DNA of 64,000 bases from Centipeda felix (GTDB taxonomy: Bacteria > Bacillota > Negativicutes > Selenomonadales > Selenomonadaceae), in contig NZ_LT891959.1 of the NCBI RefSeq assembly GCF_900186465.1, positions 642,921 to 706,920 on the forward strand. Reading direction: 5' to 3'. The notes below the pieces were generated by a model. It was given only the letters and a program-made list of their open reading frames with translations, did no database searches and was not told where the DNA came from. The position numbers were made by a program, and so were the translations under genes. Position 1 is the stretch's first letter. The number at the start of each line of letters is the position of its first letter. Shown piece by piece: positions 1 to 64,000 of the stretch.

Positions 1-673
1 CTGCGGAGAACGGATTGAGATTACGTGCGACAACCGTCTGCACGGACTGGATGAACGCCGCCGCAAGGACAATCGGATCGACGCCGGACTCGGGATGTGC
101 GGCATGCGTCCCCGTGCCATGAAAGCGGAAAACAAAGCGATCCACCGCTGCCATCACCGCTCCCGCCGAGATGCCAACCGTGCCGACCTCCATGAGGGGC
201 GAGGCGTGCAGACCGAAAATCGCTGCAACGTCCCTCAACGCGCCTGCCTCGATGAGTACCTTCGCACCGCCCGGTGCCTCCTCTGCCGGCTGGAAGAAGA
301 TGCGCACGCGCCCCGTGAGCTCCGCCTCATGCTGCTTGAGCAGGAGCGCCGCGCCGAGCACCGACGAGATATGGAAGTCGTGCCCGCAGGCGTGCATCCG
401 TCCTCTATGTTCCGAGCGGTATGGCAGATCCGTCTGCTCCTCGATCGGCAGGGCGTCTATATCGGTGCGCAGCGCAACGAGCGGCTCCCCCTGCCCGACC
501 TCCGCGACCAGTCCTGTCTTGAGCGGCAGATCCAGAATGTGGATCCCCGCCCGCTCCAAGGCGGCGCGAATGCGCTTCGTCGTCTCGACCTCCTCGTAGG
601 AGAGCTCGGGGTGACGATGGAACCACTCAAATTCCTCTACGATGAATGCCTCTATATCCTCAATTGCATCCAT
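1..673 (-). CDS. M20 family amidohydrolase/peptidase (N-terminal part, cut by window edge)
   Basis: Reading the minus strand from an ATG at 673 (MDAIEDIEAFIVEEFEWFHRH...) gives an open frame to base 1. It shows the M20D amidohydrolase pattern: FHRHPELSYEE near the start, ALRTDIDALPI with the first metal ligands region, MHACGHDFH (metal-binding His and Cys/Asp), FFQPAEEAPGGA (catalytic and metal Glu) and the start of the lid domain (GTGTHAAHPESGVDP). The family hydrolyses N-acyl amino acids, for example hippurate, IAA-amino acids or N-acetyl-diaminopimelate. The substrate cannot be told from this part. The start is supported by an AGGGAG site about 6 bases upstream. About 224 residues are visible; the family is usually near 390. 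Confidence 0.9.
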   Translation of the reverse strand, partial: MDAIEDIEAFIVEEFEWFHRHPELSYEEVETTKRIRAALERAGIHILDLPLKTGLVAEVGQGEPLVALRTDIDALPIEEQTDLPYRSEHRGRMHACGHDFHISSVLGAALLLKQHEAELTGRVRIFFQPAEEAPGGAKVLIEAGALRDVAAIFGLHASPLMEVGTVGISAGAVMAAVDRFVFRFHGTGTHAAHPESGVDPIVLAAAFIQSVQTVVARNLNPFSA

Positions 674-814
674 GATATTCTCCCTTTTAATCCATATATA
701 TTCGATATGTTATAACCGAATTATATATTGCGCTGTCTGTCTTGTCAACCGCACTTTGATCCTGAACCGATAAATGGAGGATTCTCGCGCCGCCAAGTTT
801 TTGAAAATTTCGGG

Positions 815-844
815 TTGACAAGGCTGTATTTCATCTGTTATAAT
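815..844 (+). promoter_or_regulatory. Strong sigma-A promoter for the tRNA-Val pair
   Basis: TTGACA at 815-820 and TATAAT at 839-844 are separated by 18 bases. A TG one base before the -10 gives an extended -10 as well. The predicted start point near 851 lies about 28 bases before the first tRNA, as expected for a stable-RNA promoter. Confidence 0.85.
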
Positions 845-878
845 TCGTTCTGTCGTTTGGAAATGAGCGACAACAAAT

Positions 879-955
879 GGGGTTATAGCTCAGTTGGTTA
901 GAGTGTCTCGTTGACATCGAGGAGGTCACAAGTTCGAATCTTGTTAACCCCACCA
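879..955 (+). tRNA. tRNA-Val (anticodon GAC)
   Basis: A 77-base cloverleaf with CCA encoded. The acceptor stem is GGGGTTA paired with TAACCCC, the D arm is GCTCAGTTGGTTAGAGT, the anticodon loop is TTGACAT (GAC), and the T arm is ACAAG-TTCGAAT-CTTGT. GAC reads GUC and GUU valine codons. Confidence 0.95.
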
Positions 956-966
956 TTTGATTTTTC

Positions 967-989
967 ATCCGCAGTTGTGCGGATTTTTT
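967..989 (+). terminator. Intrinsic terminator between the two tRNA-Val genes
   Basis: A 7-bp perfect stem (ATCCGCA/TGCGGAT) with a 4-base loop is followed by a run of T. It lies only 11 bases after the first tRNA and 6 bases before the second, so it could set unequal levels of the two tRNAs. It could equally be a processing hairpin. Confidence 0.7.
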
Positions 990-994
990 CTTAG

Positions 995-1070
995 GCTCAC
1001 TTAGCTCAGTTGGTAGAGCATCTCCGTCACATGGAGGGGGTCGGGGGTTCGAATCCCTCAGTGAGCACCA
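995..1070 (+). tRNA. tRNA-Val (anticodon CAC)
   Basis: A 76-base cloverleaf with CCA encoded. The acceptor stem is GCTCACT/AGTGAGC, the anticodon loop is GTCACAT (CAC, for GUG codons), and the T arm is CGGGG-GTTCGAAT-CCCTC or close to it. It follows the GAC isoacceptor by 39 bases. No separate promoter is obvious in the gap. Confidence 0.95.
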
Positions 1071-1084
1071 TAAAGATATCTGAT

Positions 1085-1108
1085 ACCGTCCCACGGGGCG
1101 GTTTTTTT
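1085..1108 (+). terminator. Terminator after the tRNA-Val pair
   Basis: A GC-rich hairpin (ACCGTCCC/GGGGCGGT, one G-U pair) is followed by seven T. It ends the tRNA transcript 15 bases after the CCA end. Confidence 0.8.
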
Positions 1109-1121
1109 GTGCGCTCTCCTA

Positions 1122-1130
1122 TGCTATAAT
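1122..1130 (+). promoter_or_regulatory. Extended -10 promoter for the flavin reductase/Crp operon
   Basis: TGCTATAAT is an extended -10 with a perfect TATAAT at 1125-1130. The -35 region overlaps the T-run of the preceding terminator. The predicted start is near 1137, 27 bases before the first start codon. Confidence 0.6.
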
Positions 1131-1163
1131 GAGGGTCAACACAGAATATTCTAGGAGGTATAT

Positions 1164-1691
1164 ATGATGGCAATCAAGGAAATTCGCCCCATGGATCTAA
1201 CGGAGAATGTGTTCAAGCTGATCAGTCAGGACTGGATGCTGGTCAGCGCTGTACACGACGGAAAGGTCAACGGCATGACGGCGTCGTGGGGCGGTCTGGG
1301 CTTTCTCTGGGCACGCCCGGTCGCCTATGTTTTCATTCGTCCGACGCGCTACACGAAAGAGTTCGTCGACGCATCCGACGGCATCACCCTTTCGATCTTT
1401 GAGAAGAAGTATAAGCCCATGATGCAGTATTTTGGAACGGTGTCCGGGCGCGATGAGGACAAGATCGCAAAATACGCGCTGACGAAGAAGGAGCACGGTA
1501 GCTATATCTACTTTGAGGAGGCGCGCCTCACCATGCTCACGAAAAAGCTCTATGCGCAGAAATTGGATCCCTCCTGCTTTACGAACGCTGCGGTAAATGG
1601 GCAGGAGGATTTTCCCCAAACCTACTATCCGGAGCATGACTACCACACGATGTATATCGCAGAGATCGATAGCATCCTGGTAAAGGAGTAA
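1164..1691 (+). CDS. Flavin reductase-like (FMN-binding split barrel) protein
   Basis: The 175-residue protein resembles the DIM6/NTAB flavin-reductase family: an early region with V.G.VNGMTASW that in this family contacts FMN, followed by a PVAYVFIRPTRYTKEF stretch. Members bind FMN and act as flavoredoxins or NAD(P)H:flavin reductases; the partner here is unknown. An AGGAGG site at 1153-1158 supports the start at 1164, or the ATG at 1167. The stop is 2 bases from the start of the Crp/Fnr gene, so the two are co-transcribed and the regulator may answer to a redox cue connected with this protein. That link is an inference from context. Confidence 0.8.
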   Translation: MMAIKEIRPMDLTENVFKLISQDWMLVSAVHDGKVNGMTASWGGLGFLWARPVAYVFIRPTRYTKEFVDASDGITLSIFEKKYKPMMQYFGTVSGRDEDKIAKYALTKKEHGSYIYFEEARLTMLTKKLYAQKLDPSCFTNAAVNGQEDFPQTYYPEHDYHTMYIAEIDSILVKE

Positions 1692-1693
1692 GT

Positions 1694-2392
1694 ATGTCAA
1701 CGAACGACAAGGAAACTGCTGCACGCATCCTCGCCGCTTCCTCTCTCGCTCGTGACATGAACGAGGATGACGTGGAAGAGCTGCTTGCCTCAAGCGATGT
1801 GCGTCTGCATACCTATCCGAAGGACACCATCATCTTCCATGACGGTGATATGCCTCGTTCGCTCTACATTCTGATTGCAGGCGAGGTTCACATTCTCAAA
1901 GACACGCGCTCAGGGCGCCAAATCTTCATCACAGAGATCAATCACCCGGGCGATATGTTCGGTGAGGTCTACGAGGTGCTGCAGCGCCCCTACGATATGT
2001 ACGTCTCTACGACAAGACGGACAACCCTGCTCGAGGTATCGAGCAGACTCTTTACGCTGGACATCGGCAAGACACCGCACCGCTCTGCCCTTCTCGTTCA
2101 GCGCAACCTCATGCGCATCTTCGCGGGCAAGGCGTATGCGATGCACACAAAGCTCAAAGTGCTCGCAAGCGGTACGCTGCGCGAAAAGATCGTCCGCTAT
2201 CTCCTGCCCCACATCGACGAGAGCGGATGTGCAGCACTCTCCGTCAGCCGTGAGTTCATCGCTGCCGATCTCGCCGTCAGCCGCCCCTCCCTCTCACGTG
2301 AGCTGAGTGCAATGCAGCGCGATGGCATCATCACGGCGGCAGGACGAAAGATCTGCATCACGGATATGGAAAAATTTGAGAGTTATCTATAA
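1694..2392 (+). CDS. Crp/Fnr family transcriptional regulator
   Basis: The 232-residue protein has an N-terminal cyclic-nucleotide-binding-type beta barrel (about residues 30-120; YPKDTIIFHDGDMPRSLYILIAGEVHI and GDMFGEV), a dimer helix, and a C-terminal winged helix (about 165-230; LSVSREFIAADLAVSRPSLSRELSAMQRDGII). No Cys cluster is present, so it is not an Fe-S FNR. The effector is unknown. It is the second gene of a two-gene operon with the flavin-reductase-like protein (2-base gap, RBS GGAG inside the upstream gene end) and is followed by a strong terminator. Confidence 0.85.
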   Translation: MSTNDKETAARILAASSLARDMNEDDVEELLASSDVRLHTYPKDTIIFHDGDMPRSLYILIAGEVHILKDTRSGRQIFITEINHPGDMFGEVYEVLQRPYDMYVSTTRRTTLLEVSSRLFTLDIGKTPHRSALLVQRNLMRIFAGKAYAMHTKLKVLASGTLREKIVRYLLPHIDESGCAALSVSREFIAADLAVSRPSLSRELSAMQRDGIITAAGRKICITDMEKFESYL

Positions 2393-2396
2393 CCAA

Positions 2397-2444
2397 AAGG
2401 ACCGCCAACGAAACATTTCAGCTTCGTTGGCGGTCCTTGTTTTT
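2397..2444. terminator. Strong hairpin terminator, probably shared with bioB
   Basis: A near-perfect 16-bp stem (AAGGACCGCCAACGAA with its complement TTCGTTGGCGGTCCTT) is followed on the plus strand by TGTTTTT. It lies between the convergent ends of the Crp/Fnr gene and bioB. The minus direction has only a short U run (AAAA at 2395-2398 on the plus strand). Confidence 0.85.
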
Positions 2445-2450
2445 GATGAA

Positions 2451-3461
2451 TCATCGTGCCGCGCACGAGCCCGTGTGCACACTGCAGTCCTCGTCGCGGT
2501 TCGTCAGGCCGAGCTCCTTCAGCAGTTCCATATCCTGAGCGATCGTCGTACCCGAGGTCGTGAGCATATTGCCCGTGATGGAGGCAGACGCTCCGGAGAG
2601 GAACGCCGTCGCACCGTTCTCCGGGAGCAGCTTGCGCCCTGCGCCGAGGCGGATGTTCGCCGTCGGATTGATAAAGCGGAAGATCGCCACTGTACGCAGG
2701 ATGTCCTCACCCGAGAGCGGAGCGAGATGCTCCAGTGCCGTCCCCGGAATCGCCATCAGCGAGTTGATGGGGATGGACTCGATGCCGAGCTCCTGCAGGG
2801 CGAACGCCATATCAAAGCGATCCGCCCACGTCTCGCCCATGCCGATGATGCCGCCCGAGCAGACACACATCCCCTCTGCCTGTGCCGCCTTGATCGTGCG
2901 GATGCGGTCGGCGTACGTATGCGTCGTGCAGATCTGCGGGAAATACCGCTCCGATGTCTCGATGTTGTGATGATAGCTCGTCACCCCCGCCTCGCGCAGG
3001 CGGCGCAGCTGACTGCGCGTGAGGAGGCCATGCGACGCACAGAGATCAATCGTCAGCGACTTCCGCATCGCACGATAGGCATCGAGTGCCCGCTCGAACT
3101 CCTCACCTGAGAGAGCCCCGCCCGAAGTAACAATGGAGAAGCGGTTCGCCCCCGCATCCTGATTCGCCTTCGCATGAGCGATGATCTCCTCCTGCGGTAG
3201 GAACGGATACGTCTCCACGCCCGTCTTGTGACACGCCGCCTGTGCGCAGTACTTGCAGTTCTCCCCGCAGCGGCCGCTGCGGCCGTTGATGATCGTACAC
3301 AGATCGATATGGTTTCCGCAGAACTGCTGCTGCAGGCGATGTGCGCCCTCCTGCAGCTCCTCCAGCGGAGCATCCATGAATATCGAGCGGTCATCCTCAC
3401 GGCGGACGCGGTAGCCCGCGATAATCTTCTGCGTCAGTTCAGCAATACGGCGTTTCTGCAT
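2451..3461 (-). CDS. bioB: Biotin synthase
   Basis: The 336-residue radical SAM enzyme inserts sulfur into dethiobiotin in the last step of biotin synthesis. The radical-SAM cysteines are in GRCGENCKYCAQ (CxxxCxxC, about residues 61-71). The family stretches VTSGGALSGEE, SYHHNIETS (second-cluster region) and INPTANIRLGAGR (with the conserved Arg) are present. Length is normal. Its own promoter lies in the 82-base gap to the upstream gene, and no other biotin gene is in the window, so it is probably monocistronic. No clear BirA operator was seen. Confidence 0.95.
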   Translation of the reverse strand: MQKRRIAELTQKIIAGYRVRREDDRSIFMDAPLEELQEGAHRLQQQFCGNHIDLCTIINGRSGRCGENCKYCAQAACHKTGVETYPFLPQEEIIAHAKANQDAGANRFSIVTSGGALSGEEFERALDAYRAMRKSLTIDLCASHGLLTRSQLRRLREAGVTSYHHNIETSERYFPQICTTHTYADRIRTIKAAQAEGMCVCSGGIIGMGETWADRFDMAFALQELGIESIPINSLMAIPGTALEHLAPLSGEDILRTVAIFRFINPTANIRLGAGRKLLPENGATAFLSGASASITGNMLTTSGTTIAQDMELLKELGLTNRDEDCSVHTGSCAAR

Positions 3462-3503
3462 AAAAAAATCCCTGCCTTATCATAGATCGTACGTATGAGG
3501 TCT

Positions 3504-3532
3504 ATTATAGAGCAGGAATTTTATTACGTCAA
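3504..3532 (-). promoter_or_regulatory. bioB promoter
   Basis: On the minus strand TTGACG (3532-3527) and TATAAT (3509-3504) are 17 bases apart. The predicted start near 3497 gives a 35-base leader. Confidence 0.75.
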
Positions 3533-3543
3533 CTAAATATTGT

Positions 3544-4986
3544 CTATTGGTTTACCTTTGCTCCATGCGCATCCCAATAGCTGTCCAATGCCTCCGCGAC
3601 GGATGCCGTATACGCCGCCAGATCCGTCAGAGGAGATGCGAGCACTGCGTCACGCAGTGCGGCGCGGCGCGTACGCAGAGCGGCTACATCCTCCGCGAGC
3701 GCACAGGAAATGCACTCATAGGCACGAGCATCGGCCGCGATCCACTGCATCTGCCCCGCCGCCGCGAGCACGGACGCACTGCGCCGCGCCGTATGCGTCT
3801 CCCCGCACAGGGTCACAACGGGAACGCCGTGGAGGAGCGCCTCCGCCGCCGCAGCCGCCCCGGAAAAGGGGAAGGTATCAAGGACGACATCGACAGTGCC
3901 ATCGTCCAAAGCTCCCGCACCGCCCGGCTTCACAAAGATGCGCTTCATGGGCAGTTTCAGCCCGTCCAGCATCTCGACAATCGTCGTCACCCGCAGAGGG
4001 CTGTCCTCCGTATCCTGCAGGATGAGCTGCGCCTTAGGGAGTTTTTTCAGGATGCGTCCCCATACCTTCAGTGCCTCCTCGTTGATGCACATGAAGTCCT
4101 GCGTCACACCGAAGGTCAGCGGTGCATCTGCCGCACGCTCCGCAAGAGGCGCACAGCGCAGGGCATCATCCGCCGCATAGCACAATGCATGCGGCAGGTG
4201 CAGCAGCTCCTCGCTGTAGAACTCCTCCGTCCCCGCAGGAGAGAGCAGCGCATCCGTCAGGAACGCATCGACAAAGGGCATCCCTGTTGTAGAGGCTGCA
4301 TCCAATCCCGCCAGCTGTACGGGCGCAGGGCGCAGCGCGAGCACGGGGAGCGTCGCACCGCCGTCCCGATGCCCGCCGAGGTCAATCAGGATGTCGATCT
4401 CATCTGCACAGATGCGCTCCGCCTGCTCCTGCGGCGTCCCCTGCGCGAACACAGCAGTATGAACACCCGCTGCTGCCCACGACGCAGGTGCATTCGTGCG
4501 GTCGGTGAGCGCATAGGCATAGACATCGTATTGCTCCGTCAGATGCACGGCCAGTGCGCTATAGAACGCCGTATGGTCAAACTGCGGCGCAAGGAAGCCG
4601 ATACGCAGCCGCGCGTGATGGACGGAAGCACGCGGCGGCAGCGGCTCCTCGCGCTGATAGAGCGACGCACACATCGCGAACTGCGGCTGCAGCTCCTTCG
4701 GTGTCAGCTGCGCCGCTGCATGGCAGAAATAGAGGTAACGGGAGAAATGCTCCCGCTGAAGGCACAGGCGCTCGTCTTCGGTCGCCGCCTCGAAGTATGC
4801 AGCAATCGCCCCCTCCGTATCGGCAAGCGCACAGCAGCACATTCCCATCATCTCAAAGAAACGCCACTGCTCGTCTGCGGGGATCTCCTCGTGCGCACGC
4901 ATATAGAGAATCGCCTCAATCGCCTCGTAGATGTACCCCGTATGAATATCCTCACGCAGGGCATTGTAGTCCTCAATCCAGCTCAT
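3544..4986 (-). CDS. GT41-like glycosyltransferase (O-GlcNAc transferase/SPINDLY C-domain family)
   Basis: The 480-residue protein has a helical, TPR-like N-terminal part (about 1-125) and a C-terminal region like the OGT/SPINDLY catalytic domain: RIGFLAPQFDHTAFY, ADEIDILIDLGGHRDGG, ALRPAPVQLAGLDAASTTGMPFVDAFLTD, and DVVLDTFPFSGAAAAAEALLHGVPVVTL. The family transfers sugars from UDP- or GDP-sugars to proteins; in bacteria flagellin is one known target. The donor and target here are unknown. The start at 4986 (MSWIEDYN) has a GGAGC site and overlaps the upstream metallophosphoesterase by 14 bases. A longer upstream frame (from 5079) lies wholly inside that gene and was not chosen. Translational coupling with the phosphoesterase is likely. 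Confidence 0.7.
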   Translation of the reverse strand: MSWIEDYNALREDIHTGYIYEAIEAILYMRAHEEIPADEQWRFFEMMGMCCCALADTEGAIAAYFEAATEDERLCLQREHFSRYLYFCHAAAQLTPKELQPQFAMCASLYQREEPLPPRASVHHARLRIGFLAPQFDHTAFYSALAVHLTEQYDVYAYALTDRTNAPASWAAAGVHTAVFAQGTPQEQAERICADEIDILIDLGGHRDGGATLPVLALRPAPVQLAGLDAASTTGMPFVDAFLTDALLSPAGTEEFYSEELLHLPHALCYAADDALRCAPLAERAADAPLTFGVTQDFMCINEEALKVWGRILKKLPKAQLILQDTEDSPLRVTTIVEMLDGLKLPMKRIFVKPGGAGALDDGTVDVVLDTFPFSGAAAAAEALLHGVPVVTLCGETHTARRSASVLAAAGQMQWIAADARAYECISCALAEDVAALRTRRAALRDAVLASPLTDLAAYTASVAEALDSYWDAHGAKVNQ

Positions 4987-6139
4987 ACGTCGCTTGCTCC
5001 AATCTAAAATACGCCGTCTCGGGCGGACAGCCGATCCGCAGGGGGAACCAGCTGCCGTTGCCCGTGTGCACATAGCCATAATTCTCCCCGATGCGCACCA
5101 TCCCGCGCGTATACTTAAAGACGGGGAAAATGGGCTGTCCGAGAATGCCGAACTGACTGCCGTGCGTATGTCCCGTCAGCGTCAGAGGGACACGCCCGTC
5201 TGCCGCCGCATCATCGATGAACTCGGGATGATGCGCGAGGAGCACCGTCACCGCATGTACAGGAACATCCTCCATCGCTGCCGCAAAGAACTCTGCCTTT
5301 TCCGTGTAGAATGCATCCCCGCGTGCAAAGGGATAATCTGTGCCCGCAAGGTAGAGCGCGCCGCAGCCCGGAACGCGCTCCGCTGCGTTGAGGAGAACAT
5401 GAACGCGCCCCCTGCGTGCCATCTGCGTGACAATGGGGAGCGCATTGCGCCGAAAGTACTCGTGATTGCCGATGCAGTACCAGATCCCGCGCGGAAAATC
5501 CTCTGCGTGGGCTTCAAGCACCGCAGCCGCCGCCTCGTTCAGATGCTCCGCATCAAAGAGGTCGCCCGTCACGGCGAGCAGATCAGCCCCCCCTGCCGCT
5601 GTTTCGGTGAGAAGCGCATCGAATTCCTCCACAGAGAAAAACGCACCGAGATGCACGTCGCTGATCTGCGCAATCACCAGCCCCTCCGCCTCAGACGGGA
5701 GATTCCTCACGGGGATGCGATAGTCATGGCGCACGGCTGCCGTCCGCTCGATGAATGCCCCGTAGCTGCCGAGCAGTGCTCCCGCCGTCGGATAGAGTGC
5801 GGCACATTGCAGCACGCGCCGCCGTGCGGGACTGTACGGGACGCCGCGCATCCTGCGGACTGCCGCACGCACGAGGACGGCGAGCATCGTCAGAAGCAGT
5901 GCGATGATCTGCGCAACGCAGCCCAGGAAGATCGGCAGGGCGAGCATCCCCGCCCAGCCCTCCGTCCGATGCGAAGCAAAAAGAAAGAGCATCGCGCCGA
6001 CGCCAAGGATATCAAAGAGGACGATCGCCGCACGCGCCGCGCGCAGCCGCCGTCCCTCCGTCAGGTACCGCAGGAAAAATACAGACAGCCCTGCGATTAG
6101 GGCTATGGCAGACACTAAGATCAGAACAAAGATGGGCAA
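4973..6139 (-). CDS. Membrane-anchored metallophosphoesterase
   Basis: The 388-residue protein has about three N-terminal membrane segments (residues about 3-25, 40-60 and 68-95), then a calcineurin-like phosphoesterase domain with the full dimetal set: QISDVHLG, VTGDLFD, GNHEYF, HHPEF and GHTHGSQ. It resembles the YkuE/YaeI group, whose members act on membrane lipids or small phosphodiesters. In a diderm a role in envelope lipid metabolism is possible but not shown. Its end overlaps the GT41 gene by 14 bases, and the AEC carrier gene lies 13 bases upstream. Confidence 0.85.
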   Translation of the reverse strand: MPIFVLILVSAIALIAGLSVFFLRYLTEGRRLRAARAAIVLFDILGVGAMLFLFASHRTEGWAGMLALPIFLGCVAQIIALLLTMLAVLVRAAVRRMRGVPYSPARRRVLQCAALYPTAGALLGSYGAFIERTAAVRHDYRIPVRNLPSEAEGLVIAQISDVHLGAFFSVEEFDALLTETAAGGADLLAVTGDLFDAEHLNEAAAAVLEAHAEDFPRGIWYCIGNHEYFRRNALPIVTQMARRGRVHVLLNAAERVPGCGALYLAGTDYPFARGDAFYTEKAEFFAAAMEDVPVHAVTVLLAHHPEFIDDAAADGRVPLTLTGHTHGSQFGILGQPIFPVFKYTRGMVRIGENYGYVHTGNGSWFPLRIGCPPETAYFRLEQATYELD

Positions 6140-6152
6140 ATGTACCTCCCTG

Positions 6153-7070
6153 TCAAATTCCCGTAATCATCGACACGAACGGTATCGTCGCCACGGAGAT
6201 GACCGTCGAGAGCGCGATGATCTCCGTCATAAGCGGATAGGCGACCTTGTTGTAGAGCAGGGCGACCATCGCCACCATACCGCCCGTCGGCGCGGCGACG
6301 ATGACGAGGCTACAGCCGAGGATGTAGGGATTCGTGACGAAGAACTTCATCGCAAAGAGAATGGGGATGGGCAGCACCACAGCCTTGAGAAAGGTGTAGA
6401 CGAGCAGCTTGTGGTCGGTCAGCATGTGGCGCATGTGGATATCCTTCAGCGATGCGCCGATCATCATCATCGCGAGCGGCGCCGTCATCGCACCGATCAT
6501 CGTAAACGCCTGCAGGAGGAGCGGATTTGTCGGAATCTCACCGAAGTAGATCACGCAGGCGATCAGCGAGGCGATGATGCCGGGATTCAGCAGCATGCGC
6601 ACCATCTCAAGACCGCGCTGTTTATGAATGCTGATGGAGGAAACGCCGTAGATGAAAAAGAGCAGATTGACGGGAATGAAGAACAGCGTCATATAGACGA
6701 CCGCCTGATCGCCGTACACCCCCTGCACAAGCGGCAGCCCCATGAAGAGTGAGTTGTTGAACCAAAACGAGAGGTTCACCGCACCGCGCAAACGTCCGCG
6801 ATAGCGCAGGAGAATCGGCAGCAGGAAACCGACGGCGCACATCATCACGAGGAGAATGGCGTAGTCGAGATAGGTGTCAATAACCTGCGCCAGATCCATG
6901 TGCTCCTGTGCGTGCATCGCTGAGGAGATGATGAGGCAGGGGCACGCGATATTGACAATCAGGGAGGAAAACTGCTCCTGATTGTTCGGAATGATGATCT
7001 TGTATCGGCGGGCAAGCGCCCCTGCAAAAATCATCAGAAAGAATACGATCATCTGCCCTAAAATCAGCAT
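6153..7070 (-). CDS. AEC family transporter (auxin efflux carrier type)
   Basis: The 305-residue, ten-helix-type membrane protein begins MLILGQMIVFFLMIFAGALARR and has the typical features NNSLFMGLPL after about residue 110 and AAPTGGMVAMVALLYN near the C terminus. Members export or import small organic acids such as malate and malonate; the substrate is not predictable. It heads a tight cluster with the metallophosphoesterase and the GT41 protein. An AAGG site lies 9-13 bases before the start. The 220-base gap upstream holds a structured repeat. Confidence 0.85.
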   Translation of the reverse strand: MLILGQMIVFFLMIFAGALARRYKIIIPNNQEQFSSLIVNIACPCLIISSAMHAQEHMDLAQVIDTYLDYAILLVMMCAVGFLLPILLRYRGRLRGAVNLSFWFNNSLFMGLPLVQGVYGDQAVVYMTLFFIPVNLLFFIYGVSSISIHKQRGLEMVRMLLNPGIIASLIACVIYFGEIPTNPLLLQAFTMIGAMTAPLAMMMIGASLKDIHMRHMLTDHKLLVYTFLKAVVLPIPILFAMKFFVTNPYILGCSLVIVAAPTGGMVAMVALLYNKVAYPLMTEIIALSTVISVATIPFVSMITGI

Positions 7071-7116
7071 TTCTACATTACCTTCTTTATTTCAGTTATT
7101 TCTCTTTCATGCAAGC

Positions 7117-7264
7117 GCCTCGCGAACACTTAGTTACGCAAGTGATCGCGTGCTCATTCGCCTAAATACCGGCGCACTTCTTAAACGCGCTTCGCTTGAA
7201 CGAAAGAAGTACGCCGGGGGCGAGTCGCATGCTTTCCTCACTTGCTCCACTAGGGTTCGCTTTG
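7117..7264 (+). repeat. Structured dispersed repeat, copy A (covarying stems)
   Basis: About 140 bases related to 62305-62441 in inverted orientation. It can fold into one long interrupted hairpin: an outer stem GCAAGTGA (7138-7145) with TCACTTGC (7238-7245), a middle stem GCGTGC with GCATGC, then TCGCC with GGCGA, and an apical stem CCGGCGCACTTCTT (7169-7182) with AAGAAGTACGCCGG (7204-7217, one mismatch). The loop parts CCTAAATA and the ~21-base apical loop are conserved between copies, while the stems change in a compensated way. The transcript of the neighbouring minus-strand genes would carry the complement. A short plus-strand reading frame crosses it but is shared only because the repeat is. 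Confidence 0.85.
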
Positions 7265-7292
7265 GGGCTTTGCATCACATTCATTCGAGACA

Positions 7293-10121
7293 TCAATGTT
7301 TCTCTTCCAGCAGGGGCTTCAGGAAGCGCCCCGTATAGGATGCCTTCACCTGCACGATCTCCTCGGGCGTTCCCTGGGCGACAATCGTGCCGCCGCCCGT
7401 GCCGCCCTCGGGACCGAGGTCGATGATGTGATCCGCCGTCTTGATGACGTCGAGATTGTGCTCGATGACGACCACCGTATCGCCGCCGTCTACGAGCCGC
7501 TGCAGGATGAGGAGCAGCTTGTGGATGTCCGCCGCATGCAGCCCCGTCGTCGGCTCATCGAGGATATAGAGCGTCTTTCCCGTGCTGCGCCGCGCCAGCT
7601 CCGTCGCAAGCTTGACGCGCTGCGCCTCACCGCCCGAGAGCGTCGTCGCAGGCTGTCCGAGGCGGATGTAGCCGAGCCCCACGTCGCGGATGATCTCGAG
7701 CTTGCGCGCGATGCGCGGCACATTTGCAAAGAACTCCACCGCCTCGTCAATCGTCATGTCGAGCACCTCGGCGATGGTCTTGCCCTTGTAGTGCACCTCG
7801 AGCGTCTCGCGGTTGTAGCGCGCCCCCTTGCAGACCTCACAGGGAACGTAGACATCGGGAAGAAACTGCATCTCGATCTTCAGGATGCCGTCGCCCCGGC
7901 ACGCCTCACAGCGTCCGCCCTTCACGTTAAAGCTGAACCGCCCCGCCTTATAGCCGCGCATACGCGACTCGCTCACCTGACTGAACAGCTCGCGGATCGC
8001 ATCGAACACCCCCGTGTAGGTCGCGGGATTCGAGCGCGGCGTGCGTCCGATCGGCTGCTGATCGATGTTGATGACCTTGTCGATATGCTCAAGCCCCTTG
8101 ATCTTCTTGTGCTTGCCGGGCTTTCCCTTCGCGCGGTAGAGCCGCGAGGCGACACCGCGATAGAGGATCTCGTTGACGAGCGTCGACTTGCCCGAGCCGG
8201 ACACGCCCGTCACAAGCGTTAGCGTGCCAAGCGGAAATTTCACATTGACATTCTTCAGATTGTTCTCCGCCGCACCCACGATCTCCAGAAAATAGCCGTT
8301 TCCCCTGCGCCGCTCTGCGGGCACGGGGATGAACTTTTTGCGTGAGAGATACTGCCCCGTGATGGATGCAGGATTCTTCATGATCTCTGCCGCCGTTCCC
8401 TCTGCAACCACCTCGCCGCCATGCTCTCCTGCGCCGGGGCCAATATCGATGATATGATCGGCGGCGTACATCGTATCCTCGTCATGCTCCACAACAATGA
8501 GCGTATTGCCGAGGTCACGCAGATGCCGAAGGGTCGCGAGCAAGCGGTTGTTGTCACGCTGATGCAGCCCGATGCTCGGCTCATCAAGGATGTAGAGCAC
8601 CCCCATCAGCCCCGAGCCGATCTGCGTCGCGAGGCGGATGCGCTGTGCCTCTCCGCCCGACAGCGTCGATGCCGCACGCGAGAGCGTCAGATAGTCGAGT
8701 CCCACATCGAGGAGAAAATGGAGGCGTGCATGAATTTCCTTCAAAATCTCTCCGGCTATTTTTGCCTCACGCGGCGTAAAATCCTGCTCTGCCTCCGTTA
8801 GAAACGCATCTGCCTCACGAATCGTAAGGGCCGTGAGTGCGGCGATATTCTTCCCGCCGACCGTCACGGCGAGCGCCTCGGGCTTCAATCGCGCCCCGTG
8901 GCACGCCGAGCACGGCGTATCAGTCATATAGTCCTCGTAGCTCTCGCGCATCTCCTCCGAGTCCGTCTCGCGATAGCGGCGCGTGAGTGCGGGCAAAACA
9001 CCCTCGTACGGGACATGGTATTCCTTCTCCTCGCCGAACATATTCGTGTACTGGAAGGAAACATACTCATCCGACCCATAGAGCAGCATCTTCTGCGTCT
9101 TCTTGTCCATGCGGTTCCACTGCGTATGCGCATCGTAGTCATGCGCCGCCAGGAGTGCTGTGATCGCCCGCATCCCATAGGAATTCGGATTTTTCGAGAG
9201 CGGTGCAAAGACACCGTCTGCCACGCTGAGCGTCGGGTCGGGAACGACGAGCGCAGGGTCAAACTCCTTGTGACTGCCGAGCCCCGTACAGACGGGGCAC
9301 GCGCCGAATGGGCTGTTAAATGAAAACATGCGTGGTGCGATCTCGGGCAGTGAGATGCCGCAGTCCACACAGGCGAAGTTCTCACTGAACATGAGGAGAT
9401 CGCCGTCCACCACCTGTACGTAGACCACGCCCTCACCTGCGTGGAGCGCCGTCTCCAGGGAGTCTGCCAGACGGCTCTCCATGCCCTCGCGCACGACGAG
9501 GCGATCTACGACGATCTCAATCGTGTGCTTCTTCTGCTTTTCGAGCGCGATCTCCTCGCTGAGATCATGCAGCTCTCCGTCGATGCGCACGCGCACATAG
9601 CCCTCGCGGCGAATCTGTTCGAGCACCTTCTTGTGCTCGCCCTTCTTGCCGCGCACGAGCTGCGCCATGATGAGGAGCTTTGCTCCTGAGGGCAGCTGCA
9701 TGATCCGATCCACCATCTGATCGACGCTCTGCTGCGTGATCGGCTTGCCGCAGTTCGGGCAGTGCGGGCGTCCCGCGCGCGCATAGAGCAGGCGCAGATA
9801 GTCGTAGATCTCCGTCACCGTCCCGACCGTCGAGCGCGGATTGTGGCTCGTCGTCTTCTGGTCAATCGAGATGGCAGGCGACAGCCCCTCGATGTTGTCC
9901 ACATCGGGCTTGTCCATCTGCCCAAGGAACTGCCGTGCGTAGGCAGACAGCGACTCCACATAGCGGCGCTGCCCCTCGGCATAGATCGTATCAAATGCGA
10001 GCGAGGACTTCCCCGAGCCGGAGAGCCCCGTCACCACAACTAATTTATCGCGCGGTATCTGCACTGTAATATTTTTCAAATTGTGGGCGCGTGCCCCCTC
10101 GATCTTGATGTATTCATTCAT
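7293..10121 (-). CDS. uvrA: Excinuclease ABC subunit A
   Basis: The 942-residue protein is a full-length UvrA, the DNA-damage sensor ATPase of nucleotide excision repair. It has two ABC ATPase halves: Walker [10 protein letters not shown] near residue 31-40 and GVSGSGKST near 640; signatures [12 protein letters not shown] and [12 protein letters not shown]; and zinc-finger cysteines CPNCGK, CVDC..., CPVC and CEACRGDG...CEVC. It ends [12 protein letters not shown]. It follows uvrB by 13 bases on the same strand, so uvrB-uvrA form an operon. No LexA box was identified. Confidence 0.98.
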
Positions 10122-10134
10122 TATCTGTATGTCC

Positions 10135-12177
10135 TTATTTTTTCTTCTTCGGCAGTTCGCCCTCGAGCTCGACGATCATGTCGCGCAGCTCTGCCGCACG
10201 CTCGAACTCCAGTGCACGCGACGCCTGCTGCATCTCGCGCAGAAGACTCTTGACGAGGTTCTCGCGCTCCTTTTTGCCGAGTTTTTTCTTTGCCTTGCCG
10301 TCCTTCTTCCCGTACGGGCTCTTATCCTCAGCCGCGACAAGCGTCATCTCGATGAGCGGGACGATGGGCTTTTCGATGGTCTTTGGCACGATGCCGTGCT
10401 CCTCGTTGTACTCCTGCTGTATCGCACGGCGGCGCTCCGTCTCGTCGATGGCGCGCTGCATCGAGCCCGTGATGACATCGCCGTACATGATGACGTGCCC
10501 GCCGGCGTTGCGGGCGGCACGTCCGATGGTCTGGATGAGTGCGGTGTCGGAGCGCAGAAAGCCCTCCTTGTCCGCGTCGAGGATGGCGATGAGCGAGACC
10601 TCCGGCATATCGAGCCCCTCACGCAGGAGATTGATGCCAACGAGCACGTCGAACTCGCCCGCGCGCAGATCGTGAATGATCTCCGCGCGCTCGATGGTTG
10701 CGATGTCCGAGTGGAGGTAGCGCACCTTAACGCCCGCCTCACGCAGATACTCAGTGAGGTTCTCTGCCATGCGCTTGGTGAGCGTCGTGACGAGGACGCG
10801 TTCATTGCGCCCGATGCGCAGGCGGATCTCGCCCATGAGGTCGTCGATCTGCCCTGCGAGCGGACGCACCTCGACCTCGGGATCGAGGAGTCCCGTCGGG
10901 CGGATGATCTGCTGGGCGACCTGCTGTGCCTGCTGCATCTCGTATTTTCCGGGCGTCGCGGAGACGTAGACGATCTGATTGATGCGCGCCGCGAACTCCT
11001 CGAACGTCAGCGGACGGTTGTCGAACGCGGACGGCAGGCGAAAGCCGTTGTCCACGAGCGAGACCTTGCGGCTGCGGTCGCCGCCGTACATGGCGTGAAT
11101 CTGCGGCAGTGTCACATGCGACTCGTCGATCATGATGAGGAAGTCCTCAGGGAAGTAGTCGAGGAGAGTGTACGGTGTCGCGCCCGGCGCACGGTGCGTG
11201 AGGTGACGCGAGTAGTTCTCGATGCCGGAGCAGTAGCCCATCTCCTGCATCATTTCGAGGTCATAGTTCGTGCGCTGCTCCAGCCGCTGTGCCTCAAGGA
11301 GTTTGCCCTCGCCCTTCAATACGGCGAGCCGCTCCGCAAGCTCCGTGCGAATGTCAGCCATGGCGATCTTCATATCCTCATCGTCCGTGACGTAGTGGGA
11401 CGCCGGAAACACCATGGAGTGAAGCCGCTCGCCGTAAACCTCGCCCGTCGTCACGTCGAACTCGATGATGCGCTCCACCTCGTCGCCGAACATCTCGATG
11501 CGCACACCGCGGTTGTTGTACCCTGCGGGAAAGATCTCAATCACGTCGCCGCGCACACGGAAACGTCCGCGCTCAAACGCGATATCGTTGCGCTCGTAAC
11601 GGATGGAAATGAGCTTCTGCAGGATCTCCTCGCGCGTGATTGTCTGCCCCTTGTGCACCGAGAGAACCATCTCGTGATAGCTCTCCGGTGAGCCGAGTCC
11701 GTAAATGCATGAGACGCTCGCCACGATGATGACGTCGCGCCGCTCAAAGAGCGAACAGGTCGCGGAGTGGCGCAGCTCATCGATCTCATCGTTGATCGAC
11801 GCATCCTTTTCAATATAGGTATCCGTCTGGGCGATGTACGCCTCGGGCTGGTAGAAGTCGTAGTAGCTGACAAAGTAACCGACGTAGTTGTCGGGAAAAA
11901 ATGACTTGAACTCACTCGCGAGCTGCGCGGCGAGAGTCTTGTTGTGTGCGATGACGAGGGTCGGACGCTGAACGTGCTCGATGACCTTTGCCATCGTGTA
12001 GGTCTTTCCCGTGCCCGTGGCTCCGAGCAGCACCTGTGCCGTCATGCCGTTCTCGATGCCGCCGGCAAGATCGGCAATCGCCTGAGGCTGATCGCCCATC
12101 GGTTCAAACGGTGCGACGACCTTGAACGGGATCTCCCCCTCGAACTGCGTTGTATTAAGTTTTGGCACCATCGCCAT
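10135..12177 (-). CDS. uvrB: Excinuclease ABC subunit B
   Basis: The 680-residue protein is the helicase-like damage-verification subunit: Walker [11 protein letters not shown], the beta-hairpin region [15 protein letters not shown]-like IDESHVT, C-terminal helicase motifs [12 protein letters not shown], and the UvrB/UvrC interaction domain ([21 protein letters not shown]). The start at 12177 ([14 protein letters not shown]) is preceded by AGGAGGGG at good spacing. An upstream in-frame ATG at 12222 lacks a site. It is the first gene of uvrB-uvrA. Confidence 0.97.
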
Positions 12178-12281
12178 GCGTTCCCCTCCTTCACGAAAAG
12201 CTATTTTTTCATTATATCGCATACGTCAAGGGGTACAATGGAAGCGCAGAATTTTTCCCTATCTCATCAACGATTTCCATG

Positions 12282-12306
12282 AAAAAAGCACCCATACGGG
12301 TGCTTT
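12282..12306 (-). terminator. Terminator of the HD-GYP gene
   Basis: On the minus strand AAAGCACCC-GTAT-GGGTGCTTTTTT forms an 8 to 9-bp hairpin with a U run, 14 bases after the stop of the gene at 12320. It separates that gene from uvrBA. Confidence 0.85.
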
Positions 12307-12319
12307 GAGCATCATCCGT

Positions 12320-13468
12320 TTACAGCTTGCCGACATCTGCCGCCGTCATGATCTCGACGACGGTAATATCCTTGACGGTGTTGAGGTCGATGAAGCCGCC
12401 ATCTGCGAGCTGGATGACCGGCATCGCCGTGACGCGTGACTCGTCGACGTAGACGATGCGTCCTGCTGAACCGTCCGAGAGACGGAGCCAGCAGCCGTTG
12501 AGTGCGGCATTCATCTTGCGCATGAAGAGAACGGCGTACTCCGAGTCAAGCTTTCCGTCCAGTACGTCGGCATAGAGTACCTTGAACACCTCGAACGGGG
12601 AACGCTTCGCCGCGTAGCTGCGGCTGGATGCCATCGCATCGTAGCAGTCGAGGATGGCGAGCACCTTGCCGAAGGTCGTGATCGCATCCCCCTTCAGCCC
12701 CGAGGGATAACCCGTGCCATCGTCGCGCTCATGATGCTGGATGATGCCGTTCATGAGGTCGGTACGTCCCTCGAGCTCACTGTTCTCCACGATTTTGAAG
12801 CTCTCAACAACGTGATTCTTCAGGATGTCGAATTCCTCCTCGGTCAGGAGGCCCTTCTTCTCAAGCAGATCCTTCGGAATCATCTGCTTCCCGATATCAA
12901 GGAAAAGCCCTGCCAGCACCATGTTCTGACGGTCGATGCCCACGAGGCCCATCCACTTCGCCATAAGCCCACCGAGGATGGCGAGATGTACGCAGTGATG
13001 CAGGTTGTAGTTGCCCCCCTGATTCATGCTGTACATCATGGAGACGGCCGTTGCTCCCTCCTTGTAGAGGTCGCGCAGACGGCCGCTCGACATCACGTCC
13101 TGCAGGATGCTCATGTTGAGCTTTCCGGTCTCTGCTGCCTCGGCAAAGAGTTTCTCCATCTCGCCGTAGACGTAGCGATAGTCCTCTTCGTATTTGCTGT
13201 CCAGTTTGATCTCGCGCTCGGGAGCGGGACCACTGCCGATAACGGCTGCCTTTTCCGCCTTGACTGCCTTTTCCTTCTGAACGGCAACGATAATGCTGTC
13301 CTCATCGACATAGACAGAGGCGATGCCCTTTTTCTTGAGCAGCTTGATCGTCTCTTTGTCCAGTACCGTGCCGCCCTCGACGAGTACGTTCTCGCTGTCA
13401 CCATCATAAACCGTACGGCCAATCAGCATCTCCGGCAGCAGGCTTCGTACTGCAAACGCTTTCAGCAT
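12320..13468 (-). CDS. HD-GYP-type protein with a degenerate HD motif
   Basis: The 382-residue protein has a regulatory N-terminal part (about 1-120), a central HD-GYP-like domain and a short C-terminal beta tail. The GYP part is conserved (HHERDDGTGYPSGL, about 235-248; ILDCYDAMASSRSYA), as are NLHHCVHLA and a later LKNH. The hallmark HDIGK is instead LDIGK (Leu190-Asp191, codon CTT where a His would be CAT). HD-GYP proteins hydrolyse cyclic di-GMP using a metal centre that includes this His, so activity may be lost or changed. The alternative is a c-di-GMP-sensing role. It lies between leuS and uvrB and has its own terminator. Confidence 0.85.
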   Translation of the reverse strand: MLKAFAVRSLLPEMLIGRTVYDGDSENVLVEGGTVLDKETIKLLKKKGIASVYVDEDSIIVAVQKEKAVKAEKAAVIGSGPAPEREIKLDSKYEEDYRYVYGEMEKLFAEAAETGKLNMSILQDVMSSGRLRDLYKEGATAVSMMYSMNQGGNYNLHHCVHLAILGGLMAKWMGLVGIDRQNMVLAGLFLDIGKQMIPKDLLEKKGLLTEEEFDILKNHVVESFKIVENSELEGRTDLMNGIIQHHERDDGTGYPSGLKGDAITTFGKVLAILDCYDAMASSRSYAAKRSPFEVFKVLYADVLDGKLDSEYAVLFMRKMNAALNGCWLRLSDGSAGRIVYVDESRVTAMPVIQLADGGFIDLNTVKDITVVEIMTAADVGKL

Positions 13469-13519
13469 AATGTTCTCTCTCCCTTATCTTATGATGTTAC
13501 TTTTCCCTGACGTTACACC

Positions 13520-15991
13520 TTACTTCACAACAATATTGACCAGCTTGCCGGGGACACAGACAACCTTGACGATGGTCTTGCCCGCCGTGAGTTCCTTCGC
13601 ACGCGGCAGCTCCGCTGCGAGCTGCTCCAGCGCCGCACGGTCAAGTCCCGTGGCGACCTTGACGCGGTCGCGCACCTTGCCGTTGATCTGCAGGACGATC
13701 TCTACCTCATCCTGCACGAGTGCCGCCGCGTCGTACTGTGGCCACGTCTCTGCGTGAACGTTCCCGCCGAAGAGCTGTGCCCACAACTCCGACGTGATGT
13801 GCGGTGCAAACGGCGCGAGCATCCGCACGAGTGCGCTCGCCGTCTCACGCGCGAGCCCCGGCGTGAGCTCCTTGTCCTGAAATGCGTAGAGCGCATTGAC
13901 CAGCTCCATGATGGAGGAGATCGCCGTGTTGAACATGAAGCGGTCGCGCACGTCCTCCGTGACCTTCTTGATGGTCGCGTGGAGCACGCGGCGCAGCTCC
14001 GTCTCCTCTGTGCTGAGCGTTGCTGCATCGTAGGACGCAGGCGCGCCCTTGATCGTCTCTGCGAACTGTCCGAGGATACGCCACACGCGCCCGAGGAAGC
14101 GGTACGCCCCCTCGACGCCCTGATCGCTCCAGTCGAGGTCACGGTCCACGGGCGCGGCAAAGAGGATGAAGAGCCGTGCCGTATCCGCTCCGTAGCGATC
14201 GATGATCTCCTCGGGCGAGACAACGTTGCCGAGCGACTTCGACATCTTCGCGCCGTCCTTGATGACCATGCCCTGCGTGAGGAGGTTCGTGAACGGCTCG
14301 TCGAAGTCGAGCATCTCTGCGTCACGCAGTACCTTCGTGAAGAAGCGTGCATAGAGGAGATGCAGGATCGCGTGCTCGATGCCGCCGATGTACTGATCGA
14401 CGGGAGCCCAGTAGTTCACCTTGTCGCGGTCAAAGGGACGCTCCGTGTTCTTCGGATCCGTATAGCGGTAGTAGTACCACGAGGAGCAGATAAACGTGTC
14501 CATCGTATCCGTCTCGCGCGTCGCATCGCCGCCGCACTTGGGACATTTGCAGTGGAGGAAGTGCTCGCTCGACGAGAGCGGCGAGACTGCTCCCTGCTCG
14601 AATGAGACATCCTCGGGGAGACGCACGGGCAGCTCTGCCTCCGGGACGAGTACCTCGCCGCATTTCGGGCAGTTGATGATGGGGATCGGCGCACCCCAGT
14701 AGCGCTGGCGTGAGATGAGCCAGTCGCGCAGGCGGTAGTTGACGCGGCGTTTGCCGTATCCCTGTGCCTCCGCCTCATCCATGATCGCCTGCATCGCCGC
14801 GTGCATCTCCATCCCCGTGAACTTGCCGGAGTTGATGAGGATGCCTTCCTTTTCGGTATATGCCGCTGTCATGTCCTCGAGACACAGCTCTCCGTCCTTC
14901 GGGCGGATCGTGAGGATCTTGCGGATGCCGTATTTCTCCGCGAACATCCAGTCGCGCTGATCCTCCGACGGGACGGCCATGACCGCGCCCGTGCCGTACT
15001 CAAAGAGGACGTAGTTCGTGACCCAGATCTCGACCTGCTCCCCGTTGAACGGATTCGTGCAGGTAATCCCTGTGAAAATACCCTCTTTTTCCGACTCGCT
15101 CGAGGAGCGCTCAATATCGGACTGCTTTTTGACGCGCGCACAGAACGCACGGATCTCCTCTGCCTTGTCGCTGACGGCGCAGATCTTCTCTACGAGAGGA
15201 TGCTCGGGTGCGAGCGCGACAAAGGTCATGCCGAACACGGTGTCGGGACGCGTCGTGTAGACGGGAATCTCCGCATCGAGCGCGGGCGCAGGCAGGCGGA
15301 ACTCAAGGCCCTCGCTGCGTCCGATCCAGTTGGCCTGCATCGTCTTGACGCGCTCGGGCCAGCCTGGGAGTTTGTCGAGATCGGCGAGGAGCTCATCGGC
15401 ATAGTCCGTGATCTTGAAGAACCACTGTGCGAGATCCTTCTTGTGCACCTCGGACTTGCAGCGCCAGCACTTGCCGTCCTCGACCTGCTCGTTCGCGAGC
15501 ACCGTGCCGCAGGTATCGCACCAGTTCACGGATGCTTTTTTCTTGTAGGCAAGGCCTTTCTTGTAGAACAGCTCGAACAGCCACTGTGTCCAGCGGTAGT
15601 AGTCCTCACGGCAGGTGATGACCTCGCGGTCCCAGTCGTAGGCAAGCCCAAGCGCACGCTGCTGCTTCTCCATGTTCGCGATGTTCGCATACGTCCACTC
15701 CGCCGGATGCACCTTGTTCTTGATCGCTGCATTCTCGGCGGGCATGCCGAAGGAGTCAAACCCCATCGGGTGCAGGACGTTGTACCCCTCCATCGTGCGG
15801 AAGCGCGCAATCACATCGCCGATCGAGTAGTTGCGGACATGCCCCATGTGAAGTTTTCCCGACGGATACGGAAACATCTCAAGCGCGTAGTACTTCGGTT
15901 TCGTCGCATCCATCTCCGTGTGGCAGCTGTGCTCCGTCTCCCAGATCTTCTGCCACTTTGCTTCAATCTCCTGCGGACAATATCTCTCCAC
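13520..15991 (-). CDS. leuS: Leucyl-tRNA synthetase
   Basis: The 823-residue class I synthetase has HMGH for the HIGH motif ([16 protein letters not shown]), the inserted CP1 editing domain ([21 protein letters not shown]), zinc-type cysteines (CDTC..., CWRCKSE), the KMSKS loop ([10 protein letters not shown]) and the C-terminal anticodon-binding and leucine-specific domains. The best start is GTG at 15991 ([13 protein letters not shown]), preceded by GGGAGGAG 10 bases upstream. A TTG at 16018 would add nine residues without a site. No T-box leader was found in the 38-base gap upstream. Confidence 0.97.
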
Positions 15992-16028
15992 TCTACTCGA
16001 GCTCCTCCCAAATATCAAATGCCATTAC

Positions 16029-18134
16029 TTATCGAATGGAGCGGAGCACCGCATCCAATTCCTCCACGCGTTTCGACAGTGCCGCGCCAAGCGCCCCTGC
16101 CCTCTCCAGCGAGCCACTCGAATGACGGATCGCATCGACACCGCTCGCGAGACTGCTCTTCATATCCGTCACGCGCCCGTCAAAGTCCTGCTCGAAGTCC
16201 TCGACCTTCGTATCGAACTCCTGATTCTGCGCGAGCATCTGATCGATCTCGTTCACATCATGCAGGAGCTCGCGGATCGCCTCATCGGACGCCTCCAGCC
16301 GCTCGCGTGTATTCTCGGAGAGCTTGCGCACCTCTCCTGCGACGACGGCGAACCCGCGTCCCATCTCGCCCGCACGTGCCGCCTCGATGGCGGCGTTGAG
16401 CGCGAGCAGGTTGATCTGCGCGGAGATCTCCGTGATCATGTGCATGACCTGCTCGATCTTTTTCGTACTCTCGGTCAGATGCTCCAGCTTCGGTGTAATC
16501 GAAGCATTTCGTGCGAGCAGTTCCTTCGTCATATTGCCCTGATCGCCGATGCCGTCGCTCATCTGGTTGACGAGCCCGGAGACGTTCTCAACGCTCTCCG
16601 CCACATGCTCCATGACATCCGAGAGTCCCATCATCTGCTGACGGTAGCTGTCAAACTCCTGAATGATCCCCTCACGCAGATGCGCGATGATCGCGCGTCG
16701 GCTGATCTCATGCTCGAGATACGTCTTCTGATACAGCGCGTACTTCGACGGGAAACGATCCATATAGCCGTCACTGAACATACCGCCCGAGAGCTGATAG
16801 AAGAAAATTGCCGTCAGCGTCTCATTAATGTGCAGACCGGCAATCTCCCCAAAGGCAGAGAACCCCGCGATTGGCATCCCATCGAAGAGATCCGCTCCTG
16901 CGAGATCTGCGGCAAAGGTCAGGCGCCGCAGGATGCAGTCGTTCAGCACTGCACCGATCGGCGCCGGCTTGCCCTTTGCGTATGCGGCGTACTCATCCTT
17001 CAGCGTCTTGACGAAGTTCTCCCGCCGCATGAGGAAGATCTCCTCACCCGCCGTAATGTCACAGTAGAAATGGAACCGCTTTTCCGCCGCGTCAAACTGC
17101 TGCAGCGAGCGGATGAAATACTGCTTGCCGACGTGCGAGGCAAAGGTATAGCCGGCAAGCGCATCACTGAGTGCATTCACGTCGGAGACATGGAGATGCT
17201 CCATCAGTACATCGGCAAAGGGCACGGGATGCCCCTCTGCGTCGGCAACCGTCTCCACCGTACGGAGCGTCGCATCCGATCCGATGATCGTCCACTTATC
17301 CCCCGTCGGCTCTGCCGCCTGAGTCTTGAAAATAGAGTAGCGGTAATCATCGGCAAGCCGAACAACGAGCACGACGGCGTGATTCTCAAGTACCTGTTTT
17401 CCGTTGTAGATATAAGTGTGGGAGAAATCGAGCGCGCCGCTCGCGCTGCCGCCGATGTAGGGGCAGGGCAGGAACTCGCTGTCATAGAGTGCCTTCAGCA
17501 CGAACGACTCGCACGCCGTCACGCCGTCTATATAGACAAAGGCAAAGGTATTGTCAAAGCGCACGGGGAATGGAACGCGCTGTGCGTCAACCTCCTCGCG
17601 GATTCTCTTAATGCGCTCGTCAGGGGTCAACTCCACCGTACCGCGCCGTATGTCCTCGTTGTGCAGGGGAATTGTCATCATGTGGGTCTGCGCGATCATG
17701 CGCTTGCTGTAGACCTGCAGCAGCACCTTTGCGCGTCCGTCCTTCGCATCCATATAGTAGGAGCGTGTCCCCGGCGTATGTGTCAGCTCCCCGCACGAGG
17801 AGATGAGCAAAACCTGAACATCGGGAGGTGATGCTGTCTGTACTGTACGCGCAATCTCCGCCATGGGGAGATCGGACGAGACGAAGCCGAGCACAATCGC
17901 AGGGCCGCCCGGCACATCGTAGAGATCGCGCAGACGCTCTGCCGTCAGCTCGCTGCGCGAGAGATAGGCAGACTTCATATCGCCTGCGCCGACGCTGCCG
18001 AGTCCCGCGAACGGCACACGCGGCTTTGCGGCGGACGCTCCCTGCTGTGCACCTGCTGCCGCCAACGGTTTTGCTGCAATGCGGTCAGCGAGCGAAACCT
18101 CCGCTTCCTTCTTTTTATCAAAGAGCCCAAACAT
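16029..18134 (-). CDS. Soluble FIST-domain methyl-accepting chemotaxis protein
   Basis: The 701-residue protein lacks membrane segments. A low-complexity Ala-rich start (to about 50) is followed by a FIST N domain (about 70-270), a FIST C domain (about 280-430, with SDGYMDRFP) and a cytoplasmic MCP signalling hairpin (about 480-690; [32 protein letters not shown] is the kinase-contact tip region). FIST domains are thought to sense small ligands such as amino acids. The MCP tip implies coupling to CheA-CheW. The second ATG (18134) has GGAGG at 7 bases; the first, at 18140, touches the site. No che gene is nearby. Confidence 0.9.
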
Positions 18135-18162
18135 AAACATTCCTCCCTACGAAAAAAACTCC

Positions 18163-19536
18163 CTATTCTTTAATTATATCATGTGCCCTGCCCCTGCGCA
18201 AGAAGTGGTAAAGAAGCATGGGGACGACGAGCATGGGTACGCCCAAATAAAGCGCAGAGCGCAGCTCGGGGGTAAACGCCATAAAGAGGAGGCAGAGCAC
18301 CTGCGCCCAGATCCCGAACAGCGTGACATACGGGAAGAGAGGCATCCGATAGCGCAGGAGGGACACCGTCCCCGCCGCCTCAAGCCTGCGCCGCCGCCGA
18401 TACTGGCTCCAGCAGATCGAGATCCACGCGACCGCGCCCGAGAACCCCGAGAGTGCGAGCAGATAGGTATAGAGCGCCGCATTGGGATGCAGCGCGTAGA
18501 GCGCAATCACGCCCCAGCAAAAGGCAATCGAGGCATAGATGGCACGCGAGGGAATCCCCTTGCGGCTGAGCCCACCGAGCGCACGCGGCGCCATCTCCAT
18601 CGTCGCGAGCGCGTGCACCGTGCGTGCCGCGCCGTAGAGCCCCGAGTTGGAGCAGGAAAGCGCCGCCGTCAGCACGACGAACGAGAACAGCGCCCCCAGA
18701 TGCGAAAATCCATGCTCGGCAAGCGCTGCCGCAAAGACGCTCTTGGAGAGAGACGCGTGATCCCACGGCAGGATCGAGACGAGCAGCGTAATCGGGATGA
18801 TGTAGAGCGCGATGATGCGCCACGTCACATTGCGCACCGCCGTCGGAATACTGCGCGCGGGATCCGCCGTCTCCCCCGCTGCCAACCCGATGATCTCCGT
18901 CCCTTGAAAATTGACGAGGATGATGACCATCGTCAGCGCAATACTCGCGTATCCGTGCGGGGCAAAGCCGCCGCTGCCGAGTAGGATGCCCGTGCCGATA
19001 TAGCCCTCATCGCCGATGAGCCCGAGACAGATCAGGAGCGCAACGACGCTGAACGCCACGAGGGCGATGATCTTGACAAGGGCGAGCCAGAACTCGCTCT
19101 CGCCGAATTTATCGACGCGAAACAGATTGAGGAGGGTGACGAGCAGCCCAAACAGCACCGCCCACCAGATCGTCCCGACCTCGGGCAGGAATGAATTCAT
19201 GATGATGCCCGCAGCAATCATCTCCGAGGGCACGTAGGACACCCACGTCACCCAGTAGGACCAGCCCACACCGCACGCCCACGTCGCCGAGATATTCTCG
19301 CGCGCGTAGACGACGAATGAGCCCGAGAGCGGCTGCTCCACCGCCAGCTCTGCGAGGCAGAGCATCACGGCGAGCACGATGATGCCGCCCAGCAGATAGG
19401 AAATCACCGCCGCAGGCCCTGCCTGCTCGAGGACGTAGCCCGTCCCCAGAAAATATCCGCTCCCGATCACACCGCCGAGAGAGATGAGCTGAAGATGTCT
19501 GTTCTTCAGCCTCCGTTTCATCGTCGACTCGCCCAT
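18163..19536 (-). CDS. Amino-acid permease (APC superfamily)
   Basis: The 457-residue protein has about 12 membrane segments and the AAT-type signature near the start (LKNRHLQLISLGGVIGSGYFLGTG), then GFAPHG and FQGTEIIGLAAGETADPARSIP, typical of amino-acid/proton symporters. It resembles the S-methylmethionine/GABA/basic amino-acid group, but the substrate is not fixed. A start at 19536 or at the inner ATG (19521, MKRRLKN) is possible; neither has an ideal site. Upstream, at 19586-19611, a hairpin with a U run lies in the leader direction. Confidence 0.88.
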   Translation of the reverse strand: MGESTMKRRLKNRHLQLISLGGVIGSGYFLGTGYVLEQAGPAAVISYLLGGIIVLAVMLCLAELAVEQPLSGSFVVYARENISATWACGVGWSYWVTWVSYVPSEMIAAGIIMNSFLPEVGTIWWAVLFGLLVTLLNLFRVDKFGESEFWLALVKIIALVAFSVVALLICLGLIGDEGYIGTGILLGSGGFAPHGYASIALTMVIILVNFQGTEIIGLAAGETADPARSIPTAVRNVTWRIIALYIIPITLLVSILPWDHASLSKSVFAAALAEHGFSHLGALFSFVVLTAALSCSNSGLYGAARTVHALATMEMAPRALGGLSRKGIPSRAIYASIAFCWGVIALYALHPNAALYTYLLALSGFSGAVAWISICWSQYRRRRRLEAAGTVSLLRYRMPLFPYVTLFGIWAQVLCLLFMAFTPELRSALYLGVPMLVVPMLLYHFLRRGRAHDIIKE

Positions 19537-19577
19537 TGGCTCCGTAACACAACCTTTCTCCTCGAATATATATTGTA

Positions 19578-19611
19578 TAAAAAATGCGCTCTCATCATAC
19601 TACAAGAGCGC
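19578..19611 (-). promoter_or_regulatory. Terminator-like hairpin in the permease leader
   Basis: On the minus strand GCGCTCT (19611-19605) pairs with AGAGCGC (19592-19586) and is followed by ATTTTTTATA, about 50 bases before the permease start. If the permease transcript starts upstream of it, this is an attenuator. Otherwise it shields against antisense transcription from the divergent side. The promoter on this strand is not clear. Confidence 0.45.
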
Positions 19612-19630
19612 GTCAATTACTATCATTTAT

Positions 19631-19659
19631 TTGACAAATACGTAAATTTTTATTATGAT
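19631..19659 (+). promoter_or_regulatory. Sigma-A promoter for the secreted protein/yigZ pair
   Basis: TTGACA (19631-19636) and TATGAT (19654-19659) are 17 bases apart. The predicted start near 19666 lies 26 bases before the ATG, with AAGGAGGAG in between. Confidence 0.8.
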
Positions 19660-19691
19660 TCAATTAAGTATGAAAAGGAGGAGCACTCACT

Positions 19692-20318
19692 ATGAAATTC
19701 AGAGCTTTACTGATTGCTCTCGCGCTCGTCGTCGGCATCACGGGGACCTCGTCCGCCGCCCTCAGCGAGCATCGGGAGGCCGCGCAGAACCTGTCCATCG
19801 CCTACCCCGTCATCAGTCTCGATGACAGTGCGGTCGCTGATCGCATCAACACTGATATGAAGGCACTCGCGGAGACATTCCGCGCTCAGTACCAGAGCGG
19901 GGCATTCTTCCGCGGCGAGCTCGGCTATCGCGTACATCTCGACGACGAAAACTTCCTGTCTGTGACGTTCACGGAGCTGCGCTATGACCTGCACGCCAAT
20001 CAGCCCGCACGCCACGACTACGGCATCGTCTACTACAAGAAGACGGGACAGCGTCTGCCGCTCTCCTTCTTCGTGCACGTCACGCCGTCCGATCTCGACG
20101 GCGAGGCGGTGAACGGTCACCTCTACAACGAGTACGGACGCAATACGCCGATCCAGCCCGAAAAATCCGTGCGTCAGCTTCCGACCGACTACTTCCTCGG
20201 CGGACGCGGCTTCGTCTGCCCCATCTTTCAGCCGGGCGAGCTGACCGCGAGCACGGGGCCGACCTACGTACTGCTCGATGCGGGCATCGTCGAGTACTTC
20301 AACCGCAAGAACAAATGA
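19692..20318 (+). CDS. Secreted protein, DUF4163/DUF3298-like
   Basis: The 208-residue protein has a Sec signal peptide (MKFRALLIALALVVGITGTSSA, cleavage probably after SSA or AAL). The mature part starts with the pattern of the DUF4163/DUF3298 (RsiV, PdaC N-domain) family: IAYPVISLDDSAVADRINTDM, then SVTFTELRYDLHANQPARHDYGIVYYKKTG and a final PTYVLLDAGIVEYF. Such domains occur in lysozyme-binding and peptidoglycan-related proteins, but the function here is unknown. A strong AAGGAGGAG site precedes the start. Its stop overlaps the yigZ start (ATGA), so the two are coupled. Confidence 0.75.
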   Translation: MKFRALLIALALVVGITGTSSAALSEHREAAQNLSIAYPVISLDDSAVADRINTDMKALAETFRAQYQSGAFFRGELGYRVHLDDENFLSVTFTELRYDLHANQPARHDYGIVYYKKTGQRLPLSFFVHVTPSDLDGEAVNGHLYNEYGRNTPIQPEKSVRQLPTDYFLGGRGFVCPIFQPGELTASTGPTYVLLDAGIVEYFNRKNK

Positions 20319-20974
20319 GTATGGATCGTGACTACACGACCATCACAGGGGAGATACCGGAGGGCGGTGTCTCCCCTGTTTCGTATGAGATCCAGCGTTC
20401 CCTCTTCCTCGCCTACGTCATACACGCGGAGGACGAGGACGAGGTGCGCACATGGCTCGCCGCACTGAAAAAGGAGCACTACGATGCGCGCCACGCGCCC
20501 TACGCCATGGTCCTCGGCGCGGATGCCGCACGGCAGCGCTCAAGTGACGACGGAGAGCCGGGCGGGACGGCGGGCAGCCCCATCCTCGAAGCAATCAAGG
20601 GACGCGGCATCACGGATATCGCCGTCGCCGTCATCCGCTACTTCGGCGGGATCAAGCTCGGCGCGGGCGGGCTCATCCGTGCATACGCCCATGCGGCAGG
20701 GCTGGGGCTTGACGCCGCCCCCAAGCTGCGCATGACACTCCTGCGCGAGCTGTCCGTCACGATCGATTACGACCTGCTCGCCGCCGTCGAGCGCTACATC
20801 CGCACAGAGGCACTGATCGCAGGAAAAACGACATACGCAGAGCGCGTCACCTGTCTCCTCCGTGTCCCGCCCGACGACATCGCACGCCGCACGGCGGAGC
20901 TGACCGATCTCACAGCGGGGCGCGCCGTCTGCACCCGCGGCGCAACGGCGTATCAGGGAATTCCATGCGAATAG
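20315..20974 (+). CDS. YigZ/IMPACT family protein
   Basis: The 219-residue protein has the IMPACT fold: an N-terminal domain with the pattern SRFLAYV-like (QRSLFLAYVIHAEDEDEV), ARHAPYAMVLG, SSDDGEPGGTAGSPIL and the hallmark AVIRYFGGIKLGAGGLIRAYAHA. A C-terminal DUF1949-like domain (about 140-215) follows. Bacterial members are widespread and of uncertain biochemical role; eukaryotic IMPACT inhibits the GCN2 activator. It overlaps the secreted protein gene by 4 bases and ends before a hairpin shared with fnr. Confidence 0.9.
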   Translation: MSMDRDYTTITGEIPEGGVSPVSYEIQRSLFLAYVIHAEDEDEVRTWLAALKKEHYDARHAPYAMVLGADAARQRSSDDGEPGGTAGSPILEAIKGRGITDIAVAVIRYFGGIKLGAGGLIRAYAHAAGLGLDAAPKLRMTLLRELSVTIDYDLLAAVERYIRTEALIAGKTTYAERVTCLLRVPPDDIARRTAELTDLTAGRAVCTRGATAYQGIPCE

Positions 20975-20982
20975 ACAAAGAC

Positions 20983-21024
20983 AGGGACTGCTGCACGAAG
21001 TTTTCGCTTCGTACAGCGGCCCCT
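20983..21024. terminator. Hairpin between convergent yigZ and fnr
   Basis: An 18-base arm (20983-21000) pairs with 21007-21024 across a 6-base loop, with two mismatches and one wobble. There is no long U run on either side, so it is a weak or bidirectional terminator. Confidence 0.6.
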
Positions 21025-21040
21025 ATTCTGTGTCCCCGAT

Positions 21041-21721
21041 TCACTCAATATTACAGATCTCCACCCCGCAATTCTCGCAGTGGATGGTCTTTTTCAAATA
21101 GTCGATATCCTTGATGAGGATCAGATGCCCGCGCATATCGATCACACCGCTCTTCTTCAACTCGGCGAGCATGCGGTTGAGACTCTCCCGCGCCGATGCA
21201 GAGTAGTTCGCGAGCTCCTGATTCGTGAGCGGTACGGAGATCAGTATTCCCTCGTCCGTCTCCATCCCGTAGCTGTTGGCCAGACGGAGAAGCGTTGAGC
21301 AGAGTGCTCCCTTCTTCCCGTAGAGCACGAGGTCGCGGAATTTGAGGTGCTGCTTGCGCATGTGCATCCCGATCAGCTTCAGCAGTGCGACAGCGAGGTG
21401 CGGATGCTTTTCGAGATACGCCTCCAGTACGGGGAACTCGATGGCGTAGACCTCGGCGGCACTGCGCGCAATCGCACTAAAGAGATAGGTCGGCTCATCC
21501 TCGTAGATCGGCAGCTCTCCGACGAGGCTCCCCTTCGTCGCGAGGCGCAGCGCCAAGACACGCCCCGATGCGCCGTACTTGACCACGAAGATATGCCCCG
21601 AGCGCACAATATAGAAATAGTGCGCCGGTGCACCCTCACGATAGAGAAACGCCCCATCGTGCAGCGAAACCACCTTGCCCGGAATCGATGCAAGTTCTTG
21701 AATGAGCGCCTCCTTATCCAC
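21041..21721 (-). CDS. fnr: FNR-type anaerobic regulator with a C-terminal Fe-S cluster motif
   Basis: The 226-residue Crp/Fnr protein has an N-terminal sensor barrel, a dimer helix and a winged helix (LTNQELANYSASARESLNRMLAELKKSGVI). It ends CENCGVEIC: Cys215, Cys218 and Cys223 in the CX2CX4C spacing of the Bacillus FNR, which holds a [4Fe-4S] cluster at the C terminus rather than the N terminus as in E. coli. It should sense oxygen and activate anaerobic respiration genes. It is divergent from narK with a perfect FNR box between them, as the fnr/narK pairing in Bacillus would suggest. The start is GTG at 21721, behind a run of nine G. Confidence 0.92.
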   Translation of the reverse strand: MDKEALIQELASIPGKVVSLHDGAFLYREGAPAHYFYIVRSGHIFVVKYGASGRVLALRLATKGSLVGELPIYEDEPTYLFSAIARSAAEVYAIEFPVLEAYLEKHPHLAVALLKLIGMHMRKQHLKFRDLVLYGKKGALCSTLLRLANSYGMETDEGILISVPLTNQELANYSASARESLNRMLAELKKSGVIDMRGHLILIKDIDYLKKTIHCENCGVEICNIE

Positions 21722-21726
21722 TCCGT

Positions 21727-21735
21727 CCCCCCCCC
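21727..21735 (-). repeat. Nine-base homopolymer (G9) at the fnr ribosome-binding site
   Basis: Nine consecutive C on the plus strand lie 5-13 bases before the GTG start of fnr, so the Shine-Dalgarno region is a G tract. Such tracts slip during replication and can change translation strength. Length variation is not shown here. Confidence 0.9.
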
Positions 21736-21754
21736 TTCTGTGATACGAAGTAAC

Positions 21755-21760
21755 ATTATA
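21755..21760 (-). promoter_or_regulatory. Putative fnr -10 element
   Basis: A perfect TATAAT on the minus strand (21760-21755), with only a weak -35 (TCTGTT) 17 bases upstream. The predicted start is near 21748, which puts the FNR box at about -51.5. Confidence 0.55.
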
Positions 21761-21791
21761 ATTTATCCTATCGAAAAAACAGAAAAGTTCA

Positions 21792-21807
21792 TGTGATATT
21801 CGTCACA
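21792..21807. promoter_or_regulatory. Perfect FNR box in the fnr-narK divergent promoter
   Basis: TGTGATATTCGTCACA matches the TGTGA-N6-TCACA consensus exactly. Its centre (21799.5) is 41.5 bases before the narK start point predicted from the TATAAT at 21829-21834, the class II activator position. Confidence 0.9.
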
Positions 21808-21828
21808 TACAAGGTAATTTTTTTTCAC

Positions 21829-21834
21829 TATAAT
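21829..21834 (+). promoter_or_regulatory. narK -10 element
   Basis: TATAAT, with no recognisable -35 hexamer at the right spacing. This fits activator-dependent transcription from the FNR box upstream. The predicted start is near 21841. Confidence 0.8.
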
Positions 21835-21865
21835 TCCATTTATTAATGCGATATATAAGGGAGAG

Positions 21866-23215
21866 ATGGAAATGGAAAATAAGGACATTCTCGCCGTCCT
21901 TGGCGAGAATCCAACACGCCGAGAAATTCTTGAGCATTGGGACCCTGAAAATGAGGTGTTCTGGAAACGCTGGGGCGAACGCATCGCCAAGCAGAACCTC
22001 TATACTTCCACATGGGCGCTGACCCTCGCCTTCGTTGCGTGGACAATGTGGGCGACAATCGCCGCCCAGCTCAACCACATTGGCTTTCACTTTACGGACA
22101 ATGAGATCTTTACCCTCGCAGCCCTGCCGGGGCTTGTCGGGGCGACGGGGCGTCTCGTTTACACCTATCTCCCCGCCATGCTCGGCGGACGCAATTGGAC
22201 GCTGATCTCGACCGCGCTGCTCCTCATCCCGCTCATTGGTCTGGGGAATGCACTCACAGACACCGCGACGACCTATGACACCTTCGTCCTTCTCGTCGCG
22301 GGCATCGGCATCGCAGGCGCAAACTTCTCATCCTCGATGGCGAACATCGGCTTCTTCTTCCCGAAGTCGCAGAAAGGGCTTGCTCTCGGCATCAACGCCG
22401 GCATTGGCAACCTCGGTGTCTCGCTCATCTACTTGACCGCCCCCATGCTCCTCGGCATGAGCTTTGGAGGACTCTTCGGCGCACCGCTCCTCAATGAGGC
22501 GGGCAAAGAGATCTACATTCAGAATGTCTGCTACTTCTGGGCGATTCCGACCGCTCTGACCCTGATCCTCGTCTGGATGTTCATGGACAACCTGCCCATC
22601 CCAAAGCAGAGTCCGCGCAGCATGATGTCCATCTTTGGCAATAAACATACGTGGCTCATTACCGTGATCTACACCTGTGGCTTCGGTTCGTTCATCGGCT
22701 ACTCTGCTGCGCTTGCACTTCTTGTCAATCGCGAGTTCCCCGAGGTTTCCTTTGCCTATGCTGCATTCCTCGGACCGTTCATCGGTGCGGGCGTGCGCCC
22801 CATCGGCGGTTGGGTAACAGACAAGGTCAACAGCGGCTCACAGGTCACATTCTACTCGCTGCTCCTCATGCTTATCGCCTGTATTGCCACCGTTATGGGT
22901 ATTCAGGCACATAACTTTGCGCTCTTCTTTGGCGCGTTCCTTGTGCTCTTCTTCTCGACCGGCTTCATCAACGCCGCATCCTTCCGCATGATCCCGTTTG
23001 TCTTTGACAGTCCTGTACACGCCTCACTCGTCACAGGCTTCACGGCGGCGATCGCGGCGTACGGCGCATTCCTCATCCCGAAGATCTTTGGCTGGGCATA
23101 CGGAACACAGGGCAGCGTTATTCCTGCATTCTACATTCTCATCGCCTTCACTGTTCTGACCATCATCATCACATGGTTCTTCTACGCACGCAAGGGCTCG
23201 GGCATCAAGTGCTGA
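21866..23215 (+). CDS. narK: Nitrate/nitrite transporter, MFS NarK family
   Basis: The 449-residue protein has about 12 membrane segments and the NarK nitrate signature regions: GIGIAGANFSSSMANIGFFFPKSQKGLALGINAGIGNLGVS in the first half and FIGAGVRPIGGWVTDKVNSGSQ in the second. It moves nitrate in or exchanges it with nitrite. The N-terminal extension (about 40 residues, ENPTRREILEHWDPENEVFWKRWG) resembles other Firmicutes NarK proteins. The FNR box upstream suggests anaerobic induction. No nitrate reductase genes are in the window. The start could be at 21866 or the ATG at 21872; GGGAGAG lies upstream. Confidence 0.93.
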   Translation: MEMENKDILAVLGENPTRREILEHWDPENEVFWKRWGERIAKQNLYTSTWALTLAFVAWTMWATIAAQLNHIGFHFTDNEIFTLAALPGLVGATGRLVYTYLPAMLGGRNWTLISTALLLIPLIGLGNALTDTATTYDTFVLLVAGIGIAGANFSSSMANIGFFFPKSQKGLALGINAGIGNLGVSLIYLTAPMLLGMSFGGLFGAPLLNEAGKEIYIQNVCYFWAIPTALTLILVWMFMDNLPIPKQSPRSMMSIFGNKHTWLITVIYTCGFGSFIGYSAALALLVNREFPEVSFAYAAFLGPFIGAGVRPIGGWVTDKVNSGSQVTFYSLLLMLIACIATVMGIQAHNFALFFGAFLVLFFSTGFINAASFRMIPFVFDSPVHASLVTGFTAAIAAYGAFLIPKIFGWAYGTQGSVIPAFYILIAFTVLTIIITWFFYARKGSGIKC

Positions 23216-23236
23216 GTGATCTTTGACGCACATACT

Positions 23237-23264
23237 GACCGCCATTTTTGGCGGTCCTTTTTTT
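23237..23264 (+). terminator. narK terminator
   Basis: GACCGCC/GGCGGTC stem with a 6-base loop followed by seven T, 21 bases after the stop. Confidence 0.85.
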
Positions 23265-23366
23265 GCCCTCGCCTCTCCCATGCATCAGTATTTTACACAG
23301 CCAAAGTCTATGTTATAATAGCGTCATCAAAGAGAAATAGGGAGACAAGGAAGGGAGTATCCTACT

Positions 23367-24695
23367 GTGGGGCGCAAAGAAATTCGAAATATGGCGGACG
23401 ATGACAACAAGACACTCAACTACAAAATGAAGCTCCTGCTGGACATTGGACAGGCGCTGATGGAGAACGGTGCCGACTGTGCACGCGTCATCCGCGATAT
23501 GAAACGCGCGGCAGTCCACCTGCGCATCCCTGCTGAAAACATCCAATCCCACATTACCTACACAACGCTTATGCTGAACGTCTGCGACGACGAACGCTCC
23601 TTTACGCAGTTCCGCAAGTGCATGAAACATGGCGTGAACCTCGCCGTTCTCGCCGCCGTGAGCAAACTCACCTGGCGCATCCTGCGCGGCAACACGCCCA
23701 TCGCTGCCACCGAGAACGCCATCGCACGCATCCGTGCACGTGCACTCTGCTACCCGCATTGGGGCATCGCGCTCGGCGCTGCCGTCGGCTCGGGCGGCTC
23801 GTGCAAGCTGTTCGGCGGGAGCTGGGAAGAGTCTCTCGTCGCCACCATTGCGGCACTCATGGGCTTCATCGCACATCGCCTCAGCAACAAGTATGCTTTC
23901 AATCCCTATGCCTGTGCCATGATTACCGGATTTGTCGCCACCATATTTGCGTGGGCCATCCCCGCTGCACTTGGACTTGGTACACTGTGGTACGCGCTCG
24001 TTGCGTGCACCATTTTCCTCATGCCCGGACTGCCGTCCATCAATGCGGCAAGTGACGTACTGAACCGTTTCACCACATCGGGCATGACGCGCGCCATGGA
24101 TACCATGCTTATCATCGGCGGCATGACCTTCGGCATTGCCTTTGCCATTCTTATCGCCGGTGTGGGAAACATCTCCGATGTCCATATCCAGCCCACAGAT
24201 ACCTACCTCAATCAGGCAATCGCGGCCGCACTTGCTGCCGGCGGATTCTCCGTCATGTTCAACACACCGAAGAGGCTGCTCGCCATCGTCGCCGTCGAAG
24301 GCATCGTCACTATGCTCATCCGCAACGTTCTCATGCTCGAATTCGGACAACCACAGGCACTCGGCTCCTTCGTGGCGGCGGCCTTCGTCGGCATCGCGGC
24401 ACTCAAGGTCATCCATATTGTCCACACGCCAAACACCCTTCTCATCATCCCGCCAGTTATCCCGCTCATCCCCTGTGTTCTCCTCTATCGTCTCCTCTTC
24501 GCCGTCCTCCACATCCAGACCATCTCCGTCGAGGAACTGCTCGAGGCGCTGCGCTTCGGCGTCAACGGTGTCACCATCATCCTCGCCGTCGTTGTCGGCG
24601 TCTCTATCCCGAACATCTTCATCCAGCGGCGCATCGAACAAGAGCAGCAGCACGAGATCAACGCCATCATCAAGGCACGCGCATCCGAGCGCTGA
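23367..24695 (+). CDS. Threonine/serine exporter, ThrE family
   Basis: The 442-residue protein joins both ThrE parts in one chain: an N-terminal DUF1212/ThrE domain (about 10-265; KMKLLLDIGQALMENGADCARVIRDM and then several membrane segments with LPSINAASDVLNR) and a C-terminal ThrE_2-type membrane domain (about 285-430; AALKVIHIVHTPNTLLIIPPVIPLIPC). Such proteins export threonine and serine or small peptides by proton exchange. The GTG start at 23367 has AAGGGAG 9 bases upstream; the later ATG at 23391 has no site. A TATAAT lies near 23313. Confidence 0.85.
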   Translation: MGRKEIRNMADDDNKTLNYKMKLLLDIGQALMENGADCARVIRDMKRAAVHLRIPAENIQSHITYTTLMLNVCDDERSFTQFRKCMKHGVNLAVLAAVSKLTWRILRGNTPIAATENAIARIRARALCYPHWGIALGAAVGSGGSCKLFGGSWEESLVATIAALMGFIAHRLSNKYAFNPYACAMITGFVATIFAWAIPAALGLGTLWYALVACTIFLMPGLPSINAASDVLNRFTTSGMTRAMDTMLIIGGMTFGIAFAILIAGVGNISDVHIQPTDTYLNQAIAAALAAGGFSVMFNTPKRLLAIVAVEGIVTMLIRNVLMLEFGQPQALGSFVAAAFVGIAALKVIHIVHTPNTLLIIPPVIPLIPCVLLYRLLFAVLHIQTISVEELLEALRFGVNGVTIILAVVVGVSIPNIFIQRRIEQEQQHEINAIIKARASER

Positions 24696-24715
24696 TACAG
24701 CTCCATCAACACGCC

Positions 24716-24753
24716 AAAAGGGCATGATTCCCACATTGGAGATCATGCCCTTT
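24716..24753. terminator. Bidirectional terminator between thrE-like and DUF819 genes
   Basis: A 12-bp stem (AAAGGGCATGAT with ATCATGCCCTTT) with A and T runs on both sides lies between the convergent gene ends. Confidence 0.85.
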
Positions 24754-24768
24754 GGTATTTTCAAGCCC

Positions 24769-25983
24769 CTACGCGCCGAGCAAGCTGCCGACGATAATGC
24801 CGAGATACGTTCCAATCACATACCCCAGTGTACCGACGAGCATTGCGGGGCCGACCAGCTTATTCCACCCCTGTGAGATGGCCATCCCTGCCGCCGTCGT
24901 CGGCCCGCCGATATTTGCATTGGACGCAATAAGAATATCCTCCAGATCAAAATCGAGCAATTTCCCGCCGACCAGACAGAACAGCATATTCACAACAACG
25001 ACAATCAGACAGAACACAAAGAGAAGCGGCGCGTTCATCAATATCTCCATAATGGATGCAGGAACACCGATCACGAAGAAAAACATGTAGATAAAGAACG
25101 TGCCGATTTCCTGCGCACCGTTCAACGAGGACGCCTGTTTTTCAAAGAACGTGGCAAAGATCACAGAGATTAGCGTAATCCAGACATACTGACTGCCGAG
25201 GAACGTATTGGACATCTTTGTAAACCAGCTGACATCAGAGGGAATCAGCGCGCTGAACGTCGCCCCGATGAATTTCGACACGGTAACGACAACGACAGCA
25301 TAGGTCATGCACATCGCAATATCGCGCAGAGAAATATCCTTACGTCCCCAATACTTTGCCGCGAGTGTCTTCCCGTCGTCGGATGCGCCATGCCTCTCCA
25401 CTGCATCGATCAGCGGATGCGTGTAGATGCGGCGAAAGAACGCATTTCCCGCAATACCGAGAAGGATCAGAAAATAAATTGCCATATTGAGATTGTCCGC
25501 GACTGTCGTTGCCGAGACGAGCGAACCGTTGACCTTGAATGCATCGGCAAGTGCGGTGAAATTCACGCCGCCGCCGATATACGACCCCGTCATCATCGCC
25601 GCTACCTTCGGCAGCCCGTCGATGGAAGCCCCGAGGAGTGCGCATCCAATCAATGCACCGCAGATCGTCCCTGCCGCACCGATCAGAAAAATGATCACCA
25701 GACGCCCTGTCTCATGCCAGATCTTCTGCATATTGCTCTGCAAAAGAAGCAAGGGAATCGCAATCGGAACAGCATAACCCCAGACAACATCGTCATAGAG
25801 TTCTGCATGAACGGGTATGACCCCCGTATTGACTAAAATGAGTGCGACGACGAGCGCAATCACCGCGCCCGTGATGCGGGAAGCCCACACATACGTCTGC
25901 TCAAGATAAATCGACGCTGCCACAGCCAGCAGCATAACGCTCATGAGCACCCATGTATTCTCCGGACTGACTAGTGTATTCAT
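24769..25983 (-). CDS. DUF819 family membrane protein
   Basis: The 404-residue protein has about ten membrane segments and a DUF819 (YjcL) pattern: WGYAVPIAIPLLLLQSNMQKIW, MTGSYIGGGVNFTALADAF, and SNANIGGPTTAAGMAISQGW near the end. The two GGxxN/GGP repeats suggest an inverted-repeat carrier, perhaps for a keto acid or amino acid; the substrate is not known. The start at 25983 (MNTLVSPENT) has AAGGGG at 5-6 bases. An upstream ATG at 26022 has no site. It lies 60 bases after alr on the same strand and may be co-transcribed with it. Confidence 0.82.
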   Translation of the reverse strand: MNTLVSPENTWVLMSVMLLAVAASIYLEQTYVWASRITGAVIALVVALILVNTGVIPVHAELYDDVVWGYAVPIAIPLLLLQSNMQKIWHETGRLVIIFLIGAAGTICGALIGCALLGASIDGLPKVAAMMTGSYIGGGVNFTALADAFKVNGSLVSATTVADNLNMAIYFLILLGIAGNAFFRRIYTHPLIDAVERHGASDDGKTLAAKYWGRKDISLRDIAMCMTYAVVVVTVSKFIGATFSALIPSDVSWFTKMSNTFLGSQYVWITLISVIFATFFEKQASSLNGAQEIGTFFIYMFFFVIGVPASIMEILMNAPLLFVFCLIVVVVNMLFCLVGGKLLDFDLEDILIASNANIGGPTTAAGMAISQGWNKLVGPAMLVGTLGYVIGTYLGIIVGSLLGA

Positions 25984-26043
25984 AGAAGCCCCTTTCTCAT
26001 GGATCGATAAAACATCGAACAAACAATATCACAAATTCCTCAG

Positions 26044-27150
26044 TTACTCAATATAAACGCGTGGAACACGCGTAGAGATGAGACAGAGGACTTCATAGTT
26101 GATCGTATGTGCCCATGCGGCGACCTCATCCACAGACAGCGTTTCCGAACCAAACAGCGTACACACATCCCCCACCTGTGCCTCGGGAATATCCGTGACA
26201 TCAATCATGAACTGATCCATGCAGATCCGTCCCGCGATAGGGGCACGCTGTCCGCAGACCTCGACCGCCCCACTCCCGTAGGCACGGATGTAACCATCCG
26301 CATAGCCAACCGTCAGCGTTGCGATACGTGTCTCACGCCCCGCTATGAACGTCCGCCCATAGCCGACAGACTCCCCGGGAGGAATCGTTTTAATGAAGAC
26401 AATGCGTGCACAGAACTTCATGCAGGGATGCAGATCCATACTGCGCACGACCTCAGACGAGGGCCAAAGTCCATACTGGATAATCCCTACGCGCACCATA
26501 TCAAAATCTGCATCAGGATATTCCAGGACCGCTGCCGAGGCAGCAATGTGCTTTAGAGGAACATGAATCCCCATCGCCTCGATCGCGTCACACGCCTCTT
26601 GGAAAAGCCGCATCTGATGCGCCGTAAAGGATTGATCCGCCGTATCTGCTAAAGCGAAATGCGACGACAGCCCCTCCAGCTCCACATTGGGCAGCGCGAC
26701 AATGCGCCGTGCCATATCCGCAGCATCCTTTGGAGTGACGCCGATGCGTCCCATCCCCGTCTCGATCTTGAGGTGCACCTTGACTGTCTTCCCCTGCCGC
26801 ACCGCTTCCTGCGATAGAGCCTCAACGAGATCCATCTGACAAACCGTCTGTGTGATATTATCGTAGACGATCTCGCTCGCGCTCTCCGCTCCGATCAGCC
26901 CTAGGATCAACAGTGGCGTCGTAAATCCCGCCGCACGCAGCTTGAGTGCCTCCGAAAGCGTCGCTACAGCGAGGTAGTCCGCACCCTCATCGAGCGCAAT
27001 GCGCGCGACGGCGACCGCACCATGCCCATAGGCATCCGCCTTGATAACAGCACAGAGTTTTGTCTTTTTTCCGATACGCCTGCGTATCTCGCGATAGTTA
27101 TGGGCAATTGCGTTCAGATCAACCTCTGCCCACGCAGTATATCGCAGCAT
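26044..27150 (-). CDS. alr: Alanine racemase
   Basis: The 368-residue fold-type III PLP enzyme makes D-alanine for peptidoglycan. It has the PLP lysine motif VIKADAYGHG (Lys38), GMGRIGV, SPGESVGYGRTF and the C-terminal catalytic Tyr region (VGYADGYIRAYGSG). It ends TRVPRVYIE. The divergent alanine dehydrogenase gene (ald) is 531 bases away, so the L-alanine and D-alanine pools meet here. A MITE-like remnant begins 20 bases upstream of the start, so the native promoter may have been displaced or supplied by it. Confidence 0.97.
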   Translation of the reverse strand: MLRYTAWAEVDLNAIAHNYREIRRRIGKKTKLCAVIKADAYGHGAVAVARIALDEGADYLAVATLSEALKLRAAGFTTPLLILGLIGAESASEIVYDNITQTVCQMDLVEALSQEAVRQGKTVKVHLKIETGMGRIGVTPKDAADMARRIVALPNVELEGLSSHFALADTADQSFTAHQMRLFQEACDAIEAMGIHVPLKHIAASAAVLEYPDADFDMVRVGIIQYGLWPSSEVVRSMDLHPCMKFCARIVFIKTIPPGESVGYGRTFIAGRETRIATLTVGYADGYIRAYGSGAVEVCGQRAPIAGRICMDQFMIDVTDIPEAQVGDVCTLFGSETLSVDEVAAWAHTINYEVLCLISTRVPRVYIE

Positions 27151-27169
27151 AGCATCCTCGTCCTTCTAA

Positions 27170-27328
27170 AGAAATCACCGATACATTCACCGCCCCATCT
27201 TGACGCATCTTCTTCCGCACTATGGCGGAAAATCTTCCACAGAGCATTACTTTTCATCCGATTATTTCCTCATTCGGATGAAAAAATCTGCGTCAATTTG
27301 ACGAACTTCATTGGATCAGCAATTTCCT
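27170..27328. mobile_element. MITE-like element, diverged copy 1
   Basis: 159 bases with degraded inverted ends (AGAAATCACCGATAC at the left; GATCAGCAATTTCCT at the right, complement AGGAAATTGCTGATC) flanked by AA on both sides. The interior shares long stretches with copy 3 (58774-58936): CATCTTGACGCATCTT, CACT.(T)CGGCGGAAAATC, TCCACAGAGCA and GAAAAAATCTGCG. It lies between alr and ald and is the most decayed of the three copies. It has no reading frame of its own. Confidence 0.75.
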
Positions 27329-27330
27329 AA

Positions 27331-27571
27331 AAATTTTTCATGAAAAATGATTAACAGGAGTATATCACAATGATGGACAGTCGGCTATATCGGAATTGAA
27401 ATTCTTGCATACAGAGATTGACATATATCACAGTGCCTCCACGTAAATCACAGCTTTTTATTGCATTATGCAAAATAATATCATTCTTTTTATCCTTCAT
27501 ACTTTGTGAAAAATTCGCGGAATTGTGAGTTCAAGTCTACTTCAATCGATATTTTCACTAAATTTCAATAC
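27331..27571. promoter_or_regulatory. AT-rich intergenic region with direct repeats and a palindrome upstream of ald
   Basis: Direct repeats TATATCACAA (27361-27370), TATATCACAG (27424-27433) and TAAATCACAG (27444-27453) are 63 and 20 bases apart, about six and two helical turns. A perfect 6-1-6 palindrome TTGCATTATGCAA lies at 27461-27473. They are candidate sites for a regulator of ald such as a Crp/Fnr or Lrp-type protein. No gene was found here. Confidence 0.5.
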
Positions 27572-27601
27572 TTGACAAAAATATCTGAATTATGCTAATA
27601 T
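27572..27601 (+). promoter_or_regulatory. ald promoter
   Basis: TTGACA at 27572-27577 and TAATAT at 27596-27601, 18 bases apart. This gives a leader of about 75 bases to the ATG at 27682, with AGGAGG just before it. Confidence 0.7.
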
Positions 27602-27681
27602 CATAATCAAGGTATACCTCTAGAGATTACTTAGTCGTTTAAACCCTTCTGTATTTTATCTATGTAGTAGGAGGAAAAAAC

Positions 27682-28803
27682 ATGATTGTAGGCGTTGCAA
27701 AGGAAATCAAAAACAATGAGTTCCGCGTCGGTATGACTCCCTCGGGTGTTGAGGCAATGCGCCGTGCCGGTCATACGGTTCTGATCGAGGAGAGTGCCGG
27801 TGTTGGCAGCGGCTTCACGGATGCCGACTACAAGGCAGTCGGCGCCGAGATCGTCTCGGACAAGAAGGCTCTGTTTGATCGTTCGGAAATGATTGTTAAG
27901 GTAAAAGAGCCGCTGGAGTCCGAGTATGACCTCTTCCATGAGGGTCAGATCCTCTTCACCTACCTCCATCTCGCAGCAGAACCCCAGCTCACGAAGGCAC
28001 TCCTTCAGAAGAAGGTTGTCGGTATTGCCTATGAGACGGTTCTCGGCAAGCAGGGCCGCGGTCTCCCGCTGCTCGCTCCGATGAGTGAGATCGCAGGCCG
28101 TATGTCTGTCCAGATCGGTGCACAGTTCCTCGAGAGCCGTTACGGCGGCAGCGGTGTTCTCCTCGGCGGCATCGCAGGTGTCTCCGCTGGTCAGGTCGTC
28201 ATCATCGGCGGCGGCAACGTCGGCACGAACGCAGCCAAGATCGCTGTTGGTCTCGGCGCACGCGTCACGATCATCGACCTCTCGATCGAGCGTCTGCGTC
28301 AGCTCGACGATATGTTCGGCGGCCGTGTTGTCACCGAGTTCTCCTCGAGCTACAACATCGCAAAGTGGGTCAAGGAAGCTGACCTCCTCATCGGCTCCGT
28401 CCTCATTCCGGGCGCACGCACCCCGATCCTGGTCACCGAGGAAATGATCAAGACCATGAAGAAGGGCTCCGTTGTTGTCGACGTTGCCATCGACCAGGGC
28501 GGCTCGATCGAGACGTGCGACCACTGCACGACGCATGAGAATCCGACGTTCGAGAAGCACGGCGTTGTCCACTACTCCGTGGCAAACATTCCGGGCGCTG
28601 TCTCCCGCACCTCGACGCTTGGCATCACCAATGCGACGATCTCCTACGCGGTTGACATCGCGACGAAGGGCTACAAGGCTGCCCTCCAGCAGGTGCCCGG
28701 CCTGAAGTATGGTCTCAACACCATCGACGGTCACCTCACGAACGAGGCGGTCGGTAAGGCGCTGAACCTCCCGTTCAAGTCCATCGATGAGTTCCTTAAG
28801 TAA
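27682..28803 (+). CDS. ald: Alanine dehydrogenase
   Basis: The 373-residue NAD-dependent enzyme interconverts L-alanine and pyruvate plus ammonia. It has MIVGVAKEIKNNEFRVGMTPSGV at the N terminus (substrate Arg region), KVKEPLESEYDL (Lys), the Rossmann VVIIGGGNVGTNAAKIAVGLGARVTIIDLS and the C-terminal NIPGAVSRTSTLGITNATISY. Length is typical. It has unusually regular, highly expressed-type codon use compared with its neighbours. AGGAGG precedes the ATG. It has a terminator of its own and is followed by an amino-acid permease. Confidence 0.97.
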   Translation: MIVGVAKEIKNNEFRVGMTPSGVEAMRRAGHTVLIEESAGVGSGFTDADYKAVGAEIVSDKKALFDRSEMIVKVKEPLESEYDLFHEGQILFTYLHLAAEPQLTKALLQKKVVGIAYETVLGKQGRGLPLLAPMSEIAGRMSVQIGAQFLESRYGGSGVLLGGIAGVSAGQVVIIGGGNVGTNAAKIAVGLGARVTIIDLSIERLRQLDDMFGGRVVTEFSSSYNIAKWVKEADLLIGSVLIPGARTPILVTEEMIKTMKKGSVVVDVAIDQGGSIETCDHCTTHENPTFEKHGVVHYSVANIPGAVSRTSTLGITNATISYAVDIATKGYKAALQQVPGLKYGLNTIDGHLTNEAVGKALNLPFKSIDEFLK

Positions 28804-28821
28804 TTTGTGAACTGACTGCTG

Positions 28822-28875
28822 AGGGGCTGTTTCACTCTCATATATCAATATGTGCTGTGAAACAGCCCCTTTTTA
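28822..28875 (+). terminator. ald terminator
   Basis: A 14-bp perfect stem (AGGGGCTGTTTCAC and its complement) with a 22-base loop, followed by a T run, 19 bases after the stop. Confidence 0.85.
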
Positions 28876-28920
28876 CAGGTTTTGTTTTACAATATTTTGA
28901 AAGAAAGGCGTGAAGGCTTT

Positions 28921-30351
28921 ATGTTTTTTAAGAAAAAAACACTGGAAGACTTCAGTGCCCAGCGTAAGGACAGCGGTATGATCCGAACGCTGAGCACCAT
29001 GGATCTGACCTTCCTTGGCATCGGCGGCATCATTGGCTCGGGCGTGTTCGTTCTGACCGGTATTGGTGCGGCACGCTATGCGGGGCCCGGTATTGTTCTT
29101 TCCTTTATTGCAGCAGGTCTCCTCTGTATGCTCGTCGGTCTCGCCTACGCAGAGCTGGCATCGCTCATCCCGGCGGCGGGCAGCGCATACGCCTATACGT
29201 TTGCCTCCCTCGGTGAGGGCATGGCGTTCCTCTGCGGATGGTCGCTGATCATCGGCTACATCGTCACCGCGAGTGCGGTTGCCGTCGGATTCTCCGCCTA
29301 CTTCTCCGGGATGATGGCATCCCTCGGCATGGAGATACCGAAGGCACTCCTTACGACGCTCCCTGAGGGCGGTATCATCAATCTGCCCGCTGTTGTCATC
29401 ACACTTATCATCGGCGTCATCCTTGCTCACGGTACGAAGGAGAGCTCGCGTCTCAACACGATCCTCATCTCGCTCACGCTGTGCGCGATTGTCGCCTACG
29501 TTGTTGTCACGACGCCCCATGCGGTAGCGGCGAACCTCGATCCGTTCCTCCCGTTCGGTGCCGGCGGCATCATGGCAGGCGCAGCGGTCGTGTTCTTCTC
29601 CTTCATGGGATTCGATACGGTCGCAACCTCCGCCGAGGAGTGCAAGACGCCGGAGAAGAGTCTCCCGATCGGCATCATCGCATCGGTCTTTGTCTGCCTC
29701 TGCATCTACTCCGTTGTGGCACTCGTCCTCACGGCGACGATCCCCTACACGGATCTCGATCGCGCAGATCCTGTCGCCTACTGCCTGCGCCTCATCGGCT
29801 ACACGAGTCTCGCAAACCTCGTCACGGTTGGCATCCTCTTCGGTATGATCACGACCCTCATCGTTTACATCTTCGGTCAGGCACGCGTCTTCTTTGCTAT
29901 GTCGCGTGACGGTTTCCTCCCGAAGTCGATGGCAAACATCCATCCGAAGTATGGCACGCCGTACTTCATCACGCTCGTCGGTTCGGCGCTCATCGCGTTC
30001 ATCGCAGGCTGCGTGCCGATGCTCTACATCGTTGAGCTCGCGAACACCGGTGTTCTTGCGGCATTCTTCATCGTCTTTGTCGGGCTGATCCAGCTCCGCC
30101 GCAACTCCCCCGAGCTGCCGCGCACGTTCCACTTCCCGGCGCTCTACCTCCTCGCACCGATCGGCATGGCGGTCTGCCTGTACCTGATCTGGTCGCTGTC
30201 GGCGGTCACGAACATCACGTTCATCGTGCTGATGGTACTTGGCTTCTTCTTCTACAACAGCTATGCGCCAAAGCATCGCTGCTGGGATAAGGCCTCCTCA
30301 AGTAGTGCGAACAGTGAATCATCCTACAGTGACAGCACCGCATCGTCCTAA
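28921..30351 (+). CDS. Cationic-type amino-acid permease (APC superfamily)
   Basis: The 476-residue protein has about 12 membrane segments and the CAT/YfnA-type pattern: MDLTFLGIGGIIGSGVFVLTGIGAARYAGPG, AYAELASLIPAAGSAYAYTFASLGEG, FFSFMGFDTVATSAEECKTPEKSLPIGI and FGQARVFFAMSRDGFLP. The substrate is probably a neutral or cationic amino acid. The start at 28921 has GAAGG at 5 bases; an in-frame ATG at 28882 lies just after the ald terminator and has no site. The C-terminal 18 residues are a Ser-rich tail (SSSSANSESSYSDSTASS). Codon use resembles ald. Confidence 0.88.
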   Translation: MFFKKKTLEDFSAQRKDSGMIRTLSTMDLTFLGIGGIIGSGVFVLTGIGAARYAGPGIVLSFIAAGLLCMLVGLAYAELASLIPAAGSAYAYTFASLGEGMAFLCGWSLIIGYIVTASAVAVGFSAYFSGMMASLGMEIPKALLTTLPEGGIINLPAVVITLIIGVILAHGTKESSRLNTILISLTLCAIVAYVVVTTPHAVAANLDPFLPFGAGGIMAGAAVVFFSFMGFDTVATSAEECKTPEKSLPIGIIASVFVCLCIYSVVALVLTATIPYTDLDRADPVAYCLRLIGYTSLANLVTVGILFGMITTLIVYIFGQARVFFAMSRDGFLPKSMANIHPKYGTPYFITLVGSALIAFIAGCVPMLYIVELANTGVLAAFFIVFVGLIQLRRNSPELPRTFHFPALYLLAPIGMAVCLYLIWSLSAVTNITFIVLMVLGFFFYNSYAPKHRCWDKASSSSANSESSYSDSTASS

Positions 30352-30375
30352 GTATTTTCTCCTGTCGACTGCTAG

Positions 30376-30417
30376 CTGTTGCAGGAAGACGAAATGTCTT
30401 CCTGCAGCAGTTTTTTT
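30376..30417 (+). terminator. Permease terminator
   Basis: A 15-bp stem (CTGTTGCAGGAAGAC with GTCTTCCTGCAGCAG, one G-U pair), a 5-base loop and seven T. Confidence 0.9.
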
Positions 30418-30518
30418 GTCCTCTCGCTGCCATGGAAGATAGATTTCACAGCGGACTATGGCACGACGTTTATTTTTGTGTTAAAATAGAAGTGTTTTGA
30501 GTAATGTAGGAGAGCGAC

Positions 30519-31790
30519 ATGAACGAGCGGTACGGGTGGATTGGTGCGGCACTTTGTCGTGCGTTCGTCCTCATCTGTGCCGCTGTGCTCGTGCTCACTG
30601 CGACGGCAGCACTGCTCACGCGTACGGGGATGCCCTTTGCGGGCGCATATACGGGCGGCGTGCTCGCCGCTGCGGTCGGGACGCTCATCGTCTCACGCAA
30701 TAGTGCACCGCGCGTTCTCCTCCCCTCCCCTGCCATCACGGCATGGCTGGTCTACGAGGAGATCATCGCGCGCGGCATTGCATGGCAGGATGTACTCATT
30801 GTCTCTGCCGTCACATCACTCATTGGTGTACTGCTGATGCGCGCCGCATCCATGGGGCGCATGATCGACACACTCCCGCCCGTGATTCGCACGGGCCTCC
30901 TGCTGTCACTCGCGCTCGGGATGCTGACGCAGGCGGCGCAGGCGGCACGCATTCTCCTGCCGTCGCCGTGGGCACTCACGATGGGCGGTATGCTCTCCGA
31001 CCCGCTGACGTACTTCACGCTCGTCGGCGTTCTCCTCATACTCCTGCTCTATGTGCGGCAAAAAGAGCTGGCTCTGCCCATCGGTATTGGCATCGTTCTG
31101 CTGCTCACATGGGCGGAGGGGTTCTGGGAAATCCCTGCTGCGCCGTTTTTGCAGCCAGAACTTGCTCTGCCGCTCATGGCAGGAGGACAGGACACACTCA
31201 ATGTTCCCGCCACCATCGGGCTCGGCATAACACTCCTCATCGCACTCACGGTGGAGAGTGCTGCTGTTCTCTCGGCAGAGGGAGAGCGCCCCCCCGCCAA
31301 ACCCGACGTGCCGCTCGCACGGCTCTTTGCCATCAGCGGCATCGGCAGTCTCCTCGGCGCATTCCCGCTCAGTATCGCTCCGATCTCTGCGGCACTGCCC
31401 GCTGCGGAGGAGCGGCGCATCGGCGGCATCCCGACCACAGCAATGGGGACGGCTCTGCTGCTTTTCCTGCTGCTCCCCTGTGCGCCGCTGCTCGCGGCAC
31501 TGGCGGAGTTTCCCGCCGCACCGGCGCTTGCTCTTGCCATGCTGGGGCTCATCCTTCTGCAGCGTGCGCTCGTGCAGCTGCAGAGCGCAAAACGTCTCAC
31601 GCTATACGATGCCGCCGTCCTCGCCGTCTTCGTCCTCGCGTCCTACGACCTGCGAACGGGGCTGACGCTTGCCCTCTTGACATGGGTGCTGCTCATGGCA
31701 GCGGGCGGGGCACATCATGCCATACACCGCAGCACGATCGTGCTGACGGTCATTCTTATTCTGTCGCAGCTCTTTCCATGGCTGCCGTAA
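30519..31790 (+). CDS. Putative NCS2/AzgA-like nucleobase permease
   Basis: The 423-residue protein has about 12 predicted membrane segments. The early part (FAGAYTGGVLAAAVGTLI, then LLPSPAITAWLVYEEIIARGIAWQDVLIVSAVTSLIGVLLM) and the middle part (LGITLLIALTVESAAVLSAEGERP, GIGSLLGAFPLS) resemble the AzgA branch of the NCS2 family, which carries purines. The match is loose, so another secondary carrier is possible. GGAG lies before the ATG at 30519. The glucosaminidase gene follows after 49 bases. Confidence 0.6.
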   Translation: MNERYGWIGAALCRAFVLICAAVLVLTATAALLTRTGMPFAGAYTGGVLAAAVGTLIVSRNSAPRVLLPSPAITAWLVYEEIIARGIAWQDVLIVSAVTSLIGVLLMRAASMGRMIDTLPPVIRTGLLLSLALGMLTQAAQAARILLPSPWALTMGGMLSDPLTYFTLVGVLLILLLYVRQKELALPIGIGIVLLLTWAEGFWEIPAAPFLQPELALPLMAGGQDTLNVPATIGLGITLLIALTVESAAVLSAEGERPPAKPDVPLARLFAISGIGSLLGAFPLSIAPISAALPAAEERRIGGIPTTAMGTALLLFLLLPCAPLLAALAEFPAAPALALAMLGLILLQRALVQLQSAKRLTLYDAAVLAVFVLASYDLRTGLTLALLTWVLLMAAGGAHHAIHRSTIVLTVILILSQLFPWLP

Positions 31791-31839
31791 AGGCACGCAG
31801 AGGCTCTCCGCGTGCCCGCAATATGGGAGGTACATTTTC

Positions 31840-32595
31840 TTGCGTAAGGATATTCTTCTGCGCGGCTCACTCGCCGCAGCCCTTGGTCTTTTCATTCTGA
31901 CAGCAAACAGCGCCGACGCACGCCGCATCTATGACCCAAATACGGCGACAAAGGTGCACACGGAGCGCGGCACGGACACGTCGACGGACGATTTCCGCGC
32001 ACGGATCAGCAATCTCATGCGACAAGCAGAGGAGGCAGAGGAAGCAGAACAACATCCGCCCCTCAGCGTCCCCAAGACGCTCTCGGAGTACGATACGGCG
32101 ATCATCGGAACACCGCTCGCGAGCCAGCAGCAGTGCGTGGACTATCTCCTCAGCGTGAATCCCTATCCCGCCATCTCGGTCTCACCGAAGGAGCTCGTCT
32201 CCTACTACTATGAGGAGGGGGAGCGCGAGGGCATCCGCCCCGATGTCGCATTCGCACAGGCACTCAAGGAAACGGGCTTTTTCCGCTACGGCGGTACGGT
32301 CACGCCCGACCAGAACAATTACTGCGGACTGGGAACGACGAGCTCGGAGGTCAAGGGCGCGTATTTTGCCACCTCGCAGCTCGGTGTCCGCGCCCACATT
32401 CAGCATCTGCTCGCCTACGCCTCCACGCGTCAGCCGGCATTCCCCGTCGTTGACCCGCGCTACAGCCTCGTGCGCAGCGTCTACGGCACGGGTACGCTCG
32501 GCAACTGGCAGGATCTGAACGGCCGCTGGGCTGTCCCCGGCGACTCGTACGGTCAGAGCATTCTCTCGATGTTCCGCGCCATCCTTCGCAAATAG
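31840..32595 (+). CDS. Secreted glucosaminidase-type peptidoglycan hydrolase
   Basis: The 251-residue protein has a signal peptide (MRKDILLRGSLAAALGLFILTANSADA), an acidic coiled linker (residues about 40-75, rich in E and A) and a C-terminal glucosaminidase domain (about 95-250). The catalytic Glu lies in FAQALKETGFFRYGG, followed by NNYCGLGT and GVRAHIQHLLAYA. It should cleave N-acetylglucosaminyl bonds in peptidoglycan during growth or division. The start is TTG at 31840, with GGGAGG 10 bases upstream. It lies 17 bases before the ABC-F gene. Confidence 0.85.
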   Translation: MRKDILLRGSLAAALGLFILTANSADARRIYDPNTATKVHTERGTDTSTDDFRARISNLMRQAEEAEEAEQHPPLSVPKTLSEYDTAIIGTPLASQQQCVDYLLSVNPYPAISVSPKELVSYYYEEGEREGIRPDVAFAQALKETGFFRYGGTVTPDQNNYCGLGTTSSEVKGAYFATSQLGVRAHIQHLLAYASTRQPAFPVVDPRYSLVRSVYGTGTLGNWQDLNGRWAVPGDSYGQSILSMFRAILRK

Positions 32596-32612
32596 AAAAG
32601 GAGTACGGATAG

Positions 32613-34238
32613 ATGATTACCGTCAACAATCTCAGCCTGCAGTTCGGCAAGCGTGTCCTCTACAAGGATGTCAATCTGAAGTTCACCCCCGGGAATTGCT
32701 ACGGCATCATCGGCGCGAACGGCGCGGGGAAATCGACCTTCCTCAAGCTGCTCTCAGGCGACATCGAGCCGACGAGTGGCATCGTGGAGATCACGCCCGG
32801 GGAGCGTCTCGCCGTCCTGCAGCAGGATCACTATGCCTACGATGAGGTCGAGGTCTTGCGTACGGTCATCATGGGACACGCGCGTCTCGTGGAGATCATG
32901 GACGAAAAGGATGCACTTTACGAGAAGCCCGATTTCTCCGACGAGGACGGGATGCGCGCCTCGGAGCTCGAGGCAGAGTTCGCCGAGCTCGACGGCTGGA
33001 ACGCAGAGACGGAGGCGGCACAGCTGCTGAACGGTCTCGGCGTCTCGGACGACAAGCATCATCTCAAGATGAACGAACTCACCCCATCGGAAAAGGTACG
33101 CGTCCTGCTCGCACAGGCACTCTTCGGCTCGCCCGACATCCTCCTGCTCGATGAGCCGACAAACCACCTCGACGTTGCCTCGATCAACTGGCTCGAGAAC
33201 TTCCTCGCGGACTTCCCGAACACGGTCATCGTCGTCTCGCATGACCGCCACTTCCTCAATCAGGTCTGCACCTACATCTGCGACGTGGACTTTGGCAAGA
33301 TCTCGCTCTACGCCGGTAACTATGACTTCTGGTATCAGTCCAGTCAGCTCGCGCTCCAGATGGCAAAGGATGCGAACAAGAAGAAGGAAGAGAAGATCAA
33401 GGAACTCCAGACCTTCATCCAACGCTTTGCCGCAAATGCCGCAAAGTCCCGTCAGGCGACCTCGCGCAAGAAGCTGCTTGAGCGCATCACACTCGACGAC
33501 ATCAAGCCGTCGGCACGCCGCTATCCGTACATTGCCTTTACCCCCGACCGCGAGGCGGGCGATCAGCTGCTCACCGTCGAGGGGCTTTCCAAAGAGCTGG
33601 ACGGCCGTCAGCTGCTAAAAAATGTCAGCTTCACCCTCAAGAAGGGTGACAAGGTCGCCTTCGTCGGGCCAAACGGCGCGGCAAAGACAATGCTGTTTAA
33701 GATCCTCATGGGCGAGGAGGAAGCGGACGAGGGCACGTTCAAATGGGGCGTCACAACGACGCAGACCTACCTTCCCTCAGATAACTCTGACTACTTTGAC
33801 GGCGTAAAGCTCAACCTCGTGGACTGGCTGCGCCAGTACTCCAAGGATCCGGACGAGACATTCGTGCGTGGCTTCCTCGGACGGATGCTCTTCTCGGGTG
33901 AGGAGAGCCAGAAGCGTGCCGAGGTGCTCTCGGGCGGCGAGCGCGTCCGCTGCATGCTCTCGCGCATGATGCTCTCGGGCGCGAATGTGCTCATCTTCGA
34001 CGAGCCGACCGACCATCTCGACCTCGAGTCGATCACCGCCCTCAACAACGGTCTGATCTCCTTCTCGGGCACGATTCTCTTTGCCTCGCGCGACCATGAG
34101 TTCACACAGACGGTCGCGAACCGCATCATCGAGATCACGCCCGTCGGCGTCGTGGACCGCATCTCGACCTACGACGAGTACTTGAGCAACGAGACGGTAA
34201 AGCAGCAGCTCGCGGAGAAGTACAAAGCGGCAAAGTAA
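32613..34238 (+). CDS. ABC-F family ATPase (YkpA/YbiT-like) with one degenerate ATP site
   Basis: The 541-residue protein has two ABC domains and no membrane segments, as in ABC-F ribosome factors. NBD1 has intact Walker A (GANGAGKST, about 33-41), intact Walker B (ILLLDEPTNHLD) and H-loop VVSHDRHF, but its signature reads LTPSEKV instead of LSGGEKV. NBD2 has an intact signature LSGGERV and Walker B (LIFDEPTDHLD), but Walker A is GPNGAAKT (about 352) and the H-loop reads ASRDHEF, with Arg for His near 492. Since each ATP site pairs Walker A of one domain with the signature of the other, all three changes fall in one site. The linker is of YkpA/YbiT type. AAAGGAG precedes the start. Confidence 0.88.
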   Translation: MITVNNLSLQFGKRVLYKDVNLKFTPGNCYGIIGANGAGKSTFLKLLSGDIEPTSGIVEITPGERLAVLQQDHYAYDEVEVLRTVIMGHARLVEIMDEKDALYEKPDFSDEDGMRASELEAEFAELDGWNAETEAAQLLNGLGVSDDKHHLKMNELTPSEKVRVLLAQALFGSPDILLLDEPTNHLDVASINWLENFLADFPNTVIVVSHDRHFLNQVCTYICDVDFGKISLYAGNYDFWYQSSQLALQMAKDANKKKEEKIKELQTFIQRFAANAAKSRQATSRKKLLERITLDDIKPSARRYPYIAFTPDREAGDQLLTVEGLSKELDGRQLLKNVSFTLKKGDKVAFVGPNGAAKTMLFKILMGEEEADEGTFKWGVTTTQTYLPSDNSDYFDGVKLNLVDWLRQYSKDPDETFVRGFLGRMLFSGEESQKRAEVLSGGERVRCMLSRMMLSGANVLIFDEPTDHLDLESITALNNGLISFSGTILFASRDHEFTQTVANRIIEITPVGVVDRISTYDEYLSNETVKQQLAEKYKAAK

Positions 34239-34252
34239 GTGACGAGATGCTG

Positions 34253-34270
34253 GATCATGCGGGCATGATC
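34253..34270. repeat. Small palindrome between the ABC-F and AarF genes
   Basis: GATCATGC-GG-GCATGATC is a perfect 8-bp inverted repeat with a 2-base spacer, without a U run. It lies 15 bases after the ABC-F stop and could be an operator or weak hairpin; its role is unknown. Confidence 0.5.
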
Positions 34271-34304
34271 GTCAGGTATATGAACCCATACGGGGGGAGG
34301 TGAG

Positions 34305-35903
34305 ATGATGCTCGGCGCACTGCTGCAAGGCACCGAAAACAAAAACGCCGCACTGCGGCTGCGTGAAATGGTAACGGTACTGCGCCGTCACGACATCGTC
34401 CACGGCCTTACACCGGAGAAATTGCGCGCCATCTTCGAGGATCTCGGCCCCACATTTGTCAAGTTTGGCCAGATCATGAGCATGCGCCCTGACTTTCTGC
34501 CGACGGAGTACTGCGATGAGCTGATGAAGCTCCAGACGGCAGCACGGCCTCTTGCCTTCCCCATCATCCTCTCCATCGTCGAGCAGGAGTACAATCGCGA
34601 CTGGAACAAGGTCTTTCGCACGATCGACAGCACGCCGCTCGGCTCTGCCAGCATCGCGCAGGCACACCGCGCCACACTCGCCTCGGGCGAGGAGGTCGTC
34701 ATCAAGGTGCAGCGTCCCGGCATCCACGAGATCATGCGTACTGACCTCACGCTCATGAAGCGTGCCGCCACTCTCATCCGTCTCGTCAGCAGCGACGATG
34801 TCGTAGACTTTCGCACGCTGATGGACGAGATGTGGAATATCGCCAAGCAGGAGATGGACTTTCTCATCGAGGCGAGCCATATCGAGGAATTTACGCATCT
34901 CAATCGCGATAATCCCTTCGTCTCATGCCCGCGCGTCCTGCGCGATCTCTCAACGCAGCACATCCTCGTCATGGAGTATATTGACGGCATCCCGCTCGAC
35001 CAGACGGATGCTCTCCACGCCGCAGGAGTCAACGTCACTCAGGTCGGGCGGCGGCTCGGCGAGAACTACGCCAAACAGATCATCGAGGATGGATTTTTCC
35101 ACGGAGATCCGCATCCCGGCAACATCCGCATCCGCAACGGCAACATCGTCTGGCTCGACCTCGGCATGATGGGGCGTCTCAGCAACCGTGACCGCACGGC
35201 TCTGCGGCGCGCGATCATGGCACTCGCCACGCACGATACCTTCGAGATGAAGGCAGCCATCCTCGCCCTCGGGATCGTCAAGGGACGCATCGACCACGCG
35301 CAGCTTTATCAGGACATCGATGTCATGATGGAGCAGTACGGCTCGCTCGACTTTACCGACGTACACATGGGCGTTCTGACGAATCAGATTCTCAGCATCC
35401 TGCGGATGCATCACATCGGCTGTCCGAGCGGACTTGCTATGTTTGCACGCGGTGTCATGACCGTTGAGATTGTCATGCGCCGCTGCGCGCCTGAGGTCAG
35501 CTTCCTTGAGATCTTTGCGCGCAGCCTTTCCCTTGGGATTGTGCAGGGCATGACGTGGCGCGAGGGGCTCTCAAAGGCACGGCAGGAGGGCATCATGCTC
35601 CTGCGCAAATCCGTGCAGATCCCGGAGCAGCTCGCCGACCTCCTCAAGATGACCATGGGTGGGCAGACGAAGCTCAACATCGACCTCACGGGGTCAGAGG
35701 AGCCTGTACAGCGTCTCGATAAGATGATCAACAAACTCATCATCTCGCTCCTCTGTGCGGCACTCCTCATCGCATCGAGCACGATCTGCACCACGAATAT
35801 GCAGCCGCAGATCGGCGGCATTCCCCTCCTCGGCATTCTCGGCTATCTCATCGCATTCATCCTGAGCCTGCGGCTCATCTGGGACATTCACAAGGGAGTG
35901 TAG
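34305..35903 (+). CDS. ABC1/AarF/UbiB family atypical kinase
   Basis: The 532-residue protein has the KxGQ-type motif (FVKFGQIMSMRPDFLP, about 50-65), an Ala-rich loop (PLGSASIAQAHRA), the Lys in VVIKVQRPGI, the GDPHPGNI catalytic/metal region and LDLGMMGRL (DFG-like). Two hydrophobic segments close the C terminus (about 475-530; LLCAALLIASSTI and LLGILGYLIAFILSL). Family members support quinone synthesis or lipid homeostasis. In Firmicutes the role is unclear; menaquinone metabolism would fit an anaerobic respirer. GGGGGGAGG precedes the start. The aroH gene follows after 4 bases. Confidence 0.9.
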   Translation: MMLGALLQGTENKNAALRLREMVTVLRRHDIVHGLTPEKLRAIFEDLGPTFVKFGQIMSMRPDFLPTEYCDELMKLQTAARPLAFPIILSIVEQEYNRDWNKVFRTIDSTPLGSASIAQAHRATLASGEEVVIKVQRPGIHEIMRTDLTLMKRAATLIRLVSSDDVVDFRTLMDEMWNIAKQEMDFLIEASHIEEFTHLNRDNPFVSCPRVLRDLSTQHILVMEYIDGIPLDQTDALHAAGVNVTQVGRRLGENYAKQIIEDGFFHGDPHPGNIRIRNGNIVWLDLGMMGRLSNRDRTALRRAIMALATHDTFEMKAAILALGIVKGRIDHAQLYQDIDVMMEQYGSLDFTDVHMGVLTNQILSILRMHHIGCPSGLAMFARGVMTVEIVMRRCAPEVSFLEIFARSLSLGIVQGMTWREGLSKARQEGIMLLRKSVQIPEQLADLLKMTMGGQTKLNIDLTGSEEPVQRLDKMINKLIISLLCAALLIASSTICTTNMQPQIGGIPLLGILGYLIAFILSLRLIWDIHKGV

Positions 35904-35907
35904 AGCT

Positions 35908-36267
35908 ATGCGCGGCATACGCGGCGCCATTACCGTTGGGCGCAACGAAAAGGAAGAAATCTGGCAGGCGGCACAGGAACTCGTCACGGAGATTCTGCGC
36001 ACGAACAATATCACCTCCGCTGACATCGGTGCTGCCATCTTCAGCGTCACCGAGGATCTCACGGCGGCATTCCCCACGGCGGGCGTGCGCCGCATCCGCG
36101 GATTCGACCTCGTTCCCCTCTTTGACGCGCGCCAGTGCGCCATCGAGGGCAGCCTCCCGCGCTGCATCCGCGTCCTTCTCCTCGTCAACACGGATCTGCC
36201 GCAGAGCGACATCCATCATATCTATCTGCGTGCAGCGGCAGAGCTGCGGCCGGATTTGGAGAGTTAG
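35908..36267 (+). CDS. aroH: Chorismate mutase, AroH class, with changed active-site acid
   Basis: The 119-residue trimeric-type chorismate mutase (chorismate to prephenate) shows MRGIRGAITV (Arg7 of the Bacillus enzyme), FSVTEDLTAAFPTAGVR, GSLPRCIRVLLLVNTD (Arg90 region) and HIYLRAAAELRPDLES (Tyr108 and the C-terminal tail). By hand alignment to the Bacillus and Thermus proteins, the position of Glu78 is Gln76 here and the position of Cys75 is Asp73, in the string DARQC. It lies 4 bases after the AarF-type gene. No other aromatic gene is adjacent. Confidence 0.92.
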   Translation: MRGIRGAITVGRNEKEEIWQAAQELVTEILRTNNITSADIGAAIFSVTEDLTAAFPTAGVRRIRGFDLVPLFDARQCAIEGSLPRCIRVLLLVNTDLPQSDIHHIYLRAAAELRPDLES

Positions 36268-36295
36268 GCAGATCATTTGATCCGAGGTAATGCGC

Positions 36296-37090
36296 ATGGA
36301 TATGGAACAAAAGAAACGTCGATACCTTGAGAAAATCAAACAGCTTCGGTTGATGGATGACACGTTCTTTAACACCTGCTTTGATGGAAATATCCCCTGC
36401 ATGGAGGTCGTACTCCGTGCTATCATGGGAAATGATCGTCTACGCGTGACAGAAGTTATTACCCAGCAGAGTGTGCCAAATCTCTATGGACGTGCCGTAT
36501 GATTCGACGCACTTGCGACCGATGGCGAGACCATTTACGATGTGGAGATACAACGCAGCGACGAGGGGGCAATTCCACGTCGAGCGAGGTTCAACAGCAG
36601 CATGATTAATTCGCGTGAGGTCAGCAAGGGAACACTCTTCCCCGATCTGCCGGAAACCTACGTCATCTTTATCACCGAACATGACGTATGGAAACGTAGC
36701 AAACCGCTCTACAAGGTGCGTCGAACCTTCGAAGATACTGAGGAGATATTCGACGACGGTGCTCATATTCTCTATGTCAATGGAGAATGCCGGAGTGAAA
36801 GCTTGCTGGGGCGTCTCATGCATGACTTCTTTTGCAGTGATCCAAATGATATGTACAGCGATGTACTCGCCGAGCGCGTACGCTTTTTCAAAGAAGACGA
36901 AAAGGGGGTTGCAGCTATGTGTAAGATAATGGAAGAAATACGAAAAGACGGAGAAGTTCAGGGGGCAGAAACGGAGCGCCTAAAGAACATCAAAAGTCTC
37001 ATTCAGCGAATGGGGGTTACTGCCGAGGTCGCAATGGATGCACTAAACATTGCAAAGGACGATCAACCAAAGTATCTGGCACTCCTCTAA
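36296..37090 (+). pseudogene. PD-(D/E)XK nuclease family transposase-type protein (Rpn/TIGR01784-like), nonsense codon
   Basis: Two reading frames in the same phase, 36296-36502 and 36503-37090, join across one in-frame TGA (36500-36502): GRAV-stop-FDALATDGETIYDVEIQRSDEG. The joined protein of about 264 residues follows the family pattern: LKPLDDTFF-like start, IYDVEIQ (the nuclease D...ExQ core), RARFNSSMI, PETYVIFITEHDVW, HILYVNG, LMHDFFCSDPNDMY and a C-terminal EIRKDGEVQGAETERLKNI coiled part. A single C-to-T change in a CGA Arg codon would explain the stop. The core lies downstream of the stop, so the short N-terminal product is inactive. Restart at the ATG at 36542 would lose the first Asp. 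Confidence 0.85.
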
Positions 37091-37134
37091 TGAGGAAGTC
37101 TGCGTCATTTGTTGCATACACATATTTTACGTCA

Positions 37135-37172
37135 GAAGCCGGTGTTTGAAGACACTGGTTTCTGTGCTTTTT
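37135..37172 (+). terminator. Hairpin after the nuclease pseudogene
   Basis: GAAGCCGGTGT pairs with ACACTGGTTTC (two G-U pairs) over a 6-base loop; TTTTT follows at 37168-37172. Confidence 0.55.
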
Positions 37173-37182
37173 GCACAAAATT

Positions 37183-37221
37183 GAGGCTGCTGCACGTTTG
37201 TTTCGTGCAACAGCCTCTTTT
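37183..37221. terminator. Bidirectional terminator closing the dcw cluster
   Basis: GAGGCTGCTGCACG (37183-37196) pairs with CGTGCAACAGCCTC (37204-37217) over a 7-base loop. T runs follow on the plus strand (TTTT) and the minus strand (AATTTTG). It lies 60 bases after the ftsZ stop. Confidence 0.8.
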
Positions 37222-37280
37222 CTCTATCGTGAATTGTATCTAGTTTTACTACGCAATCCCTCTGTGCGACGGTTCTCTGC

Positions 37281-38519
37281 TCACCGTTTGCGCATCCACG
37301 CGGGAATGTCGATGATGTCCGTGCCGCCTGCACCGCTGTTCGGTTCAACGACGTTCATGCGGCTCTGCTGTCCGCCGGAGGGCGGAACGATCGCAGCGGC
37401 GGGACGCGCCTGTGCCTGCGGCTGTGCGGGACGCGCGGGCTCCTTTGGCGTACTCGATGCACTGCCGAGCCCCGGCATGCGGATCCAGTCCTCGGAGATG
37501 CCTGTCGTCGTCTCTTCCTGTGCCGCAGCGGTACCGGGTGCGCTCCCCGCGCTCGCGCCGAAGCCCGTCGCGACAACGGTGACGCGGACGCTGTCCTCCA
37601 AGCTGTCATCGACACCGATACCCCAGATGATGTTCGCCTGACGGCCGTTTGCCGCATTCGTAATCATGCTGTTGAGCCACTCAGATGCCTCGTTGACCTC
37701 GAACATGCTGAGGTTCTTCGATCCCGTAAAGTTGAGGATGACAGAGGTCGCGCCTTCGATGCTGGTCTCAAGGAGCGGCGACTCGATCGCCGCCTTTGCT
37801 GCCGCAACGGATGCACCCTCGCCGCGCGCCTCGCCGATGCCCATGATCGCAGCACCGCCGTTTGCCATGGTCGTATGCACGTCGGCAAAGTCGAGGTTGA
37901 CGACGCCCTGATTCGTAATGAGGTCGGTGATGCCCTTGACGCCCTGCCAGAGGACGTTATCCACCTTGCTGAATGCCTCGGTGACGGGCGTGCTCTTGTC
38001 GATGATCTTCATCAGGCGGTCGTTCGGGATGGTGATGATGGTATCAACGTGCTGCTGCAGGTTCTCGATGCCCGAGTCTGCGTTGCGCGCACGCGTCATT
38101 CCCTCATAGGAGAAGGGACGCGTCACAACGGCGACGGTCAGTGCGCCGAGTTCACGCGCGCACTCCGCCACGACGGGAGCTGCGCCCGTTCCCGTGCCGC
38201 CGCCCATACCAGCCGTGATAAAGACCATATCCGCACCGCGCAGTGCCTCTAGTATCTGCTCGCGGCTTTCTGTCGCCGCCGCCTCGCCGATCTCCGGGCG
38301 CGCACCTGCACCGAGTCCGCGCGTACGCTTCTCGCCGATCTGGATACGGACAGCCGCCTTGGATTGGAGCAGTGCCTGCGAATCCGTATTGATCGCCACA
38401 AACTCAACGCCCTGCAGACCGGAGTCGATCATGTTGTTGACGGCGTTTCCGCCGCCGCCGCCGACGCCGATGACGATGATCTTTGCGAGCTCTTCAAAGT
38501 TATCATCCATTTCGAACAC
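37281..38519 (-). CDS. ftsZ: Cell division protein FtsZ
   Basis: The 412-residue tubulin-like GTPase forms the division ring. It has [16 protein letters not shown], the GTP signature [11 protein letters not shown], the T7 loop [12 protein letters not shown] and the C-terminal conserved peptide DIPAWMRKR, which binds partner proteins. A variable linker rich in A, P, Q and G covers about 315-400. The likely start is GTG at 38519 ([14 protein letters not shown]), with GGAGG 8 bases before it; an ATG at 38534 has no site. It ends the dcw cluster, 137 bases after sbp. A TGGTAAAAT extended -10 near 38583 suggests an extra promoter. ftsA is absent. Confidence 0.97.
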
Positions 38520-38656
38520 AGTCTCAGCCTCCATGTAGGATTTATCACAGAATCTATCAATAGACAGTATTTTTCCTCGTATATTTTACCATGAAATCCG
38601 CTACATTTCTATAGTGTAGAAAAATTTTTACAAACCGATGTGAATGCGCTCTGCGT

Positions 38657-39028
38657 TCAGGGATTGCGCAGCATGGACTTGTGTCCACCGCCGCGATAGT
38701 CGCGCAGGAGATAGCGGCGCAGCATGGCGAGGTTCTTGAACATACGGAAACCGAACGCAAGCAGGGCGACGTAGTACAGGTCGATGCCGAGGCGGTCGCC
38801 GATAAAGACGAGCGCCGCCGCGAGCAGGGTGTTCGAGAAGAATCCCGTCACAAAGACGCGCTTGTCGAACCGCTCGGAGACGACGGCGCGCAGTCCGCCG
38901 AAGGCGGCGTCGAGGGCGGCGACGAGGGCGACGGAGAAGATCTTCGAATACGCAACGGGAATGACGAGCGGGCTGCTGTAACCGATCACGAGCCCGAGGA
39001 GAACGCTGACGATGACGATGTAGATCAT
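38657..39028 (-). CDS. sbp: Small basic protein family (DUF1290, Sbp)
   Basis: The 123-residue membrane protein has about four hydrophobic segments and the family pattern MIYIVIVSVLLGLVIGY, SVALVAALDAAFGGLRAV, FVTGFFSNTLLAAALVFIGDRLGIDLYYVALLAFG and a basic tail. Such proteins sit beside ftsZ and DUF881 genes in Firmicutes and Actinobacteria. Their role is not settled. It overlaps the DUF881 gene by 4 bases. An opposite-strand frame over the same bases was discarded as a shadow. Confidence 0.88.
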   Translation of the reverse strand: MIYIVIVSVLLGLVIGYSSPLVIPVAYSKIFSVALVAALDAAFGGLRAVVSERFDKRVFVTGFFSNTLLAAALVFIGDRLGIDLYYVALLAFGFRMFKNLAMLRRYLLRDYRGGGHKSMLRNP

Positions 39029-39726
39029 TTGCTTTCCTCCTCACGCTCTGCTGTCTCACGGGCATAGGACTGCCGTATGCTGCCGCGGTACGGTGGGATA
39101 TAGACATCGTTGCTCGCCTTGATGTCGAGCTGGATGCCCCAGACGCCGAGTGTCTCCGCCACGCCGCCGCGCATGCGCAGAGCATTTTCGAGAGACTTCT
39201 TATCGCCGATGGCGCGAATCTCAAACGGTGCGGACGAGCGCACGTTGTTCACGGAGAGGGTCGGCCCCGCACAGCGAATTTCGGATGTCCCCGTCAGGCG
39301 CTGTCCATTGATGGCGATGGCCTCTGCGCCTGCAGCGCGCAGCTCGTTGACGACACGCAGGAGGTCGTCGTCATGGATGACATAGAGATTCGGGTTCTCC
39401 CCCGCCTTGACGGGCTTCGTGCTGTCGTCCATGCGCACGACCACGCCCTCACCCTCGAGTGGCACGAGTGCCGCGCGATAGCGCAGGAGATCCTTATCCT
39501 GCTGATTGTCCGTACTCACCGCCGCTGTCTGCATCTTGTGCAGTTCCTCACTCAGTTCGTCGCGCTCGTGCTCAGTCTGGAGCAGACGGTCGGAGATCTC
39601 CTCGATGCGCTGCTGGGAGAGACTTCCCTTCGCGTCCTGCGCCGTACGGAACTGTACGGCGACCATAAATCCAATCAATACACAGACGAGGGCGATGAGC
39701 CACCCGCCGCGCCGGAATTGTTCCAT
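39025..39726 (-). CDS. DUF881 family division-cluster protein
   Basis: The 233-residue protein has one N-terminal membrane anchor (WLIALVCVLIGFMVAVQF), a coiled-coil stretch (about 35-80; QQRIEEISDRLLQTEHERDELSEELHKMQ) and a DUF881 domain (about 90-215; EGVVVRMDDSTKP, HDDDLLRVVNELRAAGAEAIAINGQRLTGTSEIRCAGPTLSVNN). DUF881 proteins lie next to ftsQ/ftsZ in Firmicutes. Their function is unknown. It is immediately adjacent to ftsQ. Confidence 0.88.
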   Translation of the reverse strand: MEQFRRGGWLIALVCVLIGFMVAVQFRTAQDAKGSLSQQRIEEISDRLLQTEHERDELSEELHKMQTAAVSTDNQQDKDLLRYRAALVPLEGEGVVVRMDDSTKPVKAGENPNLYVIHDDDLLRVVNELRAAGAEAIAINGQRLTGTSEIRCAGPTLSVNNVRSSAPFEIRAIGDKKSLENALRMRGGVAETLGVWGIQLDIKASNDVYIPPYRGSIRQSYARETAEREEESK

Positions 39727-40455
39727 TTATTTTCCCTCTGCTGTTTTGTCTGCCAGCTTGATGAACGGCGCATCATAGCTGAAATCCACATACTCAACGG
39801 TATGCCGTGTGGTTTTCTGGTCGCGCAGGAAGTCCTGTGTCAGTGCCGCCTTGTCCGGGATCCCCGTCAGCTGCCCGAGGCGGATGGGGAGCGCCGTCTT
39901 GGTATAGGCGACGACGGCGTCCGGATTTCTGAGGCTGACCTCCGAGATCTCGCCGATGTCTGCGGGGTCGATGCGCGCGAGGAAGCTGATCGCCTGTGCG
40001 ACCTGCGGGTCGTTGTTGTCGTCGCCGATGTAGAGGTCGCGCAGCTTGACACCTGTGATGATTGGAATGTCCGCGCCCTTGAGCGAGCGATAGCTCGCAA
40101 TCACCTTGCCCTGTCGGTCAAAGTCGAGATAGCCGTAGTCACAGGCGACCGTCGCGACGGGAATGCGCTCGACGATGTCCATCTCGATCTTGTGCGGCAG
40201 CTGGCGGCGGACGACGGCGGACTCGATGCGCAGGTCGCGCAGGAGATTCGTCGTCATCTCGTCGGTTTTTAGCTCAAAGAGCCGCTGCCCGTAGTGGATC
40301 CGTGCGATCTCACAGAGCTCATTCTCATCGAGATGCACGTTTCCATGGACGACGAGCTGCTGAAAGGTGAAGAGCGGCGAGTACACGAGGACGGCAATGA
40401 TGCCGCTCGCACACAGGAGGTAGAACGCCCCGCGCAGGATGCGACGAGAGCTCAT
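39727..40455 (-). CDS. ftsQ: Cell division protein FtsQ/DivIB
   Basis: The 242-residue bitopic protein has an N-terminal membrane segment (about 8-30), a POTRA domain (FQQLVVHGNVHLDENELCEIARI...) and the FtsQ beta domain (RRQLPHKIEMDIVERIPVATV through about 215). It is a scaffold linking division proteins. The start at 40455 overlaps the murC-ddl stop by 4 bases (ATGA), so a longer frame from 40491 was not chosen. No murB lies before it, unlike many Firmicutes clusters. Confidence 0.9.
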   Translation of the reverse strand: MSSRRILRGAFYLLCASGIIAVLVYSPLFTFQQLVVHGNVHLDENELCEIARIHYGQRLFELKTDEMTTNLLRDLRIESAVVRRQLPHKIEMDIVERIPVATVACDYGYLDFDRQGKVIASYRSLKGADIPIITGVKLRDLYIGDDNNDPQVAQAISFLARIDPADIGEISEVSLRNPDAVVAYTKTALPIRLGQLTGIPDKAALTQDFLRDQKTTRHTVEYVDFSYDAPFIKLADKTAEGK

Positions 40456-42809
40456 CGCCGATACCCCGCCAACGCGAGGATCCTTTCGCACAGCTCGGGG
40501 AACTCGATGCCGAGCGCACGCGCCGCATCCGGGACAAGCGAGGTCTCTGTCATGCCCGGTACGGCGTTCAGCTCAATGACGTAGGGACGATTCTCTGCGC
40601 TCAGCAGGAGATCAACGCGCGCGAGACCGCTGCAGCCACAGGCGGCGTACGCACGGCGTGCCAGTTGCTCGACTTCGCTGCGGCACGCATCGGAGAGCGG
40701 TGCCGGGACGATATGTGTCGATGCCCCCGGGGTATACTTACTGTCGTAGTCATAGCGTCCCGAAACAGACCGGATCTCGATGACGGGCATGACCTCTGCC
40801 GCGGCTGGAGTACCCCAGACAGCGACGGTCAGCTCTCGCCCCTCGATGAACTCCTCGACGAGCACCTCATCCCCGTAGGAGAACGCCGCATCGAGCGCTG
40901 GCGAGAGCTCCTCGTCCCGCGTGACGATGTAGACGCCGATGCTCGACCCCTGCTCCGGTGCCTTGACGACGAGCGGCAGGGAGAATGCAGTCCGTATCTC
41001 ACGCGGCGTATCCGCCGTGCGCTCGCTCGCATAGAAGCTCATGCAGCGCGGCGTCGGGATGTCCTCGGCGGCCAGTACGCGCTTTGCCATGATTTTATCC
41101 ATGGTCAGCGCAGCGGCGCGCACACCAGAGCCCGTATACGGAATGCCGAGCATGTCGAGCGTGCCCTGCAGGATGCCGTCCTCGCCGTATTTTCCATGAA
41201 GGGCGTTGAATACAATCGCGGGATGGAGTGTCTGAATCTCCTCGGCAAAGGTTGCGGGGTTCAGCTCCATGCCGACGGCGGGATAGCCCTTGGCGCAGAG
41301 TGCCTGCAGGATGGCAGCACCCGAGCGGCGCGAGACCTCTGCCTCGGAGGAGGGGCCGCCCATGACGACGACGATCGGATACGCATCCGACTCCGCGATA
41401 CCTGCCGTCCCCGCTGTTCCTGCGCGCAGCTGCGCGACGAGTGTCTCACCGACCTCGAGGATGTTGCCCGCGCCCATCGTGATGACGAGGTCGCCCGCAC
41501 GCACCTGCTGGGCGAGATAGCGTTCGAGATCCGCACGGTCCGGCAGGTAGACAACGTCCTGTCCCGTCTGACGCACGACTTCCTCCATCACGGTCTCACC
41601 GCTGATGCCCGGAATCGGTGTCTCTCCCGCCGCATAGACATCCGTGATCAGAAGCAGGTCGGCATCCGCAAAGCATTTTCCAAACTCCGCGCGCAGGAGC
41701 TGTGTCCGCGAGTAGCGATGCGGCTGAAAGACGCAGATAAGCCGCTCGGGGTTCGTCTGCCGTGCTGCCGCAAGGGTGACGGCGATCTCCGTCGGATGAT
41801 GCGCATAGTCGTCCACGACCCAGACGCCGCGCTCCTTTCCCTTCGTCTGGAAGCGACGCTTCGCACCGTGGAACTGGGCGAGTGCGTCACAAATCGCAGG
41901 GAACTCCACACCCGCGAGGCGCGCAACGGCGATACAGGCGAGCGCGTTGAGGACGTTGTGGCGCCCCGGAATATTGAGCAGCACGCGCCCCATCTCCGTC
42001 CCGCGCTCATGAACGGTAAACGAGATCACAGAGCCGCGCGTCTCGATGTTCGATGCGCGGTAATCCGCCTCATGGTCGATGGCGTAGGAAACGACCTTAT
42101 GCGCTGTCTCGCGTGCGATATTGCGCAGGATTTCGTTTTCAAAGCAGAGCACTGCCGTCCCGTCCGTATCCACCTGCTCGATGAACTGACGGAATGCCGC
42201 GATGATCTTCTCCATCGTTCCGTAGTGATCCATGTGGTCGTCCTCGACGTTGGTCACCACGGCGATATGCGGACGCAGCTTGAGGAAGGATCCGTCGCTC
42301 TCGTCCGCCTCCGAGACGAGGTAGCGGCTCGTGCCGAGCTTCGCGTTCGTCCCGAGATCGGGCACCTCACCGCCGACGATGATGGTCGGCGATACGCCGA
42401 CGTGGTCAAGGGTTACGCCGATCATCGAGGTCGTCGTCGTCTTGCCGTGCGAGCCCGCGACAGCGATGCCGTCGTACTCGTTGACGAGTGCCGCATTGAT
42501 GTCCGAACGATGGAGCTTGGGGATGCGCAGATCCCACGCTGCAATCACCTCGGGGTTATCGTACGGGATCGCCGTGGAGACGACGATGGCATCTGCGCCG
42601 CGCACGTGCTCCGCATGCTGACCATCCGTCCACACATGCGCACCAAGACGGGCAAGCTCGCCGATGAGCGGAGAGTTGCCCGTGTCCGAGCCGGATACCG
42701 TGTAGCCGAGCTGGAGGAGGATCTTGGCCAAGGGGCTCATCCCCGCCCCGCCGATTCCGACAAAATGAATCTTCTGAATCCCCTTCAATTCCTTGAGCAA
42801 CGTATTCAC
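40452..42809 (-). CDS. murC-ddl: MurC-Ddl fusion: UDP-MurNAc-L-alanine ligase / D-alanine-D-alanine ligase
   Basis: The 785-residue protein joins two peptidoglycan ligases. Residues about 1-465 are MurC: GIGGAGMSPLAKILL, GSHGKTTTT (P-loop), SEADESDGSFL, DDYAHHPTEI. A short linker (LRAGTAGTAGIAESDA) leads to Ddl at about 485-785: VVVMGGPSSEAEVSRRSG, TGSGVRAAALTMDKIMAKR, VVKAPEQGSSIGV, VEEFIEGRELTV, YDYDSKYTPGAS and VIELNAVPGMT. One chain therefore adds L-Ala to UDP-MurNAc and makes the D-Ala-D-Ala that MurF uses. A MurC-Ddl fusion is known in Chlamydia. It overlaps murG and ftsQ by 4 bases each. Confidence 0.95.
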   Translation of the reverse strand: MNTLLKELKGIQKIHFVGIGGAGMSPLAKILLQLGYTVSGSDTGNSPLIGELARLGAHVWTDGQHAEHVRGADAIVVSTAIPYDNPEVIAAWDLRIPKLHRSDINAALVNEYDGIAVAGSHGKTTTTSMIGVTLDHVGVSPTIIVGGEVPDLGTNAKLGTSRYLVSEADESDGSFLKLRPHIAVVTNVEDDHMDHYGTMEKIIAAFRQFIEQVDTDGTAVLCFENEILRNIARETAHKVVSYAIDHEADYRASNIETRGSVISFTVHERGTEMGRVLLNIPGRHNVLNALACIAVARLAGVEFPAICDALAQFHGAKRRFQTKGKERGVWVVDDYAHHPTEIAVTLAAARQTNPERLICVFQPHRYSRTQLLRAEFGKCFADADLLLITDVYAAGETPIPGISGETVMEEVVRQTGQDVVYLPDRADLERYLAQQVRAGDLVITMGAGNILEVGETLVAQLRAGTAGTAGIAESDAYPIVVVMGGPSSEAEVSRRSGAAILQALCAKGYPAVGMELNPATFAEEIQTLHPAIVFNALHGKYGEDGILQGTLDMLGIPYTGSGVRAAALTMDKIMAKRVLAAEDIPTPRCMSFYASERTADTPREIRTAFSLPLVVKAPEQGSSIGVYIVTRDEELSPALDAAFSYGDEVLVEEFIEGRELTVAVWGTPAAAEVMPVIEIRSVSGRYDYDSKYTPGASTHIVPAPLSDACRSEVEQLARRAYAACGCSGLARVDLLLSAENRPYVIELNAVPGMTETSLVPDAARALGIEFPELCERILALAGYRR

Positions 42810-43921
42810 CCTTCTCTTTTTCCGATACGCAGCGCGAGTGCTGCAATTTCCTCTGCCGCCTCAGGTTTTCCGAGGCGTTTCATCGCCGCCGCCATCGCAT
42901 CTCTGCGCGCGTCGTCGGCCAGCAGACGGTCAAGTGCCGCCGACAGCACCGTGCCGTCGAGGCTGCGGTTGAGGATCACCTCAGCTGCGCCCGCCGCCTC
43001 CATGGCGCGTGCATTCTTCTCCTGATGATTCTCCGCCGCATACGGATACGGGATGAGGATCGCGGGCACCCCCCGTGCCGCAAGTTCCGCCAGCCCTGTC
43101 GCCCCCGCGCGAAAGACGGCAACATCCGCCATCGCCATCGCCTGCGGCATATTGTAGAGATACGGCACAACGCGCAGATGCGGATACTGCGATACATCGA
43201 CGCCCGCATTGCGAATGCGCGCGCACGTATCCTCGTACTCCTCCGCGCCCGTGACGTGGAGGTACTGTACCTCTGTCTGCTGCGCCGCGAGGCAGATTAC
43301 CTCGACCATGGCACGGTTGATCGTACGCGCCCCACGGCTGCCGCCCGAGACGAGCACCGTCTTTTTCGACGGATCAAAGTCAAACGCCGCCGCACCCTCC
43401 GCCCGCGTTGCTGTGAGCACCTCGGGACGGATGGGGTTGCCCGTGACGTAGGTCTTTTCCGCGGGAAAGACGCGCCGCGCATCCTCCATCCCGACGGCGA
43501 TCGCCGTCGCAAAACGGGAGAGGATACGGTTCGTCACCCCCGCCACGGCGTTCTGCTCCTGCACGAGCGTCGGGACGCCCGCGAGACTCGCCGCGAGGAG
43601 AATCGGCCCCGCAACGTAGCCGCCCGTCCCGATGGCGATATCGGGATGAAAGCCATGCACGATGCCGCGCGCCCGCGCAACGGCACGCACAGCACGCCAT
43701 GCCCGCAGTACATTCTCGAACGAGAGATGCCGCTCGAAGCCCGCGAGATCGACGGCGATGAAGTTCAGCCCCTCGCGCGGCACGATGTCCGCCTCCAGAC
43801 CGTGGGGGGTACCGACGTAGAGGATGCGTGCCGACGGCTCGCGCCGCTGGATCGCGCGGATAATCGTGAGTGCAGGGTAGATGTGACCGCCCGTGCCGCC
43901 GCCCGATACGATGATGTTCAT
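42806..43921 (-). CDS. murG: UDP-GlcNAc:undecaprenyl-PP-MurNAc-pentapeptide GlcNAc transferase
   Basis: The 371-residue GT28 protein makes lipid II on the inner face of the membrane. It begins MNIIVSGGGTGGHIYPALTI (first glycine loop), has HEQN-like VQEQNAVAGVTNR, VSGGSRGARTIN and the donor-binding FRAGATGLAELAARGVPAILIPYPYAAENHQEKNA. It overlaps both murD and murC-ddl by 4 bases. The usual ftsW gene between murD and murG is absent. Confidence 0.97.
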   Translation of the reverse strand: MNIIVSGGGTGGHIYPALTIIRAIQRREPSARILYVGTPHGLEADIVPREGLNFIAVDLAGFERHLSFENVLRAWRAVRAVARARGIVHGFHPDIAIGTGGYVAGPILLAASLAGVPTLVQEQNAVAGVTNRILSRFATAIAVGMEDARRVFPAEKTYVTGNPIRPEVLTATRAEGAAAFDFDPSKKTVLVSGGSRGARTINRAMVEVICLAAQQTEVQYLHVTGAEEYEDTCARIRNAGVDVSQYPHLRVVPYLYNMPQAMAMADVAVFRAGATGLAELAARGVPAILIPYPYAAENHQEKNARAMEAAGAAEVILNRSLDGTVLSAALDRLLADDARRDAMAAAMKRLGKPEAAEEIAALALRIGKREG

Positions 43922-45327
43922 AGTTCGTTCACAAGCCTCTTGAAATCGCGCCCGCGCTCCTCGTAGCCGCCATACATATCAAAGCTCGCACAGGCAGGCG
44001 AGAGGAGGACGATCTGCCCCTCCACTGCGAGCTCGCGCGCCAAATGCACGGCCTTTTCCATGTGGTAGCCGACGCGGTGGATCTGTGCCTCCGGAATGCC
44101 CGCATCCCGCGCGGCTGCCGCAAACCGCTCTGCCGCATCACCGACGAGGATCAGCTCATCGACGCGCGCGTGCACAAGCTCCATAAACTCCCCCAGATCG
44201 GTCAGCTTGTCGTCGCCGCCCGCGATGAGGATGATGTGTCCGTCGAACGCCTCAAGTGCCTTGATCGCGGAGTCCGTATTCGTCGCCTTCGAGTCGTTGT
44301 AGTAGCTGACCCCCGCGAGTGCGCGCACAAACTCGATGCGGTGCTCAACGCCCTTGAAGGCGCGCAGAACGGGGCGCATTTCCGCGGGCGTCACTCCGGC
44401 AAAGAGCGCCATCGCCGACGCCGCGAGTACGTTTTCCACGTTATGCGCACCGGGGATGCCCAGTTCATCGGCGGGAATCAGGACGTGCTCCGCACCGTCC
44501 CAGCGAATGACGATCATGCCGTCCGCACGGACGCACGCCCCCTCCGCCAGTTCCTCCCTGCGGCTGAACAGGCAGACGCGCCCCGCCGCGCGCTCTGCCA
44601 TGCCGCGCGTGTGCGGATCATCGGCGTTCAGTACGAGATAGTCCTCCGCCGTCTGCGCGGCGAAGAGCTTTTCCTTCATCGCCTGATAGACCTCCATCGA
44701 GCCATGGCGCACGATGTGATCCGGCGTGATGTTCAGCTCCGCGACAATGTGTGCATGAAAATGCGTGGTCGCTTCCATCTGATAGCTTGAGATCTCAGCG
44801 GCAATCGCTCCCTCGGCTGGCGTCTCCTGTGCCACGTCGATGAGTGGAACGCCGATGTTGCCGCCCACGCCGACCACAGGAAAATGCGCGTGCAGAAGCT
44901 CGCCGAGCAGGGTCGTCGTCGTCGTCTTGCCGTTCGTCCCCGTGATGGCGCAGATCGGCGCACGGGCGATCTCGCCCGCCAGCTCCACCTCGGTCGTGAC
45001 GCGGATGCCGCGCGCGCGCGCCGCCTGTACGAGGGGGATGCGCTCGGGCACGGCAGGGGAAAGGACGAGGAGATCCACCCCGCCGAGCAGTTCTTCCCTT
45101 TGTGCACCAAAGACGCAGGTGATGCCCTGCGCCCTTAAATCCTCAATATGCTGCTGGGTGAGCGGATCGCGTTCGGCGTCCGTCTCGTCCTTTGCGTCCG
45201 AGAGCACCACCTGTGCGCCCTGAGCCGCCAGATACTTTGCCGCCGCAAATCCACTGATACCCGCGCCGATGACGAGTGCCGACTGATTATGATAGGACAA
45301 TTCCCGATATCTCCCTTGGTAAATCAT
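43918..45327 (-). CDS. murD: UDP-MurNAc-L-Ala:D-Glu ligase
   Basis: The 469-residue Mur ligase has ALVIGAGISGFAAAKYLAAQG, the P-loop GTNGKTTTTTLLGELL, LNITPDHIVRHGSMEVY, FKGVEHRIEFV, YNDSKATNTDSAIKAL and LSPACASFDMYGGYEERGRDF. It adds D-glutamate to UDP-MurNAc-L-Ala. It follows mraY by 25 bases and overlaps murG by 4 bases. Confidence 0.97.
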   Translation of the reverse strand: MIYQGRYRELSYHNQSALVIGAGISGFAAAKYLAAQGAQVVLSDAKDETDAERDPLTQQHIEDLRAQGITCVFGAQREELLGGVDLLVLSPAVPERIPLVQAARARGIRVTTEVELAGEIARAPICAITGTNGKTTTTTLLGELLHAHFPVVGVGGNIGVPLIDVAQETPAEGAIAAEISSYQMEATTHFHAHIVAELNITPDHIVRHGSMEVYQAMKEKLFAAQTAEDYLVLNADDPHTRGMAERAAGRVCLFSRREELAEGACVRADGMIVIRWDGAEHVLIPADELGIPGAHNVENVLAASAMALFAGVTPAEMRPVLRAFKGVEHRIEFVRALAGVSYYNDSKATNTDSAIKALEAFDGHIILIAGGDDKLTDLGEFMELVHARVDELILVGDAAERFAAAARDAGIPEAQIHRVGYHMEKAVHLARELAVEGQIVLLSPACASFDMYGGYEERGRDFKRLVNEL

Positions 45328-45352
45328 TCAAAAGTTTGCGTAGCGCAGAGCG

Positions 45353-46339
45353 CTACGACACGAGCACAAGTACCCACGCGAGCAATGCGCCGAGGGCACC
45401 AACGCCCCAGAACGTATAGACCACGCGTGTTTCGCGCCAGCCGCCGAGCTCGAAGTGATGATGAATCGGGCTCATGCGGAAAATCCGCTTGCCGCGCGTC
45501 TTGAACGACGCGACCTGCAGAATGACGGAGAGTGCCTCACAGACGAAGATAATGCCCACGATGGGCAGCAGTGCCTCCGTCCGCGAGAGAATCGCTATGC
45601 CTGCGAGCGCACCGCCGAGGGCGAGCGAGCCCGTGTCGCCCATAAAGATGCGTGCCGGATGATGATTATACCATAAAAAGCCGACGCATGCACCTATTAT
45701 TGCGGCGGAAAACGCCATCAGGCTGCTGTCCGTCCCATAGAGGAGCATTGCATAAAAGAGTGCGGCGACCGCCACGGTTCCCGCCGCCAGACCATCGAGA
45801 CCATCCGTCAGGTTGACTGCGTTCGACGTGCCCACGAGGACGAAGACGACGAGGACGTAGTACCATGCGCCGATATCGAGCGACGTTCCGAGGACGGGCA
45901 CCCAGACGCTCGTATCATGCCCGAGGAGATGTCGCCCAATGAGGATGGTGACAAGGGCGATACCGAGCTGTCCGAGCAGCTTCTGATAGGCGCGCAGCCC
46001 GAGGTTGCGCTTCTTGACCACCTTGATGTAGTCGTCCGCAAAGCCGAGCAGGAAATGCCCGAGAAAGATGAAGAGCGCGAGCAGCGTCGTCACCGTGAGC
46101 GGTGCGAAGAGCAGCGTTGCCGCGGTCACGGCGAGCACGATCATCACGCCGCCCATCGTCGGCGTGCCGCTCTTCTGCTGATGGCTCGCGGGCCCCTCCT
46201 CGCGGATGCTCTGCCCGTATTTCAGGCGGTGCAGGAGCGGCAGAAAATACACACCGCTGAAGAGCACGATGGCGAGTGCCGTCACAGCGGACAGCAGGAG
46301 ACGCAGCTGTGGGCTCAGGGATTCGAGGAGGGCTTCCAT
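45353..46339 (-). CDS. mraY: Phospho-MurNAc-pentapeptide transferase
   Basis: The 328-residue polytopic enzyme links the Park nucleotide to undecaprenyl phosphate (lipid I). It has PTMGGVMIV, FADDYIKV (the two Asp), NAVNLTDGLDGLAAG, GFLWYNHHPARIFMGDTGSLALGGALA and MSPIHHHFELGGWRETRVV. About ten membrane segments are predicted. It shares one base with murF. Confidence 0.97.
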   Translation of the reverse strand: MEALLESLSPQLRLLLSAVTALAIVLFSGVYFLPLLHRLKYGQSIREEGPASHQQKSGTPTMGGVMIVLAVTAATLLFAPLTVTTLLALFIFLGHFLLGFADDYIKVVKKRNLGLRAYQKLLGQLGIALVTILIGRHLLGHDTSVWVPVLGTSLDIGAWYYVLVVFVLVGTSNAVNLTDGLDGLAAGTVAVAALFYAMLLYGTDSSLMAFSAAIIGACVGFLWYNHHPARIFMGDTGSLALGGALAGIAILSRTEALLPIVGIIFVCEALSVILQVASFKTRGKRIFRMSPIHHHFELGGWRETRVVYTFWGVGALGALLAWVLVLVS

Positions 46340-47745
46340 CAGTGCGCTCCCTCCCCCGTCAATGCAGCGATGATCTGCTCCATGCGCATCCCGCGCGAGC
46401 CCTTAAAGAGGACGGTGTCGCCGTCCATGAGATGGCTGCGCAGATAGGCCGCCGCATCGGCATGGGAGGCGGCATGATAACAGGCCGGGCAGCCTGCCGC
46501 CTCTGCTGCCTCATGCGTCCACTGCGCCTGTTTTCCATAGGTCACGACCATGGCAAACCCCAGCTCCGCCGCCCGTCTGCCCACGTCACGATGTGCCTTC
46601 TCCGCCGCTGCGCCGAGCTCGAGCATATCCCCGAGCACGGCAATGCGCCGCCCGGGGTAGAGTGCCGCTGTCGTCTCAAGTGACGCGCGCATCGAGGAGG
46701 GGCTGGCGTTGTAGGCGTCGTTGATCAGCGTCCACGCGCCGACCTGATGCACCTCATAGCGCATCTTCTCCGCCGTGAGGTGGGTCAGTCCCACCTGCAT
46801 CTCCTGTGGCGTCATGCCGAGGACAAAGCCCGCCGCGAGCGCCGCCAGCGCGTTGCTGACATTATGCCGTCCCGGCAGAGGAATGGCGTATTCATGACGC
46901 TCGCCGTCCCATGTCACCATGAAGCGCGAGCCGTCTGCCATGCACTGCAGTGCCTCGGCACGCACATCCGCAGCAGCGGAAATGCCATACGTCATAACGC
47001 GCACCCCATCCGCCGCACTGCTGCGCATTGCCGCGACACGTGAGTCGTCAGCGTTGAGGATCACTGTGCCGCCGGCGGGAATCGCCGTCACCAGCTCCGC
47101 CTTTGCCTTGGCAATGTTCTCGATCGAGCCGAGGAGCTCCATGTGCACCTCGCATACATTCGTTACAATGCCGATCGAGGGTGCGGTGATCGGCGCGAGC
47201 GCTGCGATCTGCCCCATCCCACGCATCCCGATCTCAACGACCGCCGCCGTGTCCTCCGGCGTGATGCCGAGCAGCGTCAGCGGCAGGCCGACCTCATTAT
47301 TGTAGTTTGCCGCCGTACGGCAGACCTTGCCGCGCCCCGAGAGCACCGCCGCCGTGAGATCCTTCGTCGTAGTCTTGCCGTTCGAGCCCGTAATCGCAAC
47401 GACGGGGATGTCGAACTTCACGCGCCATGCGTGCGCGATGTCCTGATAGGCGCGGAGCGTATCCTCTGCCACGAGGACGCCGCCGCGCGCCGTATCGAGC
47501 GCCGTCAGTGCGGCCGCAGGTGTCTTCTGATCGACGAGAACCGCCGCTGCACCGCGTTCAAGTGCCTCTGCCGCAAACGCCGTGCCGTCAAAGTGCTCCC
47601 CGCGCAGCGCGACAAAGAGATCGCCCGCCACGACCTTGCGCGTGTCCGTCGTAATGGGCAGAACCGTATCCCCTGCGACGCCCCCACGACGAACAGACGC
47701 CCCCGTCGCCGTGCAAATCTCGTCCCATGTCAGTCCGTTTCTCAT
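46339..47745 (-). CDS. murF: UDP-MurNAc-tripeptide:D-Ala-D-Ala ligase
   Basis: The 468-residue Mur ligase adds D-Ala-D-Ala to the tripeptide. It has the P-loop GSNGKTTTKDLTAAVL, NYNNEVGLPLTLL, NADDSRV, LPGRHNVSNALAALA and INDAYNASPSSMRASL. It overlaps murE by 4 bases and touches mraY, so translation is coupled across the run. Its dipeptide substrate is made by the Ddl half of the fusion encoded downstream. Confidence 0.97.
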   Translation of the reverse strand: MRNGLTWDEICTATGASVRRGGVAGDTVLPITTDTRKVVAGDLFVALRGEHFDGTAFAAEALERGAAAVLVDQKTPAAALTALDTARGGVLVAEDTLRAYQDIAHAWRVKFDIPVVAITGSNGKTTTKDLTAAVLSGRGKVCRTAANYNNEVGLPLTLLGITPEDTAAVVEIGMRGMGQIAALAPITAPSIGIVTNVCEVHMELLGSIENIAKAKAELVTAIPAGGTVILNADDSRVAAMRSSAADGVRVMTYGISAAADVRAEALQCMADGSRFMVTWDGERHEYAIPLPGRHNVSNALAALAAGFVLGMTPQEMQVGLTHLTAEKMRYEVHQVGAWTLINDAYNASPSSMRASLETTAALYPGRRIAVLGDMLELGAAAEKAHRDVGRRAAELGFAMVVTYGKQAQWTHEAAEAAGCPACYHAASHADAAAYLRSHLMDGDTVLFKGSRGMRMEQIIAALTGEGAH

Positions 47746-49232
47746 GCCCTGCTCCTTATCGCCTCACGCGCCTGCTCTCGGTCGTCGAAGTGAATCGTTC
47801 CGTCCTTTAGAATCTGATAGGTCTCATGTCCCTTGCCGAGGATGACAACCGTATCCCCCGCCTGTGCGCGCCCTATGGCATGGAAGATCGCCGTACGGCG
47901 GTCCACGATCTTTTCGTACGGTTTATCCCCAATCACAGGGAGCACGCCGCGCTCCACCTCATCCACAATCGCGGCGGGATCTTCCGTGCGCGGATTGTCC
48001 GAGGTCAGAATGGCGATATCCGCCATCTCCGCACCGATACGTCCCATGATGGGGCGTTTCGTCCGATCACGGTCGCCGCCGCAGCCAAAGACGGCGATGA
48101 TGTGCCCCTTCGTCACCGCGCGTGCCGTGCGCAGGACGTTCTCCATCCCGTCCGGTGTATGCGCATAGTCCACGATCACAGCGAAATCCTGCCCCTCGCG
48201 CACGAGCTCAAACCGTCCCGGCACACCCGTAAACGCCGTGAGTGCGGCGGCAATATCCGTCGCTGCCACTTGCTCGGCGAGGCTCGCACCGACGGCAGCG
48301 AGCACATTGTGCACGTTGAACAGCCCCGTGATACCCGTATGCAGGTGAAAGAGGCGTTTCCCGCCATGCATCAGCGTCAGCTCCATGCCGTCGCACGCGA
48401 GCTGCACATCCTGTGCCGTCAGATCGGCCGGATGGTCAACGCCATAGGTGATGATCGGGCAGCGCGTATAGGCGCGCATCGTCTCGGATGCCGCATCGTC
48501 AGCGTTCAACACTGCCGTCTTGCCCTCCTTCGCACCGGGGGCGGACACGAGCTCAAAGAGATGCGCCTTGGCGCGCGCATAGTTCTCCATGGTTTTATGG
48601 AAGTCAAGATGATCTTGCGTCAGATTCGTAAAGACCGCCGTATCGAACTCAATTCCTGCCACGCGCCCGAGTGCAAGCGCATGAGAGGATACCTCCATGA
48701 CGACCGTATCCATGCCGCGCGTGCGCATTTCGGCAAGCATCTGCTGAAGCACGATGATGTCAGGCGTCGTATTCGACGTCGGCAGTACCTCGTCCTCGAT
48801 CATCGCCTGGATCGTCCCGATCAGCCCGACACGATGCCCCGCATGGCGCAGGATGGCGCGCACGAGATAGCTCGTCGTCGTCTTACCGTTCGTCCCCGTG
48901 ATGCCGACGACACGCATGGCACGCGCCGGGTAATCATAGAAGAACGGGACGATCGTGTCCAACGCCTTCTCCAAATTCGGCACGTAGAGGACGGCGACCC
49001 CTGCGGGAACATCCACCGAGGCCCGCTCTGTCAAAACAGCGCGGGCTCCTGCCCGCGCCACATCTGGTATGAAGCTGTGTGCGTCGACGTGCGCGCCGAC
49101 GATGCAGGCAAAGAGTGTGCCCTCCCTCGCCCTGCGCGAATCACGCTCAATGGACGTAATCTCCGTCTGCGCATCCCCCACGATGCGCGCTCCCGGCAGG
49201 AGTGCGGCGAGTTCCTCCAAACGCTTCGTCAT
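47742..49232 (-). CDS. murE: UDP-MurNAc-L-Ala-D-Glu:meso-diaminopimelate ligase
   Basis: The 496-residue Mur ligase has the P-loop GTNGKTTTSYLVRAIL, TNLTQDHLDFHKTMENY, LPGRFELV-like VPGRFELV and the DNPR motif (LTSDNPRTEDP) that marks the meso-diaminopimelate enzymes. This fits asd and dapB nearby at 51.2-53.1 kb. Its frame starts 6 bases after ftsL; the usual ftsI (class B PBP) between ftsL and murE is absent. Confidence 0.97.
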   Translation of the reverse strand: MTKRLEELAALLPGARIVGDAQTEITSIERDSRRAREGTLFACIVGAHVDAHSFIPDVARAGARAVLTERASVDVPAGVAVLYVPNLEKALDTIVPFFYDYPARAMRVVGITGTNGKTTTSYLVRAILRHAGHRVGLIGTIQAMIEDEVLPTSNTTPDIIVLQQMLAEMRTRGMDTVVMEVSSHALALGRVAGIEFDTAVFTNLTQDHLDFHKTMENYARAKAHLFELVSAPGAKEGKTAVLNADDAASETMRAYTRCPIITYGVDHPADLTAQDVQLACDGMELTLMHGGKRLFHLHTGITGLFNVHNVLAAVGASLAEQVAATDIAAALTAFTGVPGRFELVREGQDFAVIVDYAHTPDGMENVLRTARAVTKGHIIAVFGCGGDRDRTKRPIMGRIGAEMADIAILTSDNPRTEDPAAIVDEVERGVLPVIGDKPYEKIVDRRTAIFHAIGRAQAGDTVVILGKGHETYQILKDGTIHFDDREQAREAIRSRA

Positions 49233-49238
49233 AGAACC

Positions 49239-49607
49239 TCATTCCCCTTCATGCGAAAAATACGTATTGCGCGGCACGCGCATTCCGAGCCGGTCGACAG
49301 CAATCGACTCGATGCGCGACGGCGATTTCAGCTGAGCGATCTCGATCTTGAGCCGCTCGTTCTCCTGCTCCAGTTGGTCTGCTTTCTGGCGCGTCTCGAG
49401 GAGGGTGTAGCCGCTCTGTGCACCGATGCCGCCGAGCAGCGTCACCACCATGGCGCCGAATGCGATGAGGAAGAAAATGGCGCGCAGGCAGTTCCGCAGA
49501 TTCGTATTCAGTTCATGACGAATCAGCGGTTCCTTCGGGGGCTCCATCATCTCCGTCGGAGCCGACGCGGGCTCATGACTGAGATACTCTTCTTTCTGCG
49601 CCAACAT
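49239..49607 (-). CDS. ftsL: FtsL-like division protein
   Basis: The 122-residue bitopic protein has a cytoplasmic lead of about 40 residues, one membrane segment (about 41-63; LRAIFFLIAFGAMVVTLLGG) and a coiled coil (about 72-95; ETRQKADQLEQENERLKIEIAQLKSP), then IESIAVDRLGMRVP, the typical end of FtsL. Position between rsmH and murE also supports the call. Sequence identity in the family is low, so the assignment rests on architecture and context. Confidence 0.85.
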   Translation of the reverse strand: MLAQKEEYLSHEPASAPTEMMEPPKEPLIRHELNTNLRNCLRAIFFLIAFGAMVVTLLGGIGAQSGYTLLETRQKADQLEQENERLKIEIAQLKSPSRIESIAVDRLGMRVPRNTYFSHEGE

Positions 49608-49619
49608 GTGCGCTCCCTC

Positions 49620-50561
49620 CTATCGCTTGATCTTTTCTGCCACACGCAGCTTTGCACTGCGCGCGCGCGTATTCACACGGCACTCGGCGGCACTCGCCGC
49701 ACGCGCCTTACCGATGAGCCGCACCTCGGGCGTATGCCCGCAGACACAGATCGGCGTATGCGGCGGACAGATGCAGCCCTGTGCCAGCCGCCGCAGTGTA
49801 TTCTTTACGATGCGATCCTCGAGGGAGTGAAAGGTGATGACCGCGAGCCGTCCCCCTATCCTCAGGGCATCTACGGCAGCTGTCAGCGCCCCCTCCAAAA
49901 TCCCGAGTTCATCGTTGACCTCAATGCGGAGTGCCTGAAACACTCGCTTGGCGGGATGTCCGCCGCGCGCGCGCACCTCCTTCGGTACAGCGCGGTCAAT
50001 CACGGCAACGAGGTCTCCTGTCGTCGTGATGGGATGCGTCTGGCGCTCCTTTTCAATAAAGGAAGCAATGCGCTTTGCCCAGCGTTCCTCTCCATAGGTG
50101 TAGAAAATCTCCGTGAGCCGCTCCGCCGTATAGGTATTGACCACATCGTACGCACTGCGCCGCGCTCTCTGATCCATGCGCATATCGAGCGGTGCGTCCT
50201 GCATATAGGAGAAGCCGCGCTCCGGCGTATCGATCTGCGGCGACGACACGCCGAGGTCAAAGAGCGCGCCGTCCACGGAGGAAACGCCCTCTGCCGCGAG
50301 GATCGCGGTGAGATGGCGAAAGTTATCCCGCACGAGGGAGACCTGACAGCGGACATCCGCCAGCCGCTCACGCGCGGCGGCAATCGCCGTCTCGTCCTGA
50401 TCGATGCCGATCAGGCGGCCCTGCTCCGACAGCTGCGCGGCAATACGCTGTGCATGCCCCGCGCCGCCGAGCGTTGCATCCACATAGATGCCGCCGGGGA
50501 CGACGTTCAGCGCGGCCACTACCTCCTCCGGCAGGACGCTCACATGGTGAAATTCTGTCAT
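49620..50561 (-). CDS. rsmH: 16S rRNA (cytosine-1402 N4) methyltransferase
   Basis: The 313-residue SAM-dependent methyltransferase (formerly mraW) has HVSVLPEEVVAALNVVPGGIYVDATLGGAGHA, the SAM-binding GIDQDETAIAAA, DGALFDLGVSSPQID, FSYMQDAPLDMRMD and LEDRIVK. Length is typical. It overlaps mraZ by 4 bases and precedes ftsL by 12 bases. Confidence 0.97.
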   Translation of the reverse strand: MTEFHHVSVLPEEVVAALNVVPGGIYVDATLGGAGHAQRIAAQLSEQGRLIGIDQDETAIAAARERLADVRCQVSLVRDNFRHLTAILAAEGVSSVDGALFDLGVSSPQIDTPERGFSYMQDAPLDMRMDQRARRSAYDVVNTYTAERLTEIFYTYGEERWAKRIASFIEKERQTHPITTTGDLVAVIDRAVPKEVRARGGHPAKRVFQALRIEVNDELGILEGALTAAVDALRIGGRLAVITFHSLEDRIVKNTLRRLAQGCICPPHTPICVCGHTPEVRLIGKARAASAAECRVNTRARSAKLRVAEKIKR

Positions 50562-51001
50562 ATCGTAATCCCGTAGCCCGCCAGCTGCGTCGAGATCTCC
50601 GTGATGTTCGGATCGACCTCACCTGCATAGCGTGCCCATTTCTCCTTCGCCCAGACCTCGATGCGCGTATCCGCGCCCGTGAGGATCACATCCTGCTTCA
50701 GCCCGATGTCCGCATAGTCACGCAGATTGGCAGGCACGAGGAATCGCCCCTGTTTATCACATTCGAGCGTCCGCGCCCCCGCGATAAAAAAGCGCACAAA
50801 AGCGCGGGCATTCGGATCGGCAATCGAGAGCGTCCGCAGCTTCGCCGTGAACTCATCCCACGCTGCCTGAGGAAAGAGAAACAGGCTGCCGTCAAGGCCC
50901 TTGGTGATGATGAACGAGACTCCGAGTTCCTGTCGAAAATCGGCAGGCAGGATGACGCGGCCCTTGGCATCAATGCTGTGGGTATACTCCCCCATGAACA
51001 T
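50558..51001 (-). CDS. mraZ: Transcriptional regulator MraZ
   Basis: The 147-residue protein has two SpoVT/AbrB-like repeats: MFMGEYTHSIDAKGRVILPADFR and CDKQGRFLVPANLRDYADI. MraZ forms a ring that binds repeated boxes upstream of its own operon and represses it. Four boxes with 10-base period lie at 51032-51066. It is the first gene of the dcw cluster, with AAGGTGG upstream. Confidence 0.96.
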   Translation of the reverse strand: MFMGEYTHSIDAKGRVILPADFRQELGVSFIITKGLDGSLFLFPQAAWDEFTAKLRTLSIADPNARAFVRFFIAGARTLECDKQGRFLVPANLRDYADIGLKQDVILTGADTRIEVWAKEKWARYAGEVDPNITEISTQLAGYGITI

Positions 51002-51031
51002 CCGGCCGCACCACCTTTCAGGATTCTATCG

Positions 51032-51066
51032 CCACTATATGACACAATTCACCACAATCCACCACT
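51032..51066 (-). promoter_or_regulatory. MraZ operator: four boxes, 10-base period
   Basis: On the minus strand GTGG starts at 51065, 51055 and 51035, and GTGT at 51045; each box is followed by six variable bases, so the period is exactly 10. The block lies between the promoter start point (near 51070) and the ATG at 51001, where MraZ binding would block the operon. Confidence 0.75.
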
Positions 51067-51076
51067 TTTATCTACA

Positions 51077-51105
51077 GTTATAGCAAAAATAGGCATTTTT
51101 TTCAA
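51077..51105 (-). promoter_or_regulatory. dcw cluster promoter (mraZ)
   Basis: TTGAAA (51105-51100) and TATAAC (51082-51077) are 17 bases apart, with a TG one base before the -10. Confidence 0.75.
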
Positions 51106-51207
51106 GAAAACACACATTCGGTTTTCTTGGTATACAATGGATGAAATCTTCTGTAAGCCCTAATATACAAGACTTTCTTTCCATTTCTCGGAGATGAGAC
51201 AAACATA

Positions 51208-51245
51208 AAAAAGGACTTACCTCCTACTGGAAGCAAGTCCTTTTT
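51208..51245 (-). terminator. asd-dapB terminator
   Basis: AAAAAGGACTT (51208-51218) pairs with AAGTCCTTTTT (51235-51245) over a 16-base loop and gives a U run in both directions. It lies 11 bases after the asd stop and upstream of the mraZ promoter. Confidence 0.85.
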
Positions 51246-51255
51246 ATGCTGTCGT

Positions 51256-52287
51256 TCAAACGAGATCGTGTGCGATCATGTATTCTGCGATCTGGAGTGC
51301 ATTGAGTGCCGCGCCCTTGCGGATCTGGTCGCCGCAGATCCAGAAGTTCAGCGTATTCTCCTGCGACTCATCGCAACGCAGACGGCCGATCTCCACATCA
51401 TACTTGTTCGAGGTGAAGAGCGGCATCGGATACTCCTGCTCTGCGGGGTTGTCGCGCAGGATGATGCCCGGAAACGCCGCAATCGCCGCACGCGCCGCCT
51501 CAAGCGTCACCTTGTCCTCAAACTCGACGTTGACGGACTCGGCGTGGCTGCGGTAGACGGGTACGCGCACCGTCGTCGCCGTGATGCGCATACGGTCGTC
51601 GCTCATGATCTTCTTTGTCTCGTCGATCATCTTCATTTCCTCTTTGGTGTAGAAGTTGTCCTTGAAGACGTCGATCTGCGGGATGAGGTTGAACGCGATC
51701 TGATAATGCTTCGGCAGTTTGCCGACGGGCAGAACCTTTGCCACGGGCTCTTTGCCGGAGGCGAGGGCTGCCACCTGCTCCTCGAGCTCCGCCATGCCCT
51801 CCTTGCCCGCACCGGAGACCGCCTGATAGGTCGACACGACGATGCGGCGGATCTTCGCGATATCGTAGAGCGGCTTCAGCCCCATGACCATGATGATGGT
51901 CGAGCAGTTCGGGTTCGCGATGATGCCCTTATGCGCCTTGATGGCCTCGGGGTTGACCTCGGGAACGACGAGCGGCACCTCCGGGTCCATGCGGAAGGCA
52001 CTCGAGTTGTCGATGACGATCGCCCCTGCCTTGACGGCGTGGGGAGCAAACTCCTTGCTTGCCGCACCGCCCGCAAAGAGCGCGATGTCAATTCCCTCAA
52101 AGGAGTCCGGCGTCGTCTCCTGCACCGTGTACTCCTTGCCCATAAACGCGATTTTCTTCCCTGCGGAGCGGCTGGACGCGAGCAGCCGCAGCTCCGAGAA
52201 CGGGAACTTTCGCTCCTCGATGAGTGTCAGGAATTCCTGTCCGACCGCGCCCGTTGCGCCGAGTATTGCGACACGATATTTCTTCAT
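51256..52287 (-). CDS. asd: Aspartate-semialdehyde dehydrogenase
   Basis: The 343-residue enzyme reduces aspartyl phosphate to aspartate semialdehyde, the branch point to lysine/DAP, threonine and methionine. It has VAILGATGAVGQEFL, the catalytic Cys in GIIANPNCSTIIMVMGLKPL, STYQAVSGAGKEGM and RVPVYRSHAESVNVEF (His). The start at 52287 (MKKYRVAILG) is 10 bases after the dapB stop; the upstream part of the open frame lies inside dapB and is not coding. Confidence 0.97.
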   Translation of the reverse strand: MKKYRVAILGATGAVGQEFLTLIEERKFPFSELRLLASSRSAGKKIAFMGKEYTVQETTPDSFEGIDIALFAGGAASKEFAPHAVKAGAIVIDNSSAFRMDPEVPLVVPEVNPEAIKAHKGIIANPNCSTIIMVMGLKPLYDIAKIRRIVVSTYQAVSGAGKEGMAELEEQVAALASGKEPVAKVLPVGKLPKHYQIAFNLIPQIDVFKDNFYTKEEMKMIDETKKIMSDDRMRITATTVRVPVYRSHAESVNVEFEDKVTLEAARAAIAAFPGIILRDNPAEQEYPMPLFTSNKYDVEIGRLRCDESQENTLNFWICGDQIRKGAALNALQIAEYMIAHDLV

Positions 52288-52297
52288 ATTCTTCCCC

Positions 52298-53086
52298 TTA
52301 CAGCAGCTTATCCAATCCGACCGTGAGCGACGTGAGTGAGCGCACCTTCTTCGCGGCGAGCACGACGCCCGGCATGAACGACTCACGGTTGATCGAGTCG
52401 TGGCGGATCGTGAGGGTCTGCCCGAGCCCGCCGAAGATGACCTCCTGATGTGCGACATAGCCTGGCAGGCGTACGCTGTGGATGTGCATGCCCTCAAAGT
52501 CCGCGCCGCGCGCACCGTCGAGCGTCTCCTTCTCGCAGGGATGCCCCTGCTCATGCGCCTCGCGCATCTCGGCGATCATCTCCGCCGTCCGCACGGCTGT
52601 GCCTGAGGGTGCATCGAGCTTGTTGTCGTGGTGCAGTTCGATGATCTCCACCTCGGGCATGTATTTCGCCGCCATGCGGCTCATCAGCATCATCAGCACC
52701 GCGCCGATGGCAAAGTTCGGTGCGATAAACGCCGGCGTATCATTCTTCTCTGCCGCCGCCTTGATCTCCCGCTGCTGCTCCTCCGAGATGCCCGTCGTCC
52801 CAACCACGGGTGACACTTTATGCGTGAGTGCCAGCAGCACATTCTGATAGACGACATCGGGGCGTGTGAAGTCGATCATCACGTCCGGATGCAAGCGGTC
52901 GAGTGCTGCCGCGAGGTCGGTCTCCACGAGCACGCCGTTCTTCGTCAGCCCTGCGAGTTCGCCGCTGTCGCCGCACGCATTGATGTCCACCGCACCGACA
53001 AGCGTCAGCTCTGGATCCTCGATCACGGCTTTCAGCACTGCGCGTCCCATGCGTCCGCAGGCACCATTGACCAAAACATTTGTCAA
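52298..53086 (-). CDS. dapB: 4-hydroxy-tetrahydrodipicolinate reductase
   Basis: The 262-residue NAD(P)H enzyme of lysine/DAP synthesis has VNGACGRMGRAV (glycine-rich loop), VGTTGIS, ELHHDNKLDAPSGTA (catalytic His and Lys, with substrate loop) and HSVRLPGYVAHQEVIFG. It is the upstream partner of asd, giving a DAP-supply operon directly beside the wall cluster. Confidence 0.97.
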   Translation of the reverse strand: MTNVLVNGACGRMGRAVLKAVIEDPELTLVGAVDINACGDSGELAGLTKNGVLVETDLAAALDRLHPDVMIDFTRPDVVYQNVLLALTHKVSPVVGTTGISEEQQREIKAAAEKNDTPAFIAPNFAIGAVLMMLMSRMAAKYMPEVEIIELHHDNKLDAPSGTAVRTAEMIAEMREAHEQGHPCEKETLDGARGADFEGMHIHSVRLPGYVAHQEVIFGGLGQTLTIRHDSINRESFMPGVVLAAKKVRSLTSLTVGLDKLL

Positions 53087-53156
53087 GGCAATCCCCTCCT
53101 ATGTTATCATCTGTCCTATTCTATCGCAGAGAATCCACCGCTGTCAAGGAATACAC

Positions 53157-55223
53157 TCATACCTCCCGTATGTGCTCAAACTGCTCGCGATACTGCTGCA
53201 GGAGTGCCGGACGGACAAAATCGAGTGCCGCAGGATCATCGACGGTTGCCAGTGCGGCACGCCGCGCGAGGAGAAGCAAATCCATGTCAGCGAGCACGTC
53301 GGCGATCTTCAAATCGCCCAGCCCATGCTGCATCGCCCCGAAGAACTGCCCCGGGCCACGCAGCCGCAGATCCTCCTCCGCCAGACGAAAGCCGTCGCTC
53401 GTCTCCTCAATCACGCGCAGCCGCTCCGCCCCTGCTACCTGCCGCCCCGCAATGAGGATGCAGTAGGACGCATCACTGCCGCGCCCCACACGGCCACGCA
53501 GCTGATGCAGCTGTGCCAGCCCGAACCGCTCCGCGTGCTCGACCACGAGAACCGTCGCGTTCGGCACATTAACGCCCACCTCGATCACGGTCGTCGCCAC
53601 GAGCAGCTTGATCTCCCCTGCGTAGAAGCCGCGCATCACCGCCTCCTTATCTGCTGCCTTCAGGCGTCCATGGACAAGCCCGCAGCGGATGCCGCAAAAA
53701 GAGCCGCGTGAGAGTTCCGCGTAAACCTCCTCTGCCGACGGCAGATCGCTCTCCTCGTTTGCCTCGATGAGGGGACAGACGACATACGCCTGCCGCCCAC
53801 GCTCGATCTCGCGGCGGACGAAGGCGTAGATCTTCGCCCGCGCCGTCTCATCGCGCAGGAATGTACGGATGGGCTGTCGTCCCGGCGGCAGATGCTCGAT
53901 GCGCGAGACATCCAGATCGCCGTAGACCGTCAGCGTCATCGTCCGCGGGATTGGCGTCGCCGTCATGACGAGGACATCGGGCACGACGCCGCTCTTTTTT
54001 TCGAGCGCGGAGCGCTGTGCCACGCCGAAACGATGCTGCTCATCCGTCACCACGAGTCCGAGGCTGTCAAACGCCACGCCCTCCTGAATCAGCGCGTGCG
54101 TTCCGATGATGATGTCGATCTCATGTGCGGCGAGAGCGGACAGCACCTCCGTATGCTCCTTCTTTGTGAGCCGCCCCGAGAGGAAGCCCACGCGGATGCC
54201 GAGCGGCGTCAGAAGCTCCCGCAGGCCGTCATAGTGCTGGCGCGCAAGAATCTCCGTCGGTGCCATCAGCGCGCCCTGACAGCCGCTCTCCACTGTCTTG
54301 ACGAGGGCAAGGAGCGCAATCGCCGTCTTGCCCGAGCCAACGTCCCCCTGTACGAGGCGGCGCATGGGCAGCGGAGCCTCCATATCGCGCGAGATCTCCG
54401 CCCAGACCTTCTCCTGATCCTCGGTCAGGGCAAAGGGAAGCGCATCGCGTACACGCGCAATGAGCGCACCGTTCGCCCGGTGGGCAATCCCCTCCTCGTG
54501 CTCCGCCGTCTGTTTTTTGAGCGCGAGCAGCCCGCACTGGATGAGGTAGAGCTCCTCAAAGGCGAGCCGCCGCCGTGCCGCTGCGAGCTCCTCCGTATCC
54601 TTTGGAAAGTGAATCTGACGAAATGCCGCTGCGCGCCCAATCAGATGATACTCCGCCCGAATCTGCTCCGGCAGAGTCTCCATCAGCGCCTCGCCCGCAT
54701 GTGCGAGCACATCCGCCGTCATCTGCCGCAGCTGTTTCTGGGTCAGACCCTCCGTCGCCGCATAGACCGGCAGAATACCGAGATGCGCCGTGGCGTCCTC
54801 CTGCGATCCGAGCAAAGCAAAGGATGTGACGGGCGAGAATGCCATCTGCCCGCCTCCGCCATAGGCATAATCCACCTTCCCCGTGAGGAGAATGCGCTGT
54901 CCTGCGCGCAGCTTACCTTTCAAAAAGCGCTGATTGAACCAGACCGCCTGCGCATACCCTGTCCCATCACCAACGAGGGCCGTAAGGACGGTAAAGCCGC
55001 GTCGCCGCGTCTGCCGCTCCACCACCTGCTGAATCACGCCGTGCACGGTCGCGCGCGTCCCTGCCGCGAGATCCATGATGCGCGTGATGCGGCTCTGATC
55101 CTCATAGGCACGCGGATAGAACGTCAGGAGGTCGTACACCGTCCGTACGCCGAGCCGCGCCAAGAGAGCCGCCTTCTTGACGCCGACGCCGCGCACGGCA
55201 TTCACACTGTCCGTCAGATTCAC
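53157..55223 (-). CDS. recG: ATP-dependent DNA helicase RecG
   Basis: The 688-residue branch-migration helicase has the wedge/OB domain (about 1-150), Walker A LVQGDVGSGKTAIA, DEQHRFGVAQRSALEKK, MTATPIPRTMTLTVYGDLD and the TRG region (GRGSDASYCILI...). The start is GTG at 55223 (MNLTDSVNAVRGVGVKKAALL), with GGAGG 6 bases upstream. A longer open frame from 55277 would be read through the pckA terminator hairpin and is unlikely. Confidence 0.95.
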   Translation of the reverse strand: MNLTDSVNAVRGVGVKKAALLARLGVRTVYDLLTFYPRAYEDQSRITRIMDLAAGTRATVHGVIQQVVERQTRRRGFTVLTALVGDGTGYAQAVWFNQRFLKGKLRAGQRILLTGKVDYAYGGGGQMAFSPVTSFALLGSQEDATAHLGILPVYAATEGLTQKQLRQMTADVLAHAGEALMETLPEQIRAEYHLIGRAAAFRQIHFPKDTEELAAARRRLAFEELYLIQCGLLALKKQTAEHEEGIAHRANGALIARVRDALPFALTEDQEKVWAEISRDMEAPLPMRRLVQGDVGSGKTAIALLALVKTVESGCQGALMAPTEILARQHYDGLRELLTPLGIRVGFLSGRLTKKEHTEVLSALAAHEIDIIIGTHALIQEGVAFDSLGLVVTDEQHRFGVAQRSALEKKSGVVPDVLVMTATPIPRTMTLTVYGDLDVSRIEHLPPGRQPIRTFLRDETARAKIYAFVRREIERGRQAYVVCPLIEANEESDLPSAEEVYAELSRGSFCGIRCGLVHGRLKAADKEAVMRGFYAGEIKLLVATTVIEVGVNVPNATVLVVEHAERFGLAQLHQLRGRVGRGSDASYCILIAGRQVAGAERLRVIEETSDGFRLAEEDLRLRGPGQFFGAMQHGLGDLKIADVLADMDLLLLARRAALATVDDPAALDFVRPALLQQYREQFEHIREV

Positions 55224-55242
55224 GCGCTTCCTCCATTCTTTC

Positions 55243-55273
55243 AAAAAAGGCTGCCGCATTTCTGCGGCAGCCT
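55243..55273 (-). terminator. pckA terminator
   Basis: On the minus strand AGGCTGCCGC pairs with GCGGCAGCCT over a 6-base loop and is followed by TTTTTT, 22 bases after the pckA stop and 20 bases before the recG start. Confidence 0.9.
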
Positions 55274-55294
55274 CCATTTATATCTAAGAAATCA

Positions 55295-56914
55295 TCAGAG
55301 CTGAGGGCCTGCGGCGACAAGCGCATCTGCGTCCTCGTTGCCTGCATACTTGTCAAAGTTCTTGATGAAGCGTGCGGCCAGATCCTTTGCCTTCTCATCC
55401 CACTCCACGCGGCTTGCATAGGTGTCGCGCGGGTCGAGAATCTTCGGATCGACGCCCGGCAGCTCCGTCGGGATCTCGAAGTCGAAGTACGGGAGCTTCT
55501 TCGTCGGCGCACTGTCAATCGCACCGTTCTGGATTGCGTGGATGATGCCGCGCGTATCCTGAATGGAGATGCGCTTGCCCGTACCGTTCCACCCCGTATT
55601 GACGAGGTAAGCACACGAGCCGTGCTCCTGCATCTTGCGGACGAGCTCATGCGCATACTTTGCCGGATGGAGTTCGAGGAACGCCTGTCCAAAGCACGCG
55701 GAGAACGTCGGGGTCGGCTCGGTGATGCCGCGCTCCGTGCCCGCGAGTTTCGACGTGAAGCCCGAGAGGAAGTAGTACTTCGTCTGCTCCGGCGTCAGGA
55801 TCGAGACGGGCGGCAGCACGCCGAATGCGTCGGCAGAGAGGAAGATGACGTGCTTTGCATGAGGACCCGCTGACTTCTTCGCGACCTTGCCCAGCACGAT
55901 GTGCTCGATGTGATCAATCGGATAGGAGACGCGCGTATTCTCGGTCACGGTCTTATCCGCAAAGTCCACATGTCCAGCGAGATCAACCGTCACATTCTCA
56001 AGAAGAGCGTTGCGGCGGATGGCGTTGTAGATGTCCGGCTCTGCCTTGGGATCAAGGTTGATGACCTTTGCATAGCAGCCGCCCTCATAGTTGAAGATTC
56101 CCTCATCATCCCAGCCATGCTCATCATCGCCAATCAGCAGGCACTCGGGATCCGTCGAGAGCGTCGTCTTGCCTGTACCGGAGAGGCCGAAGAACAGCGT
56201 CGTATTCTCGCCATTCATATCCGTATTTGCCGAGCAGTGCATGGAGGCGATGCCCTTCAGCGGGAGATAGTAGTTCATCATCGAGAACATACCCTTTTTC
56301 ATCTCGCCGCCATACCACGTATTGACGATGATCTGCTCACGGCTCGTGAGGTTGAACATGACCGCCGTCTCGGAGTTCAGGCCAAGATCGCCGAAGTGCA
56401 TGACGCGCGCCTTTGCCGCATTGTAGACCACGAAATCGGGCTTGAATTTCTCGAGCTCCTCTGCCGTCGGACGAATGAACATATTCGTCACGAAATGCGC
56501 CTGCCAAGGCACTTCGACGATGAAGCGGACGGCCATGCGGGTATTTTCGTTGGCACCACAGAACGCATCAACAACGAAAAGGCGCTTGTTGCAGAGTTCG
56601 CGGATGGCAATTTCACGAACAGAGTTCCACGCTTTCTGTGAGGCGCGATGGTTGTCGTTCTTGTAGGCGTCGGATGTCCACCACACTGTATCGTGCGATG
56701 TCTCGTCATCCACGATGTATTTGTCCTTCGGCGAACGTCCCGTATAGATGCCCGTCATGACGTTGACGGCATCCTTCATATTCGTGACCTGTCCGCGCTC
56801 ATAGCCCTCGAGATCAGGGCGCAGTTCCTCGCGGAACAGCTGATCGTAGTCTGGATTGTGGACAATCTCCGTCGTCCCCGTGATACCATATTGTGTCAGA
56901 TCAATTGTTGCCAT
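55295..56914 (-). CDS. pckA: Phosphoenolpyruvate carboxykinase (ATP)
   Basis: The 539-residue enzyme converts oxaloacetate and ATP to PEP and CO2, or runs in reverse in fermenting succinate/propionate formers. It has [20 protein letters not shown], the kinase-1a P-loop [38 protein letters not shown] (metal Asp), [12 protein letters not shown] and [12 protein letters not shown]. The start at 56914 ([10 protein letters not shown]) has GAGGT upstream; the longer open frame to 57127 would cross a MITE-like element and has no site. Confidence 0.97.
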
Positions 56915-57047
56915 AGTTACCTCTTCCTTCCAAAAGATTGGCGTCATGGATGCGGGATGAGTGATTTTTTCTCTCATCTCACACTCTGTCACAATTCTAC
57001 ATAAATACGAAAAACCCTCTTTTATTGTGAAAAAATTCCGCGATTCA

Positions 57048-57208
57048 AGGAATCGCTGATAAAACAGTCCCTTGGATTGGTGCAGATTTTTTGTCCTGTC
57101 AAGAAGACAAACCGGACGCATAGCCAAAGCTATGTGGAGGATTCTAGGGCACAGACAGGGCGAAAAAGATATACTAAGACGGCGGTGCTGAGTTTATCAG
57201 TGCTTCCT
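57048..57208. mobile_element. MITE-like element, copy 2
   Basis: 161 bases with inverted ends (AGGAATCGCTGATAAAA at 57048; TTTATCAGTGCTTCCT to 57208) flanked by CA on both sides. The right-hand T with its flanking CA reads TGA on the minus strand and is the stop codon of thrC. The interior is related to copy 3 in the reverse orientation: shared CCGTCTT, CTTTTTCGCCC, ATCCTCCACA and GCGTCCGGTTT. A central hairpin CATAGC/GCTATG differs from that of copy 3 but still pairs. No coding capacity. Confidence 0.82.
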
Positions 57209-58692
57209 CAAACTCTACGTGCAAAGTCCAGCACGGTGTCGCGCATCCCGTCCTTTTCGCAGACCTCCTCATGACGGACAGGTGCCGTACGCAGTGCGGC
57301 AAGGCGCGGCGGAATCGGCATACCGCTGTGCTCATGCAGGCACTCCATCTGAGCGAAGTCATCCCGTGTCTCTACATCCGCACCGATCGCATGCAGGACA
57401 CTCGTGCCGAATTTATATGGGCTTGCGGTGGAGAGCACGATCATCGGGCGCAGATCGCCCGTCTCACGGCGATAGCTCTCTGCCGTACGATAGGCAACCG
57501 CTGTGTGCGGGTCAAGTGTATACCGCGTATGCTCGTAGATCTGACGTATCTCCTCTGTCGTCTCTCCATCGTCTGCAAATCCCGCCCAGAAATTCTCGTG
57601 AAGCGCAGGAAGAATCATGCTCGCGTCGTACACGCTCTCCTCCGCGAGCGACCTCATCCACGCGGCGACCTGCGCCGTGTCCTCTGTCAGATGATAGAGC
57701 AGGCGCTCGAGATTGCTCGATATGAGGATGTCCATAGACGGCGACATCGTCTGATGGAAGGGGCGGCGGCGATCATAGATGCCGCGACGCAGGAAATCCG
57801 TGAGCACATTGTTCTCGTTTGATGCACAGACGAGTTTGCCCACGGGCAGTCCCATGCGCTTTGCATAGTAACCTGCGAGGATGTTGCCGAAGTTCCCCGT
57901 CGGCACGGTGAAGTTCACAGCATCGCCTGCCTGAATCTTCTGCGCCGCGAGGAGATCGGCGTAGGCGCTAAAGTAGTAGACGATCTGCGGCACGAGCCGC
58001 CCCCAGTTGATAGAATTCGCTGAGGAGAGCTTGGTATGGGCGGCGGCGAGCTCCGCTGCCATCGCCGCATCGCCGAAGATCTCCTTCACGCCGCGCTGGG
58101 CATCGTCAAAGTTGCCGCGCACGGCCATGACGCGGACATTGTCTCCCGCCTGCGTCACCATCTGAAGTCGCTGGATGGGGCTGACGCCGCCGTCGGGGTA
58201 GAACACCATGATGCGGATTTCCTCGGCATCAGCAAAACCTTCGAGTGCCGCCTTGCCCGTATCGCCCGAGGTGGCGACAAGGATGAGAATCGTGTCCTTC
58301 TCTCCCTGTTTCACGCGCGCCGTGCTCATCAGCTGCGGGAGAAGCTGGAGTGCCATGTCCTTGAAGGCGCTCGTCGGGCCATGCCAGAGTTCGAGCACCT
58401 CGAGATCTCCGACCGACGTCACAGGGGCACGGCGCACATCGTCAAATGTCTGCCCATAGGCGCGGCGCACGCAGCCCTCGATTTCCTTCTCCGTATAGTC
58501 TGTCAAAAAAAGGCGCAGGATGTGTACGGCACGCTCCTCGTATGAGAGGCTCGCCAGTTCCTCGATGGCGGAAAGCGGCATCTGCGGGAATGACGCAGGC
58601 ACAAACAGCCCGCCGTCCGAGGCAAGCCCCTTGAGAATCGCCGCAGCAGAGGAAACACGCTCCGCGCCTCCGCGCGTGCTGAAGTAATCCAT
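57208..58692 (-). CDS. thrC: Threonine synthase
   Basis: The 494-residue PLP enzyme (fold type II, long form) has FKDMALQLL with the PLP Lys (LWHGPTSAFKDMALQ), VATSGDTGKAALEGFAD, SSANSINWGRLVPQIVYYFSAY and VPTGNFGNILAGYYAKRMGLP. It makes threonine from phosphohomoserine. The inner ATG at 58692 (MDYFSTRGG) has AAGGA 8 bases upstream. Its TGA stop lies at the border of MITE-like copy 2, so the last residues (FARRV) may be those of an older, possibly longer end. Confidence 0.96.
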   Translation of the reverse strand: MDYFSTRGGAERVSSAAAILKGLASDGGLFVPASFPQMPLSAIEELASLSYEERAVHILRLFLTDYTEKEIEGCVRRAYGQTFDDVRRAPVTSVGDLEVLELWHGPTSAFKDMALQLLPQLMSTARVKQGEKDTILILVATSGDTGKAALEGFADAEEIRIMVFYPDGGVSPIQRLQMVTQAGDNVRVMAVRGNFDDAQRGVKEIFGDAAMAAELAAAHTKLSSANSINWGRLVPQIVYYFSAYADLLAAQKIQAGDAVNFTVPTGNFGNILAGYYAKRMGLPVGKLVCASNENNVLTDFLRRGIYDRRRPFHQTMSPSMDILISSNLERLLYHLTEDTAQVAAWMRSLAEESVYDASMILPALHENFWAGFADDGETTEEIRQIYEHTRYTLDPHTAVAYRTAESYRRETGDLRPMIVLSTASPYKFGTSVLHAIGADVETRDDFAQMECLHEHSGMPIPPRLAALRTAPVRHEEVCEKDGMRDTVLDFARRV

Positions 58693-58773
58693 TGTATACA
58701 TCCTTTCATTTGGGCATTGCCCTGCATCTGTGCTATACTATGATTCGTGTTTTGGGCGATGTTGTCGTGCTTA

Positions 58774-58936
58774 GGGAAGCACTGATAAATTCGGTACAAC
58801 CATCTTGACGCATCTTTTTTGCCCGCACTTCGGCGGAAAATCCTCCACAGAGCACCACTCTGCGTCCGGTTTTCCACCTCGTTCGGACGAAAAAATCTAC
58901 GCCAATCTGGCAGACCTCATTTTATCAGTGATTCCT
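58774..58936. mobile_element. MITE-like element, copy 3 (best preserved)
   Basis: 163 bases with inverted ends (GGGAAGCACTGATAAA at the left; TTTATCAGTGATTCCT at the right) flanked by TA on both sides. The right-hand T with the flanking TA reads TAA on the minus strand and is the stop codon of ybaK. A central hairpin CAGAG-CACCA-CTCTG matches in place the CATAGC/GCTATG hairpin of copy 2. No coding capacity. Confidence 0.85.
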
Positions 58937-59421
58937 TAGCGTGCGAGATGTGCCGTCTGTGCCTCGGCCGCACGAATGAGATCGGCGGGCAGGAGCGAGA
59001 GCTGCTCGCCACGCCGCCCCGCGCTCACACAAATGCGCTCCTGCTGCATCATGCTGTCATCGCAGTAGACGGGATAGCTTTTCTTCGCGCCGAGCGGAGA
59101 ACATCCGCCGCGCACGTAGCCCGTGAGGTCAAAGACTTCCTTCAGATGCACCATCTCCGCGCGCTTGTTGCCGCTTGCGGCGGCGGCAGCCTTCAGGTCA
59201 AGCTCCCCCGCGCCCGGGATGACCGCCATGAACACGCCCATGCGGTCACCGCGCACCACGAGCGTCTTATAGATGCGCTCGGGCGGGATGCCTGTCACCT
59301 CCGCGACGTGATTCGCCGAGAGATCGTTCTCATCGACGGGATAGGTCAGCAGGTCATAGTCGATGCCGAGCCTGTCCAGAATCCGTGCCGCATTCGTCTT
59401 TTGCACTTTCTTTTTTGCCAT
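58936..59421 (-). CDS. ybaK: Cys-tRNA(Pro)/aminoacyl-tRNA deacylase, YbaK/EbsC family
   Basis: The 161-residue protein hydrolyses mischarged aminoacyl-tRNA. It has the YbaK pattern IYKTLVVRGDRMGVFMAVIPGAGELDLKAAAAASGNKRAEMV, YVRGGCSPLGAKKSYPVYCDDS and RGEQLSLLPADLI. The start at 59421 (MAKKKVQKTN) has GGTGAG upstream; GTG at 59430 is an alternative. Its TAA stop comes from the border of MITE-like copy 3. It is divergent from nadE. Confidence 0.93.
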   Translation of the reverse strand: MAKKKVQKTNAARILDRLGIDYDLLTYPVDENDLSANHVAEVTGIPPERIYKTLVVRGDRMGVFMAVIPGAGELDLKAAAAASGNKRAEMVHLKEVFDLTGYVRGGCSPLGAKKSYPVYCDDSMMQQERICVSAGRRGEQLSLLPADLIRAAEAQTAHLAR

Positions 59422-59486
59422 TTCACTCACCGTGTCTGATTATACCATTGTGGGGGAAGAAAAATCAATTTGAAAGGAAGAATCCA

Positions 59487-61154
59487 ATGAAAATTGCACT
59501 GATCTCAATGGAGATTATCCCCGGCCGCCCGGATCTCAACGCCGTGGCCATGGCGGAACGCATCCGTGAGGCGAAGGACGCACACGCTGAGCTCGCCCTC
59601 TTCCCTGCGCTCAGCCTCTCAGGCCTCTTTCTCGGCAGTGTATGGAAGCAGCCGTCCTTCGTGCGTGACTGCACGGCCTACGCCGAGGAGATCGCCGCTG
59701 CAGCGGACGGCATCACCGTCATTTTCGGCAATGTCGCTGCTGGCGGAGAGGGCTGCTGCGGGCTCTCGCGCACCCTCCTGCACGCACGCGACGGCGTCCT
59801 GCGCGAGGTTGCACGCCGTCCGCTCCACGGTGCGGGCACGCGTTTCTCCCCGCTCCTCTATGATCTGCCGGGAGAGCATGTGATCCTCGCCGCCGACGCC
59901 AGTCCCTTCCCGCTCTGCTTTGAGGCACGCACCCTCGCCAAGACGGCACAGGAACAGCGTGCTGTGCTCCTCTACGTCAACACGCTCGGCCTTCAGGACA
60001 AGGGCAAGACCGTCTACACCTTTGCGGGCAGTGCACAGGCATTCCGCGCGGACGGTGCGCGTGCCCTCATCACGCCCGCCTACAAGGACGGCATGACCAT
60101 CGTCGACACGGCAGTACTCCCCGCCCCTGCCGACAGACCCGCAGAGCCTGCCATTGCGCCCATCTACCGCACGCTCCGCTACGCCGTACGGAAATTCCTC
60201 GCGCGCATCTACATGAAGCGCGTCGTCATTGGTATCTCAGGCGGCATCGACTCCGCTGTTTCCGCCGCACTCTACGTCGATGCCATCGGCGCGGAGAACG
60301 TCCTGCTTGTCAACATGCCGAGCAAGTTCAACTCCGCGACGACGAAAGGGCTTGCCGCCCAGCTCGCAAAGAATCTTGGCTGTCGCCACATGATCGTCCC
60401 CATCGAGGAGAGCATCTCATACACGGCAAAACAGCTCAGCGAGATCCCCATCGAGGGGGCAGCTGCGGCTCCCGGTGAACATCTGACGATCTCCTCCTTC
60501 GTCCGTGAGAATATGCAGGCACGCAACCGCAGCGGTCGTGTCCTCGGGACGATCGCCGCCGCATGGGGCGCCGGCTTTACCTGCAACGGGAACAAGGCGG
60601 AGACCACCGTCGGCTATGCGACCCTCTACGGTGACCTCGCGGGCTTCCTCTGTGCGCTCGCCGATCTCTGGAAATATCAGGTCTATGACCTCGCACGCTA
60701 CCTGAACGAACACGTCTACGGACGCGAGACCATCCCACAGGGCATCATCGACATCGTGCCGAGTGCGGAGCTCTCCGACGCGCAAAACGTGGACGAGGGC
60801 AAGGGCGACCCCATCCACTATCCGTATCACGACTACCTCTTCCGTGCCTTCGTCGAGGCGGATCGGAATCCCGAGGACATCCTCACACACTATGCGGACG
60901 ACGACCTCGAGGCCTATATTGGCTGCGAAAAGGGACTCGTCAAGACCTACTTCCCCACGGCAGAGGACTTCATCGCCGACCTCGAACGCTGGTGGAGGCT
61001 CTATACGGGCATGGCAGTCGCAAAGCGCATCCAGTCACCGCCGCTGCTGTCCGTCAGCGGGCGTGCCTACGGCAGTGACCATCCCGAGTCCCAGATTGGC
61101 GCGTACGAGACGATTCGCTACCGCGCACTCAAAGAGAAACTGCTCCAGAAATAA
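59487..61154 (+). CDS. nadE: NAD synthetase with a degenerate nitrilase-type glutaminase domain
   Basis: The 555-residue protein has the two-domain architecture of glutamine-dependent NAD synthetases. The C-terminal synthetase (about 235-555) is intact: VVIGISGGIDSAVSAALYVDA (ATP loop), GFTCNGNKAETTVGYATLYGD, PSAELSDAQ. The N-terminal nitrilase-like domain (about 1-230) lacks the E-K-C triad: LFPALSLSG has Ala41 for the Glu, the Lys region reads ARRPLHGAGTRF, and the Cys region reads VILAADASP with Ala135-Ala136 for CE. It may use free ammonia. An AAGGAAG site precedes the ATG; the upstream frame is noncoding. Confidence 0.93.
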   Translation: MKIALISMEIIPGRPDLNAVAMAERIREAKDAHAELALFPALSLSGLFLGSVWKQPSFVRDCTAYAEEIAAAADGITVIFGNVAAGGEGCCGLSRTLLHARDGVLREVARRPLHGAGTRFSPLLYDLPGEHVILAADASPFPLCFEARTLAKTAQEQRAVLLYVNTLGLQDKGKTVYTFAGSAQAFRADGARALITPAYKDGMTIVDTAVLPAPADRPAEPAIAPIYRTLRYAVRKFLARIYMKRVVIGISGGIDSAVSAALYVDAIGAENVLLVNMPSKFNSATTKGLAAQLAKNLGCRHMIVPIEESISYTAKQLSEIPIEGAAAAPGEHLTISSFVRENMQARNRSGRVLGTIAAAWGAGFTCNGNKAETTVGYATLYGDLAGFLCALADLWKYQVYDLARYLNEHVYGRETIPQGIIDIVPSAELSDAQNVDEGKGDPIHYPYHDYLFRAFVEADRNPEDILTHYADDDLEAYIGCEKGLVKTYFPTAEDFIADLERWWRLYTGMAVAKRIQSPPLLSVSGRAYGSDHPESQIGAYETIRYRALKEKLLQK

Positions 61155-61171
61155 AACAAAACGGATCTTAT

Positions 61172-61202
61172 CGCCCCTGTGAATTTTCACGGGGCGTTTT
61201 TT
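61172..61202 (+). terminator. nadE terminator
   Basis: CGCCCCTGTGA pairs with TCACGGGGCG (one bulge) and is followed by TTTTTT, 17 bases after the stop. Confidence 0.85.
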
Positions 61203-61220
61203 CATAAAACAATTTTGAAT

Positions 61221-61235
61221 TGAGAAATTTTCTCA
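61221..61235. promoter_or_regulatory. Fur-family box of the metal ABC operon
   Basis: TGAGAAATTTTCTCA is a perfect 7-1-7 inverted repeat of the Fur/Zur/PerR type. It touches the -35 of the promoter that follows, so a metal-loaded repressor would block it. Which Fur-family member binds cannot be told. Confidence 0.7.
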
Positions 61236-61264
61236 TTTACAAGATTCAATTTTTGTGCTATTCT
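61236..61264 (+). promoter_or_regulatory. Metal ABC operon promoter
   Basis: TTTACA (61236-61241) and TATTCT (61259-61264) are 17 bases apart, with a TG extension before the -10. The predicted start near 61271 leaves a 21-base leader with GAAAGGA. Confidence 0.6.
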
Positions 61265-61291
61265 CAATACAAATGAAAGGATGGTGCAAAT

Positions 61292-62242
61292 ATGCACGCA
61301 AAAAAATTATTCCCACGATTCCTGCTCACCCTCGCACTCGCCATGATGGCACTGGTCGCCGTCGGCTGCGGCGGAGGAGGCACAGGCGGCGACAAGGCAG
61401 CCGACACGAAGAAAACCGTGACGGTCACAACCTCATTTTTACAGGATATGACAAAGCAGCTCGCGGGCGACTATGTGAACATCGAGCTGATTATCCCCGC
61501 AGGTGAGGATCCGCACCTCTACGTCGCGCAGCCCGCCGACCTTGAGAAGATCAAGAAGGCGGATCTCCTCCTCTACCACGGCCTGCACTTCGAGGGCAAG
61601 ATGGCAGAGGTGCTTGAGAAGAAAGGCGTCGCGGTCACGAAGAACTTTGCGGACGCGAACATCAACTACATGGAGGAGGACGGCAAGAAGATCGTCGATC
61701 CGCATTTCTGGTTTGATGTCGCGCTCTACAAGCAGGCGACGGAGGAGGCGGCAGCGCAGCTCATCAACCTGCTCCCCACGCATGAAAAGGAGATTCAGGA
61801 GAATCTGAAGAAGTATCTTGCAGACCTCGACGCGCTTGATGCCGAGATCACACAGAAGATCGCACAGATTCCCGAGGGGCAGCGCAATCTCGTCACGCCG
61901 CACGATGCGTTCAACTACTTCTCCCACCGCTACCACGTGAATGTCATCGCGCCGCAGGGGGTCAGCACGGACTCCGAGGTTGCGAATGCCGACATCGAGA
62001 AGACGGCAAATTACATTGTCGAGCACAAGGTCAAGGCGGTATTCGCCGAGAGTACGACGAACCCCGAGCGCATGAAGAAGCTGCAGGAGGTCTGCAGGAC
62101 GAAGGGCTTCGACGTGGAGATCGTTGGCGGTGAGGGCAATGAGCTCTTCTCGGATTCTCTTGCACCCGAGGGCCAGAAGGGCGATACCTATATCACGATG
62201 TACCGCAGCAACATCGATCTGATTGTTTCACATTTGAAGTAG
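61292..62242 (+). CDS. Zinc/manganese ABC transporter substrate-binding lipoprotein
   Basis: The 316-residue protein has a lipoprotein signal (LFPRFLLTLALAMMALVAVGC, Cys at about 28) and a cluster A-I (TroA/ZnuA) fold. Ligand candidates are His in EDPHLY, His in VDPHFWFD, His in VTPHDAFNYF and Asp in ELFSDSL. No His-rich loop is present, which is more like manganese/iron-type proteins than ZnuA, but the metal is uncertain. It is the first gene of a three-gene operon; 247 bases with a structured repeat separate it from the ATPase gene. Confidence 0.92.
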   Translation: MHAKKLFPRFLLTLALAMMALVAVGCGGGGTGGDKAADTKKTVTVTTSFLQDMTKQLAGDYVNIELIIPAGEDPHLYVAQPADLEKIKKADLLLYHGLHFEGKMAEVLEKKGVAVTKNFADANINYMEEDGKKIVDPHFWFDVALYKQATEEAAAQLINLLPTHEKEIQENLKKYLADLDALDAEITQKIAQIPEGQRNLVTPHDAFNYFSHRYHVNVIAPQGVSTDSEVANADIEKTANYIVEHKVKAVFAESTTNPERMKKLQEVCRTKGFDVEIVGGEGNELFSDSLAPEGQKGDTYITMYRSNIDLIVSHLK

Positions 62243-62304
62243 CAGAAAAATGTTCGCTGTCAGATGTTATGAACAAACGGAAACGTAACCATACGACACT
62301 CCTA

Positions 62305-62441
62305 AGCAAACCCTAGTGGAGCAAGCGGAAGCGAGTGTGCGACCCGCCCCCTGCGGATTTCTTTCGTTCAAGCGCAGCGCGTTTAAGAAGTCCGCAGGTA
62401 TTTAGGCGGACGAGCACACGACCGCTTGCGTAACGAGGCGT
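62305..62441 (-). repeat. Structured dispersed repeat, copy B
   Basis: Related to 7117-7264 in inverted orientation. The outer stem GCAAGCGG (62321-62328) pairs perfectly with CCGCTTGC (62422-62429), GTGTGC with GCACAC, and the apical stem CTGCGGATTTCTT (62351-62363) pairs with AAGAAGTCCGCAG (62385-62397, one G-U). It lies inside the metal transporter operon between the binding-protein and ATPase genes, so the operon mRNA would carry it, in the same sense as copy A relative to its neighbours. Confidence 0.85.
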
Positions 62442-62489
62442 TTGCGTGGAGTTCGTACGGATAAAGAAACCATACAGAAGAGGCGCAGA

Positions 62490-63212
62490 ATGGAAGGAAC
62501 GAACAGCGTCATACATATCGAAGATCTCACAATGGCATACCGCGATACCCCCGTGCTCTGGGACATCGACCTCGACGTGCCGGAGTGCGTGCGCTGTGCG
62601 ATCGCAGGGCCGAACGGCGCGGGCAAATCCACCCTGCTGAAGGGGATCCTCGGGCTCCTTAAGCCCGTCTCGGGTGCGGTGCTGCTCTGGGGAAAGCCGC
62701 TCTCTGCCGTGCACAAACAGATCGCCTATGTGCCGCAGCGCGGCTCGGTGCACTGGGACTTCCCAACGACGGTCTTCGATGTTGTGCTCATGGGACGCTA
62801 TGCCCATCTGGGGCTCGTTCACCGCCCCGGCAAGGAGGATCGCGCGCTTGCGATGGAGGCACTCGACAAGATGAAGATGGCAGACTTCGCCGACCGTCAG
62901 ATCTCGGAGCTCTCGGGGGGGCAGAAGCAGCGGGTCTTTATCGCGCGCGCACTCGCGCAGGACGCACAGCTCTACATCATGGATGAGCCGCTTGCGGGCG
63001 TTGATGAGACGACGGAACGCATCATCATGGACAAGTTTATGGATTTACAGAAAGAAAAGCGCACGGTCATCGCCGTCCATCACGATCTCAGCACGCTCGA
63101 TGCCTATTTCGACTATCTTGTCGTGCTGAACCGCACGGTAAAGGCATCGGGCTATCTCGCAGACATCGATAAGGAGGCGGCACTCGCGCGCGCCTACCGC
63201 GTGAAGGAGTGA
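62490..63212 (+). CDS. Zinc/manganese ABC transporter ATP-binding protein
   Basis: The 240-residue ABC ATPase has Walker A GPNGAGKSTLLKGIL, Q-loop YVPQRGSVHWDFPTTVFDVVLMGRY, signature LSGGQKQRVFIARAL, Walker B LYIMDEPLAGVD and H-loop VHHDLS. It resembles the MntB/TroB/SitB group. The start at 62490 (MEGTNSVIHIEDL) has AGAGG upstream; an in-frame ATG at 62442 lies at the edge of the repeat. The permease gene follows after 3 bases. Confidence 0.94.
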   Translation: MEGTNSVIHIEDLTMAYRDTPVLWDIDLDVPECVRCAIAGPNGAGKSTLLKGILGLLKPVSGAVLLWGKPLSAVHKQIAYVPQRGSVHWDFPTTVFDVVLMGRYAHLGLVHRPGKEDRALAMEALDKMKMADFADRQISELSGGQKQRVFIARALAQDAQLYIMDEPLAGVDETTERIIMDKFMDLQKEKRTVIAVHHDLSTLDAYFDYLVVLNRTVKASGYLADIDKEAALARAYRVKE

Positions 63213-63215
63213 GCG

Positions 63216-64000
63216 ATGGACATTCTGACGAACTACACCTTTCAGATCGTTGCGCTCGGCAGCGTTCTCCTCGCCGTCGCCGCCGCCCCCGTCGGCGCAT
63301 TCAGCGTCTACAAGGGGCAGAGCCTCATCGGCGATGCGATTGGGCACTCGACCTTCCCCGGCATCATCCTTGCCTACATGGCATTCGCGACACGCAGCCC
63401 CGTCATCCTCCTCGCAGGAGCAATCGCGGCAGGGGCGGCAAGCTACGCGCTCATCCAGCTCGCACACAGGGACAAGCGTCTGGGGCTTGATGCAAATCTC
63501 GCAATCTTCCTCTCGGGCTTCTTCGGCCTTGGCATGGCACTCAAGAGTTTTATCCAAGGAAATCCCGACTACGCAGGCGCGTCACAGGCGGGACTCGGAA
63601 CGTACATCTTCGGACAGGCGGCGTACATGCTTGAGGCGGATGTCCTGCTGATCGCCGCCATCTCCGCCCTCGTGCTCACGCTCCTGCTGCTCTTTTACAA
63701 GGAGCTGAAACTCTTCGTCTTTGATGCGGAGTATGCCGAGGTCGTCGGACTGCCCTGCCGTCTGCTGAACCTCCTCCTGCTCGTCATGACGATTGCCGTC
63801 ATCGGCATCGGGATCAAGGCGGTCGGCGCAATCCTCATCAGCTCCTTCCTCATTATCCCCTGCGTTGCCGCAAATCAGTGGTCGAACAACTTTGCACGCG
63901 TGCTCTTCCTGAGCAGCCTCATCGGTGCGGTCTCCGCGCTCATCGGAACATACATCAGCACACTCGAACAGGGCATGTCGACGGGGCCGTCCATCATCCT
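63216..64000 (+). CDS. Zinc/manganese ABC transporter permease (3' end beyond window)
   Basis: The reading frame from ATG 63216 (MDILTNYTFQIVALGSVLLAVAAAPVGAF) is open to the window end, 261 codons. It has about eight membrane segments and the family pattern VYKGQSLIGDAIGHSTFPGIILAYM (first helices), AEYAEVVGLPCRLLNLLLLVMTIAVIGIGIKAVGAILISSFLIIPC. It is the channel of the ABC transporter. GGAGTGAGCG precedes the start. Family length is about 280-300, so little is missing. Confidence 0.92.
   Translation, partial: MDILTNYTFQIVALGSVLLAVAAAPVGAFSVYKGQSLIGDAIGHSTFPGIILAYMAFATRSPVILLAGAIAAGAASYALIQLAHRDKRLGLDANLAIFLSGFFGLGMALKSFIQGNPDYAGASQAGLGTYIFGQAAYMLEADVLLIAAISALVLTLLLLFYKELKLFVFDAEYAEVVGLPCRLLNLLLLVMTIAVIGIGIKAVGAILISSFLIIPCVAANQWSNNFARVLFLSSLIGAVSALIGTYISTLEQGMSTGPSII

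Follow-up and report, generated by a model that had tools for sequence, protein, structure and literature searches.

The window, a stretch of 64,000 nucleotides from the Centipeda felix genome, contains two copies of one intergenic hairpin, each preceded by the stop codon of a gene. For copy A this gene is uvrA (named as in the first-pass annotation), and the spacer holding the copy separates uvrA from an AEC gene. Copy B follows a gene whose product we take to be a probable metal-binding ABC transporter solute protein. The features are listed below, with the type of evidence in parentheses.

7109..7119 (+), 5' outer arm P1 of copy A, which differs in sequence between copies and pairs with 7264-7275 (fold; cis/trans pairing)
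7120..7264 (+), conserved core of copy A, comprising P1b to P5, the internal loops and the apical loop (covariance model; filled and empty sites)
7122..7127 (+), 5' strand of P1b, GCGAAC, pairing with 7255-7260 (sequence; structure alignment)
7138..7145 (+), 5' strand of P2, GCAAGTGA, the outer stem of the first-pass annotation, pairing with 7238-7245
7148..7153 (+), 5' strand of P3, GCGTGC, its middle stem, pairing with 7227-7232
7157..7162 (+), 5' strand of P4, TTCGCC, pairing with 7219-7224
7169..7182 (+), 5' strand of P5, the apical stem, pairing with 7204-7217
7183..7203 (+), apical loop, AAACGCGCTTCGCTTGAACGA, nearly invariant, other genera included
7264..7275 (+), 3' outer arm P1' of copy A (fold; cis/trans pairing)
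7293..10121 (-), uvrA, its stop codon just upstream of copy A in the sense of transcription (reading frame)
61292..62242 (+), gene before copy B, its stop codon preceding the copy (reading frame)
62292..62302 (-), low-coordinate outer arm of copy B, pairing with 62446-62457 (fold)
62302..62447 (-), conserved core of copy B (covariance model)
62446..62457 (-), high-coordinate outer arm of copy B (fold)

The stems quoted in the first-pass annotation are present as written in both copies. They belong to a single long hairpin whose architecture is that of a whole family: variable outer arms (P1), a P1b helix of GCGAAC paired with GTTCGC, an internal loop, the helices P2, P3, P4 and P5, an unpaired CTAAATA opposite G-rich DNA between P4 and P5, and a nearly fixed apical loop of 21 nt. 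With its outer arms, the full paired hairpin extends over about 7109-7275 in copy A and about 62292-62457 in copy B (166-167 nt), which is longer than first proposed. Folding of 171 nt around each copy yields -82 kcal/mol for A and -86.8 kcal/mol for B (z = -8.25 and -7.58), and none of 200 shuffles folded equally well.

A covariance model returned four matches in the window: the cores of copy A (plus strand, 173.3 bits, E = 3e-38) and copy B (minus strand, 168.2 bits, E = 5e-37), and both palindromes read on the opposite strand (24.8 and 22.8 bits). The model derives from a 31-sequence alignment of relatives with a structure written by hand from the family. The alignment includes the counterpart of copy A in genome G010, which is identical to copy A and its near flanks over 181 bp (blastn).

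The element reached no Rfam threshold, consistent with the initial impression that it belongs to no known Rfam family. At gathering thresholds, the sole Rfam 15 matches in the whole window are two adjacent tRNA genes (879-952 and 995-1067). Loci L001, L008, L080 and L012 gave no Rfam match at E <= 1, and six distant loci gave one tRNA and five sub-threshold matches. Two sub-threshold matches overlap copies in locus L255, at 27 bits of the 90 required and 24.3 of 86. The gltD motif of Selenomonadales and Veillonellales was rejected as a candidate because, as portrayed in the sections of PMC8632094 consulted, it always lies upstream of gltD. Among the titles and abstract openings listed for repeats and RNAs of Selenomonas or relatives and for ISL3 MITEs, mostly from the open literature, none dealt with the family, which may appear elsewhere under another name.

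Distribution and covariation of the hairpin family

The repeat is dispersed, as had been claimed, and far more numerous than the two copies first noticed. The C. felix genome has 19-20 copies by covariance model (19 at E <= 1e-6), and blastn with copy A gives 24 matches there at E <= 1 and 22 at E <= 1.1e-4. At E <= 1e-6 the model detects copies in 12 of the 14 genomes of the genus, with 8-60 per genome and 308 in all; the other genomes with copies contain 60, 9, 33, 39, 10, 28, 14, 8, 44, 18 and 26, and genomes G003 and G013 none. Among 41 genomes (C. felix and relatives) searched by blastn with copy A, 14 match at E <= 0.001, including 12 of the 14 in the genus, and none of 16 same-class genomes from other families does.

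Across a family-wide sample of 81 genomes, 20 have at least one model match at E <= 0.001, representing 9 of 30 genera with the genus of C. felix included; the E-values of the model are rough, and single weak matches (e.g., in G054 and G097) may be chance. The 20 include G087 with 32 matches and G069 and G050 with 13 each (E <= 0.001). Searching named genomes for exact matches to the apical loop recovered 46 loci, every one in a record titled Selenomonas or Centipeda periodontii. A plasmid or phage origin was rejected, with no match in plasmid and phage collections at E <= 0.001.

Distant copies retain a nearly unchanged apical loop, and most of their stem sequence is new. When 58 copies from other genera were anchored on this loop, 51 had a stem score of at least 10 in the arm zone (in one case an inner stem), as opposed to 3 of 200 controls in which each half came from a different copy. 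Stems of 15 or more perfect pairs occur in 19 of the 58, the longest having 23. The longest arms of different copies have a local similarity slightly above that of shuffled sequence (5.75 versus 5.24, 29 arms). Seven loci from other genera (L243, L247, L255, L274, L282, L286 and L291) contain two closely spaced copies that point toward each other, and one such pair is common to two species (L274 and L286).

Several measures bear out the claim of covarying stems around near-fixed loops. Within the 31-sequence alignment, standard pairs make up 95.7% of paired positions versus 86.0% in shuffles, two-sided changes affect 22 of 38 pairs versus 10.8 in shuffles, and sliding the structure by 1-3 columns lowers the paired fraction to 31-48%. 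A count of further pair types was weaker (41 versus 36.0, matched by 2 of 500 shuffles). From the genus, 129 distinct copies were extracted by requiring a nearly full match to copy A, a procedure that leaves out diverged and partial copies; 127 were aligned, two with runs of N being dropped. These copies include subfamilies with discrete stem variants.

A test against a phylogenetic null had been named as the check on the covariation, and it was run in our own R-scape-style version (not R-scape itself), which uses a G statistic with average-product correction. For the null, parsimony-inferred substitutions were redistributed on a FastTree tree in 50 sets to obtain empirical E-values, and 107 copies were analyzed after removal of 20 near-identical ones from the 127. 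Fifteen column pairs exceed this null at E < 0.05, of which 11 are Watson-Crick pairs of P1, P1b, P2, P3, P4 and P5, the strongest lying in P4, and 3 join non-pairing columns in the P4 region. Column pair 54-123, inside P4, is nested and mostly non-canonical (AA 46, GC 31, GT 25, AT 5; n = 107), and it may mark a structured internal loop. In all helices of the 127 copies, the Watson-Crick fraction is higher in cis than in trans: 0.67 versus 0.44 in P1a, 0.85 versus 0.60 in P1, 0.96 versus 0.87 in P1b, 0.85 versus 0.76 in P2, 0.93 versus 0.69 in P3, 0.98 versus 0.67 in P4, and 0.93 versus 0.85 in P5.

Insertion sites and mobility

Copies lie preferentially between genes that are read in the same direction. 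With neighbors called by our own hexamer gene caller rather than taken from annotation, 121 of 127 sites could be scored, six lacking two neighbors or having a frame across the element. These sites comprise 105 codirectional, 9 convergent and 7 divergent gene pairs, as opposed to 171, 32 and 27 among 230 background gaps of at least 15 nt. The codirectional excess is significant (P = 0.009), but divergent sites taken by themselves are not significantly depleted (P = 0.09). Copies at the 105 codirectional sites lie nearer the gene behind them, with medians of 34 nt from the preceding stop codon and 63 nt from the following start codon (P = 6e-4); these distances are measured from about P1b, and the outer arms start some 20 nt nearer. 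Copies A and B have the same orientation with respect to their neighboring genes, as had been noted, but across the family no significant bias is seen, codirectional sites having 61 copies in sense and 44 in antisense orientation (P = 0.12).

Comparison of orthologous spacers establishes that copy A is an insertion. The spacer between uvrA and the AEC gene contains the element in three of the 14 genus genomes (G000, G010 and G002) and no full copy in the other 11. Six of these have a short spacer (G003, G005, G008, G011, G012 and G013), four contain insertions of other sequence (G001, G004, G006 and G007), and G009 has a possible short remnant of the 5' end of the element (an 11-base exact match, E = 0.17). 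In another genus, the L246 site is filled in G042, filled by an element of opposite orientation and different arms in G069 (L242), and empty in G096 and G085. The idea that the outer arms are captured host terminators was rejected at both sites: the short spacers at empty site A show no such arms, and the terminator-like hairpin of G096, where the element is absent, is unlike the arms of the filled sites in sequence.

Other rearrangements and repeats occur in the same spacers and genomes. At the site shared by L113 (G002) and L054 (G008), G008 apparently has the same element inverted, with its core deleted and the outer arms left. G006 and G001 (L182 and L183) have a short, G+C-rich sequence resembling a hairpin, CCCCCG...CGGGGGAGGCT, between uvrA and the AEC gene, and it recurs in the flanks of L015, L018 and L020, in similar intergenic places. 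A second dispersed repeat of ~168 bp, TAAGGAATCGCTGATAAAATGAAG...GAATTTATCAGTGCTTCCTTA, itself an inverted-repeat hairpin, is present in the same genomes, for example at 2149-2343 and 2461-2628 of L006, with 41 matches in 30 of the extracted loci.

Terminal repeats resembling GGTTCTATGATAAATGTTACGGA / GGCTCTTTGTCATATGTTACGGA occur on some copies, mainly those of G006, and a pattern search located similar ends close to ISL3 transposase genes in G006, G011 and G002, a single end at each locus. In 7 of the 129 copies the pattern matched at both ends, and the 8-bp target duplication in these is exact (8/8) in four, 7/8 in one, and only 2/8 and 3/8 in two; duplications are also apparent by eye at L083 and L088. 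A minority of copies lies between ISL3-type ends, in some cases with 8-bp duplications, so that for this group at least the movement was that of DNA. Only 24 of 125 copies have an ISL3-like end scoring beyond the 99th background percentile, and the other 101 do not, so most extracted copies are not now recognizable as ISL3 MITEs. The annotation had allowed that the copies might be remnants of a known IS end: this describes a minority, and the core itself is not an IS end.

The distribution of Y1 transposases and reverse transcriptases does not follow that of the hairpin. ISL3 transposase domains were found in 6 of the 14 genus genomes, in one case as a fragment, and two element-bearing genomes of other genera, G016 and G022, have no ISL3 match. 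Y1_Tnp gave no match in 7 of the 12 repeat-bearing genomes and matched in both repeat-free ones, and RVT_1 matched in just 1 of 14. Ten reading frames lying between neighboring copies, candidates for an autonomous partner, include no transposase; six encode ordinary Pfam families (lipid A acyltransferase, topoisomerase, MFS, SLH/porin, AMP-binding and release factor), and four have none. Among ISL3, Y1_Tnp, RVT_1 and the frames between copies, no enzyme moving the bulk of the family was found.

Divergence at shared sites and wobble pairs

Within the genus, 26 pairs of copies have both flanks in common between species; the pairs overlap, since some sites are represented in three genomes. Their core mismatches are bimodal, with 0-4 in 14 pairs and 10-31 in 12. 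The 14 low-divergence pairs differ by 1.5% (29/1940) in the core, without gaps, versus 8.5% in genes and 8.2% plus gaps in other intergenic DNA, a core value biased downward because the group (8 mismatches or fewer) is defined by the core itself. The 12 high-divergence pairs differ by 15.3% in the core versus 14.8% in genes, and all 26 by 7.7% versus 11.3%. The low-divergence pairs contain 28 one-sided changes and 1 two-sided change, indicating that arm correction is not fast at that scale. The high-divergence pairs contain 72 one-sided and 98 two-sided changes, the latter being 98 of all 99, and in this group the core looks exchanged or independently inserted. One case, L104/L153, suggests that copies have exchanged cores, in that the spacers and arms are nearly identical (3/67 mismatches) and the cores different (22/138).

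Six pairs from another genus also share both flanks, with one-sided and two-sided changes of 6/10, 3/16, 9/10, 5/9, 8/7 and 15/3. The clearest is L257/L289, where 15 of the 16 two-sided changes are Watson-Crick. In this pair, P1 and P5 are rewritten on both arms, the apical loop is unchanged and the other loops are nearly so; one copy may also have been replaced by another there.

RNA helices tolerate G-U pairs, and tRNA acceptor stems from the same loci provide a calibration: 25 of 27 tRNAs (two dropped) contain 164 Watson-Crick, 10 G-T, 0 A-C and 1 other pair. The helices of the genus alignment contain 80 G-T and 226 A-C cells, 73 of the latter representing one near-fixed C-A mismatch in P5. 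When this mismatch and one unpaired column pair are excluded, 5409 Watson-Crick, 80 G-T, 153 A-C and 254 other cells remain. In 56 copies from other genera (2 of the 58 dropped), the outer arms contain 921 Watson-Crick, 14 A-C, 7 G-T and 2 other pairs; these arms were picked for matching, so that the high Watson-Crick fraction is partly built in and the G-T:A-C ratio is not. The ratio in the element differs from that in tRNAs in both sets (P = 3e-5 and 5e-4, with cells treated as independent, which they are not), and it does not differ significantly between sense and antisense copies (P = 0.16).

The hairpin therefore has no wobble preference in the modeled sense, G-T being no commoner than A-C. 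The original proposal of selection at the RNA or cruciform level is not supported in its RNA part. Covariation above a phylogenetic null, by which functional structured RNAs are recognized, is present here and is not specific to RNA. An A-C excess corresponds to wobbles on the opposite strand, so the pairing may yet be that of an RNA read from that strand.

Origin and maintenance of the arms

The reading that we favor, with a probability of roughly 0.5, is that copies A and B belong to a mobile-derived, multi-copy intergenic hairpin of Selenomonas and relatives, its arms complementary at the DNA level and its loops conserved. Consistent with this reading are the filled and empty sites, the target duplications, the copy numbers, covariation above the tree null and above the shuffled and slid controls, the excess of cis over trans pairing, the arm stems of other genera, the G-T:A-C contrast with tRNA acceptor stems, the two-sided changes of L257/L289 and the short distances to upstream stop codons. 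Against it stand the failure to find an enzyme for the bulk of the family, the one-sided changes of the 14 low-divergence pairs, and one of the six other-genus pairs that has changed mostly on one side (15 versus 3). The arms would probably be kept complementary by hairpin-templated copying, which is known for quasipalindromes during replication. When the palindrome folds in replication, a mutation in one arm could be copied into the other or reverted, and such template switching would produce strictly Watson-Crick arms with few wobbles. Template switching alone would erase asymmetric internal loops; therefore, selection must be added. Conservation of the loops would reflect a constraint on their sequence, in the simplest case recognition by a putative protein acting on the folded DNA or the hairpin RNA, or alternatively a function of the transcript. 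An inserted copy would probably be co-transcribed in a 3' or intercistronic region, and by analogy with YPAL and ERIC it may alter the stability of neighboring mRNAs.

A structured RNA selected at the RNA level would be transcribed behind the upstream gene, its hairpin protecting, processing or attenuating the mRNA and its compensatory changes keeping the fold. We regard this as improbable without being far-fetched: sites behind stop codons, the codirectional excess (105/121 versus 171/230), the near-fixed loops and the 1.5% core divergence of the 14 same-site pairs are all consistent with it, but the helices lack the wobble preference of tRNA acceptor stems, the orientation of copies is not significantly biased, nor does their G-T:A-C ratio depend significantly on it, and the 1.5% comes from pairs chosen by low core divergence. 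Sites behind stop codons and the strong folds of A and B also bring to mind an intrinsic transcription terminator, or terminators captured by insertions. This is very unlikely, as a run of at least five T residues within 25 nt follows only 4 of the 105 codirectional hairpins, compared with 6 of 105 on the other side, and a scan of 6900-7500 in the window, confined to loops of 3-8 nt, detected no terminator-like site.

The remaining alternatives concern how the family moves. It could be a purely selfish ISL3 MITE, with decay of the ends in the majority of copies and with covariation that reflects only old, well-paired source subfamilies, as the ISL3-type ends of 24 copies, the exact target duplications, the discrete stem variants and the transposase domains in six genomes would suggest; we consider this rather unlikely given the 101 copies without such an end, the carriers G016 and G022 without an ISL3 match, and the two-sided changes at same-site pairs in the other genus, which need change or replacement after insertion. 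Hairpin repeats between genes would also fit REP/BIME-type elements moved by RAYT (the Y1 transposase) or a retron-like RNA moved by a reverse transcriptase, but Y1_Tnp has no match in 7 of 12 repeat-bearing genus genomes and matches in both repeat-free ones, and RVT_1 matches in one of the 14 genus genomes, which leaves very little room for either, although a mobilizing enzyme of either type may have been lost.

Bacterial intergenic palindromic MITEs are recognized by a length of 100-200 bp, multiple copies, intergenic sites, a hairpin, and filled and empty orthologous sites, all of which the family has; ISL3-type terminal inverted repeats characterize only its subset of 24, and target duplications of 8 bp are seen in part of that subset. 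YPAL inserts close behind stop codons, where most copies of the present hairpin also lie. In its description in PMC2229807, YPAL (RU-2 of Yersinia, about 168 bp) is likewise an intergenic palindromic repeat of similar size with filled and empty sites, its targets span or adjoin dyad symmetry, and an effect on upstream transcripts is considered possible. Unlike the present family, compared here by description and not by sequence, YPAL has target duplications of 3 to 26 bp, and arms rewritten copy by copy do not figure in the portions of PMC2229807 that describe it. ERIC (RU-1, 127 bp) is a palindromic intergenic repeat as well, with a reported orientation-dependent effect on upstream mRNA stability, and differs, again by description and not by sequence, in termini that carry TA (PMC2229807, in the portions on ERIC). 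Correia/NEMIS and RUP are small MITE insertions with terminal inverted repeats (as outlined in PMC2229807), resembling the subset with ISL3-type ends, whereas 101 of the 125 present copies have no such end and the conserved part is an internal hairpin. Perfect stems and multi-base compensatory changes are shared with the template-switch-maintained hairpins of PMC8794818, where template switching is held to make and mend hairpins; the portions of that paper considered here propose it for RNA hairpins and describe it for RNA genes, as opposed to the dispersed bacterial repeat for which we propose it. The family is thus of the same kind as YPAL and ERIC and a member of neither, set apart by having fixed loops together with arms that are rewritten in each copy.

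Going further, the hairpin might represent a class of mobile elements recognized by structure, in which a dedicated protein, whether a host or a mobility factor, recognizes the fixed loops of the folded DNA hairpin, the outer arms contribute little if any sequence information, and one arm of each copy is rebuilt from its partner. This is a doubtful proposition at present; if true, copies would end up with arms of their own.

Covariation is standard evidence for functional RNA, and here it is strong and above the tree null without the wobble signature of RNA. The family can therefore help to separate selection at the RNA level from copying of arms at the DNA level. Annotation gains an unnamed repeat family present in 12 of the 14 genus genomes, and the several hundred natural copies (308 in 12 genomes) are available for study of how long palindromes persist in bacteria. 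With its fixed loops and jointly rewritten paired arms, the family offers a natural case in which to examine the spread of long hairpins and the persistence of their pairing.
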